Assembly (NCBI GenBank): GCA_946405145.1
Contig: CAMJGE010000002.1
Span: 124,001-188,000, forward strand
Reading direction: 5' to 3'
DNA from: an uncultured Prevotella sp.
Lineage (GTDB): Bacteria > Bacteroidota > Bacteroidia > Bacteroidales > Bacteroidaceae
Length of the DNA stretch: 64,000 nucleotides
Each line of letters starts with the position of its first letter. The first letter of the stretch is position 1. The position numbers were made by a program, and so were the translations under genes. Under the pieces are notes generated by a model. It saw only the letters and a program-made list of their open reading frames with translations, made no database searches and had not been told where the DNA came from. Shown one piece after another: positions 1-64,000 of this stretch.

Positions 1-723
1 AGATTGGGGTATGGATATTCTGCATTGTCTGAATCTACCAAAGATGTTGCATTACCTGACACAACTTGTATCTGGAAGATGGATATTGAATCGGGCGAGG
101 TAAAGGAATTGTTTAAATATACGGACTTCGCCAGATTCCAGCCAAGGCCAGAGATGCAAGTTGTAGGAAGCGTACATAAGGTAAATCATATAATGTTGTC
201 ACCAAATGGAAAGCGTTTTATGGTGCTCTACCGCTGGTTCGTTGGTAGCAGAAAATATACTCGCCTTATCACTTGTAATGTAGATGGAACAGACATGTAT
301 GTGTTAAACGATGATGATATGACCAGTCACTGCTATTGGAAAGATGATGAACATATCATTGCCTTTGAAAACAAGAAGGATGGAGGGGCTGGCTATTATT
401 TGATGAAGGACAAGACGCAGGTGTATCAACACTTGTGGCCGCAGTTGAGCAATGACGGGCATCCTAGTTATTGCCCTACAAACAACAATATGGTGGTAAC
501 CGACTCTTATCCAAACAGGGCGAGAGTAGCTGATGTGAAGTTGCTCAAAGATACTGATCCAGAGGGGAAGGAGATGAAGGTTATAGCAAAGGTGTTTGCA
601 CCTTTCAAATATGACAATGACACCCGTTGCGATTTGCATCCACGTTGGAAAAGAGATGGTTCTGCCGTATGTTTTGATAGCGTGTTTGAAGGTCATCGTG
701 GACTATATATTGTAAATCTTTGA
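1..723 (+). CDS. TolB/WD40-like beta-propeller protein (oligogalacturonate-lyase-like), 5' end may extend outside window
   Basis: ORF 4..723; repeated SPNGKRF / HPRWKRDGSAVCFDS propeller-type motifs; ORF begins at the window edge. Confidence 0.6.
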   Translation, partial: RLGYGYSALSESTKDVALPDTTCIWKMDIESGEVKELFKYTDFARFQPRPEMQVVGSVHKVNHIMLSPNGKRFMVLYRWFVGSRKYTRLITCNVDGTDMYVLNDDDMTSHCYWKDDEHIIAFENKKDGGAGYYLMKDKTQVYQHLWPQLSNDGHPSYCPTNNNMVVTDSYPNRARVADVKLLKDTDPEGKEMKVIAKVFAPFKYDNDTRCDLHPRWKRDGSAVCFDSVFEGHRGLYIVNL

Positions 724-726
724 AAA

Positions 727-1716
727 ATGTATAATAAGGAAAAACTACCTTTCGTTTCTGCTCTATTGGTGACAAGAAATGAAAAGGATTATATCAGGAT
801 GTCATTGATGTCTTTAATAGACCAGACCTATCCAAAAGAGAAGTATGAGATAGTTATTATTGATGGTGGATCAACAGACGGAACTCTTGATATCATACAA
901 GAATTACAAGACAATTACAACTCGGAGAGTTTTAGTATCAGAGTAGTTCCAAACCCGAAGAAAATACTGGCTACAGGATGGAACATCGGTATTCTGTCTG
1001 CTAAGGGGGAATATGTAGTGCGCATTGATGCACATGCGACGGCAGATAAGGACTTTATTGAGAAAAGTGTAGAAACCATGCAGCGTGTGGATGCTGTTTG
1101 CGTGGGTGGTAAGCTTACATCAAAATCATTGAATGGTGAGGATAATGTCATTTCATACGTTCTTTCATCACCTTTTGGTGTGGGCAATTCTTCATTTAGG
1201 GTATCAGAGGACGAAGGGTATGCTGATACGGCTGTGTATGGTTTGTACAAGAAGGCTATTTTTGAGAAAGCAGGGTATTTTGATGAGAAGATGGTGAGAA
1301 ACCAAGACATCGAAATGCATAGCCGTATCAAGAAAGGTGGAGGAAAATTTTATTTTAATCCAGCAATCAAGAGTACCTATTACACCAGGAACACAGTAAA
1401 GAAGATGCTGAAACAGGCATACGGTAATGGACAGTGGAACATGGTGCTCCTGAAGGGCAGAAGTGGAGCATTGTCAATTCGGCATTTGGTGCCATTTGCT
1501 TTTGTGATTTCTATTTTTGGAGCCGCATTTCTTGGTTTCTTATACCCTGCTTTCTGGTTTCTGGGTATAGCAGTAATACTTTTGCATTTGGGATTGGGCG
1601 TTTATTTTGCTACCAAGAAAACGAAAAAAAGTAATCAGATATTGGCAATGCCATTATTATTTTTCTCGCTCCATATAGCATACGGATTGGGATATATAAG
1701 AGGAATATTTAGTTAA
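727..1716 (+). CDS. Family 2 glycosyltransferase with C-terminal TM segments
   Basis: VSALLVTRNEKDYI...IIDGGSTDGT GT-A motif, hydrophobic C-terminus. Confidence 0.88.
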   Translation: MYNKEKLPFVSALLVTRNEKDYIRMSLMSLIDQTYPKEKYEIVIIDGGSTDGTLDIIQELQDNYNSESFSIRVVPNPKKILATGWNIGILSAKGEYVVRIDAHATADKDFIEKSVETMQRVDAVCVGGKLTSKSLNGEDNVISYVLSSPFGVGNSSFRVSEDEGYADTAVYGLYKKAIFEKAGYFDEKMVRNQDIEMHSRIKKGGGKFYFNPAIKSTYYTRNTVKKMLKQAYGNGQWNMVLLKGRSGALSIRHLVPFAFVISIFGAAFLGFLYPAFWFLGIAVILLHLGLGVYFATKKTKKSNQILAMPLLFFSLHIAYGLGYIRGIFS

Positions 1717-1728
1717 TTCAATATTACA

Positions 1729-2997
1729 ATGAAGGAAACAAAAATTTGTGTAATCGGATTAGGTTACGTAGGACTGCCTTTGGCACGTCTGTTTTCGACC
1801 AAGTACCCCACAGTGGGATTTGACATGAACCAGAAGCGTTGCGATGCCCTGATGGCAGGTCACGATGCAACTCTGGAAGTGGCTGATGACATTCTTCAGG
1901 ATGCCATTAATAACCATGGATTCATTTGCACCAGCGACATTGAAAAAATTAAGGACTGCAATTTCTATATTGTTGCCGTTCCAACTCCTGTTGATGCAGA
2001 CAACAATCCTGACCTGACTCCCCTGGTTGGTGCTTCTAACACCGTTGGTAAGGTTATCAACAAGGGTGATGTTGTTGTTTATGAATCCACAGTTTACCCA
2101 GGTGTAACGGAAGACGAGTGTATTCCTGTTGTTGAGAAAGTCAGTGGTTTTAAGATGAACGTTGATTTCTACGGTGGTTATTCTCCTGAGCGTATCAACC
2201 CGGGGGACAAGCAGCACACCGTTGAGCACATTAAGAAAGTCACCTCTGGTTCAACTCCAGAAATTGGTAGGTACATCAATGAAGTGTATTCTTCAGTGAT
2301 TACCGCAGGAACGCACCTTGCTCCTACCATCAAGGTTGCTGAGGCTGCAAAGGTGATTGAGAACAGTCAGCGTGACATTAACATTGCTTTTGTGAATGAA
2401 CTTTCCAAGATCTTCAATAAGATGGGTATTGATACCCTTGACGTTCTTGAAGCAGCTGGAACAAAATGGAACTTCCTTCCATTCCGTCCAGGCCTGGTCG
2501 GTGGTCACTGCATTGGTGTTGATCCGTACTATCTGGCTCAGTGCGCACAGCGTCACGGTTACAATCCCGAGATTATTCTTGCTGGCCGTCGTATGAATGA
2601 TGGCATGGGTGAGTATGTGGCTACTGAGACTATCAAGTTGATGTTAAAGAAAGGTATTCAAGTACTGAACTCTAACATTATCATCCTTGGTTTCACTTTC
2701 AAGGAGAACTGCCCGGATGTGCGCAATACTAAGGTTATTGACATCTATAAGGCCCTGAAGGAGTACAACCTGAATATCACTGTTTATGATCCTTGGGCTA
2801 ATCCAGCCATTGTGGAGCATGAGTATGGTATTAAGGTGGTGAACGAACTTCCTACCGAGAAGTTTGACGCAGCCATTGCGGCTGTTGCTCACAAGAAGTT
2901 TGATGGATTGGATGTTCCTTCATTGTTAAAGGATAAACATGTTATATTTGACGTGAAGTGTACTTTGGAGAGAAGTATTGTTGACGGAAGATTATAA
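1729..2997 (+). CDS. tviB: UDP-N-acetyl sugar 6-dehydrogenase, TviB/WbpO type
   Basis: KICVIGLGYVGLPLA Rossmann motif, NDP-sugar dehydrogenase GGHCIGVDPYYL motif. Confidence 0.88.
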   Translation: MKETKICVIGLGYVGLPLARLFSTKYPTVGFDMNQKRCDALMAGHDATLEVADDILQDAINNHGFICTSDIEKIKDCNFYIVAVPTPVDADNNPDLTPLVGASNTVGKVINKGDVVVYESTVYPGVTEDECIPVVEKVSGFKMNVDFYGGYSPERINPGDKQHTVEHIKKVTSGSTPEIGRYINEVYSSVITAGTHLAPTIKVAEAAKVIENSQRDINIAFVNELSKIFNKMGIDTLDVLEAAGTKWNFLPFRPGLVGGHCIGVDPYYLAQCAQRHGYNPEIILAGRRMNDGMGEYVATETIKLMLKKGIQVLNSNIIILGFTFKENCPDVRNTKVIDIYKALKEYNLNITVYDPWANPAIVEHEYGIKVVNELPTEKFDAAIAAVAHKKFDGLDVPSLLKDKHVIFDVKCTLERSIVDGRL

Positions 2998-3001
2998 AGT
3001 T

Positions 3002-3976
3002 ATGTTGTACAAAGATTTAAAGTTTCCTGAAAATACATTATTCCTCGTGACAGGCGGAGCCGGATTCATTGGCTCCAACTTGTGCGAGGCAATATTGCAA
3101 ATGGGTTATCGTGTGCGTTGCCTCGATGATCTAAGTACTGGTAAACAAGTCAATGTGGATTTGTTCAAAAACAATCCTAACTATGAGTTTATCAAGGGTG
3201 ATATCAAAGACCTTGATACTTGTATGAAGGCTTGTGAAGGTGTTGACTACGTGATGAACGAAGCCGCATGGGGTAGTGTTCCCCGTAGTATTGAAATGCC
3301 TTTGTTCTATTGCGCCAACAACATCCAAGGCACACTGAACATGATGGAGGCAGCGCGTCAGAAGGGTGTAAAAACCTTTGTGTATGCTTCAAGTTCTTCT
3401 GTTTACGGTGATGAAGCGCATCTGCCCAAAAAGGAAGGCGTTGAGGGCAATCTGCTTTCGCCATACGCATTGACTAAGCGTTGTGATGAGGAGTGGGCAA
3501 AACAATACACTAAGCATTATGGTTTGAAGACAATTGGTCTCCGCTACTTCAATGTTTTTGGACGACGACAGGATCCTCATGGGGCTTACGCTGCTGTGAT
3601 TCCTAAGTTTATCAAACAACTATTGGATGATGAACGTCCTACCATTAACGGAGACGGTAAACAAAGTCGCGACTTCACATACATTGAGAATGTGATAGAG
3701 GCCAATTTGAAGGCTTGTTTGGCACCAGATGAGGCGAGTGGTGAGGCTTTCAATGTCGCATACGGAGGGCGAGAGTATCTAATTGATATTTATTATGATT
3801 TAACCAAAGCTCTCGACAAAGACATTGAGCCTATCTTTGGCTCAGCCCGAAAAGGCGATATTAAGCATAGTAATGCAGACATTAGTAAAGCCCGTAAAAT
3901 GCTTGGGTATGATCCTCAGTATGACTTTGTCCGTGGCTTGACTGAGGCTATTGAGTGGTATAAGGCAAATTTATGA
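3002..3976 (+). CDS. tviC: NAD-dependent UDP-sugar 4-epimerase, TviC/WbpP type
   Basis: LVTGGAGFIGSNLCEAIL, YALTKRCDE (YxxxK), RYFNVFGRRQDP; adjacent to tviB-like gene. Alternative upstream start at 2978. Confidence 0.85.
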   Translation: MLYKDLKFPENTLFLVTGGAGFIGSNLCEAILQMGYRVRCLDDLSTGKQVNVDLFKNNPNYEFIKGDIKDLDTCMKACEGVDYVMNEAAWGSVPRSIEMPLFYCANNIQGTLNMMEAARQKGVKTFVYASSSSVYGDEAHLPKKEGVEGNLLSPYALTKRCDEEWAKQYTKHYGLKTIGLRYFNVFGRRQDPHGAYAAVIPKFIKQLLDDERPTINGDGKQSRDFTYIENVIEANLKACLAPDEASGEAFNVAYGGREYLIDIYYDLTKALDKDIEPIFGSARKGDIKHSNADISKARKMLGYDPQYDFVRGLTEAIEWYKANL

Positions 3977-4004
3977 GGATATACTTATACATTATTTTTC
4001 ATAG

Positions 4005-4658
4005 ATGGTAATAAAATTTTTGTTTGATAGATTTTTATCCCTTTTTGGATTGTTGATCTTTTGGCCAATTCTGCTAATCGTAGCTATTTTGGTGAAGATA
4101 AAGATGCCAGGAGGCTCAGTTTTATTTGTTCAGAAGAGGGTTGGTAAGGATGGCAGATTGTTTGATTGCCACAAATTCCGTACAATGACGATAAAGCATA
4201 ATGGTAGTACGGTAAGTGTGGCAGGGGATAGTAGGATAACACCTTTGGGGGCAAAGTTGCGCCATTATAAACTTGATGAGCTCCCCGGTCTATGGGATGT
4301 GCTAATAGGTAATATGAGTTTTGTTGGCCCAAGGCCTGATGTGCCGGGGTATGCTGATATGTTGGAGGGAAATGACAGGGATGTATTAAAACTGAGGCCT
4401 GGTATTACTGGCCCTGCTACATTAAAGTATCGATTGGAAGACGAGATGATTGCCGAATATGTTGCTCAAAAACAAAAAGAAGGTGATAACAGAAAATCTC
4501 AAGATATCGCTGTAGATTATAATGATAATGTAATTTATCCAGACAAAGTGAAGCTAAATTATTATTATTATCACCATTATTCGTTTACCAAGGATATACA
4601 AATGATTTTGTGTACTATTTTGGGAAGGAAAATGGAGTATGCAGGAGAGGTGATTTAA
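4005..4658 (+). CDS. Undecaprenyl-phosphate sugar transferase (bacterial sugar transferase family)
   Basis: VQKRVGKDGRLFDCHKFRTM ... KLDELPGLWDVLIGNMSFVGPRP. Confidence 0.92.
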   Translation: MVIKFLFDRFLSLFGLLIFWPILLIVAILVKIKMPGGSVLFVQKRVGKDGRLFDCHKFRTMTIKHNGSTVSVAGDSRITPLGAKLRHYKLDELPGLWDVLIGNMSFVGPRPDVPGYADMLEGNDRDVLKLRPGITGPATLKYRLEDEMIAEYVAQKQKEGDNRKSQDIAVDYNDNVIYPDKVKLNYYYYHHYSFTKDIQMILCTILGRKMEYAGEVI

Positions 4659-4673
4659 TAAGTAGGATGAAAA

Positions 4674-5330
4674 ATGATCTCAAACTTTAAAGAATTAGAT
4701 TTTTACATGAAGGCTGATATGATGATGAATAGAGGTTATTTCAAAAAGTCATTTATTCGTCGTATATATGAGCTTTGGGTTCCAGATGAATTAATCCGTT
4801 ACTTACGGGCGATGCGTAAATATTCATATTACTCAAACAAAACTGCCTCTCTCGACCATAGTCATATTAATTTTTTGTTTATTCCTTTTCTATTATATTA
4901 TAAAAGAAAGTTCGTACGGTTAGGGTATAAATTAGGCTTTTCAATAGGTCCTAATAGTTTTGGATATGGATTAGTTATTCATCATCATGGTACAATTGTC
5001 TGTGGTCCTCACAATAAAATAGGGAATTATGCTTTAATTAACACATCGACTTGCATTGTTGATAGGGGATCCATAATAGGAGATGATTTATTTATGGGAA
5101 CAGGTGCAATAATTTCAAAAAAAATAGAATTAGGCAATAATATTATTATTGGTGCTAATTCTGTAGTAAACCGTTCTTTTATGGAAGAAGGTATTTTGAT
5201 AGCAGGTGCACCTGCAACAAAGGTTAAAGAAATTGATGGATCATGGTATGAAACATTATATGGAAATAAGTGGATATTTCGACATGAAGAGGTTGAAAAA
5301 CTAAAAGAGAAGATGAATTTATCATTCTAA
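4674..5330 (+). CDS. Serine acetyltransferase-like hexapeptide-repeat acyltransferase
   Basis: left-handed beta-helix hexapeptides (IGNYALINTSTCIVDRGSIIGDDLFMGTGAIISKKIELGNNIIIGANSVV). Confidence 0.8.
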   Translation: MISNFKELDFYMKADMMMNRGYFKKSFIRRIYELWVPDELIRYLRAMRKYSYYSNKTASLDHSHINFLFIPFLLYYKRKFVRLGYKLGFSIGPNSFGYGLVIHHHGTIVCGPHNKIGNYALINTSTCIVDRGSIIGDDLFMGTGAIISKKIELGNNIIIGANSVVNRSFMEEGILIAGAPATKVKEIDGSWYETLYGNKWIFRHEEVEKLKEKMNLSF

Positions 5331-5600
5331 TCCGTTATTATACAGATCAACAATCAGGATCCCTACGTGGATGAAGTCGGTAAGCGTCCAAAAATGACGT
5401 ATTGCGGCGATTAAGTTAAAAATTTACCTTTCTTGGACAAGCCAAGCGACAAAGTCGAGCGGCACTGAATTTTTAATTTTTCGATTAGTAACCCACCATA
5501 AGAACGTAAGGTGATATCAATATAAAGAGGTACCTTTCTTGCGTCCTTTCAGTAGCAAGCCAGCAGAGCTGGAGCGTCCTCCGTTTAAACTATTACAGTA

Positions 5601-6584
5601 ATGGAGACAAAGGAATATTTCGAGAAAGTGATGCAGGATTTCAACCAGCATCGAAACGGGCGCAGCCTCCGCAAGTACTGCCAGGATGAAGGCATCGATT
5701 ACAAATGGCTGCAGGAATACAAGAGGACATATCCCAATGAGACAAAGCCAGTCCAGGAATCGAAACCAGAACCTCAGTCTTTCATCCCCCTGGTCATCGA
5801 AGAGGAGAAGACTCAACCCAAGCCCGTCTGGCAGGTATCTCACCTCCGGCTTGAGAGCTCAGACGGTGGTTTCATTGACTTCAACAGTAATAACCTGGCA
5901 GCTGTAACAAGCCCGCAGATGCCATAGGATAAGCCGTGAGCTTCTGATACTCCTTCTTTCGGCATCAGTCCAGACACGTATCACCATAAATGACGAAAGT
6001 TTTTGTTAAGCCAAATGAGCAAAATAGAGCTTGCTTTAATTTTGCCATGGCGAGAAAACTAAGGATGAAATCCAAGATGAACAAGAAACGTGAGTACGCC
6101 CATGAGGACATGGAGGCACTTAGAAAGGAGATAGAAGTGCTGCGAATTCGTGCCCGCCAGGTAGATCAGGATATAAGAAACGGTGCTATCAGTCATGAGC
6201 AATGGGTGTCAGCAGCCCAAGAACTGATGGAACGTAAGAAAGAGATTATGGAGATCTTAGTCGACGTGGACCGGTATAAGCAGGATTTGCGTGCTGAGAT
6301 AAAAAAAGAAAAGAAATTGCGCGTGGCAGCAGAAGATAAAATAGCGATTCTCGAAGCAAAAATAAAGAACAACAAAAGTTAACATAACTCTGGAAGTCAT
6401 GATGCAGCACAGAAATATTGCTATCATGTACTCTCTGTATGAGAGCTGCAAGATGAACGATATTGATTTTGGTGAGTATGTTGAAGACATACTGACCCGT
6501 ATGATGAATGGCGATGATGACTACAGGTCAATGATCCCATGTTATTATACACCTGGCAAGAAGCAGGAAAAAAAGGTCGCTTGA
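5601..6584 (+). mobile_element. Decayed IS66-family element: TnpA-like ORF (5601..5927), coiled-coil part (5990..6382) and transposase C-terminal stub (6399..6584)
   Basis: METKEYFEKVMQDFNQHRNGRSLRKYCQDEGIDYKWLQEY is TnpA-like; RNIAIMYSLYESCKMNDIDFGEYVEDILTRM resembles the IS66 transposase C-terminus; no full TnpC between them. Confidence 0.65.
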
Positions 6585-6633
6585 TACAATCAAGTGGCGC
6601 AAAGTACAATCAGATAATTTTTTTCAAAAAATC

Positions 6634-6807
6634 ATGTTAGCGGTAATGCCCGTAAAATCGGGGTTACGTTCATATGGTGGCTTACTCCTGATGAGAGGTT
6701 TCTCGGAAGTGGATGACGTGATGCATAATACGGTGGGGTGTTTGATTGGATTTGGATTTATTACGATTTTGAGATTAATATTTAAAATAAGATATAAAAA
6801 TGTCTGA
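6634..6807 (+). pseudogene. VanZ-like C-terminal fragment
   Basis: own translation, frame open 6634..6807: ...RGFSEVDDVMHNTVGCLIGFGFITILRLIFK; stop overlaps start of next CDS. Confidence 0.55.
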
Positions 6808-8158
6808 AAGAAAGAGAATATATCTGTGTCTGGCTCATATGAGTGAGGACGGAATGGAACAGAAGTACGTTAAAGAAGCATTCGATACGAATTGGGTAGT
6901 GCCCCTTGGGCCAAACGTCAACGCTTTCGAGCAGGACCTCGAGCGCTTTGTCAATAACCAATATCCAATAACCAATAACCAAGTGTTATCGAAGCGTGTG
7001 GTGGCGTTGTCGAGTGGTACGGCTGCGGTGCACTTGGGACTGTTGAATTGTGGTGTGAAGCCAGGCGACGAGGTGATTGTGCAGAGCTTTACGTTCTGTG
7101 CTTCTACGCATCCTGTGACGTATCTGGGGGCTACGCCGGTGCTGGTGGATTCGGAGCCTGATACGTGGAATATCGATCCAGAGTTGTTGGAAAAAGCCAT
7201 CCTTGACCGCAAGGCTAAAACTGGTAAGTATCCAAAAGCTATCGTGCCTGTGGCGCTGTATGGTATGCCGTATAAGGCCGATCGTATCATGGAGATTGCG
7301 AATAAGTACGGCATCCCTGTGGTGGAGGATGCAGCTGAGGGCTTTGGTTCTCGCTACAAGGGGCAGATGCTGGGCACCTTCGGTAAGTATGGTGTGCTTT
7401 CGTTTAATGGTAATAAGATGATTACGACTTCTGGTGGTGGCGCGCTGATTACGGAGGATGAGGACCACTGGCGCGAGATTATGATGTACGCCACGCAGTA
7501 TCGTGAGAGTTATCCGTACTATCAGCATGAGAAAATAGGATATAACTATCGTATGTCGAATATCTGTGCAGGTATCGGTCGTGGTCAGATGACGGTGGTT
7601 GACCAGCACTTAGCACACCATAAGCACGTGCAAGCCCTCTATGAGGAGCTGTTGGCTGATGTGCCAGGAGTACATGTGCACTCGCAGCCTGAAGGCCCTG
7701 ACTACGACAGTAACTACTGGCTATGCACGATTACCTTGGATCCGGATTTGAAGATCAAGGGGCAGGAGAATGCTTACAAGACCATTGTGCAGGGGGCTGT
7801 TGGAGGAGCTGCTGGTGTGATTCATGTGGCAGATAGTGCGACAACGGATTGCCAGCCCAATGATAATGTGGAGGCGTTGCGTGTGGCCCTCGACAAAGCG
7901 CAGATTGAGGCTCGTCCTGTTTGGAAACCGATGCACAAGCAGCCAGTGTACTGTCGTACAAGTGAAAAGAGAAAAGTGAATAGTGAAAAATTGCCTTCCG
8001 GTGCAGAGTGCTTAACTTACGACAATTCCGTTGCTTATGTTAATGGTGTATCTGAAGCCATCTTCAAAGTGGGTATGTGTCTGCCTGCAGGACCGTATGT
8101 CAGTGATGATGATGTAAGGTATATCGTTGAGACAATTCAGAATGCGATCATATCTTAG
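6800..8158 (+). CDS. DegT/DnrJ/EryC1/StrS PLP-dependent sugar aminotransferase
   Basis: ALSSGTAAVHLGL, VEDAAEGFGSRYKGQMLGTFGKYGVLSFNGNKMITTSGGG. Confidence 0.92.
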   Translation: MSERKRIYLCLAHMSEDGMEQKYVKEAFDTNWVVPLGPNVNAFEQDLERFVNNQYPITNNQVLSKRVVALSSGTAAVHLGLLNCGVKPGDEVIVQSFTFCASTHPVTYLGATPVLVDSEPDTWNIDPELLEKAILDRKAKTGKYPKAIVPVALYGMPYKADRIMEIANKYGIPVVEDAAEGFGSRYKGQMLGTFGKYGVLSFNGNKMITTSGGGALITEDEDHWREIMMYATQYRESYPYYQHEKIGYNYRMSNICAGIGRGQMTVVDQHLAHHKHVQALYEELLADVPGVHVHSQPEGPDYDSNYWLCTITLDPDLKIKGQENAYKTIVQGAVGGAAGVIHVADSATTDCQPNDNVEALRVALDKAQIEARPVWKPMHKQPVYCRTSEKRKVNSEKLPSGAECLTYDNSVAYVNGVSEAIFKVGMCLPAGPYVSDDDVRYIVETIQNAIIS

Positions 8159-8230
8159 CGCCCTATGGCAATTCTTCAGTTACCTCTTCTGGCCTCAATG
8201 GGGGAAGAAGAGATAAGCATATATTAATAG

Positions 8231-8262
8231 CAAAAGGAGCAGAAATTATTCTGCTCCTTTTG
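8231..8262. terminator. Bidirectional intrinsic terminator
   Basis: perfect 14-bp stem caaaaggagcagaa-atta-ttctgctccttttg between convergent genes. Confidence 0.85.
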
Positions 8263-8706
8263 TTATTTTCCATACTTGCCGTCCTTCGCCTCAAAGATCG
8301 TGCTCGGCTCATGTACCTCTATCGAGTGCCAGACTCCAAGAGGTACTTGTATGCCAAATATCTTTTCTCGCGGAGACACCCTGAATCGAGCCACCTCGGC
8401 AAAACACGTCTCGTCAGCAGCCCTCTCACCATCATGAATAGGTCCACCTGCGTCCATATTGGGAAGCTCTTCGTAGAACACCCAGTCCAGACAACCTTCA
8501 AGACAGATCACACTCTCCGACGTTTTCAGATGCCGGTGTATCGGCACACGTGTCCCAGGCTCCAGCGCATTCAGCATGCCTTGGCTAGTATCTTCCGGAG
8601 TCGTCCTTAGGTCAAAGTTCTGCCTAAGCCTCTCAGACTCCTTCGCTTTCTGGTGCAGCTCAGAAAGCAGTTCCTTTTTTATCAATAGAACATCCATCGT
8701 CTCCAA
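8263..8706 (-). CDS. WbuC-type cupin-fold protein
   Basis: RVPIHRHLKTSESVICLEGCLDWVFYEE ... PLGVWHSIEVHEPSTIFEAKDGKY. Confidence 0.8.
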   Translation of the reverse strand: METMDVLLIKKELLSELHQKAKESERLRQNFDLRTTPEDTSQGMLNALEPGTRVPIHRHLKTSESVICLEGCLDWVFYEELPNMDAGGPIHDGERAADETCFAEVARFRVSPREKIFGIQVPLGVWHSIEVHEPSTIFEAKDGKYGK

Positions 8707-8880
8707 ACCATGTCACTTCCAACTATCATCTCAAATTTTAATTTATATTTCGTCAAACAGTTTTTTCAAATATTATATTCCTCCATTAACGCAGTAACGC
8801 CGAAAGGGAATTATACCTTCCAGCGTTGCTACTATTGTTTGTCCTAGGTCATCGTGGAGAGATCCCTGAAATTTATGAGA

Positions 8881-8951
8881 TTTCTTGCGTCCCTCCGGTA
8901 GCAAGCGAGCAAGCTCGAGCGCTCCATGCGCTGCGCTTAGTCGAAATGACA
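8881..8951. repeat. Dispersed repeat ending in tcgaaatgaca
   Basis: tttcttgcgtccctccggtagcaagcgagcaagctcgagcgctcc...tcgaaatgaca; related text at 5537-5585 and 9170-9255. Confidence 0.5.
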
Positions 8952-8959
8952 TTATTATA

Positions 8960-9161
8960 CTACGGCATGAGGTCCTTGCGATCCTTATTCATGGTGTCAA
9001 TAAGAGCTTCCTTTTTTATGGCAATTGTACTTCTTCGTAAAGCCAGGAATCGTTCCCGACCTGTGTTCTGTCACACGCCTTTCCAGATCGTTTGTCACAC
9101 CGATGTACAGTGTTGTGTCGCTTTTGTTCGCGAGGATGTATGTGTAGTATTGGTTGTGCAT
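8960..9161 (-). pseudogene. GIY-YIG endonuclease-like pseudogene with internal out-of-frame deletion
   Basis: minus strand reads MHNQYYTYILANKSDTTLYIGVTNDLERRVTEHRSGTIPGFTKKYNCH, then in another frame KKEALIDTMNKDRKDLMP*. Confidence 0.75.
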
Positions 9162-9267
9162 GATTGTAAATTTCTAGATTTCTCGGCCTTGCTCGAAATG
9201 ACAAAAAGGGGTGTATTCCCGCTAAAGCGCCTACCCGTAGCCTTTCGAAATGACAGGGAGGAGGGGG

Positions 9268-9310
9268 AATTAGGGAAAATTCCCCCAAAATTTCCCCTAA
9301 TTCCCCATTA
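9268..9310. repeat. Palindromic direct repeat, copy 1, downstream of fic
   Basis: aattagggaaaattcccccaaaatttcccctaattccccatta; near-identical copy at 10675..10717. Confidence 0.8.
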
Positions 9311-10627
9311 ATGTCCTGTTGCTTTTTCAGATAACAGCACTTCAAATTGGTCTGATTTAATGTAACCGATTGCCCTTTTATTGAGATTCGTGGCAGTTAA
9401 GTAACCCATTCTCACCAATTCCTGCAAATCTGTCCTTGCGGATTTTGGTGAAATATCAAACTGTGTTGCTAACTCTTTGGGGGTAAACAATACACGTTTG
9501 TTATCAGATAGTGCCTGAAGTACATACCTTTGACGTTCGTTAATATAAGATATTCCCTCAAAACGGTAAAGATTCTGTTGCTCATCAATCTTTCGCTGTA
9601 AATACTTTTTTAGCTCTTCAAAAGCCTTTTTCATGACCTCCAAGTGATATTGGATAAAGTATGAAAGGTCATTATTATCATGCTCTGTATAAAGGAATGC
9701 CTTCTCGTAAGCCTTTTTGTTAGTATAGATGATTCTGGATATGGAAAGATATTCTGTTAACCAATACCCTTTCTTAATCATATACCAATAAAATAACGAC
9801 CTTGCAGTTCTACCATTTCCATCTACAAAAGGGTGTATATAGGCCAATACAAAGTGAATGATGATAGCTTTGATAATAGGATGAATAAAGTTGTCACCAT
9901 TTTCGTTATTTGCGAAGTCACACAAGTCTTGAATCATCTTATCTATCTCTTTGTAGGTCGGTGGTGTATGAGCCACGAATCCCGTTATACCATCAACCAC
10001 AAGAATATCATCATTCTTTCGAAACACCCCCTCATCCTCCACATTGTCAAGTGTTTTGTTAGCAATGGAACGATGGATGGAGAGAAGACTTTCAACAGAG
10101 AAATCCTTATCTGAGTCTTTTGATATTTGGTTGATAGTCTCATAATTATTGGCTATCATTTGCTGACTCTTATTGATAGGCTTCAGTTTCTTCCGCAACA
10201 TATCCTTTGCTATCCTACGTGTAGTGGAGGCACCCTCCATCTGGCTAGATGCGATAGCTTCCTCCATGATTGAGCTAATCAGATAATAGCTTTTGTCAGT
10301 AGCAGGGATAATACTTTTAGTACCAAGGCTACCTCCAAGATTCATATCAAAATCATGTAGTAAAGCGAGCATGTTTTGTGTGATTGTGAAGTGGAAGACA
10401 CAATTACCAAACTGAATGTCTTGGGCTTTTAGCCTACGTTGAATTTTCACAGCCTGCCATAGCACCAGCTTGTCCATAGCCTTTGGAGCCATGTATTTCA
10501 CCTTATCCCAATACAAATACTCGCTTTCAATCTTCTGGAACAGCGGTGCCAATTCTTGATTAGACAGCATCTGTATGGCGTCCACCATTTTATCAGGATT
10601 AATAACTGGAACTGATTCTACTTTCAT
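9308..10627 (-). CDS. Fic family protein with C-terminal HTH
   Basis: HPFVDGNGRTARSLFYW Fic motif, N-terminal Fic/DOC region, C-terminal winged-helix-like segment. Start set at MKVESVPVINPDK; longer ORF to 10669. Confidence 0.93.
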   Translation of the reverse strand: MKVESVPVINPDKMVDAIQMLSNQELAPLFQKIESEYLYWDKVKYMAPKAMDKLVLWQAVKIQRRLKAQDIQFGNCVFHFTITQNMLALLHDFDMNLGGSLGTKSIIPATDKSYYLISSIMEEAIASSQMEGASTTRRIAKDMLRKKLKPINKSQQMIANNYETINQISKDSDKDFSVESLLSIHRSIANKTLDNVEDEGVFRKNDDILVVDGITGFVAHTPPTYKEIDKMIQDLCDFANNENGDNFIHPIIKAIIIHFVLAYIHPFVDGNGRTARSLFYWYMIKKGYWLTEYLSISRIIYTNKKAYEKAFLYTEHDNNDLSYFIQYHLEVMKKAFEELKKYLQRKIDEQQNLYRFEGISYINERQRYVLQALSDNKRVLFTPKELATQFDISPKSARTDLQELVRMGYLTATNLNKRAIGYIKSDQFEVLLSEKATGH

Positions 10628-10674
10628 TGTCTTACTATATGAATTTGTGTGCAAAGATACAATAATCATTTTAA

Positions 10675-10717
10675 AATTAGGGGAAATTCCCCCAAAATTT
10701 CCCCTAATTTCCCATTT
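10675..10717. repeat. Palindromic direct repeat, copy 2, upstream of fic
   Basis: aattaggggaaattcccccaaaatttcccctaatttcccattt; inner inverted symmetry TTAGGGGAAATT/AATTTCCCCTAA. Confidence 0.8.
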
Positions 10718-10815
10718 TTAACATTAAAGGTCCTACAAAACCTCGTATTTGAGCGAAGTATCTTCGACGGTAGTCAATGATACGCATAAGCGAGGAAAAA
10801 AGCTAAAGGAAATAA

Positions 10816-10891
10816 ATATCCCCCCGACTCAGTTCACATAAGCGCTCGATCTTTGATCGCTTGCTTCGGCAAGAACTAAATCGGGGGATAT
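10816..10891. repeat. Hairpin repeat, copy 1, with an extra nested stem
   Basis: atatccccccgactcagttcacataag...gaactaaatcgggggatat; related to 15396..15439. Confidence 0.7.
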
Positions 10892-10941
10892 CACATATAT
10901 ACTCACGGCATGAAGCCTTTACTCTTTAGCCATCTTACATC

Positions 10942-11733
10942 TTATCCTGCCTTATAAAGGCAATATCTCTGAAACTTCATCACTTCCTCCACCCCATCAC
11001 TCAATGTCCTGATAGCCGAAGGCAGATGAATATTGTCATTACCATCTTCTTCCGATGACACGAGCACATCTCCTTGCCCATTTTCCGAGAAATGCTCATA
11101 TTGTGAGAAATACTTATAATAGTGGTACAATCGCGTTGCCACCTCTTTAACATCTGGCATTTTGATCAAGAAGTCTGTCAAATCTTTAGTCCCAATGCTC
11201 TTCGCTTTCGAAAAACCATCCTTTTTAAGTTGTTCTTTCGATTGCTTCTTTATCACAATATCTTTTTTATCCTCATCAAATTCAATCAATTGCGGGAAAT
11301 TATCTTCCATCGTCAACTCCCATATATGGTCTATAAAGGCATCGTGAAAATCCATCCCGGTGCTTTTAACCTGATCTTTGTACACCTCACGTCGTTCTAA
11401 CATTGAATTGGCATATTCAATCGTCCTCAAATCAAGCTCCTCGTATGCCTGTTCCTTGTCCACTCTCTGAATAAATAAAGCGAACAAGCAATCAGTAAAG
11501 CAACATCGCAAGATGATTCCAATCGGTAACTGAAAAAAAGAAATCCTTCCCTTTTTAAGAGCTTGTACAGTTAAAAGCAAAGCAGAGTACAGGTTTGAGT
11601 AGATACGGTATAACAAAAGTAACACCACCTTATCTACACGTTCTAGTTCCCCCTGCGGTTGCTCCTTCCCATAACTTTGAATCCGCTTCAGCAAGGCAAG
11701 TTCTTCTGCATATAGATCCTTTATCTCTGTCAT
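10942..11733 (-). CDS. Hypothetical protein, likely partner of the SIR2-like gene
   Basis: 263-aa ORF, same strand and about 30 bp downstream of the SIR2-like gene; no family recognised. Confidence 0.7.
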   Translation of the reverse strand: MTEIKDLYAEELALLKRIQSYGKEQPQGELERVDKVVLLLLYRIYSNLYSALLLTVQALKKGRISFFQLPIGIILRCCFTDCLFALFIQRVDKEQAYEELDLRTIEYANSMLERREVYKDQVKSTGMDFHDAFIDHIWELTMEDNFPQLIEFDEDKKDIVIKKQSKEQLKKDGFSKAKSIGTKDLTDFLIKMPDVKEVATRLYHYYKYFSQYEHFSENGQGDVLVSSEEDGNDNIHLPSAIRTLSDGVEEVMKFQRYCLYKAG

Positions 11734-11763
11734 CTATATATTTACATTCCAAACCTATTTGCA

Positions 11764-14700
11764 CTAAATCTCTACGTCAAACGCCATCTTCACATCATTA
11801 AACATCTCATGGTCATCTACGACAAGTTTTTTCCATTCTCCTCTTTCTTTTATTAGATCTTTATCTCTCACATGGATGCTTCGCAACAGCAAGGACATAC
11901 AATATAGCACATCCGCTTTTGCATTAGCCGAAAAGCTACCATCATTAAGCCTGTTGCGAAGATATACCACTGAGTTTATCAAGTTTTGAGTCAACTCTAG
12001 CTTATGGTGCTTTCTCAAGTAACTAAGGAATTCTATATATTCATAGATATAGTCATTTTGCGATGTCCTAAGATATTGACATACATCCTCCACGACCCCA
12101 TCCATATCATGATCACGTAATGATAGAAACTTTAATGCATTCAATGCATCTGTTCGACGCTTACGGTCGCCACTGAACATCCTCAACTTCAATCCTTCAA
12201 TAAATGAGCCAATTGTCTGATCTGTTTTTTTTGAAGCAACCATCAATATAGCATTAATATTCGTAACCTCAAAGTCATTATCCAGTCCCTTCAGTTCGTC
12301 AGCCAATACATCAAGCTTGCTAACATCTACCAGCGACAAATTTACACGCCCTAATAGTTTATTAAAAATGGTAAGGAAATATCCTATATCTTGACTCTGC
12401 CCAAAATCATTATGATTCTCTTTCGATGTCAATTGTACCTTGTATAAACTCAAAAGCTGGATCACCTTATCAATGATATCGGGCATATATTTGTCCAATT
12501 CTCCAGCCACACAAATAAGGTTAATCAAACAGTCACGAACATTAAATAAGTCCTGACTGAATTGACGACCATCCAACTGATAGGTTTTCAATTTATTGAC
12601 TAGATGATCAACAGATGATTCTAATGAGCGGCTTTCTTTTTCCGAATTATAAGGAACAAACTGATAAGATCTAAGAACTACGTTACTATTATAATGCTCC
12701 GAACGCATCTCATAAATTGTATTTAAAAGATATTTATTAGACATTCCGTCTTTAATATATTTAGCAATAACCTTCAGGCGCAGTATCGTTTCTGACAGTT
12801 TATTGAAACTCGTGCTCTTCAAACCGTCTATAAGGATTTGAATCATCTCGTCTGTCAAGACAAAGCCTTTATAACCTCTAGAGGGATAACAAAGCTGAGA
12901 GTCCTGAATTCTTTCATTAATTCCAATAGGTGATAAAAAAATACTCGGCAGCACTTCTTTTATCGAATTTTCGTCCATGCACGCATAAAGAAGCTCCATA
13001 TGTTTTATCTGATACTCAGGGTTTGAGCTGTTGTAAAGTCTTAGGTATAACTTGAACAACTCAACAATCTGGCTTTGCTCAAGCTTAACGCTCATGAAAA
13101 CTAACGTCGGGATTACCGTTTGATAAATAATTCTGCTTAAATTGGGATCTTTCGACGTCTTCTCAACAGCCTCCTTACATGGCTTAATCCAGAGGGTATA
13201 GAACTTTACAGCTTCTTTTTTACTGATAAGGGCAAACATCTCTCGACTATACACATCGCGAATAATCCATCGACCTCCGTTCATCTTGAAGACAGTTGAA
13301 ACCACCATATCGGAGTCATATTTTTGCATGATCTTGATGGCTGCTATCACCTCATTGGTCATAATAGGTCTGCCAAATACCTGGAAAGGGAAGCCAACGC
13401 GATCTAATAAGAATAGCGTTCTATATGCGTTGACAAACTCTTTAAAGAATCCTCTGTCACCACTAGTCCACACGGTATTGACATCCTTTAACAAAAATCC
13501 ATGCTCATAATAGGTTCCACTTCTGAAAGGTTTAGTTTCAGCTTTTAGCCTTACCATGCTTAACACATGGATAAAATCTATCTCATTGTTATGCAATTCG
13601 ATGTTGGCAACGTCTATCTTTGGCACATAATAGCTCAATATCAGGTTGGCCAAATGTGAACATGAATTCAGAAAAGCCCTGTTTGAGTTATCCTTCAGTA
13701 GGGCAGAATTTACATTCTTCCTAATAATCTCTAACAGCATAGCACTTTTTTCTGTTTCACCAAGACTATTCAGTATATTTGCTCTCCAGAATAGACTTTG
13801 GTAATCAAGATCTGAGACATACCAATCAGTCAAGATATTCCTAACTTTGGCAAAGTCAAGTCGCATGATGTAATACTGGCAACGCTCATACATCAACCTT
13901 CCTTCCATGTCGCTTTCATGGTGCTCAAAATAATCAAGGAGTTCCCCCTCAAGAAATTCATAGTCATCCCACATCAGAGAAAGCCTGTACATAGTCAATA
14001 GTGACAATTTCAAAGATATGACCTTATCTACCGCAACTTTTCTCTCGCTATCATTAAGATCTTCTTGATCTTGATAACTTTTGATATCAAGATTCTTTAT
14101 AGCATCTAAATACCATATTGCATGATTAGGGCATGCAGAAATCGTCAAGCGCCAATCTATCTCATATAGGAAGTCAAGTAAATCTGTGTGATTAAGTGCA
14201 TTTACTTTTTCACCGAGATACGGAAACGCCTCCTCCATTTCCCTGAACTGATCATAATATATCTCTGGCAGATACAGCCATCCAGGATAATTCGCCCTAA
14301 TTTCCTTCATCAAAGGAATGGATTCCTTTAATGGGTTCTTCTCAAATACCCTATATGGCAGTTCGCCGTTCCACTCTTTCTGTGGTTTTAGGCTACGCTC
14401 CAAATATTCAAAGAAGAATGTCAGACCTTCATTGATACCCTTGACATCAGGTATATCTGCCATGTTCACATAATCAATGCCTCGCTTATAATTTAGCTTA
14501 ATATCAGCTTCATTCAGTTTTTCGTTATACGTAATAAGATATACAGGCGAACTTAGATTTCCCATTACATCTCTCAACCATCCCAACCAGCTTAAAAAGT
14601 TTGGATCTTCACCAGAGAAGCCTAACAGACAGAACACATTTTCAATTAATGCCTGCCTAACAGTATTTACAAACTCAGGATATTTTTGAGGATAGGTTCT

Positions 14701-15252
14701 GAAATCATCCTCCGTCATGATAAATGGACTGGCATCGGGGAAACTGCCATGAAGCTTAATGATTCTTGGAGCCGTTTTATATAAAAGAGTATTTTTATTA
14801 GTCACCACATTATAACTCCTATCTGTCATTTCTGCAGCCTTCTCAAGAAGCCTATCATAATTGGTGGTAAATACATCCCTCCATGGCAAGCGCATCATGG
14901 CCATATGCAAATCGCCAGGCTTCAACTCATCATCAGGTAACGAACTGGCTATCTGATGATCAAGTTCACTTCTCCCGTGACTCGCTTCTAATAGCGATGC
15001 AAGATGCATGGGCGTTGTAAAATCAAACCGCTTCTCTTCATCAGCATAAATCAGTTCCCAGAAAGAGCTAACCAGCGTGTTCCAACTCTTCATCTGAGCA
15101 TGAGGGTTCATCTTTTTAGCGTTAAGACTAAACCCTGCTCCCACCATCGCTGTTGCCATATTCTGTGACAGGTAACGACATATCCTATCCAACTTTACAC
15201 GTATACTGGATGGTAAAGCCTTTTCTAATAAATCAAAACGAGAATTGTCCAT
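11764..15252 (-). CDS. SIR2-like NADase-type defence protein with long helical C-terminus
   Basis: GAGFSLNA, WRDVFTTNYDRLLEKA, IIKLHGSFPD, CLLGFSGEDPNFLSWLGWLRD are SIR2-like family motifs; 1162 aa. Confidence 0.88.
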   Translation of the reverse strand: MDNSRFDLLEKALPSSIRVKLDRICRYLSQNMATAMVGAGFSLNAKKMNPHAQMKSWNTLVSSFWELIYADEEKRFDFTTPMHLASLLEASHGRSELDHQIASSLPDDELKPGDLHMAMMRLPWRDVFTTNYDRLLEKAAEMTDRSYNVVTNKNTLLYKTAPRIIKLHGSFPDASPFIMTEDDFRTYPQKYPEFVNTVRQALIENVFCLLGFSGEDPNFLSWLGWLRDVMGNLSSPVYLITYNEKLNEADIKLNYKRGIDYVNMADIPDVKGINEGLTFFFEYLERSLKPQKEWNGELPYRVFEKNPLKESIPLMKEIRANYPGWLYLPEIYYDQFREMEEAFPYLGEKVNALNHTDLLDFLYEIDWRLTISACPNHAIWYLDAIKNLDIKSYQDQEDLNDSERKVAVDKVISLKLSLLTMYRLSLMWDDYEFLEGELLDYFEHHESDMEGRLMYERCQYYIMRLDFAKVRNILTDWYVSDLDYQSLFWRANILNSLGETEKSAMLLEIIRKNVNSALLKDNSNRAFLNSCSHLANLILSYYVPKIDVANIELHNNEIDFIHVLSMVRLKAETKPFRSGTYYEHGFLLKDVNTVWTSGDRGFFKEFVNAYRTLFLLDRVGFPFQVFGRPIMTNEVIAAIKIMQKYDSDMVVSTVFKMNGGRWIIRDVYSREMFALISKKEAVKFYTLWIKPCKEAVEKTSKDPNLSRIIYQTVIPTLVFMSVKLEQSQIVELFKLYLRLYNSSNPEYQIKHMELLYACMDENSIKEVLPSIFLSPIGINERIQDSQLCYPSRGYKGFVLTDEMIQILIDGLKSTSFNKLSETILRLKVIAKYIKDGMSNKYLLNTIYEMRSEHYNSNVVLRSYQFVPYNSEKESRSLESSVDHLVNKLKTYQLDGRQFSQDLFNVRDCLINLICVAGELDKYMPDIIDKVIQLLSLYKVQLTSKENHNDFGQSQDIGYFLTIFNKLLGRVNLSLVDVSKLDVLADELKGLDNDFEVTNINAILMVASKKTDQTIGSFIEGLKLRMFSGDRKRRTDALNALKFLSLRDHDMDGVVEDVCQYLRTSQNDYIYEYIEFLSYLRKHHKLELTQNLINSVVYLRNRLNDGSFSANAKADVLYCMSLLLRSIHVRDKDLIKERGEWKKLVVDDHEMFNDVKMAFDVEI

Positions 15253-15395
15253 AATAATAGTAATATTTTCATTCCACCTTCATCTATGACCGCAAAGATA
15301 AGAAAAATTTCCGAACAATACAAACTTTTTTGAACAAAAAAGTGTAAACATTCGAGGATGATTATATAGAGGCATTATCAACTACCCTAAAACGA

Positions 15396-15439
15396 ATATC
15401 CCCCGATTCAGTTCACATTAGAACCAAATCGGGGGATAT
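15396..15439. repeat. Hairpin repeat, copy 2, terminator-like on minus strand
   Basis: ATATCCCCCGATT...AATCGGGGGATAT, 13-bp perfect stem. Confidence 0.75.
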
Positions 15440-15472
15440 CCTCATCCATCATATATCCTACATCATACTTCT

Positions 15473-15877
15473 TTATGTTAATGTTCGGGATATAACAGAA
15501 AAAAGAATAAGAGCTACGACAAGAATGATCATTGCCCCTGTGAGTATCATCATAAAATTAAAAACTCGTTTGTTGAAGTTTGGCTTATTTAAGGAATATC
15601 CCAGTCCCATAATAAGAAAGATCAATGCTATAAAAAGCATAATGAAATTATACCACCCTGGTACACCTGAATCGCTAATCAAGTTTTTGAGGGGATCAGC
15701 AATCAAAGACGAGGATATACCCAAATATAGGGTTGCAATTATAGCATGAAAAGATTTGGGGGGATTTTCCTCTTCCTTTCTGACAGGTTCCTTCTCTATC
15801 GGAGATTCACTTTTCACAGTAATGTTAACATTTAAATCAACATTCCCTTTATGAGTATGTTCTACATAAAAATGCAT
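15473..15877 (-). CDS. Small membrane protein
   Basis: 134 aa with about three hydrophobic helices. Confidence 0.55.
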   Translation of the reverse strand: MHFYVEHTHKGNVDLNVNITVKSESPIEKEPVRKEEENPPKSFHAIIATLYLGISSSLIADPLKNLISDSGVPGWYNFIMLFIALIFLIMGLGYSLNKPNFNKRVFNFMMILTGAMIILVVALILFSVISRTLT

Positions 15878-15939
15878 AGTTTTTATTTATTCAATAATAA
15901 CAATTCCATAACTCGATTGTCAGTAGTTTATGATATGTG

Positions 15940-17727
15940 TCATCGCAATAGCTCTATATTCCAAATATCATTCACGACACCCTCTAGCCTCCTCTGTCTT
16001 GTACTCAAGAAATCATAAGGTTTTGTAATACCTTCACAACCTCTCATCTCTGGCAAATAGTCGTGTTCATATAACCACATAACCCTTTTTACCATATCTT
16101 CCGGAAGGTTTTCCACATCCCACCTGCGACATAAACAGTAGTTTGTTAGAGACCAACAGGTTGTATTTAATGGACTAACCTCTCTTTGATTCCATTCCTC
16201 TTCCGTAAATATTTGGGTAAGTACAAATGAATTCTGCTTCCGAGATCTCAGCAAGGATGAGAAGTCAAGTTCACTATCTATATGTTTCCATATCCTAGCC
16301 AGAGCATAATGTGAATACCCTTGCGAAAGATTGATATTCACGGGCAGCATCGCAACACCTTCAGAGGAATTTCGTAAATCAAAATACAGATTCTGAATCA
16401 ATTCAGACATTGAGTTGTTCCTTATTGTTTTGACCAGTTCGAATATTCTCCTTCTGATGGTGGCTTGATTTACAGACTTCCCCAAGAAAGAACGTCTGTT
16501 GATATATAAATCGATATATGTATTTACAGCCCGCATCTTATCATATATCACATCAGAAGCATCAGTAGCCACGATAGGAGCTAACATCAGAGGCATCATC
16601 AGTGAATCCGCCATAGGATAGCAGGCTGTGATATAGAACTCATCCGACTTCACTTCCTCTCCACCTTGGTTCAGCTGCAAAATGTCCATATACTGCGTAG
16701 AGAAAAACTCGAAATCACCCTTCACAAAAAAGTAATAATCCTCTGATTTGCTCAGGTGCAGCTTCTTCTGATTGTTCTTAAACCATGTCTGGAAGCGCGA
16801 GCCTATCATTTCAAAATCCTCCATTTCGTCACTACTTTGTGCTTTCTTGAAAGTCTCTGCATACTTGCTCCTGAACCATGCCCTGAAAAAGGCCATGTCC
16901 CCATCGTTTCCACCTACGAACTTGATTTCCGACACTCGCTTTTTCCAGAACACATTCATCTCTTCACGTTTGTCTTCGTCTGTAATCTTTGCCAAGATAT
17001 GAGCTTTCAATATTTCTGTCGGATTTAAACTTAGACCTCGATCATTCATTGTCTCAAAAATGGTATAGGCATTGTCTTTATCAAATGCTTTGATTTCTAC
17101 AAGCACTACTTTATAAAGCAACCATTCAATGAAAAGGGGTAATATATTCCTTTCTTGGATATTTTGTGGAAAAAGATGGAGAATGTCATCATATCCGCTG
17201 ACCAAATTGATATTCGATTCTCTGTCGTCTTCACTGTCTTCTGGGAAACTCATATCTATACCATGGATATTCCCGTCGTAGAGCATCTGCAGCACGAGCT
17301 TTCTTTTCGGGACATCCATCACGAAAGTTTTTTTACCGCCCCTCTTGACAAAGATAAAGTCATCCATATTAATGTAGTCTTCATCATCCATCATCCCATA
17401 TTCGACCTGTTTGTGTTGTAAGTAGATGAAGAGCAATGTAAATGATGTCAGTCGTTGTTGACCGTCCACCACCGACATACTCCCCTCGTCCTGACACAGC
17501 ACGACAGGTCCCATATAATAGCAGTCGTATCTGTCTACATTTTCCTGGGTATCCCCCAGTCTATAGCAGTTTAAAAAACTTGACGTCAAGTCACTGACCA
17601 GAGCGTCAATCTGGTCGCGTTTCCAGCGGTAGTCACGTTGGAATACATCAATCTTATACCTATTGCCCGTAAAAACCTGATATAGTGTTTTATGCTGGGC
17701 CACTATATTGTTTGCTATATGTGACAT
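15940..17727 (-). CDS. DUF262 (GmrS-like) protein with DUF1524-like C-terminus
   Basis: YKIDVFQRDYRWKRDQIDALVSDL, SVVDGQQRLTSFTLL. Confidence 0.88.
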   Translation of the reverse strand: MSHIANNIVAQHKTLYQVFTGNRYKIDVFQRDYRWKRDQIDALVSDLTSSFLNCYRLGDTQENVDRYDCYYMGPVVLCQDEGSMSVVDGQQRLTSFTLLFIYLQHKQVEYGMMDDEDYINMDDFIFVKRGGKKTFVMDVPKRKLVLQMLYDGNIHGIDMSFPEDSEDDRESNINLVSGYDDILHLFPQNIQERNILPLFIEWLLYKVVLVEIKAFDKDNAYTIFETMNDRGLSLNPTEILKAHILAKITDEDKREEMNVFWKKRVSEIKFVGGNDGDMAFFRAWFRSKYAETFKKAQSSDEMEDFEMIGSRFQTWFKNNQKKLHLSKSEDYYFFVKGDFEFFSTQYMDILQLNQGGEEVKSDEFYITACYPMADSLMMPLMLAPIVATDASDVIYDKMRAVNTYIDLYINRRSFLGKSVNQATIRRRIFELVKTIRNNSMSELIQNLYFDLRNSSEGVAMLPVNINLSQGYSHYALARIWKHIDSELDFSSLLRSRKQNSFVLTQIFTEEEWNQREVSPLNTTCWSLTNYCLCRRWDVENLPEDMVKRVMWLYEHDYLPEMRGCEGITKPYDFLSTRQRRLEGVVNDIWNIELLR

Positions 17728-17728
17728 A

Positions 17729-18565
17729 TCAGTTCAGCTCTTTAATGATCATACTTTGGATTCGGTAAGCGTGTTCATACACTTCCATATTTTGTATGGT
17801 AGGGTCAAGTTCACCATGAAATATCTGGCACCGTAATTTATACATCAATTGTATCAGTACCTGTGCAAGTTTGTCATCATCATCTATGAAGTAGGTCTTT
17901 TCCTCTTTACCATACATTTTGCTATGAGGTGGCTTGCTCTCAACGCCCTTTCTCATCACAGGTTTCACAATAGCGTCCGTCGGTGCCTTGATATCAACAG
18001 CTTTAAAGGCCTGTTTCAGTCGCATTTTAATGGTTTCAGAGAACTGCGCGAAATCAGGATGAGCTTCTAAATCTTCCATTTCCCATTTGTTGAAAGTGGC
18101 GTTGAATTTTATAGGCCCAGCACCTTTCTCATTAACTTTAATTTCATAGTCAAATCCACTACCACTGGCTTTTACTTTTCTTTCTATCTTATAACTTACC
18201 GAATAAAAATCACCCTGATCCACGGGGTGACTATCATCGTAGATAGTTATGGTTGAGAATGAGATTGGATGTGTCGCGTTAGGTATCGGATGGCGAAGTA
18301 ATGCCAAATGCAAATCCACCATTTCCTGCTGAAAACGCAGATCCTCTCTTGTGTTCCCACGAAGATATGCAAGGATTTTGTTCTTGTAAGTATTTTCATT
18401 CTTACAAATATAGTTTATACATTCCCTGTCTGTGCCGTTATTAGTCTCTGGGGCTATGTCACGGTTATACCAGGCGTTGAATGGTATCCACGCCTTAACG
18501 AAAAGGGTATAGAAGTCCTCCCTCGCCTTTTCAAGCCATCTGTCTATATGTAAATTATATGGCAT
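17729..18565 (-). CDS. HEPN/Apea-like protein, partner of the DUF262 gene
   Basis: C-terminal YKLRCQIFHGELDPT matches HEPN R-x4-H; 1-bp gap to the DUF262 ORF. Confidence 0.6.
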   Translation of the reverse strand: MPYNLHIDRWLEKAREDFYTLFVKAWIPFNAWYNRDIAPETNNGTDRECINYICKNENTYKNKILAYLRGNTREDLRFQQEMVDLHLALLRHPIPNATHPISFSTITIYDDSHPVDQGDFYSVSYKIERKVKASGSGFDYEIKVNEKGAGPIKFNATFNKWEMEDLEAHPDFAQFSETIKMRLKQAFKAVDIKAPTDAIVKPVMRKGVESKPPHSKMYGKEEKTYFIDDDDKLAQVLIQLMYKLRCQIFHGELDPTIQNMEVYEHAYRIQSMIIKELN

Positions 18566-18589
18566 AATAATACTGTATCATCAATCCTG

Positions 18590-18823
18590 TTACTCATGCT
18601 GAATAAAAAACAACTCCTCGAGCTCATGGTAGCTTAAATTCTTCTTCTCGATCCTGAGTCCGTTCCCGAACACCAGCTTCACATACTTGACACACGATGT
18701 CCTCTTCGGGCCTTCAGATTTCTTCTCTTCTGCCTCGGGCTCTGGCTTGGGCTCTTCGTCGCGTCCCACGATCTCAACCGGAACAATCCGCTTCTTACGA
18801 TCCCGGAACCACTTGTTAAACAC
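18590..18823 (-). pseudogene. IS66 TnpA-like fragment
   Basis: upstream frame reads FCIQQGVPYQVFNKWFRDRKK; C-terminal VKLVFGNGLRIEKKNLSYHELEELF resembles IS66 ORF1. Confidence 0.45.
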
Positions 18824-19143
18824 CTGATAGGGTACACCCTGCTGTATGCAGAAGGTTTAGCTCGACGGCCAAAGGGAAAGTCAATTGCTCTATCGAAACT
18901 CCCTTCGGTTCACCTTCTAATTTGTAGAGAAACCAAAGCTTTTCACAATCTTCACTACTGCACATAATCTCAAAAAAAAGCTTGTGCAAAAGTAGTCATT
19001 AGCCTGGAGCTACACAAGATGTGAAAATTGGACGCTTACCAATAAACACCGGCAAACGCAACACCGCCAATGAGGATGATAGCAAGGATGTACAACCATA
19101 GTTGGGTCTTAACTGGCAACTTCAACTTTTCCACAAATCTATG

Positions 19144-19733
19144 TCACCGCCTTGGATAAATTGCTCGTATATGCTCTTGATTCTCGGAAGCGATATGGCT
19201 CTTTTTGAATTCTTTAAATCCTTCCTCGTTTAAGAAAGGCATCAACTCCGCATAGTCTGTTTCTTTATATACGGTACTACTCTCCACTCTCGTTCATCAT
19301 AGAAGCGATAGCTTTTGAATCTCTTGTGTTTCGTAATCAAAGGAGCCTGAACAAACTTCATCTGTGCAAACAGATACATAACAGCACCAAACCGTGATTG
19401 AATGTCATTCTTTAAAGCATCATCCAATAGCAGGTTTAGCATCTTCAAACCACGTGATCCTAAACTGCAATAGGTTACAGGTGAGAAGCCGGCTTTCACG
19501 CCCCAGTTCTGCTTAAACCCTATACAGTAGTTACCATATGCCCATTTGTTATTCCCTACTTCTGAGAATGGACAATCGCTTACGCTTAACATCGAGAAAG
19601 CAATTGGCTTAAATCCGAATTCCGGTACTATTTTTTCAAGGCTGTACGAGTATCTCAGTTCTTTCGACTCCAAGATTGCATAGAATCCGACCTCATTGGT
19701 TTGATGCCATAATATATTTGAAGTAAGTCCCAT
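19144..19733 (-). pseudogene. AbiGi-like protein (PF10899-type), C-terminus frameshifted
   Basis: 19242..19733 encodes YGNYCIGFKQNWG...FYDEREWRVVPY; a 1-nt shift near 19260 restores KETDYAELMPFLNEEGFKEFKKSHIASENQEHIRAIYPRR*. Confidence 0.6.
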
Positions 19734-19742
19734 AATCTTTGT

Positions 19743-29968: not shown

Positions 29969-31188
29969 AGATTCTTGATGATATCTACATAGTTACTGAT
30001 CACATACTCCACCATCTCATCCGTCAGTCGGGTATGCAATGGCAATGTCACCTCATTGACAAACTGATTGTATGCGTTCGGATAATCCTTGATGTCAAAG
30101 CCCAACGCCTTATATGCCGTCATCAATGGCAGTGGCTTGTAGTGAACATTACATGCGATTCCGCGTTCTGCCATTTTTACGATTACAGCCCGTCGCTCTT
30201 CATCAGTTCGCCCTAAAAGTCGTGTGATATACAGATGACCGCTCGATTGAGTCGTAGGATCATCGGCAGGGTAGTGGTTCAGCACTTGAACGGGCAGATC
30301 CTTTAACATCTCATTATATCGCTCAATAATCTGACGGCGACGATGCATCATCTCCGGATAACGGTTCAGTTGTACCAGTCCGATAGCAGCCATGATATCC
30401 GTCATGTTACACTTGTAATAAGGTGCAACGATATCATACTCCCAGGCCCCCAACTGTGTCTTGGCCAGTGCATCCTTGCTCTGTCCATGCAGGCTCAACA
30501 GTTGGAACTGTTTATACAGCGTCTCATTATCTATGCCATCACGCGATACCCATGTCAAGGCACCACCTTCTGCCGTTGTCAGATTCTTCACAGCATGGAA
30601 CGAGAATGATGTAAAGTCAGCAATCTCACCCACCATCTTTCCATGCCAACGGGCACCAAAAGCATGTGCAGCATCATCCATCACGATGACACGGCCAAAA
30701 GCCTTCTGAAGATCATTAGCTGGTTTGAACAGCTGCTTCTTACTCTCAACAGCCGCAAAGATCTGATCATAGTCACAAGGCACGCCGCCCAAATCTACAG
30801 GGATCACCACCTTAGTCCGCTCAGTAATCGCATCCGCCATCTTCTGGTAGTCCATCTCGAAACTTCCTGGCTTGGTGTCCACCAAAACCACTTTGGCACC
30901 TACATGACAAGTCACACTAGCTGTTGCCGTATAAGTATAAGCCGAGGTGACCACTTCATCCCCTGGACCTACGCCCAGCACTCTTAATATAGACTCCATA
31001 CATGCTGTGGCCGAATTCAAGCATACCGCCTTCTCTGTACCGCAACACATGGCTATCAGTCTTTCAAACTCCTTGGTCTTCGGACCAGTTGTAATCCAGC
31101 CCGAAAGAATGGCCTCTTTCACGAGGTCAACCTCCTGCTCCGTCATGTCAGGAGGGGAAAATGGTATATTTCTAAGTTTCATGTTCAT
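29965..31188 (-). CDS. DegT/DnrJ/EryC1/StrS aminotransferase
   Basis: LNSATACMESILRVLGVGPGDEVVTSAYTYTATAS, VMDDAAHAFGARWHGKMVGEIADFTSFSFHAVKNLTTAEGGA. Confidence 0.93.
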   Translation of the reverse strand: MNMKLRNIPFSPPDMTEQEVDLVKEAILSGWITTGPKTKEFERLIAMCCGTEKAVCLNSATACMESILRVLGVGPGDEVVTSAYTYTATASVTCHVGAKVVLVDTKPGSFEMDYQKMADAITERTKVVIPVDLGGVPCDYDQIFAAVESKKQLFKPANDLQKAFGRVIVMDDAAHAFGARWHGKMVGEIADFTSFSFHAVKNLTTAEGGALTWVSRDGIDNETLYKQFQLLSLHGQSKDALAKTQLGAWEYDIVAPYYKCNMTDIMAAIGLVQLNRYPEMMHRRRQIIERYNEMLKDLPVQVLNHYPADDPTTQSSGHLYITRLLGRTDEERRAVIVKMAERGIACNVHYKPLPLMTAYKALGFDIKDYPNAYNQFVNEVTLPLHTRLTDEMVEYVISNYVDIIKNL

Positions 31189-32377
31189 GATTCAAATTGT
31201 TAAGCATATATTCATATAGGTCCTTAATCTGTTTGGGCCTGTTAAACTTGTTCTGTGCACATTCCTTACAATTAGTGGCCATAGTCTCCATTTCATTAGG
31301 GTGCTCCACAGCATATTTGATATTTTCTTCTAGTACTTTATAATCTTTAGAATTGGCAACCAAACCAATGTTATTCTCCTTTACAATTCTTGCGCCTTCC
31401 CCTTCTCCAACGAACATAATAGGCAAACCAGCCGCCATAGATTCATAAATCTTTGATGGCACTGCACCATAGATATTTTTTACCAATGGTATCAAAGTCA
31501 TATTGGCTTCCTTTAATTTAATTGGAAGATCCTGACGTGATACAACACCATGATAATAAATCCCTTTATTAGGATTATCCGCAATTATTGATTCTATCTC
31601 TGTTTGCTCTCCACCTGCTCCATAAATATGAAACTCCATTCCTAACGCTGCGAAGTTGATAGACATACAAATATCAGCCACCCCTTGGGCAAAACCAAGG
31701 AGGCCTGCATAAACCAATTTAACTTTACCTTTTTCAAGTTTAGCATCTATTCCCTCAAATCTTGTTGGATCTACGCCATTTCTAAAAAGATATACTTCTT
31801 TTGCCCCATGGCTCTTTATATAATCCACAATCTCATTCGACTGTCCCATACAAAACAGAGACTCCTTGTAAAGATGGTGTTCCAACTTCTCCAGACATTT
31901 GTATGAAATTCCTTTTTCACTCATAGCACCAAGCTCTTTTGCAGAAAGCGGCCACAAATCTGACACATTCAAAACCAACTTCGCCCGTGTAAGTTTAGCA
32001 AGAATAAGAGCAGACTCCCCTAGTGTCAACGGCGGTGATTCAACGATGATAAAATCATTATGGCGCCTCCTCAAATAGCGCAGGGAGAATAGCACCATAA
32101 TTGAGAATGATATCATGTTCCATATTCTTGGGAGTACTTTCCTTGCATTAGATGCATATAGCCAATAACGTTTGATTTCCATATCATCCAATGTCTCCGT
32201 CATAGAAAACTTGCCTTTGTACTCCGGGAAAATTTTCCCCGTCGGGTAATTAGGCATTCCCGTGATAATGGAGATATCTACACCATTGTCCTTCAACCCA
32301 TGGCACATTTCATATAGGCGGTTTTGAGGTGCCCCCATCTCTGGTTTATAATACTGGGTAATAACTGTTACTTTCAT
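31172..32377 (-). CDS. Family 4 glycosyltransferase (WbuB/WcaI-like)
   Basis: KVTVITQYYKPEMGAPQNRLYEMCHGL; C-terminal EX7E-like region. Confidence 0.88.
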   Translation of the reverse strand: MKVTVITQYYKPEMGAPQNRLYEMCHGLKDNGVDISIITGMPNYPTGKIFPEYKGKFSMTETLDDMEIKRYWLYASNARKVLPRIWNMISFSIMVLFSLRYLRRRHNDFIIVESPPLTLGESALILAKLTRAKLVLNVSDLWPLSAKELGAMSEKGISYKCLEKLEHHLYKESLFCMGQSNEIVDYIKSHGAKEVYLFRNGVDPTRFEGIDAKLEKGKVKLVYAGLLGFAQGVADICMSINFAALGMEFHIYGAGGEQTEIESIIADNPNKGIYYHGVVSRQDLPIKLKEANMTLIPLVKNIYGAVPSKIYESMAAGLPIMFVGEGEGARIVKENNIGLVANSKDYKVLEENIKYAVEHPNEMETMATNCKECAQNKFNRPKQIKDLYEYMLNNLNHEHET

Positions 32378-32383
32378 AAAATC

Positions 32384-33184
32384 TTATCTCTTGCTAAAAA
32401 AACCTTTATGCATATTCTTTATTACGCTAAAAGTTGAACATTGTTTAATATAATCATTGCGATGTAAAACAACATAGTACCATAGATAAGCATACCCTAA
32501 AATTAGTCCCGCCCATCGTCGTGTAGACCATCCGTAGTTTAGGAAAAAAACAGCATTATATCCTGAAAACCACGAACTCTCAGAGGGTGATAGTTTTGCA
32601 ATTATATTATTACTTGAATAAATTCTCGTTCTCTTTTTATATAAATCTAATAAGAATTTAATCTCTTCTCCCCCTCCATTCCCTGAGCCAGCACCCATTT
32701 TATTATCAAATATCACTCCACTTTCTTTTATTTTTTGCCTATTAAAACTCATCTGCACTGAATGTGCACTTAGAATTCTACGGAATGATAGTTTCCCCGC
32801 AGGTACAGTAAGCAATTTATTTGTCCCTTCATACTGGACGTCAAATAACATCACATCTGCCTTAGTGTTTGTTTTGTAAGCATCAAGGATTATCTTCTCA
32901 TAACCATCCACCATAACCTCATCATCATCACAAAGTAAGCAAATGTCTCCGCTGCTATTTCTGATTGCCATATTACGGCTTCTCGACAAGCCTCTTTCAC
33001 ATGTATTAATAATCTTGATTCGTAACTTTTCCTTTCTGCGGCTGTAAATCTCTATCGTTTTTTCGCTATCCTTATTGCATTGGTTTACAATCACTGCATT
33101 AGTCTGAAGGTTCAAAGAAAGCAAAAGACTATGAACGTCTTCTGTCATACAAGATACTAACACTTCTACTTTCATAAAAAACAC
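32384..33184 (-). CDS. Family 2-like glycosyltransferase
   Basis: GLSRSRNMAIRNSSGDICLLCDDDEVMVDGYEKIIL. Confidence 0.75.
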   Translation of the reverse strand: MFFMKVEVLVSCMTEDVHSLLLSLNLQTNAVIVNQCNKDSEKTIEIYSRRKEKLRIKIINTCERGLSRSRNMAIRNSSGDICLLCDDDEVMVDGYEKIILDAYKTNTKADVMLFDVQYEGTNKLLTVPAGKLSFRRILSAHSVQMSFNRQKIKESGVIFDNKMGAGSGNGGGEEIKFLLDLYKKRTRIYSSNNIIAKLSPSESSWFSGYNAVFFLNYGWSTRRWAGLILGYAYLWYYVVLHRNDYIKQCSTFSVIKNMHKGFFSKR

Positions 33185-33488
33185 ATTAGTTCACCATGTT
33201 CTAACCAATAAGCAAAACTCTAAGGTTCGAGCAGCGTCTGCCTAGTGAGGTTTCGCTCCTCCGAGCAGATGACATCTTCCATTACCTCATGTGTAAGAAC
33301 AACTTCACCAACCTCTTATATAGAACTGTCGACCGTGAAATCACTCATCGTATCAACGATGTTTGAAGTGAATCCATTGTTTGAATTATCTGGTCAACAA
33401 TAATCCCAACAAATAAAAGGTATATGAAAGAGTTCTTCAATACATCATAAAAACAGGAGCAAACGAATATTAGACCTATTCGATCGAA

Positions 33489-34712
33489 CTATATATGGTA
33501 CACTTCCTCTAGAGGGCAAATATTGTGACAGTCAAGAATGACTTTGCCCTTCAGTTTATCCCAATTTTGCTTGATGTGGTCATGCTTCACCATAATCACC
33601 ACCATATCCACCTCATCGAGGAACTGGTCAAAATTCAGAATCTGGTTCTTGACAATCTCCTTACTAGTGAAGAAAGGATCAAATGTTTTAAGTGGACGTG
33701 CCAAGTGACGTTCCTGTATATCCAGCATCTGAAGTGTAGGACTTTCACGGATGTCATCCACATTCTCCTTATAGGTCAGGCCATAAAGTCCAACCTTGCG
33801 GTTATCGGTGATACCATGTTCATCCATGATTTCATGGATACGCTCCAATACGAATACAGGCTGATAATCATTGGTCTTCATACTCTCGTCAATCACTTTG
33901 GCCAGCTGAGGATAGTCACCTACCAAAAACCAGGGGTCAACGGAAATACAATGGCCACCTACACCAGGGCCGGGCTGGAGAATGTTCACACGGGGATGCA
34001 TGTTACAAATCTTGATAATCTCATACACATCCATATCGTCGTGACGACAAATTCTTGAAAGCTCGTTAGCAAAGGCAATGTTAACGGCACGGTAAGTGTT
34101 CTCTACAACTTTGGTCATTTCTGCGGTGCGGATGTCGGTAACGACAATCTCGCCCTGGCAGAAGGAAGCGTAATAGCTCTTTACCTTTTCTCCGATTTCT
34201 TTGCTATCTGCACCAATGGTGCGATTATTATGTAGCAGCTCATAAACCATGTTACCGGGGATAATGCGCTCAGGAGCATGCACCAGATTGATGTCCTCAC
34301 CAATTTTGAAGCCATTAGCCTCAATAACGGGGCGAACAAACTTGTCAATAGTTCCAGGACTTACGGTGGATTCCACTACTACGGTTGCACCCTTGGGGCA
34401 CACCTTCATCACTTCTTTGACGGCAGCAACTACGTAGCAAGCATCCACTTTCTTAGAGAACTTATCATACGGAGTAGGAACTGACACAATATACATGTCA
34501 GTCTTTTGATACTCTGTTGTGAACTTGATACCCGCCTTTACAGCTGTGGCAAAAAGCTGGTCAAGACCGTCTTCTTTGAAAGTGGTCTTACCAGCATTCA
34601 GTGTTGCCACCAACTCTTTGTTGTAGTCCGTACCAATGACTTCCACACCATGAGAAGCCATCATCAATGCTGTGGGCAATCCAATATAGCCCAGTCCAAT
34701 TACGTTAATCAT
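33489..34712 (-). CDS. wecC: UDP-N-acetyl-D-mannosamine dehydrogenase
   Basis: INVIGLGYIGLPTALMMASHGVEVIGTDYN, GPGVGGHCISVDPWFL; adjacent to wecB. Confidence 0.92.
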   Translation of the reverse strand: MINVIGLGYIGLPTALMMASHGVEVIGTDYNKELVATLNAGKTTFKEDGLDQLFATAVKAGIKFTTEYQKTDMYIVSVPTPYDKFSKKVDACYVVAAVKEVMKVCPKGATVVVESTVSPGTIDKFVRPVIEANGFKIGEDINLVHAPERIIPGNMVYELLHNNRTIGADSKEIGEKVKSYYASFCQGEIVVTDIRTAEMTKVVENTYRAVNIAFANELSRICRHDDMDVYEIIKICNMHPRVNILQPGPGVGGHCISVDPWFLVGDYPQLAKVIDESMKTNDYQPVFVLERIHEIMDEHGITDNRKVGLYGLTYKENVDDIRESPTLQMLDIQERHLARPLKTFDPFFTSKEIVKNQILNFDQFLDEVDMVVIMVKHDHIKQNWDKLKGKVILDCHNICPLEEVYHI

Positions 34713-34738
34713 ATTGATGTATGTATTAATATCATTAT

Positions 34739-35911
34739 TTATACTTCGTATCTATCTACGTTTTGGCCGTTGAGGGCACGTACAATACGTGAGCAGGCTT
34801 TACCGTCTCCGTAAGGGTTCACAGCCTTACTCATACGCTCATATGCTGCTGCGTCGTCAAGCAGTGTGCTTACCTCATTCACAATCAGATCGTGGTTTGT
34901 CCCCACAAGGAGAACAGTACCGCTCTTCAAAGCCTCGGGGCGCTCGGTGGTGTCGCGCATCACAAGAACGGGCTTACCAAGTCCAGGGGCCTCTTCTTGA
35001 ATACCACCAGAGTCGGTCAGTACAACTGTAGATCTCTCCATGAGATATACAAATTCCAAATACTGTAACGGTTCAATAAAGAAGAAGTTTGGGCGTGTTA
35101 AGTCCTCGCCAAACACTTCGTGAATAGGCTTTCGGACATTAGGGTTCAAATGCATAGGGTAAACAAAGTCCACCTCTGGATACTTCTGGCTTAGATCCTT
35201 CATGGCAGTTACCATGCTAATGAATCCTTCGCCAAAATTCTCACGGCGGTGGCCAGTAATGAGGATAAGCTTGCGGCCATTGTCAAGACGTGTTACATCG
35301 TAACCAGCGTTCTTCAAAATTGTAATCTGTTCATTAGCCAAAGCCTTGTTCGTCTTTAGCTTGTCAACCACCATGCGAAGGGCATCTATCACAGTATTAC
35401 CTGTTACAAAAACCTGTCCGTGCGCCCTCTCCTCCCGTAAGTTCTTTTCTGAAAGTGGAGTCGGAGCAAAGTCGTAGGTGGCAATACGGCCAGTTATCTG
35501 TCTATTCATTTCTTCCGGCCAAGGACTATAGATGTTATGCGTTCTAAGACCAGCTTCCACATGCCCCACAGGAATCTGCTGATAGAATGCTGCCAGTGCT
35601 GCAGCGGTGCTGGTGGTGGTGTCTCCGTGCACAAGAACCACGTCTGGTTTGCATTTTTCGAAAATATCACGCATACCGGTAAGAACACGGGCTGTTACAT
35701 CGTAAAGGTCCTGACCTTGTTTCATGATATTCAAATCGTAGTCAGGCTTTACGTCAAAAATAGTCAGTACCTGATCTAGCATCTCACGGTGCTGTCCTGT
35801 CACGCATACTATAGTCTCAAACTCAGTAGGGTGTTTCTGGAACTCCTTCACCAGCGGACACATTTTAATAGCCTCCGGTCGTGTTCCAAACACTAGCATT
35901 ACTTTTTTCAT
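34739..35911 (-). CDS. wecB: UDP-N-acetylglucosamine 2-epimerase (non-hydrolysing)
   Basis: KVMLVFGTRPEAIKMCPLVKE, VHGDTTTSTAAALAAF, GHVEAGLRT, TDSGGIQEEAPGLGKPVLVMRDTTERPE. Confidence 0.96.
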   Translation of the reverse strand: MKKVMLVFGTRPEAIKMCPLVKEFQKHPTEFETIVCVTGQHREMLDQVLTIFDVKPDYDLNIMKQGQDLYDVTARVLTGMRDIFEKCKPDVVLVHGDTTTSTAAALAAFYQQIPVGHVEAGLRTHNIYSPWPEEMNRQITGRIATYDFAPTPLSEKNLREERAHGQVFVTGNTVIDALRMVVDKLKTNKALANEQITILKNAGYDVTRLDNGRKLILITGHRRENFGEGFISMVTAMKDLSQKYPEVDFVYPMHLNPNVRKPIHEVFGEDLTRPNFFFIEPLQYLEFVYLMERSTVVLTDSGGIQEEAPGLGKPVLVMRDTTERPEALKSGTVLLVGTNHDLIVNEVSTLLDDAAAYERMSKAVNPYGDGKACSRIVRALNGQNVDRYEV

Positions 35912-36084
35912 AATTAAAAATAGTTTTTTCGAAAATTCTCTTCCTAGTATCTTTCGTCGGTCTCACATCCACTGTCATAGCTCTTCAAATGATCAACATC
36001 TATCCACATATTTCCATAACAGAGCTATCCTGCTCGTTCATTGCAGAAATTGATACATTAATTCTCATCCGTTATATTTATAGC

Positions 36085-37254
36085 CTAAACTCCTAAATGA
36101 TTATTAGCTGGATAACGTATATAGTATAGTAAAATAAAAAAAATTATGAAAAGAGATATTGTATCATATATCTTCATACCATTTGCAAGTACAATGACCA
36201 ACAAAAAGATAACGATTGTTATATTATCCCGTTTTTTCCAAATAGGTATCCAAATATTCAAGAGCATGATGAGAAATGGTATAAATAGTACAATCCCTCC
36301 ACCTGCCAAAATCTCAACAAATGTATTATGAGAATAAGTCCCTCCAAAAAGTCCTCTTGAAACTTCTAACCCTGTCCCAAAAATAGGGTTACTTTTGAAA
36401 AGAGCAAATGTCTGCGTAATTAAATCTTCTCTTGTATCTAAATAGCCTACTTTTATTTGGGCCAAGTCATCTCTTCCAATCAAAACAAAGAAACGGTCTT
36501 TAATAATAGCTCCACCCTTTGAATCAAAATAATTGTCTATAAAAGAATATCCCGCTATAATTACAAATGTTGTAAAAAAAATTATAATTGCTTTCTTTCT
36601 TGGTGGTAATCCTAATAGTATAAGCATCAAAAAAAGAGTAAATGATGCTAACATAATTTTAAAACTCATTGATACGAGCGTAGACAATATCAAGAAAAGG
36701 AGATTCCCATATAAAAGTGTTTGACCTTCACGTTTATCAAGTCTATGAAGTAGTAATACGTTTGAGACCACTCCTAAAAATATATAGTTACCAACTGTAT
36801 TCTTGTTCCCTATAATATTTTCACCATAGTCCAAGTCAAAAGTAATACCATTGAAATAGAATAAATAACAATATATCAATACTATATCAACTGCTATTAA
36901 TACACCTGTAAGCATGCCTTTTAGTGCTTTTTCATCTTTAACTCCGATAAAAAAGCAATACAATTCAATAATAATAGCGGACATTGTAACAACCCTTGTT
37001 ATTGGAATTATCGGATCTGAGGATACTATACCCCTTAATAGGACAAAAATGACAAATATCGCATAGATATATAGGACACGTTTTGCAGTCTTCAAGAGAT
37101 GATTTCGGGATTTTGCAAAGATATCTTTGCGCCACAATAATATTGGAAGTAAAAATGATGTAAACCAAAATACCACACTATTCCATCCCAATAAAATATA
37201 AACAAGGAAGAAAATAGTATATTTCAAACCGCCTGTTTGAATTAAATTACCCAT
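36085..37254 (-). CDS. wzy: O-antigen polymerase/ligase-like membrane protein (Wzy-like)
   Basis: about 10 hydrophobic segments; NPIFGTGLEVSRGLFGGTYSHNTFVEILAGGGIVLF motif. Confidence 0.78.
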   Translation of the reverse strand: MGNLIQTGGLKYTIFFLVYILLGWNSVVFWFTSFLLPILLWRKDIFAKSRNHLLKTAKRVLYIYAIFVIFVLLRGIVSSDPIIPITRVVTMSAIIIELYCFFIGVKDEKALKGMLTGVLIAVDIVLIYCYLFYFNGITFDLDYGENIIGNKNTVGNYIFLGVVSNVLLLHRLDKREGQTLLYGNLLFLILSTLVSMSFKIMLASFTLFLMLILLGLPPRKKAIIIFFTTFVIIAGYSFIDNYFDSKGGAIIKDRFFVLIGRDDLAQIKVGYLDTREDLITQTFALFKSNPIFGTGLEVSRGLFGGTYSHNTFVEILAGGGIVLFIPFLIMLLNIWIPIWKKRDNITIVIFLLVIVLANGMKIYDTISLFIIFFILLYYIRYPANNHLGV

Positions 37255-37266
37255 AATATACCTTCT

Positions 37267-38346
37267 TTAATGAGTTTTCAATACAGACACGTATTGTTCC
37301 ACAATTCTATTTTTTTCAAAAAATATAAGGCGTTCACTATAATCGCACTTATTTCTTCCTAATATTTGCATTATAGCATTTGCTAACTTTTGTGGTTCTC
37401 TGTCATAAACAATCTCCCCCCATTTCCCATTTTCTAGGATCTCGTCAGGTCCTCCGCAAGACATAGAAACTATTCTAGTGCCGGCTGCCATCGCCTCTAA
37501 CACTACGTTAGCAAAACCCTCCGATTGTGATGAACAAACATATACATCTGCCTTCTTGAAATATGATATTGGGCTATCTACAAAACCAGGCATCATAACT
37601 CTGTCTTTTATAGCCAAAGATTCTGCCTCACGAAGGAGGCTTTCCTTTTCTGGGCCTTCTCCTAATATCCAAAGCCGGGAAGGTTTTTCTCTACTGATTA
37701 ATGCAAAAGCCCGTAAAAGAAGAGAAAAATCCTTTACAGGTATCATTCTGCCAGCTGTTATAATATTCGTTTCTTCCTTTTTAAAAAGGCCATCAGGGAT
37801 GTCTCTTATTTCACCAATAGTCAGAGGGTTGTATATCGTATATATTTTAGCTTTCGAAACACCAAGTTTATTTTCTATCTCCTTAGAAATAGAATCACCA
37901 ATAGTGATTATTGAATCACATTTCTTATACAATAATTTCTGAAACAAGTATACAAGGTGGCTTTTAAAATCATTATTCCAGGGAATATGATTTCTTTCGC
38001 TAACTATCAAATCAATCCTCTTTCTAAATAAAGAGAGATAGGATGCTAAAATAGCTACAATATTTGCGTAGCCTAGGAAAGAAAACAAATGAAGCTTTTC
38101 TTTTCGCATGCCCCTTAGAAGTCTAGCAAGACTAAAAATAGATTGAGAGACATGCTTCGAATGTAAATCAACCACGTCAATTATTTCATTTACGTAGTCT
38201 AGATAATACCCCTCTTTCTGTGAAAGAGCAATTATCACTCGATATTTGTCTCCATAATCTTGCACTATAGAATTGGCAATATTTACCAAAATTCTCTCCG
38301 CACCACCTTTTCCGAGGTTTGGTATAAAGAAAATTATATATTCCAT
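37267..38346 (-). CDS. Family 4 glycosyltransferase
   Basis: IPNLGKGGAERILVNIA, SQSEGFANVVLEAMAAGTRIVSMSCGGPDEI. Confidence 0.92.
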   Translation of the reverse strand: MEYIIFFIPNLGKGGAERILVNIANSIVQDYGDKYRVIIALSQKEGYYLDYVNEIIDVVDLHSKHVSQSIFSLARLLRGMRKEKLHLFSFLGYANIVAILASYLSLFRKRIDLIVSERNHIPWNNDFKSHLVYLFQKLLYKKCDSIITIGDSISKEIENKLGVSKAKIYTIYNPLTIGEIRDIPDGLFKKEETNIITAGRMIPVKDFSLLLRAFALISREKPSRLWILGEGPEKESLLREAESLAIKDRVMMPGFVDSPISYFKKADVYVCSSQSEGFANVVLEAMAAGTRIVSMSCGGPDEILENGKWGEIVYDREPQKLANAIMQILGRNKCDYSERLIFFEKNRIVEQYVSVLKTH

Positions 38347-38364
38347 TTTGCCATAACAATCTTA

Positions 38365-39738
38365 TTATTTAGACAAGAGTTCCCCTAAACACCTTCCTAT
38401 GCTTAAGTTCCTAACTTCATCACTAAAAGTATCATCTAATGAAACATCATCAGAATCAATGCCAGAAAAAGAATTCTTTAAGATATACGGAACATATTTT
38501 CCGTATGTTTCTTTCTTCACATCCTCTTTACCAATATTTTCAATAACACTCAATGCATTATTGACATCTTCTACACAATTTATATCAAAAACATACTTAT
38601 GATTCCTGTAAGGAGCATTGCCAAATGTCAAAACCGGTTTACACCTGAGTAACCCCTCCCCTCCCACAGTACCAGTTATAGTAGCTAGGCACTGGCAATT
38701 ATCAATCAGGGAGAAAGAATCAACTCTTAGATCAACCAGCGTAACATTGGGTAATTCTGCAATTCGCTTATAAAAAGATAGATCTCTATAACGGGGGTCA
38801 TAGTCTTGTGAGTTTGTAAATGTTGCAGGATGTTCTTTTACATATAATTTCCACCCTTCAGGTAGAGCACGATGAAGTGTATAAACTATATGAAGCTGGT
38901 TGGTAAACATCCTGCCTTCTGGCAAGGATGTACGTTCAGGCTGGTAATGCATAAAAAGAATAATATACTTCTCTTCCAAACTTGGCACTTTACAATACTT
39001 TAGAAAGTTCTTATATAGCTTAAATTTCAAAGGTTTGAACAGCAGTGTCTTGGGATCTTTCACCCCAGCCTTTATTTCCTCTCTCCACGAGAACAGAGAT
39101 TTCTTGCGTTTTGCAAGTCTCTTCTTTTCAGGTTCTGGTATGGCATCCTCATACTTTTTATTAACCGCATCCAAATACTTATTGGCAATTGGATCTTTAA
39201 CATCTTCATTACCTATTTCAATTATATTCTCCTTATTGATGCCTTCAATCAGTATATTCCTCCAATAAAACAAAGAATTAAATGTCAGATAAACTTTTAT
39301 CCCCAGGTGCTCTGCGACGTTTGCAAAAACCCAGCTATACAAAGCATGTGGGCAAGCTTGATAGAATACAAATTTCACATTTTTCCTTTCAAAGAATAAC
39401 AGATAATTCTCGATCATTCTATTAATCAATGCCATATCATTATGGTTGCTCCTGAATCCATAGCGAATTGCGCATCTCTCAGCTATAAGTTGTGTCCTAT
39501 AATCATTAGTGATGTCTGAATAAATTTTTGAATAGAGGGCATTATAGGCATGTTTCTCTATCGGTGCGTCTATTATCTTATCATAATCATAGATAGCATT
39601 TTCTATTTTTATATTTTCAAATTGTTTTAACTGTGATTTTTTCCCAATAAATGCCACCTCATAAGGACTCTTTTCAACATATCCCTCCACAACTTGGTAA
39701 GGTATAATACCTAAATCTACAATAATGGTCTCTTTCAT
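38365..39738 (-). CDS. Capsule/surface polysaccharide biosynthesis protein (KpsC/KpsS-like)
   Basis: FMHYQPERTSLPEGRMF, WKLYVKEHPATF, ATITGTVGGEGLLRCKPVLTFG. Confidence 0.65.
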   Translation of the reverse strand: MKETIIVDLGIIPYQVVEGYVEKSPYEVAFIGKKSQLKQFENIKIENAIYDYDKIIDAPIEKHAYNALYSKIYSDITNDYRTQLIAERCAIRYGFRSNHNDMALINRMIENYLLFFERKNVKFVFYQACPHALYSWVFANVAEHLGIKVYLTFNSLFYWRNILIEGINKENIIEIGNEDVKDPIANKYLDAVNKKYEDAIPEPEKKRLAKRKKSLFSWREEIKAGVKDPKTLLFKPLKFKLYKNFLKYCKVPSLEEKYIILFMHYQPERTSLPEGRMFTNQLHIVYTLHRALPEGWKLYVKEHPATFTNSQDYDPRYRDLSFYKRIAELPNVTLVDLRVDSFSLIDNCQCLATITGTVGGEGLLRCKPVLTFGNAPYRNHKYVFDINCVEDVNNALSVIENIGKEDVKKETYGKYVPYILKNSFSGIDSDDVSLDDTFSDEVRNLSIGRCLGELLSK

Positions 39739-41300
39739 TATTTCTTAATTTTATTATTCAATAATTCACCTATATATTTTCTTTCCGTCGTATCAAGTAC
39801 TATGAAATACGACATAATACCGACTGCCAGTAATGTAAGCAACCCAACTCCAGAAAAGCTAAAAAATGATTTTTCAAAAAAACTACTGAGACCATATAAT
39901 ACAATACCACTTGCAGATAAAGTTATCGTAGATTTAACAACTACAGTCAGCACATGTTTCACCTTCAATGTTGTCATTCTATCTACAATAACCATTGCAT
40001 TAACAAAATACCCTATTCCTGCCGCTAGAATTAAATACATAACCGTTATGATAGGGAATTCCAATTCCAATAATACAAACATTAGAATGATTGCCACTAT
40101 GGCCATATACAAATAGTTCAAGTAGAATTGTTTTATTCTCCCTGTTGCAAGAATGATTGTTCTAAGAGGCAAGGCTATACTTGTAACTAAAATATTAAAT
40201 AGCGACACCCTGCAGAATTCTAATACATGTTCTGGCACGTTTTTAAGCCACAACCCAAGTAAATAATCCCCATAAATTAAGAAAACCACATACACAAACC
40301 CTACTCCTAAATAACACAGCTTAACTGTAAAAAGCACAATATGATCTCTATATGAGTTTTGCTCTGCAACTGTATTGCTTGTAATCTGCGGATCTACTGC
40401 TTTTAATACATTTGTCGAGAAAGACACAACCGCATTTGATAACTGCTGTGAAATACCGTATGCCGTATTATAAAGTAACCCGCCGAATATATTGATTAAA
40501 ATATTCGAAAGATAAGTCAATGAGATTCCTGCCACAGCATTGACTGCGCTCCAACCTGAGAATTGTAATATATCTTTTTGAAGTCCCTTGTCTCTCACCT
40601 TAGCAAAATGAGATTCCTTATATTTGTTGCCGCAATAAAGAACATAAAAGACAATCTGGAATATGCCTACAAATAGCATTGCTCCAGTATATGCTATCAA
40701 AATATCTATACTAACATAAGGAATAATGAATAGGAAAACTAGTTTCATTACTGCCATCAATATCTCTACTGTAGCCGGAACGCCCATATCTTCTTTTGCT
40801 ATAAGAAGAGATGAATAGGTTAGTGAGAAGAAATTACAAACAGCAGTTAGGATAGTAAACTGAAATATCACATTTACCGCATATGTGCGCTCTATAGGAT
40901 AATTTAGAACTTGATTTACTAAAAACAAGCCAATGGTCTCATACAGGATTGTCATTCCTATAGAAAGATAGAAAATAATCCTTAAAGATGTATTAAATAC
41001 TAACCTGCTTGGTATCTCTTGCTTTGTAAATTCGACGTTAAAGAACCTCTGTAAAGCACCTGTTATTGGCATTGAGATAATTGCAAACATAGAAATAACA
41101 CCACCTATGATGTTATTGATGCCATAATCTTCATCTCCCAATAAGTAAAGGGTAAGGCGTGTTGTATAAAAAGCCATTGCCATTACTAGCATCAGCCTAA
41201 TAAAAAGAAACACGCCGTTCTTTATTATAAGTTTAGGATTCTGGAACTTATTACTCACTTGAAAATAATAATCGTAAGTAAAACGAAGAAAAAAGAACAA
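39738..41300 (-). CDS. wzx: Polysaccharide flippase (Wzx/MATE-like)
   Basis: 520 aa, about 12 TM segments; GGVISMFAIISMPITGALQRFFNVEF. Confidence 0.85.
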   Translation of the reverse strand: MFFFLRFTYDYYFQVSNKFQNPKLIIKNGVFLFIRLMLVMAMAFYTTRLTLYLLGDEDYGINNIIGGVISMFAIISMPITGALQRFFNVEFTKQEIPSRLVFNTSLRIIFYLSIGMTILYETIGLFLVNQVLNYPIERTYAVNVIFQFTILTAVCNFFSLTYSSLLIAKEDMGVPATVEILMAVMKLVFLFIIPYVSIDILIAYTGAMLFVGIFQIVFYVLYCGNKYKESHFAKVRDKGLQKDILQFSGWSAVNAVAGISLTYLSNILINIFGGLLYNTAYGISQQLSNAVVSFSTNVLKAVDPQITSNTVAEQNSYRDHIVLFTVKLCYLGVGFVYVVFLIYGDYLLGLWLKNVPEHVLEFCRVSLFNILVTSIALPLRTIILATGRIKQFYLNYLYMAIVAIILMFVLLELEFPIITVMYLILAAGIGYFVNAMVIVDRMTTLKVKHVLTVVVKSTITLSASGIVLYGLSSFFEKSFFSFSGVGLLTLLAVGIMSYFIVLDTTERKYIGELLNNKIKK

Positions 41301-41330
41301 CTATACTTCGACTTATGATGAACGCGTGAA

Positions 41331-42032
41331 TTATATCCTCATCCTTTTAATCTCAAACGCTTCGGCCAGTTCATACCCCATAGAATATCCTCGATACTCG
41401 GCCAAAACCTTCAAAGCTTTAAGCGACCTCGGATGAGGATACTCACGTGTCTCAAACTTATACTCGCTCATCGCATCACACTTTGCTTGCACATCTTCCT
41501 CACTCACCTCCACATAAAGATTCGGGCGGAATTGCTCTGGATGTTGTGAATACTGCCATTCAGTGGCAGAGTTCGTTTCAAAACAGATAATTGTCTTCAC
41601 TTTTTCTTCCTGCATAGGACGAGTGGCAGTCATCACTGCCTGGAAGGTATAGCGATGATCCACATTCAAGTCACCTGCATTATGAGTGAAAATGATATCT
41701 GGCTGGAAATCTTCTTTTTCCTTCTCAACTACCTTAACTATATCAAGCAAAGCATGCGAATCAAAACGATTGTCAGAAAAATTGTAACTATGAATAGACT
41801 TATATCCGATATGACTTCCTGCCGCATTCATATTAGCGTGATGCTCCTCAAGCACCTGTTTCCATTTCTCTGTATCACGAGTATCTGAGCGAGATGTTAT
41901 ACCTTCTCCCAGAATCACCACATGAGCTACTACGCCCTGTTCTTTTATCAGCTTGTGCATCGTAGCGCCCAAGCCTAACAACTCATCATCAGGATGAGCT
42001 ACCACTATCATGATTCTTTTATTCTTAAACAT
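41331..42032 (-). CDS. PIG-L/LmbE deacetylase
   Basis: VAHPDDELLGLGATMHKL, FTHNAGDLNVDHRYTFQAV; start at MFKNKRIM. Confidence 0.9.
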   Translation of the reverse strand: MFKNKRIMIVVAHPDDELLGLGATMHKLIKEQGVVAHVVILGEGITSRSDTRDTEKWKQVLEEHHANMNAAGSHIGYKSIHSYNFSDNRFDSHALLDIVKVVEKEKEDFQPDIIFTHNAGDLNVDHRYTFQAVMTATRPMQEEKVKTIICFETNSATEWQYSQHPEQFRPNLYVEVSEEDVQAKCDAMSEYKFETREYPHPRSLKALKVLAEYRGYSMGYELAEAFEIKRMRI

Positions 42033-42034
42033 AA

Positions 42035-43042
42035 TTAATATTTCAATATTGTACCACCCCAACTTAGGCCAACTCCAAATCCAGAAATCATTACTTTACT
42101 TCCTGCCTCGATCATTTGATTAGACATACAATCCTTCAAACCTATTAGAACTGTTGACGATACCGTATTACCTGTTTCAGAAAGGCTAATATAGAAATTC
42201 CCCTTCGGCAAACCGCAAACTTTTCGTATTGTATTGAGCATAAATTTATTAGCCTGATGGAATACATAGTAATCAATGTCTTCTTTCTGGAGTTGATTCT
42301 TTTCAAGAATCTGAGCCATCATAGCAGGCACTGCATCAAGCGTAAAATTAAAGATGGCCCCGCCATTCATATAAAGATAGTCATCATACCAAATATGGCC
42401 CTCATCGTCCTCAGTACTCAAACCTGTAACGCTTTTTTGTCTGGAAGCTCCAGTTTTTACTATCAGATTATTTGCCCCGCTTCCATCAGTTCCTAAAACG
42501 AATTCCCCTATTTCTGCAAAACCTTCAGTAGAAATCAAGCAGGCTGCTGCTCCATCTCCAAAAATAGAGCGATTACTCTTATCTGAAGGATGTAGGTATT
42601 TGTTATAAGTCTCTGCTGTCAGCAAAAGTACATTCTTTGCGATACCTGCAGAAATCAAACCTTTAGCCATAGCCATACCATAGATGCAACCAGAACAACC
42701 AAGGTTATAATCAAAAGCACCTGCTGATGTCGGTATGCCTAATCTGTCTTGTAAAACACAAGCTGTAGATGGAAGGAAATAATCTGGGCTTTGGGTGCAA
42801 AGCATCAAAAAGTCAATTGATTTAGGGTCTATCTGATATTCATCAAACAGTTTCCATGCTGCCTTCCCAGCCATATCACCAGCAGTTTCATTATCTGCTG
42901 CTAGATGACGAGAATCTACTCCAACCTTTTGAGCTACTTTATCTACACTCCACTCAGGGAACTCTTTTACAAGTTCCTCATTGGTTACTACCCTTTCAGG
43001 CAAATAATATGATAATGCTTTAATGTATGCCATGCTTACCAA
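42035..43042 (-). CDS. 3-oxoacyl-ACP synthase III-like ketosynthase
   Basis: FDYNLGCSGCIYGMAMAKGLI active Cys, FGDGAAACLIS, YYVFHQANKFMLNTI, ETGNTVSST. Confidence 0.92.
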   Translation of the reverse strand: MVSMAYIKALSYYLPERVVTNEELVKEFPEWSVDKVAQKVGVDSRHLAADNETAGDMAGKAAWKLFDEYQIDPKSIDFLMLCTQSPDYFLPSTACVLQDRLGIPTSAGAFDYNLGCSGCIYGMAMAKGLISAGIAKNVLLLTAETYNKYLHPSDKSNRSIFGDGAAACLISTEGFAEIGEFVLGTDGSGANNLIVKTGASRQKSVTGLSTEDDEGHIWYDDYLYMNGGAIFNFTLDAVPAMMAQILEKNQLQKEDIDYYVFHQANKFMLNTIRKVCGLPKGNFYISLSETGNTVSSTVLIGLKDCMSNQMIEAGSKVMISGFGVGLSWGGTILKY

Positions 43043-43043
43043 T

Positions 43044-43787
43044 TCAACAGCCCCCCCCAGATATCTTAACGTTGCTACCTGTCATCCATGTAGATGCGTC
43101 TGACAACATATAGATAGCCAAGTTAGCAATATCTTCAGGAGTACCATAACGTTTAAGGGGATATTTCTGTTCGTCTTCTTTTAACTGTTCTTCATCAATA
43201 CCATCTTGAAGAATCAAATCTGTCCATATCATGGCAGGGCTGATACAGTTAACCCTAACCTTGCGCGGAGCCAGTTCCAATGCCAAACAGTTAGCGTAAG
43301 AAACTATTGCTCCTTTTGATGCGCTATAAAAAGCATTCCCTATACTTGGAGACCATGTAGAGATGGAAGCTATAAAGACAATAGAAGCTCCTTTGTTTAT
43401 CTTCTTATGTCTCAGTAACTCTGACTGGAGCAGAACAGGGCCTTTAAAATTCGTATCCATAACAGCATCGACATCCTGCTCATTTGCAACCTTGCATAAT
43501 ACCCGTTGGCCAATACCTGCACAATGCACCACACCATCAATGGCTGGTAGTTCGGATATCATTCTGGTAACAGAATCACTATTGGTCAAATCAGCTATTA
43601 TCACTCGATGGTCGCCTGTTTCTAGCAGAGCCAGGGTTGCATCCAATTTCATCTGATTACGACCATTCAGAATTATAGTTGCCCCCATTTTGGAACAAGC
43701 TATAGCAACGCCCCGACCAATACCAGATGATGAACCTGTTACCAAGATAGTTTTACCTTTAAGCGAAAAGGGATTGAACTCTATCAT
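43044..43787 (-). CDS. SDR-family oxidoreductase (FabG-like)
   Basis: ILVTGSSSGIGRGVAIACS, YSASKGAI, 247 aa. Confidence 0.92.
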   Translation of the reverse strand: MIEFNPFSLKGKTILVTGSSSGIGRGVAIACSKMGATIILNGRNQMKLDATLALLETGDHRVIIADLTNSDSVTRMISELPAIDGVVHCAGIGQRVLCKVANEQDVDAVMDTNFKGPVLLQSELLRHKKINKGASIVFIASISTWSPSIGNAFYSASKGAIVSYANCLALELAPRKVRVNCISPAMIWTDLILQDGIDEEQLKEDEQKYPLKRYGTPEDIANLAIYMLSDASTWMTGSNVKISGGGC

Positions 43788-44014
43788 TACTTAGAAACAA
43801 TGAGATTAAAAAGATCCTCTACAGTCTCGCATTCACGGATTTCCTTTCCTGTAATTGTCTTGCCATATTGTGTTTTGGCCATAGCAATTACACCCATTCC
43901 TATCAATGAGCCCCATTCCTCCAATTCATGAAATTTCGTTCCAGACTGTATTACTGATACATCTGTATCATCAAATTGATTCGCAAAATTAGAAATAAAA
44001 TCCTTAATGTCCAT
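43787..44014 (-). CDS. Acyl carrier protein-like
   Basis: 75 aa; EEWGSLIGMGVIAMAKTQYGKTITGKEIRECETVEDLFNLI fits ACP fold; 1-nt overlap with SDR gene. Confidence 0.75.
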   Translation of the reverse strand: MDIKDFISNFANQFDDTDVSVIQSGTKFHELEEWGSLIGMGVIAMAKTQYGKTITGKEIRECETVEDLFNLIVSK

Positions 44015-44035
44015 ATTGATTATTATTAATTATAA

Positions 44036-45091
44036 CTATTCTTGAATAAAATCCAAACTGAATCTTGTTCCTTTATCTATATCACAATTTACTTTTTTCC
44101 CTAAAACGTTTTTCAAATATTTTGGATGTAAGCCAAACCCTGGTCGTATAGAAGCAATATTACTTTCAGTTATAACATCACCTTTTTTCATGTTTGAAAC
44201 GACATATAGGGATCTCATAAACCTTCGACTACTTTCATTCTTGGGACTCAGTTCATACTTATTACTACCTAAAATCTTTTCTACATTATGAACGCGATCA
44301 ACCAACATTCTAAATTCATTAGGTTCCATTGAGAATTGTGAATCTGGGCCACCCATTTTTCTGTCTAAAATGAAGTGCTTCTCAATAACCTTTGAACCAA
44401 GGACAACAGATGATGTAGCAACTATATCTCCTAATGTGTGGTCAGAAATACCTACTAAGCAATCATAATCTTCAGAAAACTGAGAAACCATTCTGAGGTT
44501 AACTTCATCCCATGGTGTCGGATATTCTGATGTGCATTTTAACAATATAACACTTTCGTTCCCCACGTTCCGACATGTTTCAAGAGCCAGTTCTATATCT
44601 TCCTTATGTGCAATTCCCGTAGATATAATAACAGGCTTACCATAACTTGCCGCCTTTTCAATTAGTGGAATGTCAGTTATTTCAAATGAGGCTATCTTGA
44701 ACGCATCAACTTCTATCTCATTGAGGAAATCAACCGCCTGCAAATCAAATGGAGATGAGATAAAAGCCTTTCCTTTAGATTTCACATAATCACGAATAGG
44801 TTTTTGCCATTCCCAAGGAGTATATGTCTTTTGATATAGCTGGTATAATGTCATATTATCCCATAGCGTACCACCTTTTACTACAAAATCCTCCTTATCA
44901 CAATCAATTGTGATTTTATCAGGCCTAGATGTCTGAATCTTCACACAGTCAACACCTGAATCAATCATCGCATCGATTGTCTTGATTGCAATATTATAAT
45001 CATTTTGATGATTACAAGACAACTCTCCTATTACAAAAGTCGGAGATTCTTTTGAAATGTTGAAATCACCAATTTTAATATTTTTTTTCAT
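44036..45091 (-). CDS. pseI: Pseudaminic acid synthase / NeuB family
   Basis: FVIGELSCNHQNDYNIAIKTIDAMIDSGVDCVKIQT, VGISDHTLGDIVATSSVVLGSKVIEKHFILDRKMGGPDSQFSMEP, C-terminal SAF-like domain. Confidence 0.93.
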   Translation of the reverse strand: MKKNIKIGDFNISKESPTFVIGELSCNHQNDYNIAIKTIDAMIDSGVDCVKIQTSRPDKITIDCDKEDFVVKGGTLWDNMTLYQLYQKTYTPWEWQKPIRDYVKSKGKAFISSPFDLQAVDFLNEIEVDAFKIASFEITDIPLIEKAASYGKPVIISTGIAHKEDIELALETCRNVGNESVILLKCTSEYPTPWDEVNLRMVSQFSEDYDCLVGISDHTLGDIVATSSVVLGSKVIEKHFILDRKMGGPDSQFSMEPNEFRMLVDRVHNVEKILGSNKYELSPKNESSRRFMRSLYVVSNMKKGDVITESNIASIRPGFGLHPKYLKNVLGKKVNCDIDKGTRFSLDFIQE

Positions 45092-45102
45092 ACAGCAAAT
45101 AT

Positions 45103-46083
45103 TTAAAATGCATCTGAGTCACCCATTACCAAACGCCAATTACGAAAATCAAGTAGAAGATTTTTCTCTGCTTCAGAAATACAATTATTAGGTAAAAAAC
45201 AAAGACCAAGGAATGTATCAAAGCCATTCTCCTGAAATCCAAGTTTAATTAAAACGTCTTTCACTCTTTCGTTGATTTTCCAAAAAGAGAAAATCTCACA
45301 TTCTCCTGAGAAATGGTTTATGATATCTTTCAGAAGAATGTCTAAATCTATATTATTATCATCAATGAGCAAATCAATAATATGGAAGAACTTTATACCC
45401 TCTTTTTCATACAACTTCGTAACAACACAACCAACAAAAACATCCTTTAAATATATTTTATAAGATTTGTATAATTGCTGCGGATGATAAAAATAACGAG
45501 CACAATAATAGTTTAAGCTACGACATAGTTCAACACCTTCTTTAAATCGATTATCTAGAATTTGATTTAATGAAAAAATAAAACCATAATCTATTTTATT
45601 AATTATTTCAAAAGTGTATTTTATGTTATTATCATAAAGATATTCCTCTTTCGAGTTTTTTTCTAGTGCCATAAATTTCTCCACTTTATAATGATTAGGA
45701 AATTTATAAAGAGGCCTAGCATTCTTGTTAGGGAAGCCATAATGAAATTCTATTCCTTCATCTACAGCCATGTTATCTGCCATTTCTAATAATGGTAATA
45801 TCAAATCCCTATCACGATAATCTTTATCTATTATTGTGTGATAACTCATACCACATTTTATAATTCTACCCCCTACATTCATTTCATAAGGCATAATTGC
45901 TGTATGTCCGTAAATGTTGTCCTTTTCGTCCGATACTACAGCTATTAAGCTGGGGTGCGTTGGTAATATTCTATTTATCCAAACCCAGAAACTGTTGTCT
46001 CTCAAATAGGGGGTGTTCCTTGTAAACATCTTTGAGATTGAAATCTCATCTCCAGGTTTATATGGTCTGACTTCCAAATTCAT
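45103..46083 (-). CDS. GNAT-family acetyltransferase-like protein
   Basis: VRPYKPGDEISISKMF...; HYGFPNKNARPLYKF. Confidence 0.65.
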   Translation of the reverse strand: MNLEVRPYKPGDEISISKMFTRNTPYLRDNSFWVWINRILPTHPSLIAVVSDEKDNIYGHTAIMPYEMNVGGRIIKCGMSYHTIIDKDYRDRDLILPLLEMADNMAVDEGIEFHYGFPNKNARPLYKFPNHYKVEKFMALEKNSKEEYLYDNNIKYTFEIINKIDYGFIFSLNQILDNRFKEGVELCRSLNYYCARYFYHPQQLYKSYKIYLKDVFVGCVVTKLYEKEGIKFFHIIDLLIDDNNIDLDILLKDIINHFSGECEIFSFWKINERVKDVLIKLGFQENGFDTFLGLCFLPNNCISEAEKNLLLDFRNWRLVMGDSDAF

Positions 46084-47510
46084 ATTGTTTTTGAAATAAA
46101 AGAATAATAGTTTACATTATTTGAGCTGCATAATAATTCAAATTCACATGCTAGAAACATCTTATTGGATGAAGCATTATTTACTTTAACTTCTGAAACA
46201 AAAGAGTTAATACCCTTCATACAATGTTCATACTCAATGGCAGACTTTAGCATGGCTTTACCAAATCCTTTTCCCCTGTATTCTTTGGCAATTGAAATAT
46301 CGATTTCGGCTTTACTTCCTTTTATAATATCAAAGCGAACCTGTCCTATTGGCTTCATTTGATAATAACAAAGTAAGAGATGAGATTTTTCAGATGATAC
46401 TTTTGAGCTAAACCATTTAATATGATCATCCCATAGAATCGGCTCTGTGTGAAATGCCATCTGCCTTACCATTGGATCATTAGCCCAATCAAAATAAATG
46501 CGGGCATCTTCAATCTTTGCTTCCCGAACAGTTACTTCTGAAATAAATAGAGCATTAAAATGTGCCCTTACGTCAGGTTTCTGAAACTGATTTCTATTTA
46601 TACCATCATTGACCTTTCCAAAAATACTTTGTAACTTTTCTGCATTAATATCACGTAAATCACCAACATAGGTAAGACCCAAATGCTGATTATTTCCGAC
46701 ATTCCGACATATATCCATTTGATTCTCTACATAATAACCATATAGTACTTTACAACCAGAGAATATTGCTTCCCATAATAAAGAACTTGCTGGAAGAAAA
46801 GCCACCTCTGCTCGTCGCATCAGTTCTGCCATCTCAAAAGCAGGTACAGTCTTATGTATTTCTATATTGGAATGCTGACTTACTATTTCATCTAAAACAT
46901 CTAAATATTTGAATGCATCCCCAACTATGACATCTACATGATATTGTTCTAATGCTGTTTCCAGATATTGTATAGTCCTACAGGTTAAATTATAGACATC
47001 TGCACCTCCATAACATATCAGAATACTATTACGATTATTATCATCTTTTCCACTTTCAAGAAAAGGCTTTCGCAAAAGTGCATAGTTTAAACCTAAACAC
47101 AATTGTGTATAGGGTTCTAAAGAGTAATCTTCTTTCTTTGCGCCATATGCATGGTTAATAACAATATCTGCATAATAATGCCTGTCGTGCACATCGTCTA
47201 TACATACCAGTTTACAACCCTTTTTCTTAATTTGTTGCTGATATTCTTCTGAATAGAAATAGTTATCGAGGACTACTATTTCTGTCCCTGATAGGCAAGC
47301 CAGGAAATCCTCAAATTTCGTTGAATCAGATAGGGAAACATAATGGCACACCTTCTGCAACTCCCCTATCTGATAAGGAGATGGTTCGGCTGTGTAAAAT
47401 ACACAGTCGAAGTTATCTTTAAGCATATCAGCTAATGCCAGTGTTCGGATAAAGTGTCCGTACCCAATCTGCGCACTGGCATCAGCACGAAAACTGATTT
47501 TTTTCTTCAA
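46080..47510 (-). CDS. pseG: Fusion of PseG (UDP-2,4-diacetamido-trideoxy-altropyranose hydrolase) and a PseH-like GNAT domain
   Basis: N-term ISFRADASAQIGYGHFIRTLALADML; C-term VTVREAKIEDARIYFDWANDPMVRQ...YRGKGFGKAML. Confidence 0.88.
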   Translation of the reverse strand: MKKKISFRADASAQIGYGHFIRTLALADMLKDNFDCVFYTAEPSPYQIGELQKVCHYVSLSDSTKFEDFLACLSGTEIVVLDNYFYSEEYQQQIKKKGCKLVCIDDVHDRHYYADIVINHAYGAKKEDYSLEPYTQLCLGLNYALLRKPFLESGKDDNNRNSILICYGGADVYNLTCRTIQYLETALEQYHVDVIVGDAFKYLDVLDEIVSQHSNIEIHKTVPAFEMAELMRRAEVAFLPASSLLWEAIFSGCKVLYGYYVENQMDICRNVGNNQHLGLTYVGDLRDINAEKLQSIFGKVNDGINRNQFQKPDVRAHFNALFISEVTVREAKIEDARIYFDWANDPMVRQMAFHTEPILWDDHIKWFSSKVSSEKSHLLLCYYQMKPIGQVRFDIIKGSKAEIDISIAKEYRGKGFGKAMLKSAIEYEHCMKGINSFVSEVKVNNASSNKMFLACEFELLCSSNNVNYYSFISKTI

Positions 47511-47519
47511 GTTTGTTTG

Positions 47520-48827
47520 TTAATTCAAACGTTTGAATCCACTCTGACATACCGGACCCTCAAGTGCCTTCATAACATCCTTGCCATCCTCGAAATCACG
47601 AATATCTGCAAAGATAGGTTCAAGCGCCTCGAAATAGGCATCCATAATATCAGGAGTATGACAAATACATGAGTTGAGGTTGGTGCTTCCCAAGAAGCCT
47701 TTCTTCAACATTTCTTGAGTAACGTAGGTCTTGTAAGCCAATGCGTTCGGACTATCGAAAGTATAACCGCACATCGCAGCGATCCCCCACTGGTTAATTT
47801 TCAGCCCATATTTGTCGGCAAGATTTTGCCAGCGGATTTTTGTCTTGTTACCATTCTCAGTGATTATCTCCCATGACCTTAATCGCTCCATCTCATTGAG
47901 TGCAGCCAAAGCAGCAGCTGGCCCAATACGGTCCGTCCAAAAGGTTGAGCTAATCCAACTGCCCTGAGCAGCATCCATGATTTCCTTCTTACCAAGGATA
48001 GCGGCAATCACGTAGCCATTACCCATCGTCTTGGAATAAATAGTCATATCAGGATATACGCCATACTTCTTGTGCAGACCACCGAAAGTCTCACGGAATC
48101 CGCTTGTGCACTCATCAAAAATAAGAAGGACGCCATATTCATTGCAAAGATTGCGGATAAATTCCAGATATCCTTCAGCTGGGCCAAAGTTACGACATAC
48201 CTCCATCTTGACGGCAGCAAGATCGGGTGTATTACGAATGATATTCTCTATTTCTTCGAAATCATTATAATGGAATGGGATTGATGTACCACGTAAAGCT
48301 TTTGGGACACCGCCTGTTGGAATTCCGGGGAGAAGATGACCGGCAAGAGCATCGTTTTCGCCGAGGTTTACAGATACATACCAGTCATGCCATCCATGAT
48401 AACCACAGATAGCAACCTTATCCTTGCCTGTAAAGGCGCGGGCAATACGAATACATACAGAATTGGCTTCACCACCGCCACGAGTGTAACGAACACCACC
48501 TGCCCAGGAATTAAAGCCAATCAGTCGTTCTGCCAAATAAACTTCTTCTGGACAATTAAAAGTTGTTAGGTTTCCCGCCTTAACAACTTTCATGACAGCC
48601 TCATCCACGGCTTCGTTAGCATAACCAAGCGTATTTGTTCCTACGCCCATCGAGCAAACATCAAAGTAATGATTACCGTCAAGGTCCCATACTTCACAGC
48701 CTTTGGACTTGCTATAGTAAGCAGGCCAATTTTCTGGCAACCACAGTTCTGGCCTCTTTGAAAGGAGGGATGTACCTCCAGGAATTAATGTTTTAGCTTT
48801 TTTATAAAGCTCTTGTCCTTTTCCCAT
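47520..48827 (-). CDS. Class III aminotransferase, glutamate-1-semialdehyde aminomutase-like
   Basis: TRGGGEANSVCIRIARAFTGKDKVAICGYHGWHDWY, LLIFDECTSGFRE, YSKTMGNGYVIAAILG. Confidence 0.9.
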   Translation of the reverse strand: MGKGQELYKKAKTLIPGGTSLLSKRPELWLPENWPAYYSKSKGCEVWDLDGNHYFDVCSMGVGTNTLGYANEAVDEAVMKVVKAGNLTTFNCPEEVYLAERLIGFNSWAGGVRYTRGGGEANSVCIRIARAFTGKDKVAICGYHGWHDWYVSVNLGENDALAGHLLPGIPTGGVPKALRGTSIPFHYNDFEEIENIIRNTPDLAAVKMEVCRNFGPAEGYLEFIRNLCNEYGVLLIFDECTSGFRETFGGLHKKYGVYPDMTIYSKTMGNGYVIAAILGKKEIMDAAQGSWISSTFWTDRIGPAAALAALNEMERLRSWEIITENGNKTKIRWQNLADKYGLKINQWGIAAMCGYTFDSPNALAYKTYVTQEMLKKGFLGSTNLNSCICHTPDIMDAYFEALEPIFADIRDFEDGKDVMKALEGPVCQSGFKRLN

Positions 48828-48838
48828 AATAATATTAT

Positions 48839-49621
48839 TTATTTCTTTACGTAAACCCCATCATTTGCTATTGACTTAGCATAGCCTTCATTGTTTGAAA
48901 ACCTACTATTGATAGTGTAAATCTCCTTATGATCAATAAGATAATCAATATAGGTTTTCCAATCCTTTTCAATACCAAGATTCTCAATAAGAGTCTTTAT
49001 TACTTCAAAATCCTCTGGCTCATCAATGGTGATTCGGTAATCGTTTGCATCAAACTTACCAACAGGATTCGGGAAGTTGTATGTTTTAAAAATAGTACCT
49101 CCATCTGCTGAACCATTTTTCCAGATGTAGGGCGTAACATGTTCGCGCTCTGACTTGAGTGTTGCTTCATTATAAGCTTTCTCCAAAGCTGTGAACTTCA
49201 TCACCTCAGTATCAAGTCCATCAGGAAAACTTGCTGCCTGAGTACGGACATAATCGAATTCTGGATGCTCAATAGCAAATGTGACGACAGTATCAATCAC
49301 ATTTGGATCAATAAGAGGGCAGTCTGAAGTAAGACGAATGACATAATCTGGATGCTCTGGTTCTGCAGTTCCATAAAAACGAGACAAAACATCATCTATA
49401 GATCCTTTGTGGTATTCTACCCTTACCTTGTCAGCTACAGCGACAATAAAACTTGCGCCTTCTTCATCTGTTGTGGCTATCTTAAGTTTATCGATAGTTT
49501 TAGCTAGAAGAATTCGCCTAAGGTGGAGTTCAAGGAGCGTCTTCCCATTCACTTCTTTTAAGATTTTGGCAGGAAGGCGTGTTGAGCCATAACGAGCCTG
49601 AGTAATTGCTAATACTTTCAT
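48839..49621 (-). CDS. pseF: Cytidylyltransferase family protein (PseF/SpsF-like)
   Basis: LAITQARYGSTRLPAKILKEVNGKTLLELHLRR, RLTSDCPLIDPNVID. Confidence 0.85.
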   Translation of the reverse strand: MKVLAITQARYGSTRLPAKILKEVNGKTLLELHLRRILLAKTIDKLKIATTDEEGASFIVAVADKVRVEYHKGSIDDVLSRFYGTAEPEHPDYVIRLTSDCPLIDPNVIDTVVTFAIEHPEFDYVRTQAASFPDGLDTEVMKFTALEKAYNEATLKSEREHVTPYIWKNGSADGGTIFKTYNFPNPVGKFDANDYRITIDEPEDFEVIKTLIENLGIEKDWKTYIDYLIDHKEIYTINSRFSNNEGYAKSIANDGVYVKK

Positions 49622-49622
49622 T

Positions 49623-50480
49623 CTAATTCCAGTTTACTGGGTTTAATAGCGCTTTTTCCTTTATATCAATATTACTAATGTAATCAATGTCCTCATGAGA
49701 TAGATTCACTGAAGCCACCATTAAGTTGGCTTCCAGTTGCTCATGATTATCAACACCAATCAAGGCGCCTTTAACGCTTGGATTTGAAATCACATAACCC
49801 AAGGCTAACTGTTCTACAGATAATCCTCTATTGCTACAATAATGATGCAAATCATCCAGATAATTCTTTAATGGCATGAGTCTTTCAGACAAGGTATTTG
49901 TATCCTTAAAAAACAATCCTTGTAAGAATGCCGAACGTGTATGAATCTCAACACCCATATCGACTAATTCAGGCATATAGGGCTCAAACCGCTTATCAAA
50001 GATGTTATATGGGAACTGAAGAAGATCGAATTTCACACCTCTATCAAGCAAGTATTGAAGTTGCTCAACATTATAAAGCGAGAATCCAACCTTCTTTATT
50101 TTTCCTTCATTTTTAAGAGCAGTCATTTCGTCGAAGATCTCTTGCTTCTCCTGATAGAAATCAAAATGGTGAACTAAATAGCCGTAGAGACTATCTACAC
50201 CAAGTTTACCAATAGAGTTTTCGAATGTACTGCGCACACTCTCCTCGCATCTTGGGTATTTCGAAACTATGTTGAACTGAGTGGAGTTCATTTTAAGAGC
50301 TTCACCCAAAACGACCTCACTTGTTCCGTAAGCAGATGACGTGTCAAGTATATTAATCCCTTCCATTTTTGATATTTCAAGAATCTTACACACTTCATCT
50401 AAATTCACCTGACCGGACGTGTTATTTATGCCATATTTGACACCAAACTGCACGGTGCCAAGTACAATTTTATTTCTCAT
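49623..50480 (-). CDS. Aldo/keto reductase
   Basis: VLGTVQFGVKYGINNTSGQV, INILDTSSAYGTSEVVLGEAL. Confidence 0.9.
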   Translation of the reverse strand: MRNKIVLGTVQFGVKYGINNTSGQVNLDEVCKILEISKMEGINILDTSSAYGTSEVVLGEALKMNSTQFNIVSKYPRCEESVRSTFENSIGKLGVDSLYGYLVHHFDFYQEKQEIFDEMTALKNEGKIKKVGFSLYNVEQLQYLLDRGVKFDLLQFPYNIFDKRFEPYMPELVDMGVEIHTRSAFLQGLFFKDTNTLSERLMPLKNYLDDLHHYCSNRGLSVEQLALGYVISNPSVKGALIGVDNHEQLEANLMVASVNLSHEDIDYISNIDIKEKALLNPVNWN

Positions 50481-51006
50481 TTACTTTGCCAACAATAATA
50501 TCGTCAACATATTTTCCGTTGCACAAATACTGGCTCTTTTTTACCCCTTCTTGCTGATAACCATTCTTTAAAAAAGCCTTTATTGAGCCTATGTTTGGAG
50601 AATACGCTCCGCCTAACAATTTATGTAATCCCAAAACATTGAATGCGAATTCTGTTACAAGACCAATCGCCTCAGTAGCGATACCTTTACCCCAAAAATC
50701 TTTGTTGCCGATAAGGAATCCCACATCTGCATACCTATGATGATGATTAATGCTTCCTATTTTAATATTACCTATATGCTTATTCGTCTTTTTGTCAAAA
50801 ATGCCAAATTGGTAATTATTTTCATTTGTAACAGAACGAAGAAAGGCTTTTGTATTTTCAATTGTATGAGTCACAAATCGGCTTTCAAGATATTGGTTTA
50901 TTTCAGGATCGTTCATCCAACGAATATACTCTTCAGAGGCATCTTCCTCCGTCAAGCGGCGGAGAAAGATGCGTTCACCTTCTAATTTTACAATGTTTAT
51001 AGACAT
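50470..51006 (-). CDS. RimJ/RimL-type GNAT acetyltransferase
   Basis: GERIFLRRLTEEDASEEYIRWMNDPEINQYLESRF, DVGFLIGNKDFWGKGIATEAI; start at MSINIVKLEG. Confidence 0.85.
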   Translation of the reverse strand: MSINIVKLEGERIFLRRLTEEDASEEYIRWMNDPEINQYLESRFVTHTIENTKAFLRSVTNENNYQFGIFDKKTNKHIGNIKIGSINHHHRYADVGFLIGNKDFWGKGIATEAIGLVTEFAFNVLGLHKLLGGAYSPNIGSIKAFLKNGYQQEGVKKSQYLCNGKYVDDIIVGKVNEK

Positions 51007-51010
51007 TTTC

Positions 51011-52144
51011 TTAAATAATTGTATCCCACTGGTCCATATCGGGAAGAGGTTCGCCTCTTTCAACTTTATTCCTGTCGAAGCCCCAGTCGTAGACTTCGTT
51101 CTTCTGAAGATCGTCAACAAATTCATCTTCTGTAATACCAACTACCGCAAGGAACTGATCTAAAGATGCAGGACGCTTTCCATCATACTGAAGTGAGAGT
51201 TTCATACCTTCATCACGAGTCATCTCACCATTACGGATATCAATACATGCCAAATGGTTGGTACGACCATGACCACGTTTAATGTATTTGCAGTAGTCAC
51301 GAATACCCTGCCAACGGCACTCAATTTTTTCATAATCGTACTGAGGTGGAATACCTTCTACAGCTTGGCCTTCCCATCCAAGTTCGCGTTTAATCGTCTC
51401 AACATTATGCTTAGTATGCCACTTAATATAACTACCAAGGAAAACTGGGTGTAGTCCTATCCTTTCAAAATCGGCCTTCGACGGAAAAACATACTGATAC
51501 AAATCTCTTTTTTCGACTTCGTGGTTAAGCAATTCATACATATCATCAGCTGTAATACCCAAATCTACAATTTGACTGAATAACTGCTCATTCATCTCAG
51601 CCATCTCGTCTGGTGTCACATATGCACGGTATTCAGCAGGGGACTCACCCCAAAACACTAACGGAATATTATAACGAACTGCGACCTGTAGAGTATGAGC
51701 ATAAACACCAGTGTGACAATGCCAGCAAAAATCGCCCGTTTTCTTTAACGAAGCTAGCATTAACTTTTTTACAATCTGCCAATTTGGCGTAAACTCTAAA
51801 GTATCAACCCCCAATTTTTTAAATACTTTCGTATTATTTTTTTGAATTAACGGCCGAAATCCCCAATGGTTAAAACGCACCACAAGGGGTTTCATATGTA
51901 ACTGGGTAACTATAAACCATAATTGGAATGCGGAATCCTTTCCACCAGAGAAAGGGACTATGCAATCATAGATGTCCTTTCCACGATATTTGTCACAAAT
52001 ATCATCTAACATTTTTCTTCGAGCATCCCAATCTATATTAGTATGCTTTTTCTCAGCTTGACGACATACGTTACACACTCCCTCTTCGTCAAATTTAATG
52101 GCCTCATGTGTGTCAGGGAGGACACATCTACTACAATATTTCAT
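51011..52144 (-). CDS. N-acetyl sugar amidotransferase (PseA/WbpG family)
   Basis: MKYCSRCVLPDTHEAIKFDEEGVCNVCR, IVPFSGGKDSAFQLWFI. Confidence 0.92.
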   Translation of the reverse strand: MKYCSRCVLPDTHEAIKFDEEGVCNVCRQAEKKHTNIDWDARRKMLDDICDKYRGKDIYDCIVPFSGGKDSAFQLWFIVTQLHMKPLVVRFNHWGFRPLIQKNNTKVFKKLGVDTLEFTPNWQIVKKLMLASLKKTGDFCWHCHTGVYAHTLQVAVRYNIPLVFWGESPAEYRAYVTPDEMAEMNEQLFSQIVDLGITADDMYELLNHEVEKRDLYQYVFPSKADFERIGLHPVFLGSYIKWHTKHNVETIKRELGWEGQAVEGIPPQYDYEKIECRWQGIRDYCKYIKRGHGRTNHLACIDIRNGEMTRDEGMKLSLQYDGKRPASLDQFLAVVGITEDEFVDDLQKNEVYDWGFDRNKVERGEPLPDMDQWDTII

Positions 52145-52147
52145 AAT

Positions 52148-53335
52148 TCAAATTATTTTATTGATATACTTTTTAACCTTCTCAATAATCCACTCCTGCT
52201 CCTCATCTGTCAAAGTCGGGAACATTGGCAACGCGAGGCATTTACTGTAGTAATCCTCTGCTATTGGCATATCACCAGCCTTCCAACCAAACTGGCGGTA
52301 ATAAGGCATAAGGTGTGCAGGGATATAGAGTACCTGAGAATATACATTATTTGCTCTCAAATAATCATACATACCTTTGCGTGTTTCAGCAGGAACCTGA
52401 ATAATGTACAGATGAAAAGCATGAACAAGACCTTTTGCACGGAACGGAGTCTTAACTGCCGTTCCTTTGAAAGCCTCATCGTACTTCTTGGCAATCACAT
52501 TACGACGTTCAATGCTCAAATCCAGGCGCTTCAGTTGGCTAATACCAAGTGCAGCCTGCATTTCGGTGATACGGTAATTGTAGCCCAATTCCTGCATTTC
52601 ATAATACCAACCACCATCGCTTTTCTCCAGATGTGCAGGGTCTTTGGTAATACCATGGGTTCGATAAAGTGCTACTTTCTCGTAAAGTTCTTTGTTGTTA
52701 GTAGTAACAGCACCACCTTCACCAGTAGCAATATGCTTAACGGGATGGAAAGAAAACACAGTGAGATCAGCATATTTGCAATTACCGATCATCTGTTTTT
52801 CACCCTTGCTATCCGTGAAGCTACCACCAGGCGCATGGCAAGCATCAACCACAATAGCAAAACCATATTCATCAGCGAGTTGGCGAAGACGTTCCTCGTC
52901 AATGGGATAACCAGCAAAATCTACTGGCACAACTGCTTTATAAGTTCCCTTTGGTGATGCTTTTAGAATATCTTCCAATTTATCCAAGTCCATCAAGAAA
53001 GTCTTGGAATCAATATCACAGAACACCACCTCTGCACCCTGATATCGGAAGCCGTTGGCAGAAGCAACAAAAGTGATAGGGGTTGTAATAATTTTGTCGC
53101 CAAGCTTAATTCCCAATGCCATAGCGCATAGGTGTAGTGCTGCTGTACCATTGCTAACCATACAGGCATATTTACAGCCAAGATAGTTGGCAAAGTCTTT
53201 CTCAAACTCGCCAATCAGTGGGCCTTGAGTCATATAATCGGACTTCAAGGCTGCTATTACGGCCTGCACGTCATCATCATTAATATACTGGTGACCATAA
53301 GGAATCGGTTTAGTAATCATAACTAAATCCTCCAA
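52148..53335 (-). CDS. pseC: UDP-4-amino-4,6-dideoxy-N-acetyl-beta-L-altrosamine transaminase
   Basis: PYGHQYINDDDVQAVIAALKSDYMTQGPLIGEFE, VVDACHAPGGSF, FSFHPVKHIATGEGGAV. Confidence 0.94.
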   Translation of the reverse strand: MEDLVMITKPIPYGHQYINDDDVQAVIAALKSDYMTQGPLIGEFEKDFANYLGCKYACMVSNGTAALHLCAMALGIKLGDKIITTPITFVASANGFRYQGAEVVFCDIDSKTFLMDLDKLEDILKASPKGTYKAVVPVDFAGYPIDEERLRQLADEYGFAIVVDACHAPGGSFTDSKGEKQMIGNCKYADLTVFSFHPVKHIATGEGGAVTTNNKELYEKVALYRTHGITKDPAHLEKSDGGWYYEMQELGYNYRITEMQAALGISQLKRLDLSIERRNVIAKKYDEAFKGTAVKTPFRAKGLVHAFHLYIIQVPAETRKGMYDYLRANNVYSQVLYIPAHLMPYYRQFGWKAGDMPIAEDYYSKCLALPMFPTLTDEEQEWIIEKVKKYINKII

Positions 53336-53341
53336 CTAATG

Positions 53342-54361
53342 TTATTTAACCACAAAGTTTGGGTCAACGAATTGTTTAATCTTATCACGCATTGTTTCGG
53401 GTGTCTCCCAGTCAGTATTATTATCTGAACTATAATGGAAACCATCAGGAACAGGAACGGCATTATGATGGTTCATAAAAGTTTCACGAGACACATATGA
53501 GACTGAAGGAAGAATCACATAATATTTGCCGAGATCAATAGTATCCAAAGCATCTGTAACAGTAATCATTTCCTCATGGAGCTTCTCTCCAGGACGAATG
53601 CCCACTTCTTTCAGAGGAAGGTTAGGTGCAATGGCAGTAGCCACATCCTTAATATGGTATGAAGGAATCTTCGGGATGAAGATCTCGCCTCCCAGATGAT
53701 GACCAATAGCATACATCACCATAGCAACGCCCGCTTCCAATGAAATGTTAAAACGGGTCATGCGCATATCGGTAATAGGAAGTTCCTTTGCACCTTCATT
53801 ACGCAAACGAGTAAAGAAAGGAATCACAGAACCACGAGATCCCATCACGTTACCATAACGTACCACCGAGAAACGGATATCCTTCGAGCCCTTAATATTG
53901 TTAGCTGCAGTAAATAGTTTATCACTGGTCAGTTTTGTTGCGCCATAAAGGTTGATGGGTGCACATGCCTTGTCCGTAGAGAGGGCAACCACATCATGTA
54001 CACGGCAAGCAAGTGCGGCCTTAATCACATTTTGTGCACCGTGAACATTCGTCTTAATACACTCTTCCGGGTTATATTCGGCTGTATCCACCTGCTTGAT
54101 AGCTGCTGCATGAATGATAACATCAACTCCTTCACAGGCGCGAGTTAAACGCTCCAAATCACGAACATCTCCAATAAAGTATCTCATCATCGGATATTTT
54201 GCCTCTGGATACTTCAACTTTAGCTCATATTGCTTCAATTCATCACGAGAATAAATGATAATTTTCTTTACATTTGGATAATCACGAAGTATTACTTCAA
54301 CAAATTTTTTACCAAACGAACCAGTACCACCGGTAATCAAAACTACTTTTCCGTTAAGCAT
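53342..54361 (-). CDS. pseB: UDP-N-acetylglucosamine 4,6-dehydratase (inverting)
   Basis: LITGGTGSFGKKFVEVIL, IIHAAAIKQVDTAEYNPEECIKTNVHGAQNVI, VVRYGNVMGSRGSVIPFF. Confidence 0.95.
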   Translation of the reverse strand: MLNGKVVLITGGTGSFGKKFVEVILRDYPNVKKIIIYSRDELKQYELKLKYPEAKYPMMRYFIGDVRDLERLTRACEGVDVIIHAAAIKQVDTAEYNPEECIKTNVHGAQNVIKAALACRVHDVVALSTDKACAPINLYGATKLTSDKLFTAANNIKGSKDIRFSVVRYGNVMGSRGSVIPFFTRLRNEGAKELPITDMRMTRFNISLEAGVAMVMYAIGHHLGGEIFIPKIPSYHIKDVATAIAPNLPLKEVGIRPGEKLHEEMITVTDALDTIDLGKYYVILPSVSYVSRETFMNHHNAVPVPDGFHYSSDNNTDWETPETMRDKIKQFVDPNFVVK

Positions 54362-54414
54362 AATTATTTATTTTTAGTATTATCAATAAATTATTCACAA
54401 CAATAATTCAATCC

Positions 54415-55200
54415 TTATATATGCTCCTCTACTCCACGGAAATGAACGTTTAACTCATGTAGATGCTCAAGAAGCGTACCTAATGGCGTGCCCTCTGTCA
54501 TCTTAGCTAAAGCATTGACGTCCTTGGGGAAGCACTTGCCACCATAACCAAACTTACCATCAGGACCGGGAACGTAAGTGTGGGTGTCATTGATATAACC
54601 TGAGAGGAGGACACCAGTATGCACCTTTCGCCAGTCAGCGCCCATTTGCTCACAGTATTCACGGCAAGCATTGAAATATGTTACCTTATAAGCGCCAAAA
54701 ACATTATGTATATACTTGGTCAGTTCTGCCTCTAATGGAGTCATCACGGTGAACTTCTTACCAACAAATATTTTAGTGAGCAGTTCGTGAGCACCTGTGA
54801 ATACCATTGTCTGCTTCTTAAAGTCCTCTATATGAGTACGCTCAGTAAGAAACTCTGGCATATAACAAACTTGATGGCCTGTCTCTTTAGAAAGACGATC
54901 ACTTGTTCCTGGAAGAATAGTTGTACGAACGAATACTGGCACATTTGGAAGATTGGTTATCAACTCCTTCATAAGTGTGAGATCTTGTGTACCATCATCT
55001 TCTGTAGGAACATGAATCTGTAAGAATGCAATATCAATATTGCTCAGGTCATCATTGTAACCTTTTGGAGGGTCACTAATGAACAATTTGCACTCGGGGT
55101 TGTTATGTTCCAACCAGTCTTTGAGGGCCCCACCAACGAAGCCACATCCAATAATTCCAACTTTTATCATTGTCTTGTAAATTATAGTTACTATGTTCAA
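54415..55200 (-). CDS. Short nucleotide-sugar dehydrogenase-like protein lacking the usual C-terminal UDP-binding domain
   Basis: KVGIIGCGFVGGALKDWLE; FGYGGKCFPKDVNALAKM; 261 aa. Confidence 0.82.
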   Translation of the reverse strand: MNIVTIIYKTMIKVGIIGCGFVGGALKDWLEHNNPECKLFISDPPKGYNDDLSNIDIAFLQIHVPTEDDGTQDLTLMKELITNLPNVPVFVRTTILPGTSDRLSKETGHQVCYMPEFLTERTHIEDFKKQTMVFTGAHELLTKIFVGKKFTVMTPLEAELTKYIHNVFGAYKVTYFNACREYCEQMGADWRKVHTGVLLSGYINDTHTYVPGPDGKFGYGGKCFPKDVNALAKMTEGTPLGTLLEHLHELNVHFRGVEEHI

Positions 55201-55267
55201 TTAATGTTCTAACTGGCAGTATCGAACTGCGTCGCTGAACAACAACCTATGCAGTCAGAAGTCTATT

Positions 55268-56062
55268 TCAAAGAAGATTATCCTTCTCTATATCTCTAAA
55301 ATATTTATATGTACCGTGCTTCAATTCATCGGTAGCATCTTCATCGCAAACAATGATTGCATGTGGATGCTGCTGTAAACAGCTGATAGTCCACATATGG
55401 TTAACAGGCTCTTCTACTCCGTGACGAAGTGCACGGGCTTTGTTGTGGCCATTCACCATGATCATGACCTGCTTGGCATCCATCACAGTACCAACACCTA
55501 CTGTAAGGGCTGTCTTGGGCACCTTATTAACATCATTATCAAAGAAACGGCTGTTAGCAATGACCGTATCGGTAGTTAGGGTTTTCTGGCGAGTACGGCT
55601 CTGCAAGCTTGAACCAGGCTCGTTGAATGCGATATGACCATCGGGTCCAATGCCGCCCATGAACAGGTCTATGCCACCAGCAGCAACGATGGCCTTCTCA
55701 TAATTCTCGCACTCTGCTTTCAAATCATTGGCATTGCCATTCAAGATATGGACATTTTCTTTTTTTATGTCGATGTGACTGAAGAAGTTGTTCCACATGA
55801 ATGAATGATAACTCTCTGGATGATCTTCAGGCAGGTTTACATACTCATCCATATTGAATGTGATCACGTTTTGGAAAGAGACCTTACCTGCCTTGTTTAA
55901 GGCAATCAGCTCTCTGTACATCCCCAGAGGTGAACTTCCTGTTGGGCAACCCAACTTAAAAGGCTTGTCAGCCGTAGGATTAGCTTCATTAATACACTTG
56001 GCCACATAGTTTGCAGCCCACTTCGACATTTTCTCGTAGTCGGGTTCAATAATTAATCTCAT
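55268..56062 (-). CDS. nagB: Glucosamine-6-phosphate deaminase
   Basis: [58 protein letters not shown]. Confidence 0.96.
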
Positions 56063-56146
56063 ACTTTTTTTGTTATTAATTGTTTTTATCCGGAGGACCT
56101 GCCACTAAAAAGCTAAAACAGGGGGTTTCCTCAGGAGGATTTATAA

Positions 56147-56425
56147 TTATTGCCTATTCTTAAGTGATTCAACCATCAGATGCTTTTCGTTAACAAGTAT
56201 CTCATTTCCTGTAAAATCTCTAATACAGTCTTCACATAACGTCGTGAGGTAAATAACATCAGACTCGCCTTCTTTCACTACATGAACAGCACGCATTTCA
56301 TGCTCCCCATATATGTCAAGACAGAATTTGTTCCAGCACTTTGCTTTCTCGAGCATATGGTTTTCCCATCTTTTTAGGTCGTCAGAGCTTGTAACGTCCT
56401 TTATCTGAATCTTAACGTATCCCAT
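56147..56425 (-). CDS. Hypothetical protein
   Basis: 92-aa ORF between nagB and rfbC. Confidence 0.5.
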   Translation of the reverse strand: MGYVKIQIKDVTSSDDLKRWENHMLEKAKCWNKFCLDIYGEHEMRAVHVVKEGESDVIYLTTLCEDCIRDFTGNEILVNEKHLMVESLKNRQ

Positions 56426-56464
56426 TAGCTATATTTTACAAAACACCCCTGTGGCGTATCAAAA

Positions 56465-56529
56465 TCTGATAAGGAGCAAGGATTGCTGGAGTTGCTAATA
56501 ACCAGCAAGAGCCCTGCTCGATTATCAGA
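56465..56529 (-). terminator. Long nested stem-loop at the end of the rfbC-like gene
   Basis: TCTGATAA/TTATCAGA 8 bp, GAGCA/TGCTC, TTGCTGG/CCAGCAA; followed by ATTTTGAT on minus strand. Confidence 0.5.
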
Positions 56530-57076
56530 AAGGGCTATCGAAATCTTTGAGTAATTGATGCTTTGTATCTTTTTCACTTAAGATTGCCAGAGATTTTGGA
56601 ATTCGCCAGTCAATACCAAGAGAATCATCAAGTATAGATATACCACCCTCGGATTCGGGGTGATAAAACTCATCACACTTGTACTGGAACACAGCTTCAG
56701 GGCTTAGCACGGCAAAGCCTTTAGAGATGAACATTGCCAAGTGATTATCCTCTGTTAATTCTACTGCTACATGTTGACCATAGGTAGGGGAGTCTTTTCT
56801 TATATCCACAGCAACATCCAATACAGCTCCCTTGACGCAGCGAACTAACTTGCTTTGAGTATAGGGAGGACGTTGGAAATGGAGACCACGCATCACACCG
56901 TAAGAGGATTTACTCTCATTATCCTGAACGAAATGGATTGTGTGTCCAAGAATAGGGGCGACTTTTTCATCGAACTCCCTTTGAGAGAAGCTCTCGAAGA
57001 AGTAGCCTCTATTATCACCAAATACCTTTGGCTCAATTATGAGAACTCCTTCTATTGCTGTCTTTATTACGTTCAT
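56525..57076 (-). CDS. rfbC: dTDP-4-dehydrorhamnose 3,5-epimerase
   Basis: GVLIIEPKVFGDNRGYFFESFSQREF, VMRGLHFQRPPYTQSKLVRCVKGAVLDVAVDIR. Confidence 0.93.
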   Translation of the reverse strand: MNVIKTAIEGVLIIEPKVFGDNRGYFFESFSQREFDEKVAPILGHTIHFVQDNESKSSYGVMRGLHFQRPPYTQSKLVRCVKGAVLDVAVDIRKDSPTYGQHVAVELTEDNHLAMFISKGFAVLSPEAVFQYKCDEFYHPESEGGISILDDSLGIDWRIPKSLAILSEKDTKHQLLKDFDSPF

Positions 57077-57165
57077 TGTTGTATTTTGTATCTTCGAGAA
57101 TGGGCAGGCTTCTCATTCTTTTCAATTTCGCATCATACTACCTGCTCCTAGGATATTATTTATGA

Positions 57166-57858
57166 TCATGGAATCTCATACTCTTCTATTTTCTCTTCCT
57201 TTTCTTCTCTATGACCGTATCCTTCTATATGGGCAACAATCAACATTAGTATCACAATGTTTACAACAAATTGGATAATATAATTAATCCATAGATGGCC
57301 GCATATTGGCTCCAACAGTGCCCATGCAAGAGAAATATAATATGTAAAACATGCACTAATCACAACCATCATTGTTGCCCAGAAAAATACATTGAGACTT
57401 CTATTTGAACTTCTGAAAAGATTTATGAATATTGCTAGAATCCCACTAAGCATTGGGAGTAAGGTAACTAAAGCACCAGTTAACGTATGAATAATAGGAT
57501 CACGCTCTTCAAGTATCTTTTGATATACTTCATCAGATCGCTTCAGTTGCTTTTCATCAACCTTTGGTGATAAAAGTGAACGTAATTTCTGTACAACTCC
57601 CTTTCTATTGTGCTCAATCTCTATCAGATGGTCAATCTCCGCAACAAAAGCGGTATCCTCTTTATATCGTTGTTTTGCTTCCTCTAGTTTCATCATGTAG
57701 TCAACCTTGTAGGAATTAATCACTGTATGACTGAAGCCATAGTGGTTATCAGTAAGCACCAGTGCTAACAATGCAAGTATCGTCAACTTAACCTTTGTAG
57801 AAAGTGGAACCTTCTCATCAGCGAAATACTTATATATTGCATCTACAAGATTACCCAT
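57166..57858 (-). CDS. Membrane protein of unknown function
   Basis: 230 aa with several TM segments and a central coiled region. Confidence 0.6.
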   Translation of the reverse strand: MGNLVDAIYKYFADEKVPLSTKVKLTILALLALVLTDNHYGFSHTVINSYKVDYMMKLEEAKQRYKEDTAFVAEIDHLIEIEHNRKGVVQKLRSLLSPKVDEKQLKRSDEVYQKILEERDPIIHTLTGALVTLLPMLSGILAIFINLFRSSNRSLNVFFWATMMVVISACFTYYISLAWALLEPICGHLWINYIIQFVVNIVILMLIVAHIEGYGHREEKEEKIEEYEIP

Positions 57859-57939
57859 CTAAATATACAAATCAGTTGGTAACAGAGGGGAGTCGAACCC
57901 CTTATTGGTTTCTACGGTAACCTATCCCATCCATAATGG

Positions 57940-58019
57940 CTTCTATTATCACCATATACCTCGGGCTCTATTATGAGGACTTCCTTCTATTGCTGTATTT
58001 ATAATGTTTATTGTTGTAT
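57940..58019 (-). pseudogene. Partial duplication of the rfbC 5' end
   Basis: ttctattatcaccatatacctcgggctctattatgaggacttccttctattgctgtat... aligns with 57005..57083; start ATG changed to ATA plus 1-nt insertion. Confidence 0.8.
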
Positions 58020-58021
58020 AA

Positions 58022-58426
58022 CTATCCTAACAAAAACAACCCCATGATATAATAGGCAACTATCACTACAATTAATTTAGCTAACCATAATAACCATGGA
58101 ATGATATTATACTTTTCTGGCTCATTAAGGATTACATCTTCTTCATTTTTATCCCTATTTTCTTTCTTTTTAGAAACATAATATGGATACCAGATTAAAA
58201 TTTGAACAAAATATTGAAACAAATCAATAATCAAAACTACAATGAACAAAATTAATGGAAGACGAAGTTCCACTGGAATCATGCTCAATGCTTTATCAAC
58301 ATTCTCAGAATTGGTATGTTTGAAAATCCAAACTATACCAATACCAGCATATGCCAAGTTTCGACTAAGGTTACTTACATTCGTCGAATAACGAACATAA
58401 TCTTCTCGGATCTCTTTTAACGTCAT
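58022..58426 (-). CDS. Small membrane protein
   Basis: 134 aa, about two to three TM helices. Confidence 0.55.
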   Translation of the reverse strand: MTLKEIREDYVRYSTNVSNLSRNLAYAGIGIVWIFKHTNSENVDKALSMIPVELRLPLILFIVVLIIDLFQYFVQILIWYPYYVSKKKENRDKNEEDVILNEPEKYNIIPWLLWLAKLIVVIVAYYIMGLFLLG

Positions 58427-58435
58427 AATTTTTTA

Positions 58436-58597
58436 TTATTTCTTTTCACCAGGCCCTGTTCCTAAAGCCTTTCGTGAATGAACTTTAGGAGCAGAAGTCC
58501 CCCCAGTCTTTACATACGCACCAGTTTTCGAGAAACGTCTTGAAGGTGTTTCTTTCTGATTAGTCCGAGTGGTTGTTTTCTTAATCTCTTTTACCAT
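58436..58597 (-). CDS. Small basic protein, 53 aa
   Basis: own translation, not in ORF track: MVKEIKKTTTRTNQKETPSRRFSKTGAYVKTGGTSAPKVHSRKALGTGPGEKK*. Confidence 0.45.
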   Translation of the reverse strand: MVKEIKKTTTRTNQKETPSRRFSKTGAYVKTGGTSAPKVHSRKALGTGPGEKK

Positions 58598-58664
58598 TGT
58601 TACGTTTAGAACTCGTATAGTACTTTATGTTTTTATCAAGTAGAGCGATAGTCATTTTGTGATG

Positions 58665-64000: not shown

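Follow-up and report, generated by a model that had tools for sequence, protein, structure and literature searches.

DSR2 is described as a single-gene system, in which the C-terminal region of the protein is the sensor of the phage tail tube protein. The 1162-aa gene found in the window (the whole stretch of 64,000 nucleotides that was analysed, from a gut-type Bacteroidales bacterium) is a new member of this known kind of gene, a DSR2-like gene for a predicted NADase effector. The protein matched the PADLOC Dsr2 model over nearly its full length (466 bits, residues 11-1113) and the Pfam family SIR2_2 at 1.6e-21. A profile made of two sequences, the window protein and a 32-33% identical relative in genome G394 (locus L027), matched the solved DSR2 chains (8k98 and others) at 9e-15, within the SIR2 part only (positions 35-244), and for the C-terminal region this profile comparison detected no sequence similarity to the solved B. 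subtilis DSR2. The Asn/His pair of the SIR2 domain is kept, with Asn131 (in TTNYD) and His168 (in KLHGS) aligning with the SIR2 domain of solved DSR2. The catalytic control mutant of DSR2 in PMC10973363 is N133A/H171A. The Dsr2 match and the presence of the catalytic Asn/His pair agree with the initial annotation, which had taken the gene for a probable SIR2-type NAD-depleting anti-phage effector.

The N-terminal SIR2 domain with its conserved pair, the long C-terminal region and the full-length PADLOC match are thus shared with DSR2, but only the SIR2 part can be aligned with the solved B. subtilis protein (1005 aa), and whereas the known system consists of one gene, the window gene has a second gene, here called P263, behind it. 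Also ThsA of the Thoeris system has a related SIR2 NADase domain, but the match is limited to the SIR2 region, and both length and C-terminal region differ.

Both open reading frames listed in the initial annotation were recovered as given, 1162 and 263 aa long and on the minus strand (Table 1), and they would be transcribed as one unit. The defence island around them includes a SoFic-like Fic gene, a GmrSD-type pair, Hachiman and an AbiGi-antitoxin-like gene, after which a capsule-type locus follows; no Rfam match was obtained over positions 9000-27500 (search up to E 1). The protein with the GmrSD N-terminal domain and its 278-aa partner, which has no family, form a conserved pair (window 15473-18565), with 51% and 41% identical counterparts in genome G376 (L070). 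The Fic gene lies between near-identical 42-nt palindromic repeats (95%) at 9268-9309 and 10675-10716, the sole two copies in the genome. Its homologue in genome G350 (L062) has 48-nt palindromes on either side, 100% identical when one is reverse-complemented, and similar palindrome pairs of different sequence are present in L064 and L066. The palindromes upstream of the Fic genes may serve the Fic HTH domain as operators.

Table 1. Genes and hairpins of the DSR2-P263 locus and its neighbourhood in the window.
Feature	Position	Strand	Description
SoFic-like Fic gene, C-terminal HTH	9308..10669	minus	own palindromic repeats on both sides
Hairpin copy 1	10818..10892	minus	31-nt nested stem; 49 nt past P263 stop; probable terminator
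P263 gene	10942..11733	minus	263 aa, helical, DUF5677-like below family cut-off; start 30 nt past DSR2 stop
DSR2-like gene	11764..15252	minus	1162 aa; SIR2 domain N-terminal (about residues 34-260) and long sensor-like C-terminal region
Hairpin copy 2	15396..15439	minus	33 nt past 134-aa gene stop, 143 nt ahead of DSR2 start; probable terminator of preceding operon
134-aa membrane-like protein gene	15473..15877	minus	final gene of preceding operon
GmrSD N-terminal domain protein	15940..17727	minus	pairs with 278-aa gene, here and in G376
278-aa gene, partner of GmrSD-type gene	17729..18565	minus	41% identical homologue adjoins GmrSD homologue in L070
Hachiman genes (HamB, HamA) and AbiGi-antitoxin-like gene	19242..23934	minus	remainder of defence island

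Two related hairpins bracket the two-gene operon as direct repeats. Their likeness is above chance, since the longest exact run common to both intergenic regions was 15 nt and the maximum among 300 random Markov-1 pairs was 13; the hairpins themselves share one run of 22 nt (91%) and one of 21 nt (95%). The pair of hairpins had been reported in the initial annotation together with an extra nested stem of about 30 nt in the first copy. The relation and the stem, a 31-nt insert, were both found, but copy 1 has six C's instead of five and therefore misses the exact consensus that had been given. On the minus strand both hairpins fold far more stably than shuffled sequences (z -6.3 and -4.4). As minus-strand RNA, copy 2 has 21 pairs in an unbroken row, G-U included (-35.4 kcal/mol), whereas in the plus-strand RNA the G-U positions turn into A-C mismatches (-26.2 kcal/mol). 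Both hairpins pair better in the RNA of the coding strand of the flanking genes. Each has the G+C stem and the place after a stop codon that mark an intrinsic terminator, but the T tract past it is only moderate, and a simple terminator scan flagged neither copy.

Instead of occurring behind many unrelated genes throughout the genome, the hairpin was present in its own genome in two copies only (search up to 3 mismatches), and searches of 300 further family genomes (1 mismatch allowed) and of the viral contigs found none. A similar hairpin, in single copy, was detected in genome G341, where it lies between converging 3' ends: an S24-type repressor gene ends 17 nt from it and, on the opposite strand, the last gene of an Avs1-type operon ends 287 nt from it. 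The possibility that the hairpin belongs natively to the GmrSD operon was rejected, as no hairpin was seen flanking the homologue in G376.

The simplest and most likely reading is that the hairpins are transcription terminators related by descent, both copies likely deriving from one ancestral terminator. The pairing as minus-strand RNA, the position behind stop codons and the G341 hairpin between converging 3' ends all favour this reading, which the initial annotation had offered as its alternative and which fits best. Copy 2 would end the preceding GmrSD-type operon and copy 1 the DSR2-P263 operon. A role of the hairpins in recombination or integration, as att-like direct repeats through which DSR2-P263 was delivered as a cassette, is improbable. 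They are direct repeats that exactly flank the operon and are unique in the genome, and the neighbouring Fic gene is flanked as well, by different palindromic repeats of its own. The stem pairing, however, suits a one-strand RNA better than DNA symmetry, the nearest hairpin elsewhere is the single copy of G341, no recombinase gene was identified among the genes examined, and no empty or alternative site was found in the own genome, the 300 family genomes or the viral contigs. Since the search turned up no genome in which these hairpins enclose a different cassette, the exchange of cassettes by way of the hairpins, as first suggested, is not supported.

The SIR2 gene is of a known kind and the hairpins are most likely ordinary terminators; what is new here is P263, a tail gene that recombines, is under selection and follows defence systems unrelated to one another. 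A description of its association with defence was not found among the open-licence papers searched. Ten close homologues, 65-73% identical, were found in Bacteroidales. The gene is rare: among 398 sampled genomes of the genus, 5 had it, the window genome counted, a sample of 393 genomes of the order added no further one, and the plasmid, phage and viral collections contained none. Segatella maculosa DSM 19339 is one of the isolates that carry it, in an AbiE-P263 arrangement. A scan of GTDB contigs gave eight loci, and after duplicates were merged the set consisted of the window and ten loci.

In all 11 loci the upstream neighbour of P263 is a directly adjoining gene on the same strand that matches a known or candidate defence family, although some of these matches (PDC candidates, OLD-like, kinase) are at family level only. 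At least seven kinds of upstream defence genes are represented, six or more in addition to the DSR2 of the window. Five loci (L032, L033, L035, L036 and L046) have P263 directly behind avs1c of an Avs1abc operon. In the remaining loci it follows Avs2 (L016), AbiEi/AbiEii (L034), an OLD-like ATPase (L037), a protein kinase that itself lies behind a PDC-M62 pair (L031), and a frameshifted AAA_14/DUF4143 ATPase gene with no other system gene before it (L030). The Avs1 operons resemble the described Avs1 (AVAST type I) system, but the PADLOC components Avs1a, Avs1b and Avs1c exclude P263, and the Avs1-type operon of G341 (L068) is without it. Also the DSR2 relative in L027 has no P263 beside it, and the gene is therefore optional.

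More distant relatives, 17-34% identical, sit behind non-defence genes, which speaks against a general defence accessory. In a Bacteroidales type VI secretion cluster, for example, one of them (L047:7181-10344, 34% identical) comes after tssR. In two other loci (L017:6240-9442 and L018:9478-12689) an 816-820-aa gene with a GIY-YIG nuclease domain shares its last 10 nt with a distant P263-like gene, and it is possible that the two form a further two-gene system.

When loci with different upstream systems were compared, DNA similarity generally began at the start codon of P263 and ended near its stop codon. This similarity was 68-75% with the window copy and up to 96% among the other loci. L046 differs from the other Avs1 loci in that its STAND protein is only about 58% identical to theirs, whereas its P263 is 84-93% identical. 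These boundaries and the contrast in identity indicate that P263 recombines independently of the neighbouring gene. Pairwise dN/dS was 0.09-0.44 and there were no internal stops or disrupted copies, which shows purifying selection and thus a protein in use. Judged from these sequence comparisons, P263 is a tail gene that is under selection and can be exchanged between unrelated defence systems, and cassette shuffling does occur around it, with gene ends and not the hairpins as the boundaries.

Direct repeats around the other P263 cassettes were clear only in L030, as a 41-nt duplicated stretch before an ECF-sigma-like gene. An AAA_14/DUF4143 ATPase gene (PADLOC PDC-S01; 91-95% identical) directly precedes Avs1, Avs2 or P263 in L016, L030, L033, L036 and L046. 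It was considered as a fixed cassette boundary with P263 because of this bracketing in five loci, yet the candidate was rejected, as the gene also lies beside many unrelated genes. Elsewhere in the genus, near-identical copies adjoin genes of unrelated kinds, and the ATPase gene seems to be mobile by itself.

In L016, L030 and L034, where the upstream genes differ, the similarity begins about 60-78 nt before P263, as if the gene had a 5' region of its own. In L034 and L036 it runs on 2.7 kb into a common gene of 610-615 aa behind P263 (L036:8778-10625, L034:8775-10604), and remnants of this gene persist in L016, L033 and L035. The gene has no Pfam or PADLOC match; the N-terminal part of its product gives the impression of a DUF4365-type nuclease. 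The common leader, the pairing with the 610-aa gene and L030, where only the ATPase gene precedes, would all agree with P263 being an independent single-gene defence or a selfish, addiction-type gene, which spreads by itself and does not act on the upstream protein, homologous recombination through P263 swapping whatever is upstream. This reading has an appreciable probability, although below even. It does not readily account for the position of P263, which in every locus shares the strand of the system and immediately follows its last gene, 30 nt from DSR2 and with an 8-nt overlap between the avs1c stop and the P263 start in the Avs1 loci. Such tight spacing and overlap on one strand favour co-expression, and the overlap suggests translational coupling of avs1c and P263.

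Among the 13 P263-like members only one matched DUF5677 (PF18928), and P263 itself aligned with this family over residues 34-224 (E 1e-4). It shares the Arg and S-x3-H positions of DUF5677, but its score of 22.8 bits is under the curated cut-off of 27.1. R76, S210 and H214 are invariant across 20 diverse rows and are candidates for active- or binding-site residues. An early AlphaFold model from 10 close sequences was unusable (pLDDT 51) and was superseded by one from a 20-row alignment (pLDDT 80.6). Structure prediction, proposed in the initial annotation for the partner gene, thus produced a nearly all-helical model, but a Foldseek search with it gave no match with E<=0.001 in the PDB or in the viral library.

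The helical model and the segment YKYFSQYEH, with a K-x6-H motif that is R-x6-H in some distant DUF5677-like rows, recall HEPN RNases, although this is only a lead. A DSR2-specific role of P263, as an antitoxin-like or HEPN-like RNase component, is quite unlikely, as P263 accompanies many systems besides DSR2, has no HEPN match in Pfam and found no counterpart in the PDB search.

A shared accessory is our preferred reading over a gene spreading independently among defence loci. P263 moves between these loci and is retained at the end of unrelated defence operons, and it would be co-expressed with whichever sensor-effector lies upstream, acting as a general accessory that sets, restrains or extends the response and not as a part specific to DSR2. 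In its tentative form, with P263 as a common accessory of phage-sensing effectors whose mechanisms are unrelated (SIR2 NADase, STAND-protease/nuclease, AbiE toxin, OLD-like ATPase) and as a downstream regulator or amplifier that they share in the abortive infection of Bacteroidales, the proposal is possible but rather doubtful. The account as a whole, with a DSR2-P263 operon, P263 as a mobile general accessory and the hairpins as terminators, is held with modest confidence, slightly above even.

If at least seven unrelated systems carry one small, selected gene at their end, this would suggest that they have a level of control or output in common. Catalogues of defence systems usually treat every system separately, as a set of parts of its own, and the case of P263 shows that profile libraries built system by system can miss a recurrent component.
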